Source of the DNA: an uncultured Methanobrevibacter sp.
GTDB lineage: Archaea; Methanobacteriota; Methanobacteria; Methanobacteriales; Methanobacteriaceae
DNA length: 64,000 nucleotides
Direction: 5' to 3'
Assembly (NCBI RefSeq): GCF_947170395.1
Contig: NZ_CAMVTE010000005.1
Span: 1-64,000 of the forward strand
Shown here: positions 1-64,000 of the stretch, piece by piece
How positions within the stretch are numbered: the stretch's first letter is position 1
Layout of the letters: each line of letters starts with the position of its first letter
Translations under genes and position numbers: made by a program
The notes under the pieces: model-generated
Database searches by the model: none
What the model was told of the DNA's origin: nothing
Seen by the model: only the letters and a program-made list of their open reading frames with translations

Positions 1-2
1 GA

Positions 3-392
3 CCAGAATGGGTAACTTATAGTGATGAAGAAATTGAAGAGATGATTTTAAAATTCAACAGAGAAGGTAAAAGCACTTCCGAAATAGGTATCGTATTAAG
101 AGACCAATACGGAATTCCATCCGTTAAAGACGTTACCGGTGAAAGAATTACCGAAATCTTAAGAAGAAACGGTCAGGCTGGAGACTATCCGGAAGACTTA
201 ATGAACTTAATCAGAAGAGCAGTAAACATCAGAGATCACTTAGAAGAAAACCCTAAAGACTTACACTCAAAAAGAGGTTTAACCATTATCGAATCAAGAA
301 TCAGAAGATTAGCTTCTTACTATGTAAGTGAAGGTAAATTACCAGAAGGTTGGAGATATAATCCAAAAGAAGCAGCACTCCTTGTTAAATAG
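3..392 (+). CDS. rps15: 30S ribosomal protein S15 (archaeal/eukaryotic S13e type), 5'-truncated by the window edge
   Basis: Open frame from base 3 ([18 protein letters not shown]...) with [18 protein letters not shown]...[17 protein letters not shown]. Confidence 0.93.
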
Positions 393-1716
393 AGCTGGCG
401 AAGCTTGCAATATGCTTAAGGAGCATATTGAAAATGATGCTGTTATAAGAATTATTTCTCATAACGATGCAGATGGAATTTCTGCGGCAGCTGTTATAGC
501 TAATGCTTTGGCTGAGGAAAAGGCTCAATTCCATACTACAATTATCCCACGTCTGAAAGAGGAGGATGTCAATAGCCTTCGAAGTGAAAAATATGATTTG
601 TTCATTTTCTCAGACATGGGAAGTCCATTCATTAAGGAATTCAACACCTACAAGCATGATGTCATAGTTGCAGACCACCATCAGGTCGCAGATGTGGAAG
701 CGGAAAGCAATGTAGTCCACATCAATCCGCATCTTTTTGATATTGATGGAAGCAAGGATTTGTGCGGAGCGGGTTCAGCTTATCTCACCATCCGTGATTT
801 GGACAAAAAGCACCTGGCCTATTATGCTTTGGTCGGTGCGTTCGGTGATATGCAGGGCCAATCAGGCTTTACCGGTGTCAATAAGTTGATTCTTGATGAT
901 GCACTTGAAAGCGGCAAGCTGGAAATTCATGAAGGTTTAAAGATTGTTTCCAAAACTACAGAACCGATTTTTAAATCTCTTGCATATACTTTTTCACCGC
1001 CACTTCCTGGAATAAGTGGTGATTTTGATGGAGCCCGTGAATTTCTGGAACGCATGAACCTGTCTTACGGAATAAAGTTCACTGATATGGAAGATGAGGA
1101 AAAGGATTTGCTTAAGGAAGCTCTGGCAAACATCAATCCTGAAATATTCGGTGATTGCTACACTGTAGCTAGTGAAGCCCCAATGCTTCGTGACCTTGAG
1201 GAGTACTCATACATTCTCGATGCATGCGGCAAGAATAAAAAGCAGGGTTTGGGTTTAAGCATCGCTTTGGGCGAAAAGGACCAGGCATTGGATGCAGCCT
1301 TAAAATTGCAACGTCAATATCGTGACCAAATTGTAAGGGGCCTTGAATGGATTAAAAAGGAAGGAGCCGAACAACTCAACTCAATTCAATATCTCTACAG
1401 TGAAGATAAGGTGTTGAAATCAGTGATGGGTACCATTGCAAGTATCGGTCTTTCAGTTGAACTTTTGGATGATTCAAAACCAGTTTTAGGTCTTTCAAGA
1501 CTTCACAATGACATTAAGATATCCGGCAGGACAACTAGGGACATGGTTGCAAAGGGCGTTAATCTCGGTAAGGCATTGCAGGATTCATCAAACAATTTTG
1601 GTGGAACCGGCGGAGGACATGACATTGCGGCCGGCGCAATGATTCCATTTGAAAGTAAGGACAATTTCCTTCATATAGTGGATGAAATGGTTGAATATCA
1701 ATTAAGTAATGATTAA
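328..1716 (+). CDS. DHH family phosphoesterase, archaeal RecJ-like single-strand exonuclease; true start may be ATG 412
   Basis: [19 protein letters not shown] (DHH) and C-terminal [13 protein letters not shown] (DHHA1-type) motifs; the ORF from 328 overlaps S15. Confidence 0.85.
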
Positions 1717-2905
1717 TATGTTTTTAACAAAAAAAGAACAGGAAATGTGTGACGGGGAGTACGGAGAAACTATCAGGAAGAGTATGGATATCCTGGTTGC
1801 TTTGGGAGATATCTATGGCGCTTCCAAATTGGTTGACATTACTTCCGCTCAGGTATCTGGAGTTTCTTATAAAACCATTGGTGATGCGGGTTTGGAATAT
1901 CTTGAAGATCTGGCATTGGATGGGTCTGCTAAAGCTACCATCAATGCGTCTTTAAATCCGCCTGGCACTGATTTGGATAATTGGGAGGCATTGGGCTTTC
2001 CTCGTGAGTTTGCAATCAAGCAGAATGAAATCGTTGATGCATATGCAAAGCTTGGAATTGCAAAAACCTGTACATGCACTCCTTATCTTGTAGGTAATGT
2101 TCCTAGATTCAGGGATCATGTTTCCTGGTCTGAATCATCTGCTGTCTGTTATGTTAACTCTGTTATAGGTGCAAGAACCAATCGTGAAGGCGGTCCGGCA
2201 GCTCTTGCAGCAGCTATTGTCGGCAAAACTCCTTTATATGGGTTCCACCTGCAGCAAAACAGAAAGGCAAATCTGGTTGTCAATGTCAGCTGCGAATTAA
2301 AAGGGGCTGATTTTGGAGCTTTGGGATACATTATCGGTAAGGTCGTTGGAGGAGGTGTTCCTTATTTCAAACTGCAGAACACTCCAAACAACAATGATTT
2401 AAAGACTCTTGGAGCAGCTCTTGCTTCTTCAGGATCCGTTGCACTTTATCATATGGAAAATGTAACTCCCGAATATGATTTGGCCGGTGAAGAGGATGTT
2501 GAAGATATAATGTTTATTTCCGAAAAGGAAATTGCTGAAACTCGTCAAAAACTAACCACCTCTGATAGGGAGCCTGACCTGATCTGTTTAGGTTGTCCTC
2601 ATGCATCACTTGAAGAAATTAAACAGGTAGCCAGTATCGTTCAGGGAAAGACAATTAAAAATAAATTATGGATTTGCACATCTGTTAGTGTTAAAGCGAC
2701 TGCTGATAGGATGGGCTACACAGAAATCATTGAATCTGCAGGCGGAAATGTCGTATGTGACACCTGTATGGTTGTAGCTCCTATTGAGGAGATGGGCTTT
2801 GAAGTAATCGGTGTAAATTCAGCAAAGGCAGCAAATTATGTTCCATCAATGTGTGGACTTGATGTTGTTTATAACGATGTAGAAAATCTTATTCAGTTTG
2901 AATAA
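1709..2905 (+). CDS. Aconitase-X (DUF521) family, likely phosphomevalonate dehydratase large subunit
   Basis: [15 protein letters not shown]..., conserved Cys-containing motifs ([14 protein letters not shown]), typical length. Confidence 0.83.
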
Positions 2906-2996
2906 GGTTTCTATAATATTTTTTTAATTCAAATTCCGCCTTATCTATTTTTAAAAAAGATGATAAACAATCACTATCGTTGAATGTGGTGTTCAT
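2889..2996 (-). CDS. Small hypothetical protein (35 aa), [35 protein letters not shown], just downstream of the ImmA-like gene
   Basis: ATG with upstream AGGAG (minus strand TTTTAGGAGAAAAATATG); below the ORF-track length cutoff; overlaps the 3' end of the opposite-strand gene. Confidence 0.35.
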
Positions 2997-3005
2997 ATTT
3001 TTCTC

Positions 3006-3704
3006 CTAAAATTCATCTATTATATCTGACCTGAAAACAGATTTCAATAATTCATTTCGTTTGCCAATTGAAAATTTATCATTTTTAAATGCTTTTTCAG
3101 TTAATTTAATGTAATTTCCAAGTGAATAATATTTTTTTAAAGATGGTGAGTATAATTGCCCATCATATCCTTGAATTTTAGATTTTTTAACTAAATCATC
3201 ATGATTAATGGAATCCAGTTTTAAATCACTATTTTTCAATCTATAACTTAATACCTCATGGCTAATTTGAAAATACTGTTCACATGAAATCATATTTTCA
3301 ATCTTCCATTTTTTGATATTGTTTTTTTCACCATATGCATAAAGTGAAGCTTCAGGAAGCAATAAATGTGAAGCAAATATATTTGCATTTTTTTCACTTT
3401 CTGTATTCTCATCATCACTGCATATTATCCATTCATCGGATTTTTCAAATAGCAAATGATATAGTTCATGAGCTAATGTGAAATTCTGATTTCCCAAATC
3501 TTGTGTTGAGTTTAATATTATTAAAAAATCAGTTTTGTTTTTTGAACAGCATCCCTTAATTTCTTTTTTAAGGGGCATCCAAAGAATAGTTAAATTTTTA
3601 AGATGTTCTAATGATTCATTTAATATGTTGATTGGGCTATAAGGGTCTATTCCCCATTGTTTTCTTAATATTTGCGATAAATCTTTACTGTTCATAAATA
3701 TCAT
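3006..3704 (-). CDS. ImmA/IrrE family metallo-endopeptidase
   Basis: FTLAHELYHLLFEKSDEW (HEXXH zinc motif), downstream of an XRE regulator. Confidence 0.85.
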   Translation of the reverse strand: MIFMNSKDLSQILRKQWGIDPYSPINILNESLEHLKNLTILWMPLKKEIKGCCSKNKTDFLIILNSTQDLGNQNFTLAHELYHLLFEKSDEWIICSDDENTESEKNANIFASHLLLPEASLYAYGEKNNIKKWKIENMISCEQYFQISHEVLSYRLKNSDLKLDSINHDDLVKKSKIQGYDGQLYSPSLKKYYSLGNYIKLTEKAFKNDKFSIGKRNELLKSVFRSDIIDEF

Positions 3705-4032
3705 CTAATTTTCTTAAAAATTCTAAATTTTTCATCACTTCATTCATTTTTGCTATTAATATCAGATCTTTATTTTTCTTATCTCCTCTAAAAGCGATTT
3801 TTGAAGGTTCGTAATTTGATGTTTCATCTAAAATGTAGTCTAGGGAACAGTTATATAAATCAGACAATTTTTCAATAATGTCAATTGTGGCTGTGCGTTT
3901 TCCATTTTCAATATTTGATAGGTGACCCTGGTCAATTTTTAAATAATCAGCTACTTGTGTTTGGGTATAATTGTTCTCTTTTCTTAATTCTTTTAACTTT
4001 TTTGCGATAGATTTCTGAAATTCATCATCCAT
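3685..4032 (-). CDS. XRE-family HTH transcriptional regulator
   Basis: KLKELRKENNYTQTQVADYLKIDQGHLSNIENGKRTATIDIIEKLSDLYN. Confidence 0.9.
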   Translation of the reverse strand: MDDEFQKSIAKKLKELRKENNYTQTQVADYLKIDQGHLSNIENGKRTATIDIIEKLSDLYNCSLDYILDETSNYEPSKIAFRGDKKNKDLILIAKMNEVMKNLEFLRKLDDIYEQ

Positions 4033-4338
4033 TTGTTCGACCTGTTAAGTATTCTGACATATTTTTAATATATATTTTTTTGAAATTATATGTCATTTGT
4101 AATTTAACTAATTATAAAATTACTTTATTTTTATTATATTTAAATTTTATTAATTAATTAAGTTAAATTTACTTTATAAATAAATAAGATTAGTTTATTT
4201 TAAGTTAAAATAATTTTATAGTATTAAATTAATTTTTCAAGTAAAATTATAGTTTATATATCGAAGGAAATATTTACCTTAAATTAAAACTGTTAACCTT
4301 TAAATTAAATAAAATCAATAAATTAAACTAATGAAATT

Positions 4339-5739
4339 GTGAGGAAGACAATTATGAATTATTTAGTTGTTGGTGCCGGAAATGCTAGTAGGCCTGTTGC
4401 AAGACTGCTAAATCATTTAGGCCATAGTGTTGTTATAACAGATTTAAAAGACATTTCTGAGTTTAAAATTGAATTTCAAAGAAGTTTAATTGAAATGGAA
4501 AAGGAAGGAGTCAAACTGGATTTGGCAAATAAAAATCCTTCTCTTGATGGTTTTGAAGCTGTTTATAAGCCACCTACATTACCTGATTCCGCTCCAATAG
4601 CACAATTAATCAATGATTCTGATTTAAAAGTTCTGACCAATGAAGAATTCTCAAAAATGGTCAACAATCTGATTCCGGCAGACATTATCGGAATCACCGG
4701 AACCATGGGAAAAACCACCACTACATTCATCACAACCAGTCTGTTCAAACAGGCGGGATATAACGTGTGGTCATGTTCATCTCTTGTAAATAATCTGGTT
4801 TCGGAAGCCATTATTGATGGAATCGTTAAGGGTAAGGCAAAAGAATGCGATATAGCTATTTTTGAACTTCCTCATGGTACAATTGGCCTTTTAGATAGGC
4901 TTGATATTAAAATAGGTCTTTTAACCAATATTGCAGAAGACCATTTATCCGAATTCGGCGGATCTTTGGAGAAATACCAGCAGCGTAAACTGATTCTGCA
5001 GGCAATGAGCGAAACTTTCATTGCAAACAACTCCTGCAGGGACATCATTGAAAAGGTAAGGGATGATGTGATATTTTACGCCTTGGATGAGGATGTTGAC
5101 TTTAAGGGAACCGCTGGAGACAAGTCACTAACCATAAAATATGGTGAAGATGAATTTACAACACCTTTCAATATGATGAGCTATTTCTTTGAAAACTCCG
5201 TTGCGGCTTCGGCTGTAGCATTAACTTATGGTGTCAATAAAGAAGACATTATTGATGCTTTGACAGTTTTTAAAGGCATGCCTGCTCACATGGAGGATGT
5301 TGGTGATTATAACGGCAGAAAAGTAATACTTGATTCTGCATTTTTATATGATGGAATGAAAATAACCCTTGATTACTTTAAGGATGAAAGCGTTGTTTTG
5401 TTCCTGGATCATTTTGATACATTGTCTGTTAGGGACAAGCCTGAAGTTGGCCGTCTTGTAAGTGAATATGATATTAAGGTTGTTATAGCCAGCGGATTTA
5501 ATGAAGTTACTCAGGAAGTGGAAATGGAGGCTGCCTGGGAGATTTTGGATGCCATTACAAATCCAAACATAGAAAAGGTAGCCGTTGAGAACATAGAAAA
5601 GGCCGCTGAGCTTACATTCAAATATTCCGTGCCGGGAGATATCATTTTACATATGGGACCGCTTATAGCATATGACAGGCTGACAACAGTCGATAAGATT
5701 ATGAAAGGATTGGAAAAAGGAAGTAAAAAGTATGAATAA
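4339..5739 (+). CDS. Mur ligase family protein (pseudomurein peptide ligase or CfbE-like); start may be ATG 4354
   Basis: P-loop GITGTMGKTTTTFITTSLF; Rossmann N-terminus VVGAGNASRPVARLL. Confidence 0.75.
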   Translation: MRKTIMNYLVVGAGNASRPVARLLNHLGHSVVITDLKDISEFKIEFQRSLIEMEKEGVKLDLANKNPSLDGFEAVYKPPTLPDSAPIAQLINDSDLKVLTNEEFSKMVNNLIPADIIGITGTMGKTTTTFITTSLFKQAGYNVWSCSSLVNNLVSEAIIDGIVKGKAKECDIAIFELPHGTIGLLDRLDIKIGLLTNIAEDHLSEFGGSLEKYQQRKLILQAMSETFIANNSCRDIIEKVRDDVIFYALDEDVDFKGTAGDKSLTIKYGEDEFTTPFNMMSYFFENSVAASAVALTYGVNKEDIIDALTVFKGMPAHMEDVGDYNGRKVILDSAFLYDGMKITLDYFKDESVVLFLDHFDTLSVRDKPEVGRLVSEYDIKVVIASGFNEVTQEVEMEAAWEILDAITNPNIEKVAVENIEKAAELTFKYSVPGDIILHMGPLIAYDRLTTVDKIMKGLEKGSKKYE

Positions 5740-7240
5740 AAATAAGACCTTCGGGGTAATCGGTGTTTGCGGAGCTAATGGTAATTTAATCGCAAGAATC
5801 CTTAAACAAAGGGGATTTAATGTTATAGGAACTGATCTGGCATTCAAAAAGGATTGCAGATTTGCAAAGGCCCTTGAAGGTTATGACATTGATGTTTATT
5901 ATGGAAAGACTCCAGAAACATTTTTCAAAAAGGCCGACTATATCATTCCTCCTGCAAGCTTATCCAAAGATTCTGAACTATTGAAAAACTGCGAAAAGCC
6001 TATTTTGGAGTTGTGTGATGTTATTGACATGATCAAACCTGAAAAACCGGTATTCGGAATAACCGGAACAAACGGAAAAACCACAACCACCACACTGCTT
6101 AAAAAGATTGCTTATGATAATGGAATCAAACCATGTGAACATGATTTGGAGGGAATGCAGGGAAATGCAGAGTTCATTCCAATATTGCAGTCAAGATTAA
6201 ATGGTGATGTGGGAATCCTGGAAGTTGGAACATTCGGTGTTCCCGGTACTGTCGGACGTATTGTAAAGCACACATCCATGTCAGGCGGTCTGATTACAAA
6301 TATCACTCCCGACCATTTGAATGACCTTGGAAGCTTTATGGATTATGCCAATGTAAAAGGGGAATTCATAAAAGAGCTGCAAATAGGTCAGCTGATTGTC
6401 AACGGCCATGACCCTACAATAATGGGGCTTTTAAGGGAACTTGACTTTAAAGGCGAGATTATAACCTTTGGAGTTGATGAGCTTCCGGATTCAATCGGCA
6501 TGAAGGAATGTGTCTGCGGACGTGAAATAGCAGTCAAGGAAATCATCTCAGGTTGCGGATATTACTTCTGTCAATGCGGAATTACAACCCCTCAGGTTGA
6601 CTATATTGCAACAAACGTTGATTTGCCAAACAGAACATTTGATTTGCACACTCCAACAGAAAAACTGACAGTCAAGATGGGTGTTGACGGACTTCACAAT
6701 GTTTACAACCTAACCGGTGTGATTATTGCAGCTCACCATTTCCTGGATATTCCATATAATAAGATATTGCCTTCAATTGCCAGTTTCACAGGCGTAAGCG
6801 GAAGAATGGAAGAAGTGGGAGAGGTAAACGGTAAGGATATTTTTGTTGATTATGCTCACAATCCTGCCGGTGTGGAAACGGTTTTAAAAGAATTTAAAAA
6901 ATTGTTCGGTGACTTTACAACCGTAATTACCGTTTCATCAGAATCAGGTTATATCGGTGATTTGGATATTTTCAACAGCGTATTGAAATTCTCAAAATTT
7001 ATCGTGCCTGCATCAGTCGCATCACAAAAGATAGCTGTCGAAAAGCTCAAATCCAATCCGAAATTAAACGACAGAATCTTTTTAAACCATGTCGATGATT
7101 TTGAAAAAACAGGCACTCTTGGAGCTTCAAGAGAAGAAGTTAGGGACGGTCTTAAAAAGGCATTAAACTTGGATTGCGAAATGGTTATAGCAATCGGTGA
7201 GGCCGCAACCAAGTTTAAGGATCTTGTTTTTGAATTATAA
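5732..7240 (+). CDS. Mur ligase family protein (MurC/E-like, pseudomurein type) with an internal Cys-rich insert
   Basis: GITGTNGKTTTTTLLKKI, NITPDHLNDLGSF, DYAHNPAGVETVL; CVCG...GCGYYFCQCG insert. Confidence 0.8.
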   Translation: MNKNKTFGVIGVCGANGNLIARILKQRGFNVIGTDLAFKKDCRFAKALEGYDIDVYYGKTPETFFKKADYIIPPASLSKDSELLKNCEKPILELCDVIDMIKPEKPVFGITGTNGKTTTTTLLKKIAYDNGIKPCEHDLEGMQGNAEFIPILQSRLNGDVGILEVGTFGVPGTVGRIVKHTSMSGGLITNITPDHLNDLGSFMDYANVKGEFIKELQIGQLIVNGHDPTIMGLLRELDFKGEIITFGVDELPDSIGMKECVCGREIAVKEIISGCGYYFCQCGITTPQVDYIATNVDLPNRTFDLHTPTEKLTVKMGVDGLHNVYNLTGVIIAAHHFLDIPYNKILPSIASFTGVSGRMEEVGEVNGKDIFVDYAHNPAGVETVLKEFKKLFGDFTTVITVSSESGYIGDLDIFNSVLKFSKFIVPASVASQKIAVEKLKSNPKLNDRIFLNHVDDFEKTGTLGASREEVRDGLKKALNLDCEMVIAIGEAATKFKDLVFEL

Positions 7241-7253
7241 TTCAGTAGAGTTA

Positions 7254-7655
7254 CTAAATATCACATGTTTTTGGCGGTTCGCCTGAAAAGTCAGCAATTG
7301 TAGCTTTTCCGTTGATTGTAAATACTTCAAATACAGGGTTGTCGCCGGTTTCGTATAATGCTTTTACAAGTTCGTTTGAATCGATTACTTTTTGCTTTAA
7401 CTCTACGCTGTTTGTAAATTCAACAGCACCGGAAATTCTTAACCATACAAATTCTGGTGTTGCAGTTACGATTTCACAGTTTGGATTAGCGTCCAATTCT
7501 TTAAACATAGGTTTGTTGTTTGCGGTACAGAAGTATGGTTTTCCATTCTCTTCAAAATAGAATAGGATTGGTCTTACTTTTGCATTTCCGTCAAGTCCGC
7601 TGGTAGCCAGGTATATTAATGGGTTTTCTTTTAAAAAGTTTATTACATCGCTCAT
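7254..7655 (-). CDS. Pyridoxamine 5'-phosphate oxidase family (split-barrel flavin-binding) protein
   Basis: MSDVINFLKENPLIYLATSGLDGNAKVRPILFYFEENGKPYFCTANNKPMFKEL. Confidence 0.85.
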   Translation of the reverse strand: MSDVINFLKENPLIYLATSGLDGNAKVRPILFYFEENGKPYFCTANNKPMFKELDANPNCEIVTATPEFVWLRISGAVEFTNSVELKQKVIDSNELVKALYETGDNPVFEVFTINGKATIADFSGEPPKTCDI

Positions 7656-7885
7656 TTTTTATATCTCCTAATTGTTTGTTGGTTATAGTTTATTTTAAAG
7701 TATATAAAGCTTTTTTGTAACTTTGGAGTTACCTTGTAACTTTTTGGTAACTGCGGTGGTCGTACGGCGGTTTATTTTTGCACTTATTACTCGCCAAATG
7801 CTCTCACTAAACCTTTTATAAACATTAAAAATTAATATGTTAATATAAAATGGGTATTGTAAATTAATCGGATAAGGGTTTAATC

Positions 7886-10207
7886 ATGGCTAGTTATATA
7901 TCTCATCCTTTAATCAAGAAAGATTCAATAGAATCAAGATTATATCAGCAGGTTTTGGCTGGGGATGTATTGAAGAAAGGAAATACGATGGTTGTTGCAC
8001 CTACTGCACTTGGAAAAACCATTGTTGCAATACTGGTTGCCGCAGACAGGTTGCAGAAGGTTAAAAATTCAAAAATACTTGTTCTTGCTCCGTCCAAACC
8101 GTTGGCTATTCAGCATGAGGCCAGCTTTAAGGAGTTTCTGACACTTCCATGTTCTTCAATAACAGGTGCCGTAAAGACAGAGGACAGAGTTACAAGATGG
8201 GAAGAGTCCAGAATCATCTGTGCCACTCCCCAAACAGTAGAATCCGATTTGCTAAACGGCCGTTATGATTTAAGCAGCGTGTCCCTGATTGTCTTTGACG
8301 AATGCCATCATGGTGTTGGCGCATATTCTTACGTATATCTTGCTTCCCGTTATGTTCAGGAATCCAATTACAATTTGATTTTGGGCCTTACAGCTTCACC
8401 GGGTTCCGACAAGGCGAAAATAAAGGAAGTGTGTGAGAATCTTTACATTCAAAATATTGTAGTCAAGACAGAAGATGACCATGATGTGAGACCTTATTTC
8501 AATCCTGTTGAAATCGACTGGGTTAGAGTAAAGATGAGCTCAGAGCTTGAAAAAATAAAAAATTACATTGACAAAGCCCTGAAAGTCAGATTGAAGGCTC
8601 TAAAAAATATGGGCATTATCAAGACAGTTTCGGTTGGTAAGGTTGATATTCTAAAGGCAAGAGGAAGGGTTCAGGGTGAAATTGCAAGATCAGTTAATCC
8701 CGACAAGGATCTGTTTCAGGCAATTTCCATATTGAGTGCGGTTATTAACATTCAGCATTCCCAGGAGCTGATTGAAACTCAGGGTGTTTCAACATTCAAC
8801 AAATATATTTCAAGGCTTCGCAAGAAAAAGACAAAGGCCTCAAAATCCTTGATGTGGGATGATAACTTTGGTCGTGCGGTAAAGATGGCCCGTGATGCCG
8901 AACGTCATGGCTGGGAACATCCTAAATTAAGGGAAGTAACCAAAATCCTTAAAAAGGAATTGGGCACAGGTGACGGTCAAACCAAACTCCAATCCACAAG
9001 ATTTGCAGAAAATGAGGATGAAAAATCATCTAAAATAATCGTTTTCACCCAATATAGGGATACTCTGGAGATGATTCACCAAAAGCTGGAAAAGGAAGGC
9101 ATCAAATCAGCCAAATTTTTCGGCCAGGCTTCAAAGGATGGTGAAAAGGGCCTTACTCAAAAGGAACAGAAAGCCATCATCAAAGCATTCAGAATGGGAG
9201 AATACGATGTGCTGTTGTCAACCAGTGTTGCGGAGGAAGGTATAGATATTCCCGCTGTTGATTTGGTTGTTTTGTATGAACCGGTTCCTTCTGAAGTTCG
9301 TATGATTCAAAGGCGTGGAAGAACAGGCCGTAAAAGGACAGGACGTGTTAAAGTACTGATTACAATGGGCACAAGAGATGAGGGATATTACTGGTCCAGC
9401 GTCAATAAGGAAGCTCAGATGAAAAATCAGCTAATCGATCCTGTTGTTTTGGAAGAGCTAAATGCCTCTGCAGTCGAGAGGATGGAAAACGAAAAAAGGG
9501 TCAAAGTTATTGAAAGGCCTAAAGAGGAAAAGACAAAACCTGTTGTTTATGCCGACTCAAGAGAGGGGAATTCTAAGGTAATCAGGCATTTGTCCGAAAT
9601 GGAAATTGATGTTAAGGTTCATTCGATGGCTGTTGGTGATTATCAGGTAAGCGATGAGGTGGTAATTGAGAGAAAAACCGCCAAGGATTTTGTTGATTCC
9701 ATAATTGATAAGAGACTGTTCAAGCAGGCACGTGAATTGTCCGAGGAATTCAAACGCCCGCTGCTTATTCTTGAAGGGGATGACATCTACAACGGCATGA
9801 TTCATCCGAATGCGGTCAGGGGAACCATTGCCTCCATTGCAATAGACTTTGGCATAAGCATAATTCCTACAAGAAACTCTGAAGATACTGCCGCAATGAT
9901 AAAAAGAATAGCTGTTCGTGAACAGACCGGTGAAAAAACTCCGATACAAATCAGGACGGATAAAAAACCGGTAAGCCTATGGGAGCAGCAGTTGTTCATT
10001 ATAGAGTCCCTGCCTAATATCGGACCGGTCAATGCAAAGAATCTGCTTCAGCACTTCGGAACAGTCGCAAATGTAATCAATGCTTCTGAAAGTGAACTTC
10101 AGGAAGTTGATGGTATTGGTGAGAAAACTGCTAAAAATATTAGAAAAGTAGTTGAATCCGAATATTTGTATTTCAAAAAAGAAATTAAAGAAAGAAAACT
10201 TCTTTAA
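7886..10207 (+). CDS. hef: Hef helicase/nuclease (DEAD/DEAH helicase + XPF/ERCC4 nuclease + HhH)
   Basis: DECHHGVGAYSYV, RRGRTGRKRTGRV, nuclease DSREGNSKVI...VIERKTAKDFVDSI, C-terminal HhH LPNIGPVNAKNLL. Confidence 0.93.
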   Translation: MASYISHPLIKKDSIESRLYQQVLAGDVLKKGNTMVVAPTALGKTIVAILVAADRLQKVKNSKILVLAPSKPLAIQHEASFKEFLTLPCSSITGAVKTEDRVTRWEESRIICATPQTVESDLLNGRYDLSSVSLIVFDECHHGVGAYSYVYLASRYVQESNYNLILGLTASPGSDKAKIKEVCENLYIQNIVVKTEDDHDVRPYFNPVEIDWVRVKMSSELEKIKNYIDKALKVRLKALKNMGIIKTVSVGKVDILKARGRVQGEIARSVNPDKDLFQAISILSAVINIQHSQELIETQGVSTFNKYISRLRKKKTKASKSLMWDDNFGRAVKMARDAERHGWEHPKLREVTKILKKELGTGDGQTKLQSTRFAENEDEKSSKIIVFTQYRDTLEMIHQKLEKEGIKSAKFFGQASKDGEKGLTQKEQKAIIKAFRMGEYDVLLSTSVAEEGIDIPAVDLVVLYEPVPSEVRMIQRRGRTGRKRTGRVKVLITMGTRDEGYYWSSVNKEAQMKNQLIDPVVLEELNASAVERMENEKRVKVIERPKEEKTKPVVYADSREGNSKVIRHLSEMEIDVKVHSMAVGDYQVSDEVVIERKTAKDFVDSIIDKRLFKQARELSEEFKRPLLILEGDDIYNGMIHPNAVRGTIASIAIDFGISIIPTRNSEDTAAMIKRIAVREQTGEKTPIQIRTDKKPVSLWEQQLFIIESLPNIGPVNAKNLLQHFGTVANVINASESELQEVDGIGEKTAKNIRKVVESEYLYFKKEIKERKLL

Positions 10208-10209
10208 TT

Positions 10210-10965
10210 TTAAATCCTAAAATTTTTTTTCATATATTCATAACTTTTTTTGATGGAATCAAAGTCATTTACTTCAATGATATAGATGCCATCATAATTA
10301 TTTTTCTCTAAATTATTGATGATAGTGTTTAATTCAATTGAGCCTTCACCTAATGTGAGGTGTGCATCATCATCACCAAAATTATCATGGGCATGTATGT
10401 GTTTAATCGAATCAAAATACATTGCCTCCGGGCGATATTGGGCATGGTTTGCATGACCGATATCAAGGGTCATTGCCATGTCAAGAGAAACCAGCAAATC
10501 GTTTAAATCTTGCAAATTCTGATAAATCATTGCATCGAATGTAGGCATATTTTCAACTGTGGTTAAAACGCCCAAATCGCTGCCGTATTCTCCAATCTCT
10601 CTGATTGATTCATTTGCAGTTTCATAAACTTTATCAAGGAAATATTTTTTAGCCAAAAATGAAGCCAGTCCGGGATGGACAACAACCGCTTCACCATCTA
10701 TTTCATTGGCCAAATCTATTGAATCCTTAATCTGCTGGATTGAGTTCAATCTGCTTTTCTCCTGCAGGGAAGCAATATTGACATCCATAAAAGGAGTATG
10801 AATGCTGTATTTAAGGTTGTAGCTTTCAAGAATGTCCGCATCTATATTTTCTGATGGATACTGATGTACCAGTTCGGCATATTCAAGTCCCAAACCTTCA
10901 ATGAATTCCAATGTCTCTTCCAATGTATATTCTATTCCCGCCAGGGTTGATGCACCAATTTTCAT
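10210..10965 (-). CDS. Sugar phosphate isomerase/epimerase (xylose isomerase-like TIM barrel)
   Basis: MKIGASTL...; TVENMPTFD; HAHDNFGDDDAHLTLGEGSI. Confidence 0.85.
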   Translation of the reverse strand: MKIGASTLAGIEYTLEETLEFIEGLGLEYAELVHQYPSENIDADILESYNLKYSIHTPFMDVNIASLQEKSRLNSIQQIKDSIDLANEIDGEAVVVHPGLASFLAKKYFLDKVYETANESIREIGEYGSDLGVLTTVENMPTFDAMIYQNLQDLNDLLVSLDMAMTLDIGHANHAQYRPEAMYFDSIKHIHAHDNFGDDDAHLTLGEGSIELNTIINNLEKNNYDGIYIIEVNDFDSIKKSYEYMKKNFRI

Positions 10966-10969
10966 ATTA

Positions 10970-12814
10970 TCACTGTTTTCTGACTGCTGTAATTTTCAAG
11001 CCCATCTCAATAGCTTCAAGGATAAAATCGGACAGTTCAATGCCGTTTCTTATTTTGATTTCACCCTTCTTGGATGTTGTTGCTGTAAGCAGATATTCTC
11101 CTTCAATTAAAATGTCAAAGTTCTGTCTTCCGTTTTCACGTCCCAAATCAAGAATCATCTGTTTTCTTGTATGGATGATGTCAAATTCAAAAGGAGTTTC
11201 ATCAACAGGTTTGTCACCGATTACCTCCACTCCCAGGCTGATTCCGATTTCACGTTCAATTTCAGCAATCCTTTTGCCGTTTTTGCCGATGATTTTTGGA
11301 ACGTATTGGTCGGGAATGTAAATGTTGGCCCTCTCAGGGGAGATTACCTCAACTTCAACCTTTGCCTTTTTCGGAAGCATCCTTTTTATTTTACGCAAAA
11401 TCTCATTTTCCGCAATGATGTCTACGGAAGATTTATTCGGACCGTCTGAATTGGTTCCGTTGACCAAATCCATATCCATGACAATGGTCTGTTCACCATA
11501 TGTGTAGATTTCATTTTTAAGCTCTCCGGTTTCAAAGTCCCTTACTTCAATCACAGGTCTTGCAAGATCAGCTTCCTTCATTCCGCTTGGAACCTTGACG
11601 GTCATTTTTGTCTCATAAACACTTGTGACACGACCGTTTTCAATGTAGATGCTTGTATCCACGATTGAAGGGATTACTCCCAGCTCAACTCTTGAAGCAA
11701 TTCTTTGGATTGCATCTATAGGGCGGGTTGCATGAACGACTCCAATCATTCCGACACCCGCAAGTCTCATGTCCGCAAAAATGTTAAAATCAGTATTTTT
11801 TCTTAATTCATCATAAATTGTATAGTCAGGTCTTACAAGCAACAGCACATCCGCCGTATTTTCCATGCTGCCTTCCAATGGAGCATACTGGGTAATTTCA
11901 TCACCCAACTGCAAATCTCTCGGAGATTCCATTGTTTTCACAATTTTGTTGAGTTCTTCAGAATAGTATTTTGCGATGGCCTGAACGAATGTTGATTTAC
12001 CCGCTCCGGGAGATCCGGATATTAAAATACCTTCAGCGCTTGTTTTGATTCTGTTTAGCAACTTGTCTGATAGGTGATATTCATCCAGGTCAATCTTTGC
12101 CACAGGACGAACAACAGTAATTTCAAGGCCTTCCGCAAAGGGAGGGTATGCTATAGAAATTCTGTATTCTCTTGACTGAACAACAAAGGATCCTTCCTTG
12201 TCGGATTCCAGATAGGTCTTTGAATCGGTATGCGCCTTTTCAAGTATTTCATCCATGATGCTTTTGAGTTCTGAATAGGAATATGGCTTGTCGCTAAGTT
12301 TTACGAAGTCAATGTGGCCTGGTGTTCCTTTCTTGGCCATCGGAACTACATTTTCTTTTAAATGAATTGACATTGTATTTTCATCAAAGAACTTTTCAAT
12401 TGAGAGAGCTTTATGGGTATATTTCTGTTCAAAATAATAGACTGGAATTCCCTGAGCCTTTGCAACTTCCGCCTGCACCTTGTCGTTTGTAAGAAGTGTT
12501 CCGAACTCTGACCTTGCAAGGTCTCTTATGATGCTGTCAATTTCTCCGCTTTTGGCATATCTGATGTCATAGTTGGTTGGCCTTTTTCCTTTAAATGTAA
12601 TGGCCAGCTCACCGTCATCCTGCATTTGCTGCAGCTTTTGAAGTTCAGCTAATCCTTTAGCGCCTTCTGACCTTTTTGCATTTGCCTGATGTTCAAGTTC
12701 ACAAACTACAGCTTCAGGTACAATGATTTCCGGATAGTCGAAATCCCCATTTTCTATCAATTCGCTTACAGCACCGATAATCACTGCGCTTGTGTCTGGT
12801 ATAATGCATTTCAT
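10970..12814 (-). CDS. PIN-domain / PilT-like ATPase / KH-domain protein (archaeal PINc/VapC family ATPase)
   Basis: N-terminal PIN (IPDTSAVIIGAV), Walker A GSPGAGKSTFVQAI, KH YVPKIIGKNGKRIAEIE; ORF track extends to 12826. Confidence 0.88.
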   Translation of the reverse strand: MKCIIPDTSAVIIGAVSELIENGDFDYPEIIVPEAVVCELEHQANAKRSEGAKGLAELQKLQQMQDDGELAITFKGKRPTNYDIRYAKSGEIDSIIRDLARSEFGTLLTNDKVQAEVAKAQGIPVYYFEQKYTHKALSIEKFFDENTMSIHLKENVVPMAKKGTPGHIDFVKLSDKPYSYSELKSIMDEILEKAHTDSKTYLESDKEGSFVVQSREYRISIAYPPFAEGLEITVVRPVAKIDLDEYHLSDKLLNRIKTSAEGILISGSPGAGKSTFVQAIAKYYSEELNKIVKTMESPRDLQLGDEITQYAPLEGSMENTADVLLLVRPDYTIYDELRKNTDFNIFADMRLAGVGMIGVVHATRPIDAIQRIASRVELGVIPSIVDTSIYIENGRVTSVYETKMTVKVPSGMKEADLARPVIEVRDFETGELKNEIYTYGEQTIVMDMDLVNGTNSDGPNKSSVDIIAENEILRKIKRMLPKKAKVEVEVISPERANIYIPDQYVPKIIGKNGKRIAEIEREIGISLGVEVIGDKPVDETPFEFDIIHTRKQMILDLGRENGRQNFDILIEGEYLLTATTSKKGEIKIRNGIELSDFILEAIEMGLKITAVRKQ

Positions 12815-12815
12815 T

Positions 12816-13223
12816 TTAATACACATCTTCAGGGTTTATAAGTCTTTCTAAAATGATTTCCAAATCATCATCCTTTAAATCATCAATGTCTATGTCATTT
12901 TCTGTGTTGATTTTTCTAAAAAAGCATGAAAGGTAACCTTCGTGGCAAGCAGCTCCAACCTGTTTGATTTTCAAAACAATTGCATCCATATCACAGTCAA
13001 CAAGGATTTCCTGAACTTCCTGATAGTGTCCTGATGATTCACCTTTTAACCATAACTGATTCCTTGAAGTACTCCAGTAGTGTGCCTTTCCAGTTTTGAT
13101 TGTTTTGATAAGGGCTTCCTTGTTCATATTTGCAAGCATCAGCACCTGGTTTGTATCTGCATCCTGTGCAATTGCGGTTATAACTTTCACACCATTGATT
13201 TCGTGTCTGAAGTTAATTTCCAT
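12816..13223 (-). CDS. hisI: Phosphoribosyl-AMP cyclohydrolase
   Basis: [64 protein letters not shown]. Confidence 0.95.
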
Positions 13224-13225
13224 AT

Positions 13226-14521
13226 TTATTCCTCTTTTAAATAATCGATAATATTGTCAATGTCAACAAGTTCCTGGTTTCCGCTAACCATATCTTTAAT
13301 AGTAATTTTACCTTCTTTAAGGTCGTTTTCACCAATTATGGCTATTTTTGAAACTTTAATTTTATCGGCATAATTCATTAGTTTTTTGAATTTTTTACCG
13401 TTCAAATCAACATCCGCTTTAATGTCATTCTTTCTGAGAAGCTGTGTGATTTCGTAGGCTTTAGGCCTTACACTTTCTGAAATGGGAGCAACATAAATGT
13501 CCAGGTGTGAAGGCAACTCTTCAGTTTCTGTTAGTTCTTCTATTGCATTCATTAGTCGGTCAAAACCAAGTGCAAAACCTGTTGATTCAACTTCCTGGCC
13601 TCCGAAGAGTTTTACCAGATTGTATGATCCTCCGCCGCAGATTTGTTTTTGAGCACCAAGTTCAGGAACATAAATCTCAAATACGATTCCTGTGTAGTAA
13701 TCGAGCCCTCTTGCAACTCCTAAGTTTAATGTGTAATTTGCCACATCAAACGCTTCCAAAAGTTCAATTAATTGTTTAAACTCTTTTAAAGCTTGTTTTG
13801 GTTCATCATATGGGGCAAGTAATTCTTCAACATCACTTAAAATAGATTTGTCTCCAACCATATCGATTAGCTTTAATAGAATTTGATTTAATTCGTCATT
13901 ATCAATAACAGGTTCGTCCCCACTCAATGATTCGATTAATAAATCCTTATCTCCCTTGTCAATAACAACCATTATTTCTCTTTGGGTTTCAGTTGAGATT
14001 TCAAAGTGTTTGAAAAGGCCTCTGATGATTCCCAAGTGATTAAGATTAACATCGGCGGTGGTTATGCCCAAAGCATTTATTGCATCTGTACATAGTGCAA
14101 TGACTTCCGCTTCACCTTGTGGTGAATTAGCTCCAATCAGTTCGCAACCAAATTGCCAGAATTGTCTGAACCTTCCCTTTTGAGGTCTTTCATATCTAAA
14201 ACAGCTTCCATAGTAGTAAAGTTTAATAGGTTTTGTGGAAGTTTTTTCAAGCTCATTTAAATATAATCTGGCCACCGGAGCTGTAATTTCAGGCCTTAAG
14301 GTCAATTCCCTGTCGGACTTGTCCTTGAAGTTATATAATTGATTGACAATTTCTTCTCCGGATTTTGTTGTAAATAATTTTAATTCTTCAAATAATGGGG
14401 TTTTTATTTCCTGATAACCGTAATTTTCGAATATGTTTCTTAAGGTACTTTCCACTTTTTTTCTCTGTCTCATTTCATCAAATAAGAAATCTCTAGTACC
14501 TCTAGGTCTTGTAAATTCCAT
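13226..14521 (-). CDS. hisS: Histidyl-tRNA synthetase
   Basis: [48 protein letters not shown]. Confidence 0.96.
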
Positions 14522-14748
14522 TTTTGCTCTCCTATGATTAAATTTATTATAATTAAACTATGTTTTTTGGATGTTATATAATCTTTTGTTCAACATTACT
14601 TTTCAAATGCTCTCGGATAATTTGTTAATAATTTGGTATATAATTGTTATATAAGTTTTGGAAGTGTGCTTTTACACATTTGTGTATTTCTGCAGTTAAA
14701 ATAGTTTTAATTGGTTTCAAGTGCACTATCTAATCAAATACAGAAGGA

Positions 14749-15798
14749 ATGATTATTATGGTGAAATATAAATTAGTGGATACATTGCTATATCAAAGTG
14801 AAGAAGGTGCTGTTGAAGGAAAATTCATCATTGGTGATGAGACCCTATGGGCAAGTAGAAAAGTCGTGGCTGAGATTTTTGGAACTGATAAATCTAATAT
14901 ATCAAGACATTTCTCAAATATTGTTCAAGATGGGGAGCTTGACGAAAAAGAAGTGAGTATAAGCTCTAATGAACTATTTAAAGATGATTTAGAGTTTAGT
15001 AAGGAATCCGCACAAAACTCTAAAAAGGGAGGTAGGCCTCAAATATGGTATAATCTTGACGCAATCATATCAATTGGTTACAGAATCAATTCAAAAAAAG
15101 CAACACACTTTCGTAAATGGTCTAGAGAAATTCTAAAGCAATATATGCGAAAAGGTTTTGTCATCAATAAAGAACTTTTAATGAAAGGTGGAAAATTCAC
15201 TGATGAATACTTCGAGGAATTGGTCGATGTAATTCGAGAAATCAGATCATCTGAAAGGAAAGTGTATGAAAAAGTGACTGATTTGTTTACAACAGCATAT
15301 GATTACAACAAAAATGCTCAAATAACAAAAGAATTCTATGCTAAAGTTCAAAACAAACTACATTATGCAGTTGTTGGGCTTACCGCACCTGAAATTATAC
15401 ATGAAAGAGCCGACAGTGAAAAAGAGCATATGGGGTTGACTACTTGGTCAAGAGCACCCAAAGGTAAAGTATTGCTTAGGGATGTTAAAGTGGCTAAAAA
15501 TTACTTAACTGAAAAAGAGTTAAAAACTCTTAATCGTGTTGTAAGCATGTATTTGGATTATGCTGAAGATAGGGCTGAAAGGCAAATTCCAATGAGCATG
15601 AAAGATTGGGCGGAAAGGCTTGATAAATTTTTAGAATTCTATGAATATGCAGTATTAAAAGGAAAAGGGAAGATATCAAGAAAAGAAGTTGATGAATTTG
15701 TTGAATTGGAGTATGAAAAATTCAGACCAATACAGGATAAAGTGTTCAAATCAGACTACAATGAATTTGATGAAGAAACTAAAAAGTTTTTAGTATAA
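14749..15798 (+). CDS. RhuM-family (virulence RhuM/Bro-like) protein; start may be ATG 14758
   Basis: WASRKVVAEIFGTDKSNISRHFSNI...; GYRINSKKATHFRKWSREILKQYMRKGF; IHERADSEKEHMGLTTWS. Confidence 0.85.
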   Translation: MIIMVKYKLVDTLLYQSEEGAVEGKFIIGDETLWASRKVVAEIFGTDKSNISRHFSNIVQDGELDEKEVSISSNELFKDDLEFSKESAQNSKKGGRPQIWYNLDAIISIGYRINSKKATHFRKWSREILKQYMRKGFVINKELLMKGGKFTDEYFEELVDVIREIRSSERKVYEKVTDLFTTAYDYNKNAQITKEFYAKVQNKLHYAVVGLTAPEIIHERADSEKEHMGLTTWSRAPKGKVLLRDVKVAKNYLTEKELKTLNRVVSMYLDYAEDRAERQIPMSMKDWAERLDKFLEFYEYAVLKGKGKISRKEVDEFVELEYEKFRPIQDKVFKSDYNEFDEETKKFLV

Positions 15799-15819
15799 CT
15801 TTTAATCAATTATTATTAT

Positions 15820-16668
15820 ATGAATATTAAAGGCAGTACAAATATTGTAGGTTTGATTGGTCATCCGGTGGAACATAGCTTTTCACCGCCAATGCATAAT
15901 GCCGCATTTAAAAAATTAGGAATGGATTATGCTTATGTTGCTTTTGATGTTGAACCTAAAAATATTTCGCAGGCGATTGAAGGAGCGCAGGCGCTAAATA
16001 TTAAAGGGTTCAATGTTACCATCCCTCACAAGATTGAAGTGATGCAGTACTTGGATGGTTTGGATGAGGTTGCAGCACTTATAGGTGCCGTAAACACTAT
16101 TGACTTTAAAGATTTGAAAGGATACAATACTGATGGAATCGGTGCAATAAGGGCTATTGAGGAAGTGACCAAAGTCAAAAATAAAAACGTTATTGTTGCA
16201 GGTGCCGGCGGAGCTTCAAGGGCAATATCATTTTACCTTGCAAAGTTCGGTGTCGACTCATTGATTATTCTTAACAGAAATGTCGAAAAGGCGAAGAATT
16301 TGGCAGGTGATGTTTCTGCTTCCAATTTGATTGATGACGTTAAAGCAGATTCGATTTCTGAGATAGGTAATTATCTGAAAGATGCCGACATTCTGGTTGA
16401 TACAACACCTTTGGGAATGCATCCTCACATTGACGATGAGCCGATTGCTAAAGCTGAGGATATGCATGATGATCTGGTAGTATTTGACGCTGTTTACAAT
16501 CCAAATGAAACAGTATTACTTAAAGAAGCGATTAAGGCTGGAGCAAAGCCGATTTATGGAATTAAGATGCTGCTTTACCAGGGAGCTGAAAGCTTTAGAA
16601 TCTGGACAGGTCAGGATGCTCCAATAAGTGTGATGGAAAATGCGCTTAATGAATATTTGGGAAGATAA
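15820..16668 (+). CDS. aroE: Shikimate dehydrogenase
   Basis: GLIGHPVEHSFSPPMHNAAF, GFNVTIPHKIEVM, GAVNTID, AGAGGASRAI. Confidence 0.96.
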   Translation: MNIKGSTNIVGLIGHPVEHSFSPPMHNAAFKKLGMDYAYVAFDVEPKNISQAIEGAQALNIKGFNVTIPHKIEVMQYLDGLDEVAALIGAVNTIDFKDLKGYNTDGIGAIRAIEEVTKVKNKNVIVAGAGGASRAISFYLAKFGVDSLIILNRNVEKAKNLAGDVSASNLIDDVKADSISEIGNYLKDADILVDTTPLGMHPHIDDEPIAKAEDMHDDLVVFDAVYNPNETVLLKEAIKAGAKPIYGIKMLLYQGAESFRIWTGQDAPISVMENALNEYLGR

Positions 16669-16669
16669 T

Positions 16670-17353
16670 ATGGATTTGATTTTTGACATTTCAGGTTTAG
16701 CTAATGAAAAAGAGGAATTTACAGACTCCAAAAAAGATGTTTTGAAATTTCTGAAAATTATTGGGGTAGATACCCGCTTTATTTCATATACTCCTGAAAA
16801 AATATACATCAACAACTTAAGATTTTCAAAGTTTTCAAGAAAAAGGCAGGAAACATTCAACAGGCAGTATCCGGAAATTGAAGTTGTAAGAAGCAGTCTG
16901 TTTCAAAAGATATGCTCAAAATCGTCAAAGCACCTGGCTCTGGAGGCCAAGCCCAACTCAAAAATATTGATGCCCAAGGATAATTTTATAGTTGAACTTC
17001 TAATGGAGCCTTATACCCGTAAATATGGTGTCGAACTCGTTTATGAGGGGGAATATGACTTGGTTGTCAATCCCATTGTTTTGGATGATGAGGTAAACAA
17101 TATCTTCTCGACAATTTTTGCAGGCGAAGGTATAAAATTTAGAGATAAAACCAATGAAATCTATCCTCTTTTAAATGTTTCACTGGATTGGATTAATTCA
17201 TTTTTACAAATGGATGGTCGGGAGACTTTGGAAAATAAGAATAATAATCCACTAGCAATTTCATTTTCTGAATTTTTAGAGGATGTTGCTCCCCAATATA
17301 AGGAAAACGTTTTGAATGCCAGTGAATTCATTGAAGAAAAATTAAAATGTTAA
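16670..17353 (+). CDS. Conserved hypothetical protein, follows aroE
   Basis: MDLIFDISGLANEKEEFTD...; ATG right after the aroE stop; no recognised motif. Confidence 0.6.
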   Translation: MDLIFDISGLANEKEEFTDSKKDVLKFLKIIGVDTRFISYTPEKIYINNLRFSKFSRKRQETFNRQYPEIEVVRSSLFQKICSKSSKHLALEAKPNSKILMPKDNFIVELLMEPYTRKYGVELVYEGEYDLVVNPIVLDDEVNNIFSTIFAGEGIKFRDKTNEIYPLLNVSLDWINSFLQMDGRETLENKNNNPLAISFSEFLEDVAPQYKENVLNASEFIEEKLKC

Positions 17354-17369
17354 AATTTGCATTTCAACT

Positions 17370-18920
17370 TCAAAAACTAAATAATGAAACTTGTTTGTCA
17401 GTTTTCTTTTTATCTTTTTTTTCATCAGATTTTTCTTCTCTGACAGGTTCTTCTTCAATAATGTCTTTGGAAGGTTTTTCATCAGATTTTTCTTCTCTGA
17501 CAGGTTCTTCTTCAACGTCTTTGGAAGGTTTTTCATCTTGCGCTTCGATTCCGGGAATTTCAAATGGAAGCTCGTCTTCAACTTTATCAGGGACTTCTTC
17601 AACAACGGTATTCATCATCTGATTTTGAAGCTCTTCAAATCTCCTGTCACGTTCCTCAACCCTCATTTGAGCTTTCTGCTTTTCCATTTTGGTAATTACC
17701 TTTTTAGGAATCTTTTTGGATCTGAACCTTTTTATTTCAGTATCTTCAAGTTCCAAAAAGTCTGAAATTTCCCAGGCAAGCTCATCGTTTTTAAACATTA
17801 TTTCAAGATAAGGAAACATTGAAATGGCTATTGCATGTGAAATGTGCATTTTTTCAGACATTTTTTCGGCAATTGCATCTCTTAGGTTTCTTTTGCCTCT
17901 GTTACGTCCCATTAATGTAAATATTGTTGGAGTTTGGATTTTTGTGAATTTTTTATAGGTTTCCTTTTTGGAGGAACTTACTCCGATTCCCATAAAGTCA
18001 CTTGCATATCTCCAGTAACCGTAATTTCTGCTGCTTCGGGCTCTTCCAAAGTATAAGTCAGCTTTTGCAATGTTTTCATATGCCTTTTTGATTTCATTCT
18101 TTTTGGTGTATTCCCTTGGAATGTTTTCTGCAATGTATTCCATTACCAGGGTTGGGTCTTCATCGACTCTCAATGCCTCCCTCACATGCTGAGGATTTTT
18201 GCTTTTTAAAACACCTGTTATTGCATTGAAAATATCTGAGCGGTCATCTTTTATTCTTAAATCTTCAACGGCTTTTGGTTCCAGCACTTCATCCTTGTCT
18301 GCCAATGCCTGCAGGGTATTGATTGCTGAACGCAAGTCTCCATTTGATTTTTTTGCAATTAATTCAAGCGCTTTTGGATTTGCTTTAATTTCTTCCTTTT
18401 GAGCTATCTCTTTTAAAGCCTTTCTGATAGTCGGGCTTCTGATTTTAGGCATTTTGATGACAGTACATTTTGGTTTGATTGATTGCAGGCGTTTTGAGTA
18501 GAAATCATTTGCCATTAAAATCATTGGGTGTTTGGAGTTTTTTATAATCTCTCCAATTGCTCTAACTCCTCCACGGTCATTGGTTCCATGAATACCGTCA
18601 ACCTCGTCCATAATGATTAGCTTATAGTCATCACCGAAAAGTGATCTTGAAGCTGAAGACTCTCCGATTGTACTTTTAATAACGTCTTGGGAACGTTTGT
18701 CACTTGCATTTAGCTCAATGTGTTCTGAAAATTCCTTTGCAATGACAAGTGCAAGGGTGGTCTTTCCAATCCCCGGAGGTCCAACTAGAAGTAGGGGTTG
18801 TTGGGGATTTCCTTTTTTCCAGCTTTCAACCCAGTCCTGGATTATTTTTTTCTCTTTATTGTTACCGACTACTTCATCCAAGGTCTGCGGTCGGTATTTG
18901 TCAGTCCATAACATTTCCAT
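17370..18920 (-). CDS. rfcL: Replication factor C large subunit
   Basis: [28 protein letters not shown]; acidic C-terminal repeats and PIP-box-like terminus QVSLFSF. Confidence 0.95.
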
Positions 18921-18923
18921 ACC

Positions 18924-19871
18924 TTAAATGAATTTGGTTAGTAAAGCTTCAAGTTGTATTCTTGGATTTGCTCCTTCCCTTATTCTAAAATCACATTCTG
19001 CGATTGAATTAATCAAATCAATGTAAAAGTCAGGTTCCATTTTGCCGTCAACAACTCTTTTTGAAACCTCCTGATAGATTTGGGTAACCATATCTTCTCC
19101 GCTTGTTCCCTGCAAAACCATGGTTTCCCTTAGGATTGTTCTTGCACCTAAAAAGTCACCCATAAGTGCCTTGTTGATCATGTTTCCAATTTCCTGCGGT
19201 TTTGCTTTGGATACCACTTCATAAACGGATTCTTCTGTAATGGCTTCTCCTTCGGAAGCGGCAGCCTGAAGTACGTTAACTGCCTTACGCATGTCTCCTT
19301 CTGCAAAGTAGACTATTGTTTCAAGGCCTTTGTCGTCTGCTTCAAAGCCTTCACTTTCACATATGAACTGTAATCTTTCCTTTATCTCTTCACCTTTGAT
19401 TGGAGCGAATCTGAATATTGCGCATCTTGACTGGATAGGGTCGATGATTTTTGAGGAGTAGTTACATGAAAGTATAAATGAGGCGGTTTTTGTATACATT
19501 TCCATTTCACGCCTTAAAGCGTGCTGTGCATCCTTGGTCATGTTGTCTACTTCATCCAAAAAGATTATCCTGAACGGAGCGCCAACCGGTTTGAGTCTGC
19601 AGAAGTTTTTAATGCGGTCCCTTACTGTATCGATTCCTCTTGCATCGGACGCATTTAACTCCAAAAAGTTTTGTCTCCAGTATTCTCCGAGAATTGATTT
19701 TACAAGTGCCAGGGCTGTTGTGGTTTTTCCAACACCTGCCGGGCCGGTAAACATTAAATTGGGCATGCTTTCTTCGCCTACATATTTTTCAAGTCTGGCA
19801 ATGATTTGTTTTTGTCCTACGATGTCTTCTAATTTTTGTGGTCTATATTTTTCTACCCATGGTCCGCTCAT
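18924..19871 (-). CDS. rfcS: Replication factor C small subunit
   Basis: [51 protein letters not shown]. Confidence 0.96.
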
Positions 19872-20008
19872 TTAATCACCATTTCGTTACTGTAATTTTG
19901 TATGTTTTAGGTTGATAATTAACTTTTGGTTAATGTTTTTATATTGGGTTGGATTATATATAATGTAATTGAAAGAGTATTTGAAGAGTAATATCTTGAG
20001 GTGTTAAA

Positions 20009-20968
20009 ATGAAAGGTACATGGAAACTCAGATTAAGAATGATGCTTACCTATATGCTAATGTTTTCCATTGTATATTTCCTTGTCCTGCTTGTAGGCTG
20101 GTATTTAGGAATTCAAAGGTGGACGTTGTATGCAGCCGTGAGCATAATAATTGTATTTTTACAGTATTGGTTTGGACCTTCTATAGTAAAACGTTCAATG
20201 AATGTAAGGCCATTGTCTGAAGCCGAAGCGCCTCATATTCACAAAATGGTGGCCGAACTTGCTCAGGAAGCAGGTGTTCCAAAACCTGAAATCGGATTGT
20301 CAGAAATCAATATCCCGAATGCGTTTGCATATGGAAGGTCATCCAGAAGCGGACACATTGCAATTACCCGTCCGATTTTGGGATTGCTTGACTATGAAGA
20401 GTTAAGGGCTGTTTTAGGCCATGAAATGGGTCATATCAAACATAATGACATGGCAGTAACTGCAGCAGTTAGTGTAATTCCAATGATTTGCTATTACATT
20501 GCATTGTCATTCATGTTTTCAGGAGACAGCAGGAACGGTAACGCATTCATAATTGGAATTGTGGGTTATTTATTCTATCTTCTTGGACAGGTGTTGGTAT
20601 TGTTCATTTCAAGAACAAGGGAATACTATGCCGATGAGGCCAGTGTGGAGCTGGGAAATCGTCCGGCAGCACTGGTGTCTGCATTATATAAATTGTCCTA
20701 TGGGGCAGCAAGATGCAGCAAGGAAACAATCGATGAGGTTAATACCAACAGGGCTTTCTTTGTAAATGACATCAACAATGCAAAACATGACGTAACTGAT
20801 TTCCAGCAAATAGACTTCGACGGTGATGGAAAAATCTCTGATGAGGAGTTAAGAAGATTAGCCAATTCAGATGTGAAAATTTCCACAAAAAATGGGCTTA
20901 TGGAATTGCTGTCAACTCACCCGGATTCCTTAAAAAGAGTTAAAAGATTGGCAGAACTTGAAAATTAG
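20009..20968 (+). CDS. htpX: M48 family (HtpX-like) membrane metalloprotease with an EF-hand-like loop
   Basis: LGHEMGHIKHND (HEXXH), N-terminal TM segments, DFDGDGKISDEE near the C-terminus. Confidence 0.9.
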   Translation: MKGTWKLRLRMMLTYMLMFSIVYFLVLLVGWYLGIQRWTLYAAVSIIIVFLQYWFGPSIVKRSMNVRPLSEAEAPHIHKMVAELAQEAGVPKPEIGLSEINIPNAFAYGRSSRSGHIAITRPILGLLDYEELRAVLGHEMGHIKHNDMAVTAAVSVIPMICYYIALSFMFSGDSRNGNAFIIGIVGYLFYLLGQVLVLFISRTREYYADEASVELGNRPAALVSALYKLSYGAARCSKETIDEVNTNRAFFVNDINNAKHDVTDFQQIDFDGDGKISDEELRRLANSDVKISTKNGLMELLSTHPDSLKRVKRLAELEN

Positions 20969-20977
20969 GTGTAATTT

Positions 20978-21709
20978 ATGAAAATGATTTTAGATGAACG
21001 TGGTAAAAAGTATGTTTTGAAAGCTGGAGAACAATTTGAAAGTGATTTGGGGATTGTTTCATCCCAGGATTTGGATGATGCGCAAGTAGGCGATGAAATT
21101 GAAAGCCATCTTGGCCACGCATTTAAAGTCATTAAGCCCAACATCAACGATTTCATAGACGTGATGGAAAGGAGATGTTCAATACTTCTTAAGAAAGATA
21201 TTGGTTATGTTTTGGCCCATACCGGTCTGGGTGCAGGAGCCCGTGTTGTCGATGCGGGAACCGGTGCAGGAGCAATAGCATTGAACTTTGGAAATGTCGT
21301 AGGTCCCGAAGGACATGTCTATACCTATGAAATACGTGAGGATTTTGCACAAATCGCTCAGAAAAACATAGATAACTTTGGAATTGAAAACATCACGGTT
21401 AAAAACAAAAACGTCAAGGATGGAATTGATGAAAATGACATTGATTTGGTCTTTTTGGACTTACCGAAGCCGTTTGAAATATTTGAGGATGTTTGGGAGT
21501 CACTTAATGTCGGAGGATGGCTTGCGGTATATGCACCTTATATCGACCAGGCAAAACTGTCTTACAGAATCGCTAAAAAGGTAGGATTTTACGATATTGA
21601 CATAAGTGAAATTCTACAGCGTGGTCTGGAGATTAGAACTCAAGGGGTAAGACCGAAGACCCGTATGGTTGGTCATAGTGGTTATTTGCTGTTTGCAAGA
21701 AAATTATAA
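20978..21709 (+). CDS. trmI: tRNA (adenine-N1)-methyltransferase, TrmI family
   Basis: GARVVDAGTGAGAIALNFGNVVGPEGHVYTYEIREDF. Confidence 0.88.
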   Translation: MKMILDERGKKYVLKAGEQFESDLGIVSSQDLDDAQVGDEIESHLGHAFKVIKPNINDFIDVMERRCSILLKKDIGYVLAHTGLGAGARVVDAGTGAGAIALNFGNVVGPEGHVYTYEIREDFAQIAQKNIDNFGIENITVKNKNVKDGIDENDIDLVFLDLPKPFEIFEDVWESLNVGGWLAVYAPYIDQAKLSYRIAKKVGFYDIDISEILQRGLEIRTQGVRPKTRMVGHSGYLLFARKL

Positions 21710-21743
21710 TTTTAAACTTGAAAATCTTTAGAGGTATGAATTT

Positions 21744-22505
21744 ATGCCGATGGCTGTTGTTAAAGGTTCTCTCAAATATTGTCTTGAAAACAAACCGTTC
21801 TTTCTTTTTGTATTTATAGTATTTTTTAGTTTGGAATATGTATTGGACATTTTTTTCTATCCTGTTTATGGTGTAGGCATGTGGATATTTTTTATCCTTA
21901 TTATGGGATATGGTCTGCAGATAATTGAGGATGTAATTAATGGAGGTACCAGACTGCCTAAGATAATGCCTAAAAAGGTAGTGGTCTTGGGATTAAAAGG
22001 AGCGGTAATTAATCTCTTTTATATTCTTATTCAGTTTGCGTTGTTGAGTATAGTTGCTGTGAATCTGAATTTTCCGATTTTTGAACTTGAAGAGTTATTT
22101 TTGGATTTTGACAATACCTTAACTTTAATGTTTACTCATGATGTGGTTTCATTCACTATTTTTATGGTTTCCGGATTTGTAATATCCTATGTTGCAACAT
22201 TTTTCATGGAGCTGTCTTTAGCGAGGCTGGCTGATGGGGGACAGCTTAGAAAATCATTCAATTTCCCTAAAATCAAACATGCCATCGACATTATAGGATG
22301 GAAAAACTATACAATCGGATATACGAAGATTATTCTGGTAGTCGTTGCTTTTTCTTATATCAATAGGCTATTTGATCCGGTTTTGGGTTTGAATGTTATT
22401 GTAGGTGCCATTTCAATATTCGTATCATTCATTGTTGAATATCGGGGTATGGGAATGGTGTATAAAGTGTATACTGACAACAGAAATAAGGCAAATTTGA
22501 ACTAA
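21744..22505 (+). CDS. DUF4013-like integral membrane protein
   Basis: Multiple hydrophobic segments; GYGLQIIEDVINGGTRLPKI typical of DUF4013. Confidence 0.7.
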   Translation: MPMAVVKGSLKYCLENKPFFLFVFIVFFSLEYVLDIFFYPVYGVGMWIFFILIMGYGLQIIEDVINGGTRLPKIMPKKVVVLGLKGAVINLFYILIQFALLSIVAVNLNFPIFELEELFLDFDNTLTLMFTHDVVSFTIFMVSGFVISYVATFFMELSLARLADGGQLRKSFNFPKIKHAIDIIGWKNYTIGYTKIILVVVAFSYINRLFDPVLGLNVIVGAISIFVSFIVEYRGMGMVYKVYTDNRNKANLN

Positions 22506-22563
22506 ACTATTTAATTATACAAAAACAAATATAGTCTTATCAAATTTTGTTTGGAGAAAATTT

Positions 22564-23607
22564 ATGGGTAAGACTAGGATAGAATGGATTGACCTTGTTC
22601 GGGCAGTAGCTATTTTGACTGTTTTGTATATTCACGCTACCGATGGAATATACATAATCTCTTCTGATGCAATAACAAATTATACAATCTATTCAAGGAT
22701 TTTTAATTTCGCATCTCTTTTCATTGGCCGTATAGGGGTTCCGTTCTTTTTAATGATTACTGGTTATCTGTTACTTGATAGGTCTTATGACGACAGCAGA
22801 ACTCAAAGGTTTTGGGAAAAGAATTGTAAGGGTCTGATTATTGTTACCGTGATTTGGGCAATAATCTATGTTATCAGTTTGCAGTTTGTAACTGTGGGAA
22901 GTGGTCAGGTAAACTTTGCAGAAGCCGGAACACTGTTCTTCTCTCACATGTGGTACATGCCGATGATTATTGGAATGTATCTTTCCATGCCATTTGTTGC
23001 AAGTGCCCTAAAGCACTTTGAAGTAGATACAGTTTATCAGGCAACCATTGTATTTACACTTTTGGCGTTCCTACTGCCGTTTGTCACACTTGTCTGTGAC
23101 ATGAATGGAATTAGCGGGGTTACCCTACAATACTGTTTGGGCTTTAGTGGCGGAATCTATGGAGTATATATTATTTTAGGATATCTGGTTAAAAAAGGCA
23201 AATTTAAGCATATTGACAGCTATAAGTTGTGGATACTTGCCATAATTTCATTTTTAATTTGTGTCGGATTCCAATATTATGCATTTGTTATTAACTACGA
23301 TTTCTTCCTGTGGTATGAATTCCCATTCATTTTACTTGGGTCATTTGCACTGTTTGAGCTGTGTTCAAGAAAAGGCAGTGTCAGATTCTACAGCGGAGTT
23401 AAGGTATTGTCCAAATATTCATTTGCAGTATTTTTAATACATAACCTGTTCAGATTGCCTTTGCTTCCATTTATTGTTGTCCTGCCATTTGCAGAACCGG
23501 TCAAAGCTATTATACTTTGGATTTTATTGATAATCTTCAGTTTTACCGCTGCAGCAATTATTTATAGAATTCCAAGGTTTGGAAAATACATTTTATATAT
23601 GAGATAA
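22564..23607 (+). CDS. Acyltransferase family membrane protein (acyltransferase-3)
   Basis: RIEWIDLVRAVAILTVLYIHA...; GVPFFLMITGYLLL; ~10 TM segments. Confidence 0.87.
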   Translation: MGKTRIEWIDLVRAVAILTVLYIHATDGIYIISSDAITNYTIYSRIFNFASLFIGRIGVPFFLMITGYLLLDRSYDDSRTQRFWEKNCKGLIIVTVIWAIIYVISLQFVTVGSGQVNFAEAGTLFFSHMWYMPMIIGMYLSMPFVASALKHFEVDTVYQATIVFTLLAFLLPFVTLVCDMNGISGVTLQYCLGFSGGIYGVYIILGYLVKKGKFKHIDSYKLWILAIISFLICVGFQYYAFVINYDFFLWYEFPFILLGSFALFELCSRKGSVRFYSGVKVLSKYSFAVFLIHNLFRLPLLPFIVVLPFAEPVKAIILWILLIIFSFTAAAIIYRIPRFGKYILYMR

Positions 23608-23626
23608 TTTCCATTATCTCTTTTTT
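23601..23626 (+). terminator. Hairpin + T-run after the acyltransferase gene
   Basis: GAGATAA-TTTCCA-TTATCTC followed by TTTTTT. Confidence 0.6.
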
Positions 23627-23772
23627 CTTATTTTGGGTATTTTTCAGATGTATTTTAATTAAATCTTAATATATTTCAATTTGTTAAAAATGCAATATTT
23701 GCCTCACACTGTAAAAATTATTTATAATGAAATTAAAAATATGATTGACGAAAGAATTATTCGGGTGCAATC

Positions 23773-24372
23773 ATGAATTACAAACAAGTTATAATAATTG
23801 TTTTAATAGTTGTCATTATTGCCATTTGGGGAGGTCTTGCCTTTTCACATTTCGGCACTGGTGAAAAAGCTACAGAAATAACCTTTTTAAGCAATAACAC
23901 TATTAAAAATGGCGATAATGTCGAATTTGAACTTAAAGATGATCAGGGCAATCCCCTTTCCGGCCAACAGGTAACAATTTTATATGGTGACGGAAATAAA
24001 ACTGAAAATTATTCCATTGTTACGGACGCTAACGGTAAAGGATATCTGACATTGTCCAATGAGGATGCCGGCAATCACACTATAACTGTAAAATATGCTG
24101 GTAACGACAAATATAAATCTTCCAGTGCCCGTACAACAATAACAATTGAGGAAGAAGCATCTGAAGACACTGCAACATACCAAAGCAGCTATTCAAGTGA
24201 CAATACTCAATCTTCATCATCCAGCTCATCATCCAGTGATTCAGTTCACTATGATTCAAATTATAACGTCTACTATAATGATGAAGGAGTTGTTGTAAGC
24301 GGATCAAACAAAGGATCTTCAGTTGATTCAGTAAGGCAAAGTGGCAGTGAACATGCAAAGGATTTTGAATAG
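23773..24372 (+). CDS. Membrane-anchored protein with an Ig-like domain and Ser-rich tail
   Basis: N-terminal TM helix; FELKDDQGNPLSGQQVTILYGDGNKTENY...GNHTITVKYAGNDKYKSSSARTTITI; poly-Ser. Confidence 0.72.
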   Translation: MNYKQVIIIVLIVVIIAIWGGLAFSHFGTGEKATEITFLSNNTIKNGDNVEFELKDDQGNPLSGQQVTILYGDGNKTENYSIVTDANGKGYLTLSNEDAGNHTITVKYAGNDKYKSSSARTTITIEEEASEDTATYQSSYSSDNTQSSSSSSSSSDSVHYDSNYNVYYNDEGVVVSGSNKGSSVDSVRQSGSEHAKDFE

Positions 24373-24378
24373 TTGGAG

Positions 24379-25245
24379 TTAACTCTCTGACAATTCCTTT
24401 TCTATTTGCCTAAATGCTTTTTTTGCCTCAGGAATGGGGAATAGCGGATATATGTGAAACTGCCCTTCTCCTGTAATTAATTTTACATCTACATTACTAT
24501 TTTTAAGTTTTTCCACATATTTTAAAATATCTTTGTAAAATATCTCGTCGTTTCCGGCAAAAATAAGAGTTTTTGAAAGTCCGGTGCTGTCTCCAAAGGT
24601 TGGACTTACCCTATAGTCTTTTGTATCGAGCTTGCCTGCCCATGACTTGCCGATTTGCTTTAAACCTATTTCGCCCAGAATCGGATCGTTTTCACTGTCA
24701 TAGGGGGTGTTGTCCATGGAAATGTCCACCCATGGTGAAAATACGACAATATGGTCTGGCTGAGATAGGCCGATTGTTTTTAGGTATTGTGCAAATGACA
24801 ATACGAATCCGCCTCCGGCCGAGTCGCCCATCAATGTGATGTTTTTGTTGGTTTGAAGTATGTAATTATATAATCCTGTGACTGCCTCAAAAGTTTCGTC
24901 CCATTTATGCAAAGGAGCGAGTCCGTAAACAGGTGCAAGTACAAATGCATCTAATTTTCGTGATAGCTTCAAGCAATATAAATGATGCTGGTAGTTAATT
25001 TCATTTACATATGCTCCACCATGTAGATAGAGTATTATTTTTTTAGATTTTTCTTTATTTCCATATGTGAAAACCTGCATTCCGTTAAAGTCAAAACTTT
25101 TGAAAATGCTTTTAGGGGGTTTGGGGTGTTTGTGTGACCTTTCGGATAGGAATTCATCAACAGCCTCTTTCGAATCCATATATTTGGGCTTTGTAAACTT
25201 TAAAATTAGCTTGGCAATTTTTGAGATAAGTGATGGGGCCGTCAT
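24379..25245 (-). CDS. Alpha/beta hydrolase (hormone-sensitive-lipase-like esterase)
   Basis: LYLHGGAYVNE (HGG), GDSAGGGF nucleophile elbow. Confidence 0.88.
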   Translation of the reverse strand: MTAPSLISKIAKLILKFTKPKYMDSKEAVDEFLSERSHKHPKPPKSIFKSFDFNGMQVFTYGNKEKSKKIILYLHGGAYVNEINYQHHLYCLKLSRKLDAFVLAPVYGLAPLHKWDETFEAVTGLYNYILQTNKNITLMGDSAGGGFVLSFAQYLKTIGLSQPDHIVVFSPWVDISMDNTPYDSENDPILGEIGLKQIGKSWAGKLDTKDYRVSPTFGDSTGLSKTLIFAGNDEIFYKDILKYVEKLKNSNVDVKLITGEGQFHIYPLFPIPEAKKAFRQIEKELSES

Positions 25246-25284
25246 GATATCAAAAAATTAAAAAAAGAAAAAAAGGAAGTTTAT

Positions 25285-26004
25285 TTATACTCCAGAGTAT
25301 AATAAACCTGTTCCTCTTGCAATGAAGAAAGTAGCGTAAACTCCTAAAATACCCATTAAGATTCCGCCGATAGTCGGATTCAATTTTGAGATGATTGACA
25401 CAACTAAACCTAACAGGAATATTATTATAAATGAAAGTATAATGAATAAAACGAGTTTAACTGGTCCTACTTTTGAAATGTCGCCAATTGCTTCACCGAT
25501 ACTTAAAGCATAACCTAAATCTTCGGTTTTAGCTAATCTGCATTGGCCCATCATTGCTGCTAAAGCAAATATGATAACTAATATGGCAGTTATAAGGCCA
25601 GATAACCAGTGCTGGAAGAAAATTGCTAAAATTGCACCAATGATAATTGGGATGAGGAAGTAAACGATGTATACAACAAATAATTTAACTCCATTTATAA
25701 ATTGTCTTATAAAGTCAATTTCAGGACCTCTATCTTCTCTGTTGATTCCATATTTGACAATGTCCAATTCATAACCATAAATCATAAATCCAAGTAAAAC
25801 TGCGATTATGATTCCGATAATTCCTGATCCTAATGCTGCCAGTACATTGTTTAAAGCAACACTTGCGCTAATAGCACCAACAGTTCCGGCAGTTGCAATT
25901 CCTAAAATAATTCCTAAAATTACATATATTATCAATGCTTTAATATTTTGCAGAGGATACATTAAAGCATCACTGAATATTTCACCTAATTCCATTTTGT
26001 TCAC
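25285..26004 (-). CDS. DUF4013-like integral membrane protein
   Basis: Gly/Ile-rich multi-TM; GYELDIVKYGINREDRGPEIDF. Confidence 0.65.
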   Translation of the reverse strand: MNKMELGEIFSDALMYPLQNIKALIIYVILGIILGIATAGTVGAISASVALNNVLAALGSGIIGIIIAVLLGFMIYGYELDIVKYGINREDRGPEIDFIRQFINGVKLFVVYIVYFLIPIIIGAILAIFFQHWLSGLITAILVIIFALAAMMGQCRLAKTEDLGYALSIGEAIGDISKVGPVKLVLFIILSFIIIFLLGLVVSIISKLNPTIGGILMGILGVYATFFIARGTGLLYSGV

Positions 26005-26098
26005 CTTTTAAATTTGGTTCGTTAAATTAAGATAATATTAGTATGAAAATAATATTATTTAAAATATTGAGTAATCATATTACTAAAAAAATAAAGGT

Positions 26099-26118
26099 GT
26101 AGATGATAGGTCATCTAC
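26099..26118 (-). terminator. Perfect 8-bp hairpin downstream of the CnaB-like gene
   Basis: GTAGATGA-TAGG-TCATCTAC; minus strand continues ACCTTTATTTTTTT. Confidence 0.45.
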
Positions 26119-26835
26119 CTAATTGTTTTTTCGTGTAAATAGAACAACTGCTATAACAATTACAATTAAAACTAAAACAATGATTGGAATACCAGTGTTT
26201 CTTAAGTCATTCTTTGTAACGTTTGGTTTTTTATCCTCTTTTTTCGGTTCTTGCTTTACATTTTTTGAAGAATCCTGCTTTTTAGTCACGGTTGTTGTAT
26301 TTTTGTCCTCTTCTCCTGTAGCTGTGGTATTTTTAGGAGTATCTTCACTAGCATTATTTCCATCATCGGTTCCGCTTGCAGTCTCATTTTCAGCTCCTGT
26401 TAGAGTTTCATTTTCAGCTACACCCAATGTTGTGTTTTCACTGGTGTTGTCTTGAGAAGCTCCCAATACATCGGAATTAAAAGTGTTTGTGATTACAAAT
26501 CCTTCTGAAGCACTTCCCTTTATTGAAACTGAATAGTTGGAAAGTTCACTTTCGTTTACAGAATAGCTTCCTTCATCTTCAACTTCAAAGGTAGCTGACC
26601 AGGAGTTGGATGGACTTAATGTTTCTTTATCAACGATTTTACCGTCTTTAATAAGATTCACAGTAATCGAATCAGGTCTTTGGCTTGTTTGGCCATCGTC
26701 GTTCCATTTGATTTTGACTGAAATTTTTTGGACAGTACTGTTTTCTTCGCCGGAAGTGTCTTCTGCTGAAGCAAAACCGATATATGCCAGTAAAAAAATC
26801 GCAACTAAAAATATTGTAAACAATTTCTTATTCAT
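26119..26835 (-). CDS. Secreted/membrane-anchored protein with a CnaB-like domain, Thr-rich stalk and C-terminal TM
   Basis: Signal peptide; IKWNDDGQTSQRPDSITVNLIKDGKIVDKETLSPSNSWSATFEV; C-terminal IPIIVLVLIVIVIAVVLFTRKNN. Confidence 0.75.
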   Translation of the reverse strand: MNKKLFTIFLVAIFLLAYIGFASAEDTSGEENSTVQKISVKIKWNDDGQTSQRPDSITVNLIKDGKIVDKETLSPSNSWSATFEVEDEGSYSVNESELSNYSVSIKGSASEGFVITNTFNSDVLGASQDNTSENTTLGVAENETLTGAENETASGTDDGNNASEDTPKNTTATGEEDKNTTTVTKKQDSSKNVKQEPKKEDKKPNVTKNDLRNTGIPIIVLVLIVIVIAVVLFTRKNN

Positions 26836-26944
26836 GATTTCAACACCTGCTTTACGTTGGTTAAATTATAAGCAGGATGATATTTAATTGTTTTTAAAAA
26901 AGTGATGTTAAAGTAAAAAAATAGAAAATGAGGAATAAAATTAA

Positions 26945-29869
<2,925 letters not shown>

Positions 29870-30663
29870 TTTTATTAATAATCATATCAACGTCATCAAC
29901 TGAAACGGCTAACTTTTCAGCTATTTCAGTATTTTTCATATCTTTTTCTTTGTAAAGATAAAGAATCTGATCAAGTAATTCATAAGACATTCCGATTTCC
30001 GCTTCATCGGTCTGGTCTTCCCATAAACCTGCCCGTGGCGGTTTTTTAAGAATCGCTTTGGAAATGTCCAGATATTCACTCAATTCATAAACTTCAGTTT
30101 TGTACAAATCTCCAATCGGTTCCATATCGCACGCACCATCTCCGTGTTTTGTAAAGTAGCCGATTAGGATTTCACTTTTGTTGCCTGTTCCGCTAACCAG
30201 GTAATTTTTCTGGTTTGCATAATAATAAATGATTGACATTCTGATTCTGGCCTTAAGATTTCCTATTGCCAGATTGTTTTTCTCAAGTTGTGTAACAGAG
30301 AGAAATTCATTTAAAATGCCGTCAATAGCTATTTCCTTATATTCAATGCCTAAGGTCTTTGCTATTTCGATGCCATGAACTGTGTCTTCAGCCGGTGTAG
30401 TAGCAGATGGCATTACAATTCCGAATACATTGTCTTTTCCAACAGCTTCGCAAGCCAGATAGGCTGAAAGGGTCGAATCAATTCCTCCGCTCAGGCCAAC
30501 AACGATTCCATCGGTTTTGGATTCGCTGACTTTAGATTTAATAAATTCAACAATTTCTGATTTTGTCTTTTCCAAGTCAATATCCGGAATTTCACTAATG
30601 TTTTCACCAACCTAATCATTCATACAGTAAATAATATGTATTTATTAATTTATATATTATTTC

Positions 30664-31059
30664 ATGTCAAATGTAGAACTTATCTGTGAAAAATCATTTT
30701 CCGGTGTTGACAACCAAATCATCGACAGATTTGTCGAGTTCCAGCATGCACTCATTGACAAGGATGAGGATAAACTAAATAAACTCATTTTGGATGATTA
30801 TGAACTGGTTCACATGTCCGGCAAAACACAATCAAAGGATGAATTCATAGGCGAAGTCATGGATGGAACTCTGAATTATTACAAATCTGAAATTTCAGAG
30901 CCCACCATTCTTTGGGACGATGAGGAAAATGCATCCTTAATAGCTGATGTGACATTGACAGCCAAAGTATATGGAATAAATGGAAAATGGACACTGAATA
31001 CTGTTGCAAGCTTTGTAAAAATAGATGGTGAATGGTATTTCGGAAAATGGGATAACTGA
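30664..31059 (+). CDS. Nuclear transport factor 2 (SnoaL/DUF4440)-like protein
   Basis: FVEFQHALIDKDEDKLNKLILDDYELVHMSGKTQSKDEFI; cone-shaped NTF2-like pattern. Confidence 0.75.
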   Translation: MSNVELICEKSFSGVDNQIIDRFVEFQHALIDKDEDKLNKLILDDYELVHMSGKTQSKDEFIGEVMDGTLNYYKSEISEPTILWDDEENASLIADVTLTAKVYGINGKWTLNTVASFVKIDGEWYFGKWDN

Positions 31060-31084
31060 ATTTGTTTGAAAACTAGATTAATGA

Positions 31085-31867
31085 CTATTCCCCATATAAG
31101 CCTTTTTTGACGTTTTCAATAAACTCTTTTTCATCATCGCTGAGTTCGATATCGGCGAGGTTGTCTTTGTTTTCACGTCTTATTATGATGAAAAATCTCA
31201 AAATCAAAATCAGCATAAAAGACAATACGCTCAATAACGGTGAGAAGAATGCCAATATAAGGGATATGCCTGAAATGATGACCGGGGACAGCAATATGTA
31301 AAATAATGTCAATATAGTTCCTTTTATGTATAGTTTCAGGTTGTCCAATTCGATTCCATCCTCATAACTGTCATATGTCTTTTTGATTTCTGCTTTGATT
31401 TCATTCTTTCTATTGAAATATTCCTTGAAATTGTTTCTCACCAATAATATGAACATTATAAGGTACAACAGACTGATTATCAATATCAGCAATGAAAATA
31501 GGATGTTTACTTCGGTATAATAATAAAATTTAAACAGAAAACCGGTTGCAAAAGGTATCAGACATGCGGTTGCTATTGTAAACATGTTCAGAATCAATAT
31601 TGAATGCTTGATTTTTTTGAAATTGAAAAGGAGGACGTTGGTTTCCCAAAAATTGTATACCAAGTAAAAACTTATGAAGTAAATTAAGATGGAAGGCAAC
31701 AGATATTCCAAAATATAATCCATTAAAACGGCTCCTGAAGTTATATCGGAAAGTGTTGGCACGGCAATCTCCAAAACAAGAATTGTCATTGCAATTGCAA
31801 AAACACCATCAGTAATGGCCATAAATCTTTCTTTAAAATTATTGGAAAATATTTTATTTATTGACAT
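31085..31867 (-). CDS. TMEM175-family (DUF1211) predicted potassium channel
   Basis: NFKERFMAITDGVFAIAMTILVLEIAVP; multi-TM. Confidence 0.8.
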   Translation of the reverse strand: MSINKIFSNNFKERFMAITDGVFAIAMTILVLEIAVPTLSDITSGAVLMDYILEYLLPSILIYFISFYLVYNFWETNVLLFNFKKIKHSILILNMFTIATACLIPFATGFLFKFYYYTEVNILFSLLILIISLLYLIMFILLVRNNFKEYFNRKNEIKAEIKKTYDSYEDGIELDNLKLYIKGTILTLFYILLSPVIISGISLILAFFSPLLSVLSFMLILILRFFIIIRRENKDNLADIELSDDEKEFIENVKKGLYGE

Positions 31868-32011
31868 ATGTTTATAGGTAACTATTTTATATTATTTATC
31901 TTTTCATGTTTTTTCAATAAAAAATCAGAAACACAAAAATCAATTAAATTTTGCGTCAAATCCTCTTTTAAAATTAGTTAATTTTGTTTTTTTCTTAAAA
32001 AATAATGAAAT

Positions 32012-32031
32012 AGTGAGAATTTGATCTCACT
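32012..32031 (-). terminator. Candidate hairpin terminator
   Basis: AGTGAGA-ATTTGA-TCTCACT, T-rich on both sides. Confidence 0.35.
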
Positions 32032-32134
32032 TTTCCCTGTTCATTGTTTGTTTTAGTTAATTTAACATGAAATATCAAAAAACAGTTATTAACTAGTAAA
32101 AAAAAGAAAATGAATATTCAAAATGAATATTCAG

Positions 32135-32650
32135 TTATTGAAATGCATACGGGTTTATAATCATATAAATTCCAATACCGGCTGTTATAGCAGTGCCTGA
32201 AAACAATAACGCAATTCCAAAACATCTGTTATTTTCTTTAGTAGCTTTATTGCTGTTCTTTATTTTCAGGCCATCCTTTGTGATTTTTGGGCCTTTGATA
32301 TCAAGTTTTGCAGGGGTTTTTGGGCCTTTGATATCAAGCTTAGGGTTTTTTGTTGGTTGTGCATTTGCAGTATTGTCGGCAACTTTTACAGTATTGTCAA
32401 CAGTTACAGCATTGTCAATCACATGGATGGTATCGTTGTTAACTGCTTGCACGACATCATTGTCAGTTGTGTTTGCAATTTTATTGTTGATATTATTTTC
32501 AACTGTCATATTTTTGTCAACAGGTATGTGTTGTTGATCGATTGTTTGTATAGAGTCATGGGTTACTGTGGTGTTGTCGCTTGCGGCTGCGCATGCAACA
32601 CCTAATGATATTATTAATAGACATAGTAGTGATAAGATAATTCTTTTCAT
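32135..32650 (-). CDS. Small secreted/membrane hypothetical with KLDIKGPK repeats
   Basis: Signal peptide MKRIILSLLCLLIISLGVACAAAS; two KLDIKGPK repeats; C-terminal hydrophobic segment (ORF track start 32698). Confidence 0.55.
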   Translation of the reverse strand: MKRIILSLLCLLIISLGVACAAASDNTTVTHDSIQTIDQQHIPVDKNMTVENNINNKIANTTDNDVVQAVNNDTIHVIDNAVTVDNTVKVADNTANAQPTKNPKLDIKGPKTPAKLDIKGPKITKDGLKIKNSNKATKENNRCFGIALLFSGTAITAGIGIYMIINPYAFQ

Positions 32651-32734
32651 AATTGGCCTCCATAATTTTTTTAGCGAAATCGGATTTTCACTTACCATTA
32701 ACTCTATTGAAGACCATATATAAATTTTTTCGAA

Positions 32735-32752
32735 TGTAAGTGCTCACTTGCA
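32735..32752 (-). promoter_or_regulatory. Palindromic operator-like site just upstream of a TATA box
   Basis: TGTAAGTGCTCACTTGCA next to minus-strand TTTATATATGG; near-identical to 50812-50829. Confidence 0.5.
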
Positions 32753-32924
32753 TCTTAAAATAAAAAATAAACATTAAATTGGTATTTTTATCAAATTATA
32801 AGAGAAAATATTTGAAAAATATATTTTTGGAAAACATGGGGCATGTTTTTAACACAAAATATTTTATGTGGGGACTATTATTGCTCTGAAAATGTAATAT
32901 TGTTCTCCGTTTCTAATTTAAATC

Positions 32925-33464
32925 ATGGAAATATTAATAAATCATGAAAAAGTATATAAATATATGGATATTGAATATATTAAGGAAAATTATCGGTTTG
33001 AAACACTTACGGATGAACATGATTTGTCTAAATTTAAGTGTGAATCTGACGATTTAAATGATTTTCTTAAAAATGATGCGTTAACTCAACAAAAAAGTAA
33101 ATTGAACTTAACAAAGCTAGTGATGTGTGATGACATTATAGTAGGTTATGTTTCTCTACTAACCGACACTATACCATTAAAAGATATTCGTGATGAAGAC
33201 ACTAAACAGGATATTAAAGATCAATTGGATATTACTTCCAAAAAGAGAAAATTGCCGGCAATCAAAATTGGAAGATTGGCTGTCGATGAGAAATATGCTC
33301 ATAAGGGATTAGGTTCTGAGATTTTGATGAGCATCTTATTCAATGTTAAAAATATTGCTGAGAATAATGTTGGATTAAGATTCGTCACTGTAGAAGGTTA
33401 TGCAAGCGCATATGGATTCTATATTAATCATAACTTCATTAATATGAAGATGATGATAAAATAA
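32925..33464 (+). CDS. GNAT family N-acetyltransferase, apparently frameshifted near the 3' end
   Basis: LTKLVMCDDIIVGYVSLLTD...AIKIGRLAVDEKYAHKGLGSEIL; coherent continuation DDKIKEKLDIIIERNPEQTFYLYLDLRVLE* in the next frame to 33544. Confidence 0.75.
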   Translation: MEILINHEKVYKYMDIEYIKENYRFETLTDEHDLSKFKCESDDLNDFLKNDALTQQKSKLNLTKLVMCDDIIVGYVSLLTDTIPLKDIRDEDTKQDIKDQLDITSKKRKLPAIKIGRLAVDEKYAHKGLGSEILMSILFNVKNIAENNVGLRFVTVEGYASAYGFYINHNFINMKMMIK

Positions 33465-33535
33465 AGGAAAAATTAGATATTATAATAGAACGAAATCCGG
33501 AGCAAACATTCTATTTATATTTGGATTTAAGAGTT

Positions 33536-33676
33536 CTAGAATGATACTTTTCTAGCCGCATCATACCTCTTTTTAAATTCTTTATCTTTTTTTGTAAGAG
33601 GTTCGACCATTCTATTTAAAAAATCAGATGCTTCTTTACCGTATAATGTAGGAGTATCTCCAATTGGTTTTGCCAT
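33536..33676 (-). CDS. Small 46-aa protein MAKPIGDTPTLYGKEASDFLNRMVEPLTKKDKEFKKRYDAARKVSF, antitoxin-like in style
   Basis: ATG preceded by GAGGTGAT; charged helical composition; convergent with the GNAT gene. Confidence 0.5.
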   Translation of the reverse strand: MAKPIGDTPTLYGKEASDFLNRMVEPLTKKDKEFKKRYDAARKVSF

Positions 33677-33799
33677 GCTTATCACCTCTTAAATTTATAC
33701 ATTTTCTATGTTTCTTATTATTTAAATAATTGTTGTTTCAACGAATTTAACTAATAATTCTATAAAAATATTTAAATTCAATGAATGGAGGTGGAAAAA

Positions 33800-33880
33800 G
33801 TGGAGTTGATTATCTTCCTCATTGGATCATACTCTCTTAATATTATGACGATATTAATTCAAATAAAAGGTAGAAGATAG
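33800..33880 (+). CDS. Candidate 26-aa hydrophobic/cationic peptide MELIIFLIGSYSLNIMTILIQIKGRR (GTG start)
   Basis: GGAGGT 7 nt upstream of GTG; same length and frame as the copy-2 peptide. Confidence 0.45.
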   Translation: MELIIFLIGSYSLNIMTILIQIKGRR

Positions 33881-34044
33881 GGACTCAAATTTTCACCTCA
33901 TCAATGGCAATTAAATATAAACAAGTCATGAAGTGTTTTGAAAACTAATGTTTTCGTGAGGCATTTTCCCGGAGATAGCCACTATTTAATTGTCTATTTT
34001 TTAAAATTAGTTAAGTTTATATATTTTATTTAATGATAGTATTA

Positions 34045-34166
34045 TTCAAGAGATTTACTTTTATGTAAACCTCTATTCAGATGCAAAAAATGTATTATTA
34101 ATGTCTAATACGGGATATTGTAGAGATTTTCTCTACAATAGGACATTAATTTGAAACTTTTTTTTA
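34045..34166 (+). ncRNA. Candidate structured ncRNA, copy 1
   Basis: TATA TTTATATATTTTA at 34016; stem 34049-34074; nested 9-bp stems ATTAATGTC/GACATTAAT and ATTGTAGAG/CTCTACAAT; T-run. Confidence 0.42.
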
Positions 34167-34801
34167 AGAACTCCTGCATTTCAACTAAAAACATCACATA
34201 TTCTTAATGGAAATTCGTTTAATTACTCTTTTTTGGATGATTTCAACAGTGAAAAAATAATCATGAATCAAAATTCAATTTCAGGAATTTAGAAAAACTA
34301 TTTTATAATTATTCTGATTAATTACATGAATTATCTAAAAAATAGCAGTATTTTGAAATATTTGTGATTATAATATGGTTCTATAAGTATATTTATATAC
34401 TATGAAAATTAAAATAACATTTAGTAACTAAAAGTAGCCAGTTTGATTTTCATATAATAACCAATTTTCCGCCGGACAATTTGTAAAATAAACTATTTTT
34501 TTCATCAATTATAAATCTTTTTCATATACTAACCTAAAAAAACTAAGGCCACTTAAAATCATATAGTAACCTTTTATAACTATGAAAGGTTATCATAGTG
34601 CTATTTTTAATTGATTCTAAGTGCAATTTTCATGAAAAGGCCACATTATGTCAATATGAATACTTTTCAAATGGTCTCTCATTTAATTTAAATAGGATTT
34701 TCACTAAAAATATCATTGTCAATTAAATTACTCTCGTCTTACTGATTAGTTTTTTCACATAATATTATAAAAAGGGGACAATAGATTAAAGGAGAAAGAA
34801 A

Positions 34802-35566
34802 ATGACTGATGAAACAAAGATTAAATTATTTCAAAATCAAAAAGTAAGACTGAAATGGGATGATAAGATAGAAGATTACTATTTTTCAGTAGTGGACGTT
34901 GTTGGAATTCTCAGTGAGAGCAAAAATCCAAATAATTATTGGAAAGTATTGAAAAAAAGACTTAAAGATGAAGGTGTTGAGTTGGTTACAATTTGTAACC
35001 AACTAAAATTACCATCACATAAAGATGGTAAAATGTATAAAACAGATGTTGCTACAGCAAAACAATTGTTCCGTATCATTCAATCAATACCTTCCCCAAA
35101 TGCAGAGCCATTTAAACAATGGTTGGCCAAAGTGGGCAGTGAAAGGCTTGATGAGATAGCAGACCCTGAAATGGCTATTGAAAGGGCCGTTGCCACTTAC
35201 CGTGAAAAAGGATATAGCGAAGAATGGATCACTCAAAGATTAAGGGGTATTGAAATAAGAAAGGATTTGACTTCTGAATGGAATAGGTCAGGTGTTGAAA
35301 AAGGAAGGGAATATGCAATACTCACTAATGAGATTAGTCGGGCATCTTTTGGTATAACAACAGGTGAACATAAAAAGATTAAAGGACTGAAAAAGGAGAA
35401 TCTTCGTGACAATATGACCAATGCGGAATTGGTTATTAACATGTTGGGTGAATTGGCCACTACTGAAATTAGCAAAACTGAAAATCCGCAGGGTTTTGAA
35501 GAAAGTAAAATAGTTGCAAGAGACGGTGGAAGCATAGCAGGCAATGCTTTAAGAGAATTGGAATAG
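34802..35566 (+). CDS. BRO-N / phage antirepressor-like protein, possibly truncated by an in-frame TAG
   Basis: QKVRLKWDDKIEDYYFSVVDVVGILSESKNPNNYWKVLKKRL...; homologous-looking tail continues in frame after TAG to 35638. Confidence 0.8.
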   Translation: MTDETKIKLFQNQKVRLKWDDKIEDYYFSVVDVVGILSESKNPNNYWKVLKKRLKDEGVELVTICNQLKLPSHKDGKMYKTDVATAKQLFRIIQSIPSPNAEPFKQWLAKVGSERLDEIADPEMAIERAVATYREKGYSEEWITQRLRGIEIRKDLTSEWNRSGVEKGREYAILTNEISRASFGITTGEHKKIKGLKKENLRDNMTNAELVINMLGELATTEISKTENPQGFEESKIVARDGGSIAGNALRELE

Positions 35567-36478
35567 CGAACTGGACGAAAAGTGGTGAGCAGTAAAAATT
35601 CTAAAAATCCAAGGTTATTGGATGAAAATTTAAAGTAGCGGCAAGTTTGCATTTTCAGGTAAAAATCTTCAGATGCAGTAAATCATGCTAGATGTCTGTG
35701 TGTAAAATTAAAAATGTGTTGTTGCTTGAAATAACCATTCGAAAAATCATTTACCTGAAATTGCATATTGGAATTTCATAAGCTTACTCAAAATAAGTGC
35801 TTGAAAATTCATAATCCTGTAAAGCGTCAAATTCGAAAATCATATACTAACCACTTTTTTAAAATGAATCTTGGCCCAAAATAAAAATTATCAAAACTCG
35901 TTAAAATGCAATTAATAAATATAATTAAATTTCAACACTTTAAAAGTCATAATTAATAAAATCAATGAAGCATTTAATGATTCGTCTTAAATGGGATATT
36001 CTTCTCTGAATTTGAAGATTGCAATAATGCTTGAATAAGTAAATTTATATACTATAAGAAATTAAAGTTACAATTAGTAACTAAAAGTTAGTAATTGGAA
36101 TTTCGATTACTTACCATTTTTCCGTGGACAACTTACAGGATAATATATTTTAATTATCTGTAATAAAGATTATTATATTCTCCATTTCCTAATCCTATTT
36201 TAATTTAATTTTATATTTTTATCAATTCTTTTTGCATCGTAAATTTTATATGTGATGTTTTTCTCACTACAATTTTACCAATTGGCTTCAACAAGCCTTA
36301 AATAATTTATAACACATATATGTTCTCTTGAAAGGCCTCAAACTATAACACATTTTTGAAAGGAGGTGAATAAACATGAGAATATTTATTATATTCACTG
36401 TTTATTTATTAATCAGAGTAGTTTCACCGTATGGCTATTCTGGTGTTCTTTTCATGCGTCTGAATGGAGGTGAAAAAA

Positions 36479-36559
36479 GTGGGGTTGATTATATTCCTCA
36501 TTGGATCATATTGGCCGAATATTATGGCACTAATGATTCTGATAAAATATAGGAGATAA
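36479..36559 (+). CDS. Candidate 26-aa hydrophobic/cationic peptide MGLIIFLIGSYWPNIMALMILIKYRR (GTG start)
   Basis: Paralogue of the 33800 peptide; SD GGAGGTG; length and stop position preserved despite substitutions. Confidence 0.45.
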   Translation: MGLIIFLIGSYWPNIMALMILIKYRR

Positions 36560-36724
36560 CGACTCAAATTTTCACCTTCTAAATGGCAATTAAATATAAA
36601 CAAGTCAATGAGGGGCTTTGAAAACTAATGTTTTCGTGAGGCCTTTTCCTTGAGATAGCCACTATTTAATTGTCTATTTTTTAAAATTAGTTAAGTTTAT
36701 ATATTTTATTTAATAATAGTATTA

Positions 36725-36846
36725 TACAAGAGATTTACTTTTAAGTAAACCTCTATTAAGACGCAAAAAATGTATTATTAATGTCTAATACGGGATATTG
36801 TAGAGATTTTTCTCTACAATAGGACATTAATTTGAATTTTTTTTTA
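36725..36846 (+). ncRNA. Candidate structured ncRNA, copy 2
   Basis: Same TATA (36696), stems (36729-36754, 36777-36831) and T-run as copy 1. Confidence 0.42.
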
Positions 36847-36942
36847 AGAACCCGAGTTTTTCAACTAAAAACATCACATACTAAGATAAACTAACTGCAT
36901 CTGATTATATTGTAATTGTTAGTTAATTTGGTGGATAAAAAT

Positions 36943-37692
36943 ATGGACAAAAGTTTAAATGAAATTATGAAGACTAAATGGATGTATTTGAATGAGGATG
37001 AACTTAAATTTTATTCATTGGGCATTTTTATAGAATGCATCTGTTTGAGTGTAGTTATTTCAATAATATTAAATTTATTGTTCAAATCTGATTTTATGCT
37101 CTGCATGTCAGGGTTTACTATTGTTAGTATCATGTTTACTATTTTAATATATAAACGTGACTTTTTTGATGAAAAATTTGAATTATTTTCTCCTGATAAA
37201 TTGCAAGGCACTAATCAAGGATTAATCCTATTTTTATTTGTATCATCATTTTTGGTATCTTGGGGCTTTTTTTGTGCGGCTTTAAAATATGGATTATATA
37301 ATGCAATTGCATTTTCTTTAGCAGTATGTTTTCCGGGAATTTTCCTGCTTTTAAGAAGAAATGTATACTCTAATGAAAACAACAACTCATTTTATGATGG
37401 TAATGGTTATCATCCACTTTTTCATTGGGTTTTAGGTATTACTGTAGGTTCTGGGCCTTTGGGTGTCTCTTTAACTAATTTTTTAAAAGACATGTTTGTT
37501 AAAGGTTCATTTTTGAATATTGACTTAATTTCGGTTGTATTGGCATTAGTTTTAGAATGCTTTGTTCTTTCCCCAGATGTTGCAAATAAGATTTTACCAT
37601 TTGAATTAAAAAGAATTGAAGGTATGAAAAAATTTATTTTAATTTCATTATGTTTAATGATGATATTACTACTTTTTAATATGATAATTTAA
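36943..37692 (+). CDS. Hypothetical multi-TM membrane protein
   Basis: MDKSLNEIMKTKWMYLNEDELKFYSLG... with ~6 hydrophobic segments (ORF track start 36916). Confidence 0.6.
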   Translation: MDKSLNEIMKTKWMYLNEDELKFYSLGIFIECICLSVVISIILNLLFKSDFMLCMSGFTIVSIMFTILIYKRDFFDEKFELFSPDKLQGTNQGLILFLFVSSFLVSWGFFCAALKYGLYNAIAFSLAVCFPGIFLLLRRNVYSNENNNSFYDGNGYHPLFHWVLGITVGSGPLGVSLTNFLKDMFVKGSFLNIDLISVVLALVLECFVLSPDVANKILPFELKRIEGMKKFILISLCLMMILLLFNMII

Positions 37693-37964
37693 CATTTATC
37701 TATGAATTATTCTTAACAAACTTAATTTTCATGGTTTAAGGATTTAAGAAATAGTATTCGTAATTTCAACAATAAATTATGGTAATTATTTAAAATAAAG
37801 TGTTAATATTGAAATTGATGATTGCAATAGTGCTAAAATAACTAACTTTATATACTATAAGAAATTAAAATAACATTTAGTAACAAAATGTAAGTTTAAT
37901 AAAATCTTACTATTCATGATTTCGCTTGGCAAAAATATATGAATGGTAAGTATATGGAATTTAA

Positions 37965-39015
<1,051 letters not shown>

Positions 39016-39017
<2 letters not shown>

Positions 39018-39048
39018 AGTTAAAATATTCAAATTTTAACTTTTTTTT
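39016..39048 (+). terminator. Strong hairpin + T-run after Get3/ArsA
   Basis: AAAGTTAAAAT-ATTCAA-ATTTTAACTTT + T-run. Confidence 0.65.
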
Positions 39049-39385
39049 ACTTATTTTTTTCAAAAAGCCATCCGAAAAACATTACCAATACAAACAGGAA
39101 CAATATCACTATTCCGTCTGCTGTTGAACCCTTGTTTGTGAGATCCATATAAACGGAGTTCATGAAATAGATGACAAAAAGAATTATTCCAATCAGATAG
39201 AATAGAATTGATAATTTGGAACTTTCAAATCTTTTTTTATAGCCGGAAAAAATAATCATCACCAAAAAGAGTATGGCAAGTGCCAGCAGGAAAAGAAATA
39301 TAAAGTAATATTGAGGTATTGTTTGCATACATGCAATCAGCACGATAATTGCAATAACAATGAATATCGCTTCAATCTTGTTCAT
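39047..39385 (-). CDS. Small membrane protein (112 aa)
   Basis: Four hydrophobic segments; downstream of the adhesin-like gene. Confidence 0.55.
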   Translation of the reverse strand: MNKIEAIFIVIAIIVLIACMQTIPQYYFIFLFLLALAILFLVMIIFSGYKKRFESSKLSILFYLIGIILFVIYFMNSVYMDLTNKGSTADGIVILFLFVLVMFFGWLFEKNK

Positions 39386-39436
39386 TTTATCACCAATTTA
39401 AAAAATTAAATAAGTTAAAATAAATGTTATTTTAAC

Positions 39437-39622
39437 TTAATCGCTTTTTAACATGAAAATACCGTCTACAAATATTATAAACAACATTAAAGTTGTAATG
39501 TTTAAGTCAAGCGGAATGCCCATTATCATGAGAATGCATTCATAGACTAGGCAAATTATGAAAATTATATCCAATATCTGTATTATTTTCGGCAGTTTTT
39601 TGAATTTTTCAATAATTTTCAT
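39437..39622 (-). CDS. Small membrane protein (~61 aa), translationally coupled to the adhesin-like gene
   Basis: ATGAAAATT overlaps the adhesin TGA; MKIIEKFKKLPKIIQILDIIFIICLVYECILMIMG. Confidence 0.55.
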   Translation of the reverse strand: MKIIEKFKKLPKIIQILDIIFIICLVYECILMIMGIPLDLNITTLMLFIIFVDGIFMLKSD

Positions 39623-42513
39623 TTTATCACACCTTTCCAACTGTCGTCCCAATATTTTGTTGGTATGCTGAAAGGACTCCAATAGTCTTCACTGAAATAT
39701 TGGTATGTTTCCTCTTTGGTTAATTGTTTGGTATTTCCATTACTAATATATATTGCACTTGTTCTGTCTAATGTCAAATCGCTGTTGATTTTTACTTCAA
39801 CATAATCATAACCTCCATTTTTGTTTGGAATATTGTATATCTTCTTGTTTTGAAGATAGCCCGGTCGTGTAAATGTGTATGTGTCCATTAGGCCATGCCA
39901 TTCCTTTTCATTAACAACATTGTTTCTATAGGTTGTTCCTGCACTTTGAATTATTGCCATTGTTGAAAACAATTGCAGACTTGCAAGCGAAGCGCCGCTT
40001 AAGGTTTTTCCCAAAAGTTCCTTTCCAATCAGATAGAGGATATAGCTTAAGGGCTGTGCATTGTTCATGATGTAGGAAATTCCTTTTGAAATCAAACCAA
40101 ACGTGTTTCTGATGCCGGCTATAATGTCTTTAGATATTGTTGGGACACTGCAGCAGTCTTTGGTTGTGGATACTGAAGATCCCTTGTAAATGCTGCCGTC
40201 ATGGTGCATTATAACATTTGCAAGTCCGCTGCTTGAGTTAAATGCAATTGCCGATTCGCTTTTGTCTTCGCATAATATATAAATCATCTCTCCCAGCTGG
40301 GATATGCTGAAACGGTTGTTTGCAATCGATGCAAATACGTTTTCCAGTGAATTGGTGGAGTTGTCTGCATATCTCAATGCAATCTGTGAAAGGGAATATT
40401 CCTCCAAATTCGCCAAATTGAGCGAATTTATCAGTCTAAATAGCAAAACATCTTTTGTATTCCCGCTAACGCTCATGCCCATGTCGGTATTTAGGATATT
40501 CAAATATGTGTCATCAAGATTTATTCCACCCAAAATCGTTAATGTATGGTCCCGTTTCCAGTTTACACTATACTGTTTTGCATAGTCATTTGCCAGTTCA
40601 TCTGAAAGCCAGGCTGTTTCAAGGGAGGCCAAATGCATTCCATAAGCATTCATAACGCCGAATCTGTCCAGATATTTGCCGTTGGCATTTACCCAATTTT
40701 CCAGAATGCTTTTAGTAATTTTTTCATTAATGATGCTGTATGACTGCAGGACTTCAAATCCCATTGTTCTGCGGTATTTTTCTGAAAGTCCATAACTCAC
40801 GGTTTCCTCTTTTTTGATTTCTTCTCTGCCGTTGACTGCAAATTTGGTGATTATATCTTCTTTTGATGAATAACCCACAATATTTCTTCCAAAGTATGAA
40901 AATGTCACGGGCGTGTTTGTGTTGGTGAATTTTATCGATGCAGTGTTGTGGTTTGTTATCTCATCGTAGCTTTTATAGTTGAAATCATAAATCGTTTTTG
41001 AATAGTATTTCGACAGGCTGTATTGCAGTCCCAACTCATCAAAACTTACGGTCTGGAAATTGACTTTTGCTTTTACAATGTCATTCTGCATATATGTTAA
41101 TGTTTCGCTATTTTGAACTCCCTTATCTGCATAAAATCCGAATAACTCAACATTGTCACCTGTTTTGGATTGATAATCGATTTGGGTATATCCGTTGATT
41201 CTTGATATGATGATTCCGCTGTCTTTTAAGTTGTTTTTATTCACGTCACTTTTAATCCCACTTCCATCAAGGGGAATCAAATAGTTTGCATATCCAAGAA
41301 GTGTGGAGTTTACGCCGCCAATTCTTGTATTGGAGAATTGATAGCTTTTGTCTTTAATCTGGACGGTAAATATTTCGTTTTTAGGCATTTTTATGATTCC
41401 ATTATATCCTGTCTTTAGAGAATATGCTGAGTTTTTAAAGACATATGGGATGGTTACATTAACGTAATTGGGAATCAAGGTTGAATGTATAAAATTTGAG
41501 GATTTTATGACTTTATTGACGGTTATTTTATTTGTTGATTTCAGTCCGCTGAATTCTGTTGTTATTGTATATTTTCCGGGGGTCAGTTTCACATCCAATG
41601 TTGCAATGCCGTTCTTGTTGGTTGTTTTTGAATAGGTCTTACCGTTCAGTTTTATTGTGACTTTTTTATTGGATGAAGCCTTGCCGTTGCTGTTGAGTAT
41701 TTTAACGTTGAATTTGCCGGTTACACCCTCATTGACGCTTAGATCTTTTGTTTCTATCAGCGATTTTATTGTAACGGTTTTTGTAACTGTTTCAGATGTT
41801 TTTGAATTGATATTGGAAATGCTGTATTTTCCGGGCTTCAGGTCAACAGCTAACTTCGCCACTCCTTTTGAATCTGTTTTAATGGAATAAGTCTTGCCGT
41901 TCAGTTTCATTTTCACCTGTGTGTTTTTAAGCAGGTTTCCCTTCTGATTATAAAATGTCGCAGAATATGAGGCAGTGTTTTTATAATATTTGGTTAAATC
42001 ACCGCATTTTATTGTGCTTTTAATTGTAACGGTACTTTTTGCGCTGCTTTTTTCAAATTCGCTATTGCCGTTGCATGTGCTCAGAACCGTATAAGTTCCG
42101 CTTTTATAATTGAGATTTATCGATGCCTTCCCGTTTTTATCGGTTGTTTTTGTGAACGTTTCGCCATTGATTTTTATCTGAACTTTGGCATTGCCGATAA
42201 CCTTTTTTCCATATTTCAGGGTTACCGTAAACTTGCTTCCGTCCTTATAATACATTTTCACATCAGGTGCAGTTAATGTGGTCTTTTTTTTAGTTGTGGT
42301 TGAAGACTTGGACTCGGCACTTAGCTTCACGTCATCATTTGCTGCACTCAATATTTCATTGTCATTTTCTACACTTATTTTACACAATTCCTGATTTGAA
42401 TCAGTCTTTTGGATTGCTTGAACTGTTTCATTTTCTAAATTGGCTGCCGATACGGCTGAAACTAAAAAAACAAATAAGAAAATAAAACATATGGTGTTTA
42501 TTTTTTTATTCAT
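39619..42513 (-). CDS. Large secreted adhesin-like protein with tandem Ig-like repeats
   Basis: Signal peptide MNKKINTICFIFLFVFLVSAVSA; four repeats of KxxIKLNGKTYSxxTxxxGxAxLxxxLxPGKYTI. Confidence 0.82.
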   Translation of the reverse strand: MNKKINTICFIFLFVFLVSAVSAANLENETVQAIQKTDSNQELCKISVENDNEILSAANDDVKLSAESKSSTTTKKKTTLTAPDVKMYYKDGSKFTVTLKYGKKVIGNAKVQIKINGETFTKTTDKNGKASINLNYKSGTYTVLSTCNGNSEFEKSSAKSTVTIKSTIKCGDLTKYYKNTASYSATFYNQKGNLLKNTQVKMKLNGKTYSIKTDSKGVAKLAVDLKPGKYSISNINSKTSETVTKTVTIKSLIETKDLSVNEGVTGKFNVKILNSNGKASSNKKVTIKLNGKTYSKTTNKNGIATLDVKLTPGKYTITTEFSGLKSTNKITVNKVIKSSNFIHSTLIPNYVNVTIPYVFKNSAYSLKTGYNGIIKMPKNEIFTVQIKDKSYQFSNTRIGGVNSTLLGYANYLIPLDGSGIKSDVNKNNLKDSGIIISRINGYTQIDYQSKTGDNVELFGFYADKGVQNSETLTYMQNDIVKAKVNFQTVSFDELGLQYSLSKYYSKTIYDFNYKSYDEITNHNTASIKFTNTNTPVTFSYFGRNIVGYSSKEDIITKFAVNGREEIKKEETVSYGLSEKYRRTMGFEVLQSYSIINEKITKSILENWVNANGKYLDRFGVMNAYGMHLASLETAWLSDELANDYAKQYSVNWKRDHTLTILGGINLDDTYLNILNTDMGMSVSGNTKDVLLFRLINSLNLANLEEYSLSQIALRYADNSTNSLENVFASIANNRFSISQLGEMIYILCEDKSESAIAFNSSSGLANVIMHHDGSIYKGSSVSTTKDCCSVPTISKDIIAGIRNTFGLISKGISYIMNNAQPLSYILYLIGKELLGKTLSGASLASLQLFSTMAIIQSAGTTYRNNVVNEKEWHGLMDTYTFTRPGYLQNKKIYNIPNKNGGYDYVEVKINSDLTLDRTSAIYISNGNTKQLTKEETYQYFSEDYWSPFSIPTKYWDDSWKGVIK

Positions 42514-42637
42514 ATTATCTACCTTGATGTTAATTTTTTTCATCAACAATCAAGGTATGATTTCTAAAATATAAATGCTTTAATCTTTAAAATAAATGGT
42601 AAATGACTTTTAAAATGAATTTTACGCCTAAATTTTT

Positions 42638-43285
42638 CTAATATATGACCATAATACACATATAGGTAAATTCACTTTGAGCGATGTCTTTTAAAGTGGC
42701 TTCAACAATTTGTTCGTCGGGGTAGCTGAGACGTTCACACACGACAACTTTCCTCTCCGGGTCAACGCCGTTGTCAAGTAGAAACTGGGCCATGTCCTTT
42801 ACTTTTCTTGAAGGAAGTGCAATGGTTGTCTTTCCATTGTTGATAACCGGCAGGATCTCTTCAATGTTTTCCCTTCCATGGAATGTCATCACATTGGCAT
42901 TGTCCCACTGGATGTGGCATTTTCCGGCGGCAAGCTGAAGAGAACTGATTCCGGGAATCACTTCAATGTTTTTTTCATCGAAACCCTTTTCTTTTGAAAT
43001 TCTCAAAACGGTATTCAGGACTCCTGAAAAGCCGGGATCTCCGGTTGACAGTATGGAAACTGTGTGGCCGTCACAGGCCAGCTGGACACCCTCTTCGAGT
43101 TTATCCAATAGGTCTTTTACATTAAATGGAATTTTTCCCTTAACGTCTTCAAATAGTTCGATTGCTCTTGTACTTCCAACTGTGTAGTCGCTTGCATTAA
43201 CAGTATCAATAGCCTTTTTTGTTAAATATTCGCTTGCGCCAGGACCTATTCCAACAATATAAATTTTTCCGCTCATTTTAACCAT
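42638..43285 (-). CDS. cbiE: Cobalt-precorrin-7 (C5)-methyltransferase
   Basis: KIYIVGIGPGASEYLTKKA, STGDPGFSGV, EVIPGISSLQLAAGK. Confidence 0.9.
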   Translation of the reverse strand: MVKMSGKIYIVGIGPGASEYLTKKAIDTVNASDYTVGSTRAIELFEDVKGKIPFNVKDLLDKLEEGVQLACDGHTVSILSTGDPGFSGVLNTVLRISKEKGFDEKNIEVIPGISSLQLAAGKCHIQWDNANVMTFHGRENIEEILPVINNGKTTIALPSRKVKDMAQFLLDNGVDPERKVVVCERLSYPDEQIVEATLKDIAQSEFTYMCIMVIY

Positions 43286-43658
43286 CGATTCCTAATTTTT
43301 CAATAAATGTTTCTTTCAGCATTTCACGGGTTTCATCAGAATAGCTGTTGTCGTTTTCATCATGTAGGGTAAACATGGCAAGTTCAAAGACAATTCTGTT
43401 CATTGACCTGCCGTAATCTGTCAGATAATACTCGGTTGTAACTGGTGTGGTGTTCAGCACGACTTTTTCAATTAAACCATTTTCTTCAAGTTCCTTAAGA
43501 CAGTTTGACAATACCTTATTGCTTAATTTTGGTTTGTCTTCTTTAAACTCTTTGAAATGTTTTTTGCCAAAAAACATGTCTCTTATGATTTGAATGCTCC
43601 ATTTTTTGTTTATCAGATTTAGAGTCTTATCGACCGGACATACAATTTCACTATTCAT
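43278..43658 (-). CDS. HxlR-family winged-helix regulator
   Basis: CPVDKTLNLINKKWSIQIIRDMFFGKKHFKEFKEDKPKLSNKVLSNCLKELEENGLI. Confidence 0.93.
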   Translation of the reverse strand: MNSEIVCPVDKTLNLINKKWSIQIIRDMFFGKKHFKEFKEDKPKLSNKVLSNCLKELEENGLIEKVVLNTTPVTTEYYLTDYGRSMNRIVFELAMFTLHDENDNSYSDETREMLKETFIEKLGIDG

Positions 43659-43696
43659 AATATTAACTTTGTTAAAATGGTATATATCTTTTGTTA

Positions 43697-43712
43697 GTTA
43701 CTTTCAAGTAAC
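43697..43712. promoter_or_regulatory. Inverted-repeat operator between the divergent hxlR-like and macrodomain genes
   Basis: GTTACTT-TC-AAGTAAC (perfect 7-bp arms). Confidence 0.55.
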
Positions 43713-43784
43713 CAGGTTGCTTTTTAGTTACAAAAATCATTTAAATATCTAAAAGAATAGTATTATTAACAAAATTTTAGGGGG

Positions 43785-44579
43785 ATGAAGATGAATAGTG
43801 ATGAACAGCTGGATTTTTTGATAAAGTATTTGATAGATGAAAGAAATGAGATAATTGATGTTCCGGATGATATTCAGGAAAAAAGGAATTTGCTTCGTTC
43901 ATTGATGAATGTAAGAATGCCCTCTGATGTGTCTGATGAATTTTTAAATGTTCAGGATGATTATTTGACTAATGAAACCTTAAATAAGGATTTGACTTCT
44001 CTGGAGGATATCAAAGAAATTAAGGACAATATTGCCCTTTGGCAAGGTGACATTACAACCCTAAAGGTGGATGGTATTGTAAATGCGGCAAATTCAAAAT
44101 TGCTTGGATGCTTTATACCTATGCACAATTGCATAGATAACGTGATTCACTCAGCGGCCGGTATTCAGTTAAGGGGCGAGTGCAATGACATTATGCAGAA
44201 TCAGGGATGTGATGAAGCCATAGGCAAGGCAAAAATAACCGGTGCCTACAATTTGCCTTCAAAATATGTAATCCATACTGTCGGACCTGCAATTCCTCAA
44301 GGTTTAAAACCTTCTAAAAGTGATTGTGATGCACTGGCAAGCTGTTATAGGTCATGCTTGGAACTTGCTGATTCAAATGGATTGAAATCTATTGCATTCT
44401 GTTGCATTTCAACAGGAGTATTTAATTTTCCTCAGGATTTGGCTGCAAAAATTGCAATCAGAACTGTCAGAGAGTACATGGATTTGCATGATAGCGGATT
44501 GCATGTAATTTTCAACGTGTTTACGGATGTTGACTATTTGATTTATAAAGATTTGTTGTTTGGTGATATTCATGGATAA
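43785..44579 (+). CDS. Macrodomain protein-ADP-ribose hydrolase, zinc-dependent type
   Basis: [39 protein letters not shown]...[15 protein letters not shown]. Confidence 0.9.
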
Positions 44580-45423
44580 GTTCACTTTAAGATTGGATAA
44601 TGCTATCAAGGCTATTGATGAGGCTGATTTTATTGTCATTGGTGCAGGTGCAGGATTTTCAGCAGCTGCCGGTTTGGAATATTCGGGAAAGCGTTTTGAT
44701 GATAATTTTCAAGATTTCATTGAAAAATATGGTGTAGAGGACATGTACTCTGCAACATTTTATCCTTACAAAACTCAGGAGGAGAAATGGGCTCATTGGG
44801 CTCGTCATGTCTATGTAAACAGATATTCTGTTGGAAAAACCAAATTATATGGACAACTGCTTGAGTTGGTAAAGGATAAAGAGTATTTTGTATTGACAAC
44901 CAACGTTGAACATCAGTTTTGGATAAATGGCTTTGAAGATGAAAGGATATTTGCCACACAGGGCGATTATGGTCTCATGCAATGTGAAAAGACATGCCAT
45001 GACAAGTTATATTCCAATGAGGATTTGGTTTTTGAAGCCATTGAAAAAACCGAAGATTGCATGATTCCCTCTGATCTTGTTCCGGTATGTCCCGTTTGCG
45101 GCGGGAATATGGAAATCAATGTCAGAAAAGACAATTTCTTTGTGGAAGATGAAAAATGGCATGAAATGAGTAAAAACTATTATGATTTTTTACAGGGTAT
45201 CGATGAGAGCAAAAATCTTGTATTTTTGGAGTTGGGTGTCGGTTTCAATACTCCGGCAATAATAAGGTATCCCTTTGAACAGATGACCTATAATAACCCA
45301 AACACAACATTAATAAGATTGAATAGGGATTATCCGCAGGCAATTCCTGAAAACAGGGATAAAACAATAGGTTTTGATGAGGATATTTCTGAAGTGTTCG
45401 ATTATTGGCTTTCGAGGATTTAA
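44572..45423 (+). CDS. Sir2-family protein, SirTM-like (predicted ADP-ribosylating sirtuin)
   Basis: [35 protein letters not shown] (Gln at the canonical catalytic His position), CPVCGG; overlaps the macrodomain gene. Confidence 0.87.
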
Positions 45424-47546
45424 TTATTCTTTAAATTCTCTATTTCTTTTTTTAGGAATCTGTAAACTGATTCCGCTCCGATTAAATCGCCCGGATTTTC
45501 CCATTCATATGGGTATGCGATAAATGGTTTTGTCTGATTTCCTCCAAGGCCTCCATGGCTTCCAATCAGCTCTTCAAATGCACAGACTTCGTCAGTTTTT
45601 GAATCATAAAAGCTGTTTACTAAAATGTCCGGCATATTGTCAAAGGTATTTTGTCTTTTAAGATGTTTTGAAGCATTTTTGCCAAAGTCCTTAAGGGGAT
45701 CGTCTCCAACCACTTTTTCATTGTCGATATAGTTTATTCCATTTTCCCCTATTGCCATTGCACCGTTGTCTATGGAATTGACAAGAATAAATCCGATTCC
45801 GGAATGTTTTACAAGGCCGGGAATTAAATCGGGGAATAACATCACGATTTCTTCATAGTTTAAACGTTGTTCCCATTGGGTCAGATAGATTAATCCCAGA
45901 TTTCCGGATCCTAAAACTATTAATTCGGAGTCTTTTGCTTTTTTGGTGCTGTGCTCAACACTTTCATAGCCTCTGATGTAATCCAAACTGTTTGTATACC
46001 TTTTTCGTAGGGTTATGTACTGTTCATTTTCAAAAATAATTGCAGGTTTTCTGTTTTCTATTCCATCTCTGATGTTTTGTATGGAGTCATTTTCATCAAA
46101 TAGGGTATCATGGATATTTCCAACCTTTTCCTTGATGCTTCTAATCTGCTTATTTTCCGGAATGACTGCATCTCTGAAGTGGTCAATATTGTAATCCTTT
46201 TTAAACACTTTCAAATCATCCGGAAGCAATTTTCTGACATGCTCTTCCAAGGTGATTCCATATCTTTGCTTGAATGTTGCACCAAAACTCTGTCCGTGGT
46301 CGGACAATACCACTATTTTATAGTCTCTGTCACTCATCTCAATTGCGGATGTCAGCCTTTGAAACTGAAGGTCAATCTGTTTTAAAACGCCCCAAACGTC
46401 TCCATCTTCCACTCCTGAGTGATGGGCTATTTCATCATAACCCATAAATGTGGCATAGGCCGTATCAATGTTTCCGGTCAGTATTTCTCCGGTCAGTATT
46501 TCTGTTGTGGCCTCTCTTAAAACTACATTTGCTCCTGCTCTAACGGCTGCATAAACGATTGTTCTTTTCATTCTGGGTTGGATATTTTTTATATCGTGAA
46601 TTAACTGTGATTTTAACTCGAGGAGGATATCCCATAAAAACAGAACAAAGATTCTTGGGAAATTATATGTGTCTAAAAATACGGTGTGCAGACTTTTACT
46701 GTATATCCTCTTTAGGCCTTCAAGCTTTGATGAAGTTAGTGTGGTGAGTTTGCTGTCTCCGGAAAACATGTTGGCAACGCTTATTCCATCCACCAAAAGA
46801 CCTTTACCATTACTTATTCTATCTTCAATTTCCGGGGCATCGCTTAATTTTCCGGAAACCACTATTCTGTTGTTGTTTTCTTTTTCAACCCATCTGTATG
46901 CTACGATATTCTCATTGTTTCCATGTAGGATTCCAGCTTGGCTTGCTCCGGTTTGTGAAGATAAATCGGTCTCCCATTCCTTAAGTGTATGTGTCTTTTC
47001 ATCCAGCCATTGCTTTAAATTTGGCATGACGCCTTTATCCAGAGCTTTTTTTAATGTATTGGTTGAAAGGCCATCAATTTCAAGCATTATTAATCCAGGA
47101 TATCTTTTTTTATATGCTGTTTTTCTTTTTAAAGCAAATTTCAAAATATTTTCCATGTAACTGTCAAAGTAGTTTGTGTTGGTTATGTTTATCACAAATG
47201 TTGTAACTATCGCCATTATTATCGGAACCTGCAGTGCTCCGTAAAAACCGACATAAACGTTAGGAATAAAATAGGCGGCAATGTAGAATATTAGTGAGTT
47301 GATGAACAGGTTGGCAATGCCTAGCGTAAATATGATGAATTTCATTAGGAATCTTTGAAAAATGGGCCATAGCAGGGAATTTGCAATTGATACTGCAATT
47401 ACAATAAAAATAGCATTATACCATGGACCAACACTAAAGTCAGCGCTGATGTAGTCCACAGCATATATTGCCATCATATTGACCAATACCAGCAATAGGT
47501 ATGTTATCATTGATCTTGAATACGAAATAACTTTATTTTTAATCAT
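45420..47546 (-). CDS. Membrane protein: N-terminal 4-TM (holin-like) + alkaline-phosphatase superfamily domain
   Basis: N-terminal TM cluster; LIMLEIDGLSTNTLKKAL, SDHGQSFGATFKQRYG. Confidence 0.8.
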   Translation of the reverse strand: MIKNKVISYSRSMITYLLLVLVNMMAIYAVDYISADFSVGPWYNAIFIVIAVSIANSLLWPIFQRFLMKFIIFTLGIANLFINSLIFYIAAYFIPNVYVGFYGALQVPIIMAIVTTFVINITNTNYFDSYMENILKFALKRKTAYKKRYPGLIMLEIDGLSTNTLKKALDKGVMPNLKQWLDEKTHTLKEWETDLSSQTGASQAGILHGNNENIVAYRWVEKENNNRIVVSGKLSDAPEIEDRISNGKGLLVDGISVANMFSGDSKLTTLTSSKLEGLKRIYSKSLHTVFLDTYNFPRIFVLFLWDILLELKSQLIHDIKNIQPRMKRTIVYAAVRAGANVVLREATTEILTGEILTGNIDTAYATFMGYDEIAHHSGVEDGDVWGVLKQIDLQFQRLTSAIEMSDRDYKIVVLSDHGQSFGATFKQRYGITLEEHVRKLLPDDLKVFKKDYNIDHFRDAVIPENKQIRSIKEKVGNIHDTLFDENDSIQNIRDGIENRKPAIIFENEQYITLRKRYTNSLDYIRGYESVEHSTKKAKDSELIVLGSGNLGLIYLTQWEQRLNYEEIVMLFPDLIPGLVKHSGIGFILVNSIDNGAMAIGENGINYIDNEKVVGDDPLKDFGKNASKHLKRQNTFDNMPDILVNSFYDSKTDEVCAFEELIGSHGGLGGNQTKPFIAYPYEWENPGDLIGAESVYRFLKKEIENLKNN

Positions 47547-48412
47547 TCTATCAAAATTTTATGTTTTTTACTGGTTTTTAGGGTGATAACTGTAATTTCA
47601 GGTTTGCAGTTAATTCTTATCCTGAATGAATTTGTTCCAAGGCCTTTGCTTGTGTATTGGGTCATGTTTCCCACTTTATAAAGTCCCACAGGATATTTAG
47701 TGGAATTAGGTCCTCTAAAGGGAGTGGTTTCAAATTTAGGTATTATGAACTGACCTCCATGTGAATGGCCTGAAATCTGCAAATCAAACCTGTTGGTTTG
47801 CGAGGATTGTTTTGCAAAATCAGGTTCGTGGGCAAGCAGTATTGTTGGAATATTAGGGGGCAAATTTGCAATCACCTTATCCAAATCGTCTGCACAAACG
47901 GTACATGAATCGACGCCGGCTAAATTTAATGAGTCTTCACCCTTTTTCAATGTAACAACGTCATTGCTTAAATCAAAAATGTCTGAAGCGTTGAATATGT
48001 CCCGCACCTTTTGAGACCCCATCCAATGGTCGTGATTGCCTAAAACGCCATATTTTCCATCGGGAGCCTTTAATTTTTTAAATGACTTTTCAAGGGCGTC
48101 AAGATATTCATCAATAACATATGAAAAATAGTCTCCGGTTAGAGTTATCAAATCGATATTTAATGTATTGACATAGTCTATAAGTTCATCCAGATACTCT
48201 GGATTAATCCATTGGCCAAGATGGATGTCAGTTAGATTTAAAATACGGTAATTGTGGAAATTCCAACCGAGATTGTCCAGTTCAATGTCTATTTCAACCA
48301 GATCAATGTTTTTTTCACTGAACTTTTTGTCAGGAAGTGAATATGTCATTGCATCCTGTATTCCTTGGCGGATTTTCATTGCCTGAGGGCGGTCAATTTC
48401 TTCATCTGTCAT
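47543..48412 (-). CDS. Metallophosphoesterase (calcineurin-like)
   Basis: LTDIHLG, LTGDYF, LGNHDHWMG, SGHSHGGQ. Confidence 0.92.
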   Translation of the reverse strand: MTDEEIDRPQAMKIRQGIQDAMTYSLPDKKFSEKNIDLVEIDIELDNLGWNFHNYRILNLTDIHLGQWINPEYLDELIDYVNTLNIDLITLTGDYFSYVIDEYLDALEKSFKKLKAPDGKYGVLGNHDHWMGSQKVRDIFNASDIFDLSNDVVTLKKGEDSLNLAGVDSCTVCADDLDKVIANLPPNIPTILLAHEPDFAKQSSQTNRFDLQISGHSHGGQFIIPKFETTPFRGPNSTKYPVGLYKVGNMTQYTSKGLGTNSFRIRINCKPEITVITLKTSKKHKILIE

Positions 48413-48482
48413 TGAATAATGTTTACTTTCTGAAACTATTTATAATTTTAATAACATACATTATGATGTTATTAGAAATAAA

Positions 48483-49682
48483 GTGATTATTATGCTTCAA
48501 ATTGCAGTTTGTGGAAAACCAAATGTTGGAAAATCATCTTTTTTCAATTCAGCAACAGCATCTGCAGTTGAAATGGCAAACTATCCATTTACAACAATAG
48601 ATGCAAACAAGGCGGTTGCTCATGTAATCAAAGATTGTCCGTGTAAGGAGTTGGGTGTTACATGCAATCCTCACAATTCAATCTGTATTGATGGAAAAAG
48701 ATTGCTTCCAATTGAATTAATAGATGTTGCGGGATTAGTTCCTGGTGCACATGAAGGGAAAGGATTAGGTAATAAATTTTTAGACGATTTAATGCAGGCT
48801 AAAGTTTTCATTAATGTTATTGACGCTTCAGGTTCTACTGATTTGGAAGGAAATCCTGTTGATGCTGGAAGTCACGATCCACTGGAAGATTTAGAGTTTT
48901 TGGAAAACGAGATTGTAATGTGGATGTATGGAATATTATCAAAAAATTGGGTAAGGCTTATTAGAAAAGTGGGCGCAGAGCATTTGGACATTTCAAAAGT
49001 ATTGTTTGATCAGTTATCAGGTACAGGAATAGCTATCGAGGATATCATCGAAGCCAAAAGGACAATTGAACCAGATTACAACAAATGGGAAGAGGAGGAT
49101 TTGATTGAACTTACAAGGAATATCTTGCATATTGCAAAGCCGATGATGATTATTGCAAATAAGGCGGACCTTCCAACTTCCAAAGCAAACATAGAAAGAA
49201 TTAAGGAAAAGTATCCGAATGTGATTCCAACTTCTGCCAATTCTGAAATTGCACTTGTTAAGGCTAATGAATCAGGTTTGATAAGCTATGTTTCAGGTGA
49301 GGATCATTTTGAAATATTAAAACCTGAAGAGTTGTCAGAACCACAGAAGAAGGCATTGGATTATATTCAAACAAATATTTTGGATGTTTATGGAAGTACC
49401 GGTGTTCAGGACGCTTTGAATTATGGTATTTTTGAACTGCTTGACCAGATTGTTGTCTATCCTGTTCAGGATGAAAATAAATACACAGACCAAAAGGGTA
49501 ATGTGCTTCCTGATGGAATACTGCTTAAAAGAGGATCAAATCCACGTGAATTGGCTTATCTTGTTCACACAGACATTGGTGATAAGTTTATGCATGCCGT
49601 TGATGCAAGGTCAAAAATGCGTATAGCCAGTGATTATGAGCTTAAAGACGGCGATATCATCAGTATAATAACAAGAGGATAA
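48483..49682 (+). CDS. ychF: Redox-regulated GTPase/ATPase YchF
   Basis: [35 protein letters not shown]-terminal TGS-like domain. Confidence 0.93.
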
Positions 49683-49699
49683 TTCCTCTTCTTTTTTTT
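49673..49699 (+). terminator. Hairpin + T-run overlapping the ychF stop
   Basis: AAGAGG-ATAATT-CCTCTT-C-TTTTTTTT. Confidence 0.6.
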
Positions 49700-49717
49700 A
49701 AAATTATTGATGGAGGA

Positions 49718-50530
49718 TTATCCTCCACCCGGAATGGTATATTTATCGTTTACTCCGTAAAATATTCCATTTCCTTTTCGTTTTTCACTTACATTTAATA
49801 ATGCATTATTGAATATTATGTTTAATAATTTATATCCGTCCTTGTCAATTAAATCTGTTAATTGAGAATTATTTTCTCTTAAACTCAAAGCATCCTTTTC
49901 AATTCCAAAACAGGCTCCATATAATATTTGCATTGAATTTTCCTCAACGGACTGCGGAGGATACTTTTCGCTCAGGTCTTTTGATTTTAAATAATTCTGG
50001 AAGCTTTTCCATTCCTTTTTAATCTCCTTTCCCTTGCTTGTCAATTTGGAGTTTTCCAGGATATCTTTATAGTTTTCACCATCGTATCCGTTTTCATTTT
50101 TAAGGGCTTTGATGAATTCCTCGAAGTCTTTTTCGAATTTATTGGCAACTGAAGTGTTGTTGGTTTGTTTTGCCATAGCTTTTAAGTTGAATTTTTTATT
50201 TTTGTTCATGTTTTTAAGCAGGTTAATGGCTAATGTTTCTGAAGTCTTTAACTCACCTTTGTTTGCTATTCTGAGAGTTATTTTCTTCATTACTTCCATA
50301 TCTTGTGGGGTTAGCTTTTTGCCCACTTCATATGAGTCATCCAATTCGATATCGCATTTGATTTGGCCTTCATTGATCAAATCAAGTACTGTAAGCGATA
50401 ATGCATTAACGCCTAACTTATCGTTTTTTGAAAACAGTATGGATGTCATAGGGTATGAATCATCACTAGGAGGATTTTTAATTGTTTCGTTAACTTGATT
50501 TTTACTGTTTAAACCTAACATGCTGCTCAA
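49718..50530 (-). CDS. Hypothetical, resembles the cytoplasmic C-terminal part of DUF2207-type proteins
   Basis: ALSLTVLDLINEGQIKCDIE...LTPQDMEVMKK; no TM in this ORF; PGGG C-terminus. Confidence 0.5.
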   Translation of the reverse strand: MSSMLGLNSKNQVNETIKNPPSDDSYPMTSILFSKNDKLGVNALSLTVLDLINEGQIKCDIELDDSYEVGKKLTPQDMEVMKKITLRIANKGELKTSETLAINLLKNMNKNKKFNLKAMAKQTNNTSVANKFEKDFEEFIKALKNENGYDGENYKDILENSKLTSKGKEIKKEWKSFQNYLKSKDLSEKYPPQSVEENSMQILYGACFGIEKDALSLRENNSQLTDLIDKDGYKLLNIIFNNALLNVSEKRKGNGIFYGVNDKYTIPGGG

Positions 50531-50542
50531 CTCCTGATATTT

Positions 50543-50728
50543 TTATTCTTCGTTTTCTTTTAGATATTCGAGATATGCTTCATGAATTTCCTCGGCCAAT
50601 TCATCGTTTCCTTCAATGATTGGTCCGGTATATTCGCAGTCCCTGCAAATGCATTGTGACCAGTTTTGAGGGATAATCCAATCAACATTTCTGGATCCGC
50701 ATCTTGGACAAATTTTATGCATCTTCAT
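50543..50728 (-). CDS. Small zinc-ribbon protein (61 aa)
   Basis: CPRCGSRNVDW...CICRDCEYTG. Confidence 0.75.
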   Translation of the reverse strand: MKMHKICPRCGSRNVDWIIPQNWSQCICRDCEYTGPIIEGNDELAEEIHEAYLEYLKENEE

Positions 50729-50811
50729 TTTTGAGTCTCCTTCAGTTTTAATGTTTTAAGTTTTACACTTACTGATTATTCTATTGGAGTCCATATATAA
50801 AGTTTTTCGAG

Positions 50812-50829
50812 TGCAAGTGCTCACTTGCA
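50812..50829 (-). promoter_or_regulatory. Palindromic operator-like site just upstream of a TATA box
   Basis: TGCAAGTG-CT-CACTTGCA (perfect 8-bp arms) next to minus-strand TTTATATATGG. Confidence 0.55.
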
Positions 50830-50884
50830 GTTTTAAAAACAAAATAAAAGTCAATTAATCAGGTATTATTCTAAAAAGAGAGAA

Positions 50885-50903
50885 TAAAAAGGATTAATAA
50901 TCC
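50885..50903 (-). terminator. Terminator-like hairpin downstream of the MATE gene
   Basis: Minus strand GGATT-ATT-AATCC-TTTTTATT. Confidence 0.45.
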
Positions 50904-50914
50904 TCTTTAAATTT

Positions 50915-52639
50915 TTAATTTTTAATTATGATTACTGTACTGTTTAAACCCAATACTCTTGAGTAATCAATCTTATCTGCAATTTTATTCAAAACACTTA
51001 TGTTGTCGAATTCCAAATTGTCATTTTCAATTACTGGATTGAAGTCAACTCCGGTGTCCTTAATTGAAATCAAAATATTGTCATCATCATTTCTAACGAT
51101 AATATCGATTGTATCAACGCTTTCGTTAGTGTTAATGATATTCACAAGCATTTCTTCAATGGCCAGTGTGACTAAAGTTGCTGACTTGTTTCCGGACAGA
51201 TACTCCTGAACTTCACGGGACAGATTAACTGCCTCCTTAATATCGCCGTTAATCGTATGCTCAAAGACATTATCGTCTTTGTGTTTGTTAATGAAAAATC
51301 CTGCATATTCTCCGTCTGTTTTCTTGTTGAAGTATCTTGAATAGGCAAAAATAAACAATATTGTAATTGCCTCAGCAATTGCAAATGAAATCCAAATTCC
51401 ATTTCCACCAATTGCAAATGACAGTACGAATGCCAAACCGATTGGCAATACAAATCCTTCAAGCAGTGAAATAATTGTGGATAACTGATTTTTCTGAATG
51501 GCCTGTGCATAGAAAGTATATAAAAATGTAATGGCTGTTCCAACATAACTTACTGCAAATATCCTGATTGCATTCAATACAACAGGGATGTCGGATGGAT
51601 CTTTAACATTATACAGGAGCAGTAAGGATTGCGGACAAACAATAAATAAAACTGACAAGGCCAAACTTGCAACAACTACGATCTTTAAAGACCGATTAAT
51701 AATGTAGTTTACGCCTGAAAAATCTTCTTCCTTAAAGTAAACAGATACAATTGGAGACATTGTCTGTGCAGTTCCGATTAAGAATATATACAATATAAAT
51801 AAACTGTTATAACAAATACCAAAAGCAACAATACCTGATTTTCCAATATACATGCCTAAAAGAATGTTAATAATGAATAATTTTAAAGTCAGGTATAATT
51901 GGGTTGATGAGGATGAAAAACCGGATTTCACGATTTTTTTTAGATAATCAAATAATGCATTCAATTTCATTTTTATAAATCTTAATGTACGTTCTGATTT
52001 AAAGAAATAGTATGAGATGATTATTGAACCTACAGCATATCCTGTTGAAGTAGCTAGTGCAGCGCCTGAAAGTCCCATGCCAACAAATTTGATGTAAATA
52101 ATATCGCAGCAGATATTAACAATATTGGCTATCAGTATAGCTCTAAATGGCAATGTTGGAATACCATCTGCTCTTATAAAGTAAGATAAACTCATCATAT
52201 AACATAAAAAAGGCATTCCAATAATCAATGCAATGAAGTATTGATTGACACTAGAAGTTAAACTGGGTTGTGAGATACACAATAGTTGTGAAATATTATT
52301 TGAAAAGAGCAATCCGATAACCGTAATCAATATTCCTATTGATAAAAGAGACGTAATGGCCACCGAAAAGTAACTGTTACTTTTCTCGTCATCGAATTCC
52401 GCTTTTGCAACAGAACAGAGTACGCTTCCTCCCAATCCAATCATCCAGTAGATAAGATTAACAAAGGTAATGACTGGAGCCACACTCTGAATAGGAGCCA
52501 GATTTCCGGCTCCAATTAGAAAGCTTACAATCAAACCATCTACAAACAGACAGATATTGCCCGCCATTGATGTGAATAAGGTTGGAAGAAAAAATTCCTT
52601 AAATTTTCTTCTTAACAAATTATAGTTTCTCTCATACAT
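50915..52639 (-). CDS. MATE-family efflux protein fused to a C-terminal RsbW-like HATPase domain
   Basis: 12-TM MatE architecture; C-terminal LAIEEMLVNIINTNES...IKDTGVDFNPVIENDN. Confidence 0.85.
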   Translation of the reverse strand: MYERNYNLLRRKFKEFFLPTLFTSMAGNICLFVDGLIVSFLIGAGNLAPIQSVAPVITFVNLIYWMIGLGGSVLCSVAKAEFDDEKSNSYFSVAITSLLSIGILITVIGLLFSNNISQLLCISQPSLTSSVNQYFIALIIGMPFLCYMMSLSYFIRADGIPTLPFRAILIANIVNICCDIIYIKFVGMGLSGAALATSTGYAVGSIIISYYFFKSERTLRFIKMKLNALFDYLKKIVKSGFSSSSTQLYLTLKLFIINILLGMYIGKSGIVAFGICYNSLFILYIFLIGTAQTMSPIVSVYFKEEDFSGVNYIINRSLKIVVVASLALSVLFIVCPQSLLLLYNVKDPSDIPVVLNAIRIFAVSYVGTAITFLYTFYAQAIQKNQLSTIISLLEGFVLPIGLAFVLSFAIGGNGIWISFAIAEAITILFIFAYSRYFNKKTDGEYAGFFINKHKDDNVFEHTINGDIKEAVNLSREVQEYLSGNKSATLVTLAIEEMLVNIINTNESVDTIDIIVRNDDDNILISIKDTGVDFNPVIENDNLEFDNISVLNKIADKIDYSRVLGLNSTVIIIKN

Positions 52640-52650
52640 TCTTTTAACCT

Positions 52651-55600
52651 CTAAACACTAAAGAAATCTAAATCATCCAGGAATTTAACAAAATTGTAAA
52701 TGTATTCTTCAGATATGAACGGCCATTTGATACCTAAACGGTACAAAGCCTGGACAGTATAAGTATTGTCAACGGGCATCCAAATCTTTTTAACTTTACC
52801 GGAACCGATGGATGTGATTAAACCGGATACACCTTCCTGTTTAGATTTATCTGCAAGTGCATCATCTAATGCATTTTGATAATCGTCTTCCTCACAAGGT
52901 TCAATATCTAATCCCAATGGTTTTATAATGTCGATTATGTCTCCAAAGCAAATGCTATGGTGGTCGTAAGGATGGAATACAGTACATTCCTTAGGTGTTT
53001 TTGATAGGTTTACAATAGCCTTTGCAGTCATATCAATTGGGGAGAATTCCACATTATTCATTAGCATAGAATAAGGCATTTTTCCAATAGTCACAAATGC
53101 CTTTAAACGATTGATGAATCCGTTTGATTCAAAGTTAATTTGGAATTCACTGTCTGAGCTTCTGGCCATCAAGTTTCCAACCCTCATGATTTTCACGTCC
53201 AAATCATCGTTCACTGCAGCTTCCAATACAGCACGTTCGGCTAAAAATTTGGAACTGAGATACTGGTTGTCTACAGCCTGACCTATAAACAGATCGTTTT
53301 CGGTAAATTTAACATCAACAGGAGGATAATTGTTTATGCTTTCACCGGCAATACTGTATGTTGAAACCTGCACATATTTCGCATTTTTCATCTTTGCAAA
53401 TTTAAGTCCATTTATCACTCCTCCAAGGTTAATGTCTTCAATATCGGTTCCTGAAGAAAAGTGTTTCACATTAGCTGCACAGTTAACTACTGCATCAATC
53501 TTTTCAGAAACAAGTTTTTCAAAGTCTTCGAAGTTTGTAATGTCTCCTTCAATAATATGGAGCCTTTCGCCAAACAGATTTTCATATTCATCGGAGAAGT
53601 AATAGAATAACAGAGATTTTAATCTTTCCTCTCCGCTTAAAACTTTATTTGCTCTAATAAAACAGTAAATATCGCCAGTTTCATTTTCCAGCAATTCTCT
53701 CAGGACATGTATTCCTAAAAATCCTGTAGCTCCGGTTAGCAGAACATTGCCAAGACTATCTTGTATTTCACCATTTAGGATTGTTTCAAGATTATTCTTC
53801 TTAAGCAAGTCATTAATTTGAGAATAATCATATGACAGCTCTGATTTCTTCTCCAATGTTTCATCAGATAAAATAAACTCTGATAATGCTCTTGGAGTTG
53901 GATTTGAAAATACATCTCCATAATTCAGGTTATAGTTATGGTTTAAGGCTTCCATTGTAATTTTTGTAACAAGCAGGGATGTTCCGCCTATCTCAAAGAA
54001 ACTGTCAGTGGCGCTTACTTCATCAAGCCCTAAAATTTCAGCAAATAAGTTTGCAAAGAATGCTTCAACGTCATTTTCAGGAGCAACATATTCAGTAATT
54101 AAAACAGGTTCGGGCAAGTTTCTCAAATCGGTTTTGCCGTTAACGGTTTGAGGCATTTCATCAAGTTCCATATAGACTGTTGGAACCATATAATATACCA
54201 GTTTTTCAGCAAGTGATGCTTTCAAATCTTCGATATCAATCGAATATCCGTTTTCTTCACGATTTTCATCTTTATAATCATCGTGAACTGTGAAATAAGC
54301 ACATAAATGGTCGTTGCCTTTAATTTTTTTAACAACCACTGCAACAGATTTGATTCCAGGATATTTTGAAAGACCTACTTCAATTTCACCAATTTCTATT
54401 CTCAAACCTCTGAGTTTAATCTGGTTGTCCATTCTTCCGAATACATAATAGTCGCCGTCTTCAGTAACTTTAACAAAGTCTCCAGAACGGTAGAATCTGA
54501 TTCCATTAATTACTTCATAGGCTTCTGCATTTTTCTCAGGACGGTTTAGATATTCTCTTGAAACACCTTTTCCTGCAATATATAGTTCCCCAATGACATT
54601 TGGAGGTAATGGATTTGAATCAAAGTCCATAACCTTTTCATGAACATTGAACAGTTCCTTTCCGATATGGATATCTGAACTTTCAAGCAACTGACCGTTA
54701 CAATACACTGTAGTTTCGGTTGGACCGTACATGTTGAATAGTTTTCCATTTGAATTTTCACTGAGCAGTTCATATAACCTTTGGGAGAACGGTTCTCCTG
54801 CATGGATATATACTTTAAATCCGTACATTGTTTCTTGCATTGCTTCAATTTCCAGATACTGGAGCAGACGTGAAGGGGTTGCAATGTAAACATTGGCTCC
54901 GCTTCTGTGAATCAAATCCATCATTTCAATCGGATCTTTGTATTCCATATCATTGGCAAATACCATAGGAACTCCATTCAATAGGGAACCCATCAGTTCT
55001 TGCTGGAACACATCAAAAGCGACAGTTGTTGTGGATAAAACCTTATAATCTTCTTTTTCAAGATTGTGTACCAATTCATAGGTACAGACATTTCTTGGGT
55101 CAGGATATACAAAGTTTGCAATGTTTCCGTGCTCAAGGATAACTCCTTTAGGAAGTCCTGTTGAACCTGAAGTGTAGATAAGGTAAGCCATGTTGTTGGC
55201 ATGCACGTCCGGATTAGGATTTGAAGTGTCTTCATGCTTAAGCAGTTCATTGACATCCAATAGGTTTTCAGAATACTCACTTAAATCAATGCATTTTTTC
55301 TCAATTACATCATCCACAATAATGAATTTGGATTCACTGTCGGTCAGGACATGTTCAATTCTTTCAGAAGGATATTCTGAGTCAACCGGAATGAATGCGG
55401 CGCCGGATTTTAAAATACCGAATATGGATGCAATCACATTACTGTTCCTATTCAATATGAACATTACTCTGTCTTCAGGACCGACACCTTTTTCGATAAG
55501 GCTGTGGGCAATTCTATTGGCTTTCTTGTTTAATTCATCATAAGTGAATTCACCGTCAGTGGCATATAGGATAATCCTGTCGGGGTGCAATTCCACCTGA

Positions 55601-58600
55601 TTTTCAAATATCTTATTCAGCCTGTCTTCTGGAATTTCATCATATTCCAAATCATCAACGCCCCAATCATCATTTTCAATGATTGAAATATCCTTCATCA
55701 AGGTATTTTCATCGAATGTTTGGAACTTGTTTAAGACAATGCGGATACAATCAAGGAAAGTATCAATTAAAGTATCGGAGTACAATTGATCGTTGTATTC
55801 ACAGAAAATTCTGTATTGGTTATCTACTTCAACCACATTTAGACTTATTTTAAATTTCAATCCATCATAATCAAGTGATTGTCTTTCAACGTTCATTCCA
55901 CCGATTTCAATATCTTCAATGATTTTTCCATGATATGCATATAATATCTCAGGTGTGATGTCGAATTCATTTGAAATTTCAGTTAATGGATATGAAGAGT
56001 AAGCCAATACATTCAGCCATTCACCGTTAACATATTCGAAGTATTCATTAATAGTCAAATCAGAATTTAACTTTAAAGCTAAAGGTAGGGTTTTAACCAT
56101 CATGGCAAGTGTTTTTTGTTGGTTTGGATTGAACCGGCCATTTGTAATTGTTGCAATCAATGTATCTCTTTTATAAACAAATTTGTTTAAAACAAAAGAA
56201 GTTGCAGCAAGGAATAAATTATTTTGGCTGATGTTTGATTTTAAACAGAATTCGTCAATAGCTTCTTTATCCAAGAAAATATCCTCAACTGCGGCTTTGC
56301 CTTGAGATTCATCACCATTGATGTCCTGTGCGATTACTGTTGCATCATCAAATTCTTTGATTTTGTTAGAGAAAAATAACTCGGATTCTTTGTACAGGCT
56401 TGATTGTTCTATTTTGATTTCGTTCAATGAATATTCAAATCCATCAAGTTCTTCAAGTTCATAATCCTTGCCATCGTAGATTTTAGCAATTTCATCAAAT
56501 AATATGTTAAGTGAAGTTCCGTCAACGATAATATGGTGGAAATCAGCCAGAAGCATGGAATCTCCAACTATTTTGAATCTAAAGAGAGGTCCTTCTTCCA
56601 GTTTGAATGGCTGTACAAATTCATCCAAATCAACTTCCCCGACCATTTCAATCATGTCATCGACTTTCAAGTTATCCCTTCTCTGCTGGTAAACTTCTCC
56701 GTTTTCCATTACAATTCTTGTCTTTAAATAAGGGTGATTATCAATCGCTTTATTTATTGATGACTTTAGCCTTTCAGCATCGATACCTTCATCGAATTCC
56801 ATTTTCTTTGGAAGGTTGTATGCAGTGTTTTCCGGGTCTTTGATACAGTCAAAGTAAACTCCAAGCTGATTTGAAGTCAATGGATATAATTCTTGGATAT
56901 CTCCTTTTTCGTCATCGGCAATGTTGATTTCAGAAGCTATCTTCTCAATTGTCTTATAGCTTAGGATTTCTGTAACGTTCATTTGAGCGTTCAGATTGTT
57001 GTAAATTGCTGAAGTCAATTTAATTACTGACAGTGAAGTCAATCCTATGCTGAATAAATCAGTATTTACACCAAACTCATCAATACCTAAAATTTCAGAA
57101 ACCATGTTGAACAGTTCTTTTTCAATATCTGTTCTTGGTTTTATGAATTCATCGACATCAATTTCAGGATCGGGCAAGTTTTTAAAGTCTGTTTTTCCAT
57201 TTGGTGTTTTTGGGAATTCTTCAAGTTGTGTGAAATATGATGGCACCATATATTCAGGCAATGAATCGGTCAGGTGCTGTTTTAAGTCGTCCATATCAAT
57301 GGCTGCAGTTGCTGTGAAATAAGCGCATAAATGTTCAATGGAATTGATTTTTTTAACCACGACTTTTGAGAGAGTGACATTTTCATAGTTTGCAAGGGAT
57401 CCTTCGATTTCTGACAGTTCTATTCTCAAACCTCTGAGTTTGATTTGAGTGTCGTTACGTCCCAATACATATAACTCTCCATCATAGTCTTTTTTACCTA
57501 AATCTCCAGTGTTATAGTAGGCAATATTATTTAATTGCATGAATACCTTTTCAGTCTGTTCTGGATTGTTCAAATATCCTCTGGCTATTCCTGCACCACC
57601 TACATAGATTTCACCGGATGCATATGGAGGTAACTGATTTCCGTCAATATCCATAACCTTATCCACCACATTCAGCATTTTCCATCCTGCAGTAACTTTA
57701 GGAGAATCAATTAGTTTATAATGTGATGCTATTGTTACTTCTGTCGGTCCGTATGAGTTGTAGATATCTGCTGTAGTGTATTTTGACAGTCTGTCAAATA
57801 GTACTGGTGGGAATCCTTCACCTCCCACAACAATAACATTGCAGTTGCCGACAACTTCCTGAATCTCTTCTAACTGCAGGTATTCAAGCAGCCTTGTCGG
57901 TGTTGAACCGAAACCTTCTGCATCACTTGTTTTGAATAGTTCAACCAATTGCAAAGGATCAATGGCCTGTTCATCATTAGCGAACACTACAGGCAGACCA
58001 TTCAATATTGTACCAAAGATTTCCCTTAAAAATACAATGAATGAAACAGTGGAAATTGAAATGAACTTATTGCACTTATGATTCAGCTCGTAAATCGGAA
58101 CATTTTCTTCTACATTGGCAATATAGTTTGAAATTCCCATATGGGTAATCATCACGCCTTTTGGTTTTCCGGTTGAACCTGAAGTGTAAATCAAGAAACA
58201 TAAATTGTCAGGGGTCAAATCAACATCCGGGTTGGAATCATCATCTTCACTAAGAAGTTCGTCAACATTGATTCTGTTTGAGCCGTCATAATCAATTTCA
58301 GATGAGGTGATGACAAATTTGGAATCACTGTCTTCAAGGATTTGGTTGATTCTGTTTTTCGGATAATTAGGGTCGATTGGAATGAATGCCGCTCCAGCTT
58401 TGATGATACCAAAAACAGCAGCAATCAAATCGCTGTTTCTTCTCATCATAAACATTACTCTGTCTTCAACATCGACTCCTCTTTTGATTAAAGCGTTAGC
58501 AATCTTATTTGCTTTTTTGTTTAGCTCATCATAAGTCAAATCACCGTCTTCTGCATAGAGAATTGTTTTATCCGGATTTTCAATAGCGATGTTTTCAAAT

Positions 58601-60465
58601 ATTCTGTTTATAATTCCTTCGTTTGCAAGTTTAATTTCAAAGTCTTCATCCAATTCCAAAGTCTCACAGATGGAAATATCTTTAAGTAATTCGTCCTCTG
58701 ATGAGAACTTGTCAAATAAAACATCCATTGCCTTAAGGAATTCATCCATCAGTTCTTTTGAATAGAATGATTCATCATAGCTAATGTTAATCTTACCGCT
58801 TTCAAAATTGAATACCAGCTTATAGTCTTTGACATCATACTCATCTTCAAAGAATAATATTTCACTTTCAAAGTCTAATTTTTGATTGTTTAAAAGCGGA
58901 TAATTCTTATATTCTTCAAATGATTGTTTGAAATCATCCAAAAACTCACGAACAGAAAGGTCGGTGTTAAAGTGATATCCTGCCGCAACACGATTGTATG
59001 CAATCAGAATGTCTTTTGAAAATGAGAATTTGACTAGATTAAATAAGAATGTTGCAAGCAATAGCTTTTCTTTTGATAAACGGTATTGATTGGCAAGATT
59101 TTTTAATTTATCGATGTCTATTGGTTTTGATATAATTTTATAGTTTACTTCATCACCGCTCACGTCAGGTGAAATGGCGGTTGGATTATCAAATGAGTTG
59201 ATTAGATTATTGTAGTAATTTTCTGCCTTGAAAAACTCAACTACATTAACATCATAATCCCTGCATTTTTTAGATGAATCTTTACTGACTTGTTTTACCA
59301 AACTTTTAAGTCCTGAAGCCATTGCATCTATTTCATTTGAGCTGAAACAGGATTTGTCATATTCTATAAATATTGATTGCAATCCTTTTTCATCCGAATA
59401 GTTCTTGTTTATTCTGAAGTGAAGTGGGAATTTGATGTCCTTTTGTAGTGTTAGGAATTTTGAATCATAATCTGTGGAATTTGAAACAATTGAAATCATG
59501 GAAATGCAATCAGGATCAATTCCGACATTTCTCAAATCTGTTGTGTACTCACTGAACTGCAGTTTTGCATGAGATAAACCCTCTTTTAAAACGGATTTTG
59601 AATATTCAAGCAATTCCTCAAATGTTAAATCCTCATCATATTCAAGTCTTAATGGAATTGTGTTTACAAACATTCCAAGTGCATCATCCTGATTAAAGTA
59701 TCTTCCGTGAACGGAGGTATTCAGTACAATGTCTTTAAACTGTTCATTGTCTTTTTTGGATTTTGAAAGGTATAAAAAATTAAGTGCCAATGCTGTGACA
59801 AAAGGGGAATATCCCAAATCTGGGGCATTATCCAAAAGGACTTCAAAGTATCCAAGTTGTGAATCATCAAATGAATACCAATCCTGTGAATAATCCTTTA
59901 ATGTATCAAGCCAATATTTCTTATCATCACTGGCTTCATTTGATTTCAAATAATCCAATTCAGCATTTACATATGTTTCATATGAATAATCTATTGGGAC
60001 ATATTCGGCATTGTTTTTTTGAGCTTCAATGTATTTTTCAATTTCCCTTGGAACGATTGAATAAAGTGAAGTTCCATCAAGCAGTATATGCTGGACAACA
60101 CCAATAAGAATGCATGATGAATCATTTTTTAAAATGGCCCATTTGTATAGTGGGCAATCAAAGACATCGTCAAAGGGGTTTTCCAGATAATCTTTGATAA
60201 ATTCATCAATGTTATCTGAAACATCGAATGTTTCAACATTCACTTCTCCATCAGCATAATATTGTTTAAAGTCCCCTGACTCATCATGTTTAATTTGCAA
60301 ATTCAAATAATTCCGGCAAATAAATTCAACAGCTATTTTTACATTTTCAAAATCCTCTAAATCATAATCTTTTCTAAATTTCAGATAAAATGAGTCATTG
60401 TGAGGATTATTTATTTCAGAAAACAGCAACATTTTCTGAGACGAAGATAAATCAAATAAATTCAT
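52651..60465 (-). CDS. Non-ribosomal peptide synthetase, C-A-T-C-A-T-thioester reductase (2604 aa)
   Basis: C1 QHILLDG; A1 LIYTSGSTGKPKGVMITH, NSYGPTEVT; T1 DLFSIGLTSL; C2 FHHIIVDG; A2 LIYTSGSTGLPKGVILEH, NMYGPTETT; T2 FFEIGGTSL; reductase LTGATGFLGIHVLREL...YLSSKFLAE. Confidence 0.97.
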   Translation of the reverse strand: MNLFDLSSSQKMLLFSEINNPHNDSFYLKFRKDYDLEDFENVKIAVEFICRNYLNLQIKHDESGDFKQYYADGEVNVETFDVSDNIDEFIKDYLENPFDDVFDCPLYKWAILKNDSSCILIGVVQHILLDGTSLYSIVPREIEKYIEAQKNNAEYVPIDYSYETYVNAELDYLKSNEASDDKKYWLDTLKDYSQDWYSFDDSQLGYFEVLLDNAPDLGYSPFVTALALNFLYLSKSKKDNEQFKDIVLNTSVHGRYFNQDDALGMFVNTIPLRLEYDEDLTFEELLEYSKSVLKEGLSHAKLQFSEYTTDLRNVGIDPDCISMISIVSNSTDYDSKFLTLQKDIKFPLHFRINKNYSDEKGLQSIFIEYDKSCFSSNEIDAMASGLKSLVKQVSKDSSKKCRDYDVNVVEFFKAENYYNNLINSFDNPTAISPDVSGDEVNYKIISKPIDIDKLKNLANQYRLSKEKLLLATFLFNLVKFSFSKDILIAYNRVAAGYHFNTDLSVREFLDDFKQSFEEYKNYPLLNNQKLDFESEILFFEDEYDVKDYKLVFNFESGKINISYDESFYSKELMDEFLKAMDVLFDKFSSEDELLKDISICETLELDEDFEIKLANEGIINRIFENIAIENPDKTILYAEDGDLTYDELNKKANKIANALIKRGVDVEDRVMFMMRRNSDLIAAVFGIIKAGAAFIPIDPNYPKNRINQILEDSDSKFVITSSEIDYDGSNRINVDELLSEDDDSNPDVDLTPDNLCFLIYTSGSTGKPKGVMITHMGISNYIANVEENVPIYELNHKCNKFISISTVSFIVFLREIFGTILNGLPVVFANDEQAIDPLQLVELFKTSDAEGFGSTPTRLLEYLQLEEIQEVVGNCNVIVVGGEGFPPVLFDRLSKYTTADIYNSYGPTEVTIASHYKLIDSPKVTAGWKMLNVVDKVMDIDGNQLPPYASGEIYVGGAGIARGYLNNPEQTEKVFMQLNNIAYYNTGDLGKKDYDGELYVLGRNDTQIKLRGLRIELSEIEGSLANYENVTLSKVVVKKINSIEHLCAYFTATAAIDMDDLKQHLTDSLPEYMVPSYFTQLEEFPKTPNGKTDFKNLPDPEIDVDEFIKPRTDIEKELFNMVSEILGIDEFGVNTDLFSIGLTSLSVIKLTSAIYNNLNAQMNVTEILSYKTIEKIASEINIADDEKGDIQELYPLTSNQLGVYFDCIKDPENTAYNLPKKMEFDEGIDAERLKSSINKAIDNHPYLKTRIVMENGEVYQQRRDNLKVDDMIEMVGEVDLDEFVQPFKLEEGPLFRFKIVGDSMLLADFHHIIVDGTSLNILFDEIAKIYDGKDYELEELDGFEYSLNEIKIEQSSLYKESELFFSNKIKEFDDATVIAQDINGDESQGKAAVEDIFLDKEAIDEFCLKSNISQNNLFLAATSFVLNKFVYKRDTLIATITNGRFNPNQQKTLAMMVKTLPLALKLNSDLTINEYFEYVNGEWLNVLAYSSYPLTEISNEFDITPEILYAYHGKIIEDIEIGGMNVERQSLDYDGLKFKISLNVVEVDNQYRIFCEYNDQLYSDTLIDTFLDCIRIVLNKFQTFDENTLMKDISIIENDDWGVDDLEYDEIPEDRLNKIFENQVELHPDRIILYATDGEFTYDELNKKANRIAHSLIEKGVGPEDRVMFILNRNSNVIASIFGILKSGAAFIPVDSEYPSERIEHVLTDSESKFIIVDDVIEKKCIDLSEYSENLLDVNELLKHEDTSNPNPDVHANNMAYLIYTSGSTGLPKGVILEHGNIANFVYPDPRNVCTYELVHNLEKEDYKVLSTTTVAFDVFQQELMGSLLNGVPMVFANDMEYKDPIEMMDLIHRSGANVYIATPSRLLQYLEIEAMQETMYGFKVYIHAGEPFSQRLYELLSENSNGKLFNMYGPTETTVYCNGQLLESSDIHIGKELFNVHEKVMDFDSNPLPPNVIGELYIAGKGVSREYLNRPEKNAEAYEVINGIRFYRSGDFVKVTEDGDYYVFGRMDNQIKLRGLRIEIGEIEVGLSKYPGIKSVAVVVKKIKGNDHLCAYFTVHDDYKDENREENGYSIDIEDLKASLAEKLVYYMVPTVYMELDEMPQTVNGKTDLRNLPEPVLITEYVAPENDVEAFFANLFAEILGLDEVSATDSFFEIGGTSLLVTKITMEALNHNYNLNYGDVFSNPTPRALSEFILSDETLEKKSELSYDYSQINDLLKKNNLETILNGEIQDSLGNVLLTGATGFLGIHVLRELLENETGDIYCFIRANKVLSGEERLKSLLFYYFSDEYENLFGERLHIIEGDITNFEDFEKLVSEKIDAVVNCAANVKHFSSGTDIEDINLGGVINGLKFAKMKNAKYVQVSTYSIAGESINNYPPVDVKFTENDLFIGQAVDNQYLSSKFLAERAVLEAAVNDDLDVKIMRVGNLMARSSDSEFQINFESNGFINRLKAFVTIGKMPYSMLMNNVEFSPIDMTAKAIVNLSKTPKECTVFHPYDHHSICFGDIIDIIKPLGLDIEPCEEDDYQNALDDALADKSKQEGVSGLITSIGSGKVKKIWMPVDNTYTVQALYRLGIKWPFISEEYIYNFVKFLDDLDFFSV

Positions 60466-60508
60466 TTCAATTCCCCAGTTTTTTAATTTTTTTAAAACTA
60501 ATTGTATT

Positions 60509-60543
60509 TATATTAAACAAAATATTTAAAATTAATATAAAAC
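60509..60543. promoter_or_regulatory. Symmetrical divergent TATA boxes between the NRPS and STAS genes
   Basis: TTTATATTAA (60509-60518) / TTAATATAAA (60534-60543): perfect 10-bp inverted repeat, 15-bp spacer. Confidence 0.5.
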
Positions 60544-60556
60544 TAAAATAGTATTA

Positions 60557-60865
60557 GTGATTATCATGAATATTATTAAAAATTATGATGAAAAAGAATT
60601 AACATTATCTGTTGAGGGCCGTATTGATACAATTACTTCCCAAGAGTTGGATAATGAAATCAATGAAGAGTTAGGTAATTTTGATTCATTAATAATGGAT
60701 TTCACTGATTTGGAATACATTTCAAGTGCTGGTCTTAGAGTTTTAATTGCAACCCAAAAGAAATTAAAAGAAGATGATGTTCCATTCGTTATTAAAAATG
60801 TTAATGATGCAGTCGGTGAAATATTCAGAATGTCCGGTTTTGACAAAATTCTTAAGATAGAATGA
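60557..60865 (+). CDS. STAS-domain anti-sigma-factor-antagonist-like protein (RsbV/SpoIIAA type)
   Basis: LSVEGRIDTITSQELDNEI...LIMDFTDLEYISSAGLRVLIATQKKLK. Confidence 0.94.
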   Translation: MIIMNIIKNYDEKELTLSVEGRIDTITSQELDNEINEELGNFDSLIMDFTDLEYISSAGLRVLIATQKKLKEDDVPFVIKNVNDAVGEIFRMSGFDKILKIE

Positions 60866-61239
60866 ATTCAATAACTTTAAAACCAGAATTGACAGAATTA
60901 TATGTTTTAAATGAGTTTATTTTAAATGAACTTCCCGAAGAAAATCTTCAAGTCAATTTCATTGTTGAAGAAATATTCGTCAATATAGTCCATTACTCAA
61001 ATACAGAATTCATTACAGTTAATGTTGAATATGAAAATCCATCATTGATTTTGGAGTTTATTGACAACGGAATAGAATTCAATCCTCTTTTAAAAGAAAA
61101 TCCAGATCTTCCTGACAGTATTGATGATGCTCAAATTGGAGGTTTGGGCATTTTTTTAACTAAAGAAATAGCTGATGAACTTGATTACCATTATATAAAT
61201 GGTGAAAATCACTTGAAAATAATTAAAAAAGTGGAATGA
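60862..61239 (+). CDS. RsbW/SpoIIAB-like HATPase serine kinase
   Basis: NFIVEEIFVNIVHYS (N box), FIDNGIEFNP (G1), IGGLGIFLTKEIAD (G2); ATGA overlap with STAS. Confidence 0.92.
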   Translation: MNSITLKPELTELYVLNEFILNELPEENLQVNFIVEEIFVNIVHYSNTEFITVNVEYENPSLILEFIDNGIEFNPLLKENPDLPDSIDDAQIGGLGIFLTKEIADELDYHYINGENHLKIIKKVE

Positions 61240-63110
61240 TGAAATCTAAACTGAAAAAAATAGCAATATCATTTATATTAATGATAATGGTCCATTATGC
61301 GCTTTCTCCAGATATATTTTGGAACCTTGGGATACAAAGTCCTCATGTGGGATTATTATTTGTTTTAGGATTGTTATTGGGACCTTATGGCGCTTTAGGT
61401 GCAGTATCAGCAAATATTATACTGGATTTATTGGATGGATTTACACTTATTGAAATGCTTCCTTCAGCTATTTTTACTTTTGGAATTTCCTATTTGGCAT
61501 ACAAACTTTGGTATTCCGGCTTTAGAACTGATAAAATTACAAAACCTGCATTAGATAACATGTACCATCTCGGTATGTTTTCATTAATCATGATAATATG
61601 CGGACTTATATATTCTGTAGTGCATGGGAATTTAATGGGATTTATTATCGGCTCTGAAATAGACGAATTTATTTCCGTCGTTTATTTTATGAACTTTATT
61701 AATATAGGATTTATCTTTGGAATACTATTCATTTGGATTTCCAAAAAAATCGATTTTATAGAAACTCCAAAAACATCCAAAAAGAAAGTTAACAAAAAGT
61801 TATATCAAATATTATTTTGTTCATTAATGATTGTAACCATTTTCACAGCAATTTCCTTTGTCATGGATGTAAATGAAAACATTCTGCTTGGGGAACTGAT
61901 ACTGACTGGAATTTTATTATTCGGTTATCTGACAAAACCTTTTACATATGAAATTCAGCCAAATGTTGAAAATACAATAACCGAAAAGATTATAAAAAAT
62001 TTTCTCCTGATAACATTAGTAATTGCCGTTATGGGACTGGCAATTTCTTTTTTAAGTATTAATTTTATATCTCACATTGATAATGGCAACATCTACTTAA
62101 TTTTAATGCCCGCACTTATCCTAACTGATACAATCATAATTTTATTCTTTATTCCAGGACTCCTGATTTTAAGATATATTGAAAATAAGGTAATGAAACC
62201 GATTTTGGCATTTTCTGAAATCGAAGGATTCATTAATGAAAATGAAAAAATAGAAAGTGAAGGTTTGGTGGAAATTTATTCCAAATATCTCAATGAGCAA
62301 AATGAAATCGGAACACTCGCCTTTTCATACACCGAACTGATTAAACACAACAATAATTATATTGAGAATATCCATAAAATTGAAGGTGAAAAGGAGCGTA
62401 TAAAAGCTGAGCTTGATATTGCAACAAAAATTCAGGCCGCAAACTTGCCAACCGAATCAATCAAAACTGAAGATTTTAAAGTTAATGGTTATTCCCAACC
62501 TGCAAGAGAAGTCGGAGGAGACTTCTTTGACTATTACATGATTGATGAGGATAATTTGGCTATTGTGATTGGAGATGCATCAGGTAAAGGAGTTCCAGCA
62601 GCAATTATTGCAATGATTACTCAGGTGATAATCAAACAGATATTATATCATTATCAAGATCCGTCAAAAGTTTTACGCCTGCTCAACAATCAGCTGTGTG
62701 AAAAAAACTCCGAATCAATGTTTTTAACATTGTGGCTTGGAATCTACAACCGAACAACTAAAAAATTAACATTTTCAAATGCAGGACACAATCCGCCATT
62801 AATAAAAGAAAATAGTAAATTTAAATATTTGGATATTGATACTGGAATCGTCTTAGGAATTATGGAAGACTTTGACTATGTATTGGAAGAGATTATTCTG
62901 GAAGATGAAATAGTATTATATACTGACGGAATAACTGATGCAAACAATGAAGATGATGAAATGTACGGTGAGGACAGACTTTTAAACTTCTTCAACGAAT
63001 TTGAAAGTGAAAACGACCCAATCAGACCGTTATTAAAGAACATCCATAATTTTACTCGCGATGCAGAACAGTTTGATGATATGACATTATTGTATTTAAG
63101 GATAAAATGA
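61236..63110 (+). CDS. Membrane-bound SpoIIE/RsbU-type PP2C phosphatase
   Basis: N-terminal multi-TM; AREVGGDFFDYYMIDEDNLAIVIGDASGKGVPAA...FSNAGHNPPLI...VLYTDGITDANN. Confidence 0.94.
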   Translation: MMKSKLKKIAISFILMIMVHYALSPDIFWNLGIQSPHVGLLFVLGLLLGPYGALGAVSANIILDLLDGFTLIEMLPSAIFTFGISYLAYKLWYSGFRTDKITKPALDNMYHLGMFSLIMIICGLIYSVVHGNLMGFIIGSEIDEFISVVYFMNFINIGFIFGILFIWISKKIDFIETPKTSKKKVNKKLYQILFCSLMIVTIFTAISFVMDVNENILLGELILTGILLFGYLTKPFTYEIQPNVENTITEKIIKNFLLITLVIAVMGLAISFLSINFISHIDNGNIYLILMPALILTDTIIILFFIPGLLILRYIENKVMKPILAFSEIEGFINENEKIESEGLVEIYSKYLNEQNEIGTLAFSYTELIKHNNNYIENIHKIEGEKERIKAELDIATKIQAANLPTESIKTEDFKVNGYSQPAREVGGDFFDYYMIDEDNLAIVIGDASGKGVPAAIIAMITQVIIKQILYHYQDPSKVLRLLNNQLCEKNSESMFLTLWLGIYNRTTKKLTFSNAGHNPPLIKENSKFKYLDIDTGIVLGIMEDFDYVLEEIILEDEIVLYTDGITDANNEDDEMYGEDRLLNFFNEFESENDPIRPLLKNIHNFTRDAEQFDDMTLLYLRIK

Positions 63111-63739
63111 TTAGGTTAGCTTATTGCAATGTTGATGATTTGGATTTGAAAAAAGCTTATGGACTGGTTTCTAAAACTCGCCAGGAAAAAATTGATTTTT
63201 ACAGGTTTGAAAAGGATAAAAAGCTTAGTTGTGGCGTATATCTTCTTTTAAAAAAGCTATTGTCTGAGGAAAACATTACTGATCCTATCTTCAAATTCGA
63301 AAAATACGGCAAGGCATACATATCCAATCATGAAAACATTCATTTTAATTTAAGCCATTCCGGTAAAGTGGTTTTGTGCGCAATATCCGATAGGAATGTT
63401 GGCGTTGATGTCGAATATATTGACCGTAAAATTGATTTAAACATAGCCAAGCATTACTTCTACAACAGCGAATATAAAACTATCATGAATGCTGAAAACA
63501 GGCCGGAGAAATTTTTTGAATACTGGGTTTTAAAGGAAAGCTATATGAAATACACAGGCCTTGGAATGAATTTAAAACTGGACAGTTTTGAAATAATAAT
63601 TGAAGATAAAATAAGGCTTAAAAACGATGATGAAAATTTAAAGTTTAACTTATTTGACATTGAAAACTATAAAATCGGAATTGCCGGGCATTATGATTCT
63701 GTTGATTTAATTGAATATGATGTCGGGCAATTGTATTGA
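63107..63739 (+). CDS. 4'-phosphopantetheinyl transferase, Sfp type
   Basis: NVGVDVEYIDRKID...FFEYWVLKESYMKYTGLGM. Confidence 0.94.
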   Translation: MIRLAYCNVDDLDLKKAYGLVSKTRQEKIDFYRFEKDKKLSCGVYLLLKKLLSEENITDPIFKFEKYGKAYISNHENIHFNLSHSGKVVLCAISDRNVGVDVEYIDRKIDLNIAKHYFYNSEYKTIMNAENRPEKFFEYWVLKESYMKYTGLGMNLKLDSFEIIIEDKIRLKNDDENLKFNLFDIENYKIGIAGHYDSVDLIEYDVGQLY

Positions 63740-63750
63740 AAAAAATATTG

Positions 63751-63792
63751 GGATAATAATTAAAGGCTTAAGCTTTAATAATATCCTTTTTT
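63751..63792. terminator. Bidirectional hairpin terminator between the PPTase and TetR-like genes
   Basis: GGATA-ata-ATTAAAG-gcttaag-CTTTAAT-aa-TATCC-TTTTTT. Confidence 0.6.
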
Positions 63793-63798
63793 GCCTAT

Positions 63799-64000
63799 TC
63801 AAGGGTTAATGCCTTCAAACATTATGTTTATCAGGTCATCTGCATAATAATTTGTTTCAAAGTCAAGGTCTTTATTGTATATTTTCCATAATATGACTGA
63901 CTGGAACAGCATTCCAAAACACATGATTGCCAATGATTTAGGATTAACTTCTCTAATTATGCCCTTTTCTATTTTTATCTTGAAAAATTCTTCCAATTTA
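63799..64000 (-). CDS. TetR/AcrR-family regulator, C-terminal part only (runs off the window)
   Basis: EEFFKIKIEKGIIREVNPKSLAIMCFGMLFQSVILWKIYN resembles a TetR C-terminal ligand domain. Confidence 0.5.
   Translation of the reverse strand, partial: KLEEFFKIKIEKGIIREVNPKSLAIMCFGMLFQSVILWKIYNKDLDFETNYYADDLINIMFEGINP

Follow-up and report, generated by a model that had tools for sequence, protein, structure and literature searches.

A MATE exporter with a degenerate RsbW-like domain as candidate target of a partner switch in a gut methanogen

Genes of the locus

The host of the analysed DNA, an uncultured Methanobrevibacter sp., is a methane-producing gut archaeon with a MATE exporter beside peptide-making genes. 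Within the window, which denotes the whole stretch of 64,000 nucleotides under study, the exporter gene (50915..52639, minus strand; assigned from its ORF and Pfam matches) encodes a protein of 574 amino acids with a C-terminal RsbW-like pseudo-HATPase. It lies directly downstream of the gene for a two-module NRPS that ends in a reductase-like domain (52651..60465, minus strand), an assignment based on the sequence and on the same gene order in related loci. Situated on the plus strand are genes for a single-domain STAS protein with the phospho-acceptor-like motif YISSAGL (60557..60865; PF01740, E=5e-16), a separate RsbW-like kinase in which the N, G1 and GGLG boxes are intact (60862..61239; PF13581, E=4e-14), a SpoIIE-type PP2C phosphatase, which is a membrane protein (61236..63110; PF07228, E=4e-45), and a 4'-phosphopantetheinyl transferase (63107..63739; PF01648, E=5e-15), which would be expected to activate the NRPS. 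STAS protein, GHKL kinase and PP2C phosphatase together make up a partner-switch module at 60557-63110. Downstream of the MATE gene, two ORFs overlap on opposite strands (49718-50530, minus strand, 270 aa; 50109-50498, plus strand, 129 aa), of which the longer minus-strand ORF is likely to be the true gene.

The membrane part of the MATE protein (residues 1-437) displays 12 hydrophobic segments at residues 29-432 and matches the MatE domain PF01554 in two stretches (Pfam, E=1e-21). Its even-numbered loops are positively charged, so that, following the positive-inside rule, both the N- and the C-terminus are predicted to be cytoplasmic.

Fold and nucleotide motifs of the C-terminal tail

Profiles and the predicted fold assign the C-terminal tail of the MATE protein (residues ~438-574; 50918..51328, minus strand) to the SpoIIAB/RsbW fold. 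Its folded core, residues ~459-574 (50918-51265, minus strand), comprises the last ~116 residues and is, by this prediction, a GHKL domain of the RsbW/SpoIIAB type. The original prediction had placed an N box and a G1 box in the tail by comparison with the separate kinase, and the peptides quoted for this are all present in the ORFs at 50915-52639 (minus strand) and 60862-61239 (plus strand). The RsbW-like character that it ascribed to the tail proved better than chance: Pfam HATPase_c_2 matches residues 484-541 with E=6.6e-4 (20.1 bits, not reaching the gathering cut-off of 27.4), a profile of separate RsbW-like kinases recovers the window tail genome-wide with E=8.3e-7, and 20 tails compared with 8 kinases, profile against profile, give E=4.6e-8 at a probability of 95%. 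Bacterial relatives of the same architecture clear the HATPase_c_2 cut-off with 66, 65.5, 52, 35 and 32 bits. A search of plasmids returned matches to the MATE part only and none to the tail.

Structure prediction had been proposed as a check of the GHKL assignment. The AlphaFold (AF2) model of the tail, built on a 52-row alignment in which some of the tails are bacterial and clearly descend from kinases, reaches a pLDDT of 84.7 and a pTM of 0.75 and shows the characteristic GHKL/HATPase_c_2 fold of the RsbW-SpoIIAB type, with the lid region among its least confident parts (pLDDT ~64). The best 18 PDB matches of the model are all anti-sigma-kinase chains, namely SpoIIAB, RsbW, UsfX and relatives (E 7e-7 to 1.5e-4; rmsd 3-4 Å), and the top match has an E of 7.3e-7 and TM of 0.69/0.73, in agreement with the proposed assignment. 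Many of these chains were solved in complex with their STAS partner. Searching PDB sequences with the tail profile gave nothing relevant; the matches come from fold comparison alone.

In a joint alignment of tails and kinases, the N box of the window tail (LAIEEMLVNIIN; 51131..51166, minus strand) keeps E496 and N500, and the G1 box (KDTGVDFNP; 51035..51061, minus strand) keeps D528 and G530. The N-box Glu/Asn and the G1 DxG of an active RsbW-type STAS kinase are hence present, and residual nucleotide binding is possible. Where the end of the ATP lid and the G2 box are expected, the tail carries EFDNISVLNKIADKIDY (50963..51013, minus strand), with a lid of ~9 residues and without GGxG, whereas the lid of the separate kinase comprises ~17 residues and terminates in GGLG. 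All of Glu, Asn, Asp, Gly and GGxG are intact in 33 of 36 distinct kinase domains. Among 100 archaeal tails GGxG is found in none, the lid mostly has 9 residues, and Glu is retained by 66 of them, Asn by 63, Asp by 72 and Gly by 99. The absence of GxGxG-like glycines from the G2/lid segment, noted originally for the single tail, is matched by the loss of GGxG in all 100 archaeal tails compared; the description of the tail as degenerate holds for the lid and the glycine loop and requires refinement for E496, N500, D528 and G530, which are all still in place.

In certain tail subgroups, mostly beside NRPS or ATP-grasp genes, the N-box and G1 residues are lost as well. The best-conserved stretch of the tail, YSRVLGLNSTVI (50930..50965, minus strand), as judged from the alignment and dN/dS, persists as LGFN or LGLN even in the most decayed tails. 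The model of the most decayed subgroup, from which nearly all nucleotide residues are gone, still adopts the SpoIIAB fold, as predicted from an alignment whose less decayed rows lend it support.

Across 32 orthologues of the MATE protein, tail and membrane domain show practically the same dN/dS (0.089 and 0.086, respectively), and residues 545-572 of the tail have a lower value of 0.046; with dS close to saturation, these ratios are approximate. For comparison, the kinase gives 0.169 and the STAS protein 0.156, in sets drawn from genomes differing from those of the MATE set. The near-identical values of tail and membrane domain indicate that the tail is maintained under strong purifying selection and rule out a decaying appendage. 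The matching predicted fold and the lost lid and GGxG bear out the initial reading of the tail as a degenerate RsbW-like GHKL domain.

Distribution and evolution of tailed MATE proteins

The host genome encodes two MATE proteins with the tail and seven further MATE matches without it. The two single-domain STAS genes of the genome, its two intact RsbW-like STAS kinases (one of which is fused to a GH3 enzyme) and the three SpoIIE genes found in it all lie beside the two tailed MATE genes. The second cluster (C18) consists of two SpoIIE genes, a tailed MATE, STAS and a gene joining a GH3 enzyme to an intact RsbW-like kinase (L009:7737-9872, 711 aa), a fusion also seen in L087, L088 and L089. Elsewhere in the host (C64) lies a 422-aa protein that has a STAS domain at its C-terminus and whose N-terminal part matches no Pfam family (L193:2408-3676).

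Within the genus Methanobrevibacter, 50 of 67 genomes contain a tailed MATE, and 48 of these 50 also contain a separate intact kinase. SpoIIE is found in 49/50 genomes with and 3/17 without a tailed MATE (Fisher p=1e-10, uncorrected for relatedness). The only exception among the 50 is G059, which has neither SpoIIE nor the kinase and in which the tailed MATE is broken. Tailed MATEs are also present in other genera of the Methanobacteriaceae, whose tails were read directly in L100-L119, and NRPS, tailed MATE, STAS, kinase and SpoIIE are collinear in three of them (L100, L108, L119). In L115 the set is present from the MATE onward, and in L116 no STAS was detected. In L109:8818-10553 (G091), beside an NRPS gene, the tailed MATE is split within the tail into two frames by an apparent frameshift. 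A ~565-aa ATP-grasp enzyme takes the place of the NRPS beside the tailed MATE at L062:7128-8816 and in L056, L059, L060, L064, L065, L066 and L113, the family being called on L062 itself, by similarity in L113 and by size and position in the remaining loci. ATP-grasp enzymes are a second amide-bond-forming partner of tailed MATE genes.

Tailed MATEs without SpoIIE occur in G079 and G080, which have very degenerate tails, in G104 and in the less complete genomes G097-G099. Conversely, switch genes without a tailed MATE are observed in G026, as a SpoIIE-STAS-kinase locus that also encodes GH3 enzymes and ABC exporters, in G039, with a like-scoring kinase and SpoIIE, and in G056, with a STAS-kinase-SpoIIE-PPTase locus and no MATE nearby. 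The G026 locus is a partner-switch locus of natural-product-like type and reads SpoIIE, STAS, GH3, RimK-like ATP-grasp, two ABC exporter subunits, GH3 and kinase (L191:3798-14298). Tail and switch are strongly, though not obligatorily, coupled.

When 85,462 species genomes were scanned, this architecture also turned up in Lachnospiraceae, Ruminococcus, Blautia schinkii, Anaerofilum, Synergistaceae and Thermacetogenium. The archaeal NRPS clusters are thought to be bacterial in origin and resemble clusters of Firmicutes (PMC8241843); the bacterial tailed MATEs found here agree with such an origin. The tails of Blautia and Thermacetogenium carry GGLG and exceed the Pfam cut-off with 66 bits, and DxA replaces DxG in their G1 box. 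In an even sample of the class Clostridia, full-length tailed MATEs were present in 23 of 388 genomes (6%). SpoIIE or STAS genes lie within ~9 kb in 13/20 clostridial tailed loci versus 0/20 tail-less MATE loci (p=1e-5), the latter drawn from four genomes and not throughout from those of the tailed loci; the other 7/20 tailed loci have no switch gene within this distance. A survey of MATE-HATPase fusions for linkage to SpoIIE/STAS genes had been suggested along with the original prediction, and the link now appears in Clostridia as well as in the genus.

Two bacterial-labelled records were discounted as evidence, since the tail of L170 is 83% identical to that of the window and the tail of L171 almost identical to that of the Ruminococcus MAG L164, both probably reflecting mis-binning. 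A fusion peculiar to a strain or genus was rejected in view of its occurrence across Methanobacteriaceae and in Clostridia, and contamination as source of the archaeal copies in view of collinear loci in many genomes of the family. Other domain combinations can be observed near clostridial tailed MATEs, namely ~530-aa chains that combine STAS at the N-terminus with an RsbW-like kinase at the C-terminus (L227:10952-12541, L237:12702-14309); fusions of SpoIIE with an RsbW-like kinase lie beside or near tailed MATE and STAS genes (L223:10505-12436, L226:16066-18915, L167:2788-5169).

A quick tree built from the membrane part of MATE proteins unites the 41 tailed proteins sampled in one group (SH-aLRT 96), with tail-less bacterial MATEs thinly sampled and several long branches. 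The intact tails constitute one of separate branches inside this group, and the tree fits one fusion event that may have been followed by stepwise loss of the ATP motifs. A restriction of intact tails to cases without a separate kinase was rejected, given that Blautia (L173) and Anaerofilum (L172, nearly intact) possess both.

Putative role of the tail in a partner switch

The fused tail domain is real, conserved and widespread. Partner switches are usually known as controls of gene expression, and either their kinase or their STAS protein needs a target, which in Bacillus is a sigma factor. In the host genome (assembly ~89% complete), sigma-70 region 2 (PF04542) has no match at E<=1, so that the canonical sigma-factor output of the module is not detectable and a post-translational, non-transcriptional output would make sense. 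The tail probably serves as a pseudokinase dock for the unphosphorylated STAS protein, through which export of the NRPS product would be gated. The docking of STAS is favoured because the tail, predicted to be cytoplasmic, has a fold of STAS-binding type, is maintained by selection, is missing elements of a canonical kinase and is linked to the switch. We infer STAS binding by the tail, its lack of kinase activity, and a gating, of either sign, of the presumed cargo.

According to this model, the tail would be a cytoplasmic pseudokinase, descended from an RsbW/SpoIIAB-type STAS kinase, that forms the output port of the switch. The membrane phosphatase SpoIIE would sense a signal and dephosphorylate the STAS protein, which in this form could dock on the MATE tail and also on the true kinase. 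Rephosphorylation by the true kinase would then release it. Docking would gate export of the NRPS product, which would be set post-translationally and without a sigma factor. The independent second cluster of the host (C18) supports the model; the tailed MATEs without SpoIIE, the switch loci without tailed MATE (G026, G039, G056), the 7/20 clostridial tailed loci lacking a nearby switch gene and the nucleotide-site residues retained in the window tail count against it.

Both SpoIIAB and RsbW form dimers; the tail could instead be a tethered pseudo-protomer which recruits or silences the true kinase at the exporter, with STAS involved indirectly. Tail and kinase share fold and ancestry, the best-conserved part of the tail is the C-terminal strand region and not the nucleotide pocket, and most tails in the genus are accompanied by a separate intact kinase. 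However, no separate kinase gene lies nearby in Thermacetogenium L179 and Lachnospiraceae L169, and we regard such a heterodimer as rather unlikely. That the tail itself phosphorylates STAS despite its non-canonical lid is highly improbable, since the lid is ~8 residues shorter and the glycine loop is gone in 100/100 archaeal tails and whole subgroups keep the domain while N-box and G1 residues have vanished, even though E496, N500, D528 and G530 are kept in the window group and both N box and G2 loop are intact in bacterial relatives (Blautia L173, Thermacetogenium L179).

The tail might also be a structural or oligomerisation domain of the MATE, left from an ancestral regulatory fusion whose tie to STAS was lost. 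Its persistence in the SpoIIE-less genomes G079, G080 and G104 and the predicted fold of the most decayed group, kept despite loss of nearly all nucleotide residues, agree with such a remnant; it is made quite improbable by how strongly tail and switch co-occur and are linked elsewhere, and by the coincidence of a broken tailed MATE with a missing switch in G059. For the docking reading in its widest form the balance is about even: a transporter class under direct partner-switch control would have arisen by a single kinase-MATE fusion, remained catalytic in some Clostridia and become a pseudokinase dock in methanogens and rumen bacteria, with secretion of peptide-like products gated by SpoIIE/STAS, also in sigma-less archaea.

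A phosphorylation switch may thus act directly on an exporter, which names a candidate, testable target for a sigma-type partner switch in an archaeon without detectable sigma-70 factors. The model predicts that a STAS protein can switch a transporter via a pseudokinase domain. Moreover, a single transporter family carries kinase domains that range from intact ones to fully decayed ones, so that pseudokinase evolution can be traced, and tailed MATEs flag clusters for natural products (NRPS, ATP-grasp, GH3), in rumen methanogens as well as gut Clostridia, in which export may be under this kind of control.

The locus resembles the RsbU-RsbV-RsbW and SpoIIE-SpoIIAA-SpoIIAB systems in that PP2C phosphatase, STAS protein and GHKL kinase stand side by side and the tail shares the kinase fold. 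It differs from them in having no detectable sigma factor and a degenerate second kinase-like domain fused to an exporter. Similar gene content has been described for the NRPS cluster mru0066-0071 of M. ruminantium M1, comprising NRPS, MatE, an anti-sigma factor antagonist (STAS) and serine phosphatases, for which the available text of the report proposes environment sensing, control of NRPS expression and product export as separate functions and does not mention a fused HATPase tail (Leahy et al. 2010, PMC2812497). A literature search covering sources outside subscription journals found no description of a MATE-HATPase fusion, and among the NCBIfam models matched none spans both MATE and tail. 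STAS-type phosphorylation with biofilm rather than a sigma factor as output is found in SypA/SypE of Vibrio fischeri (PMC10120452) and SiaABC of Pseudomonas aeruginosa (PMC7647112), neither of which is a transporter with a kinase-like domain. STAS domains control the ABC transporter MlaFEDB, through MlaB (PMC7367683), and SLC26/SulP transporters (PMC8256260). There the STAS domain is bound or fused to the transporter, whereas the transporter of the window carries a domain of the STAS-partner type instead.
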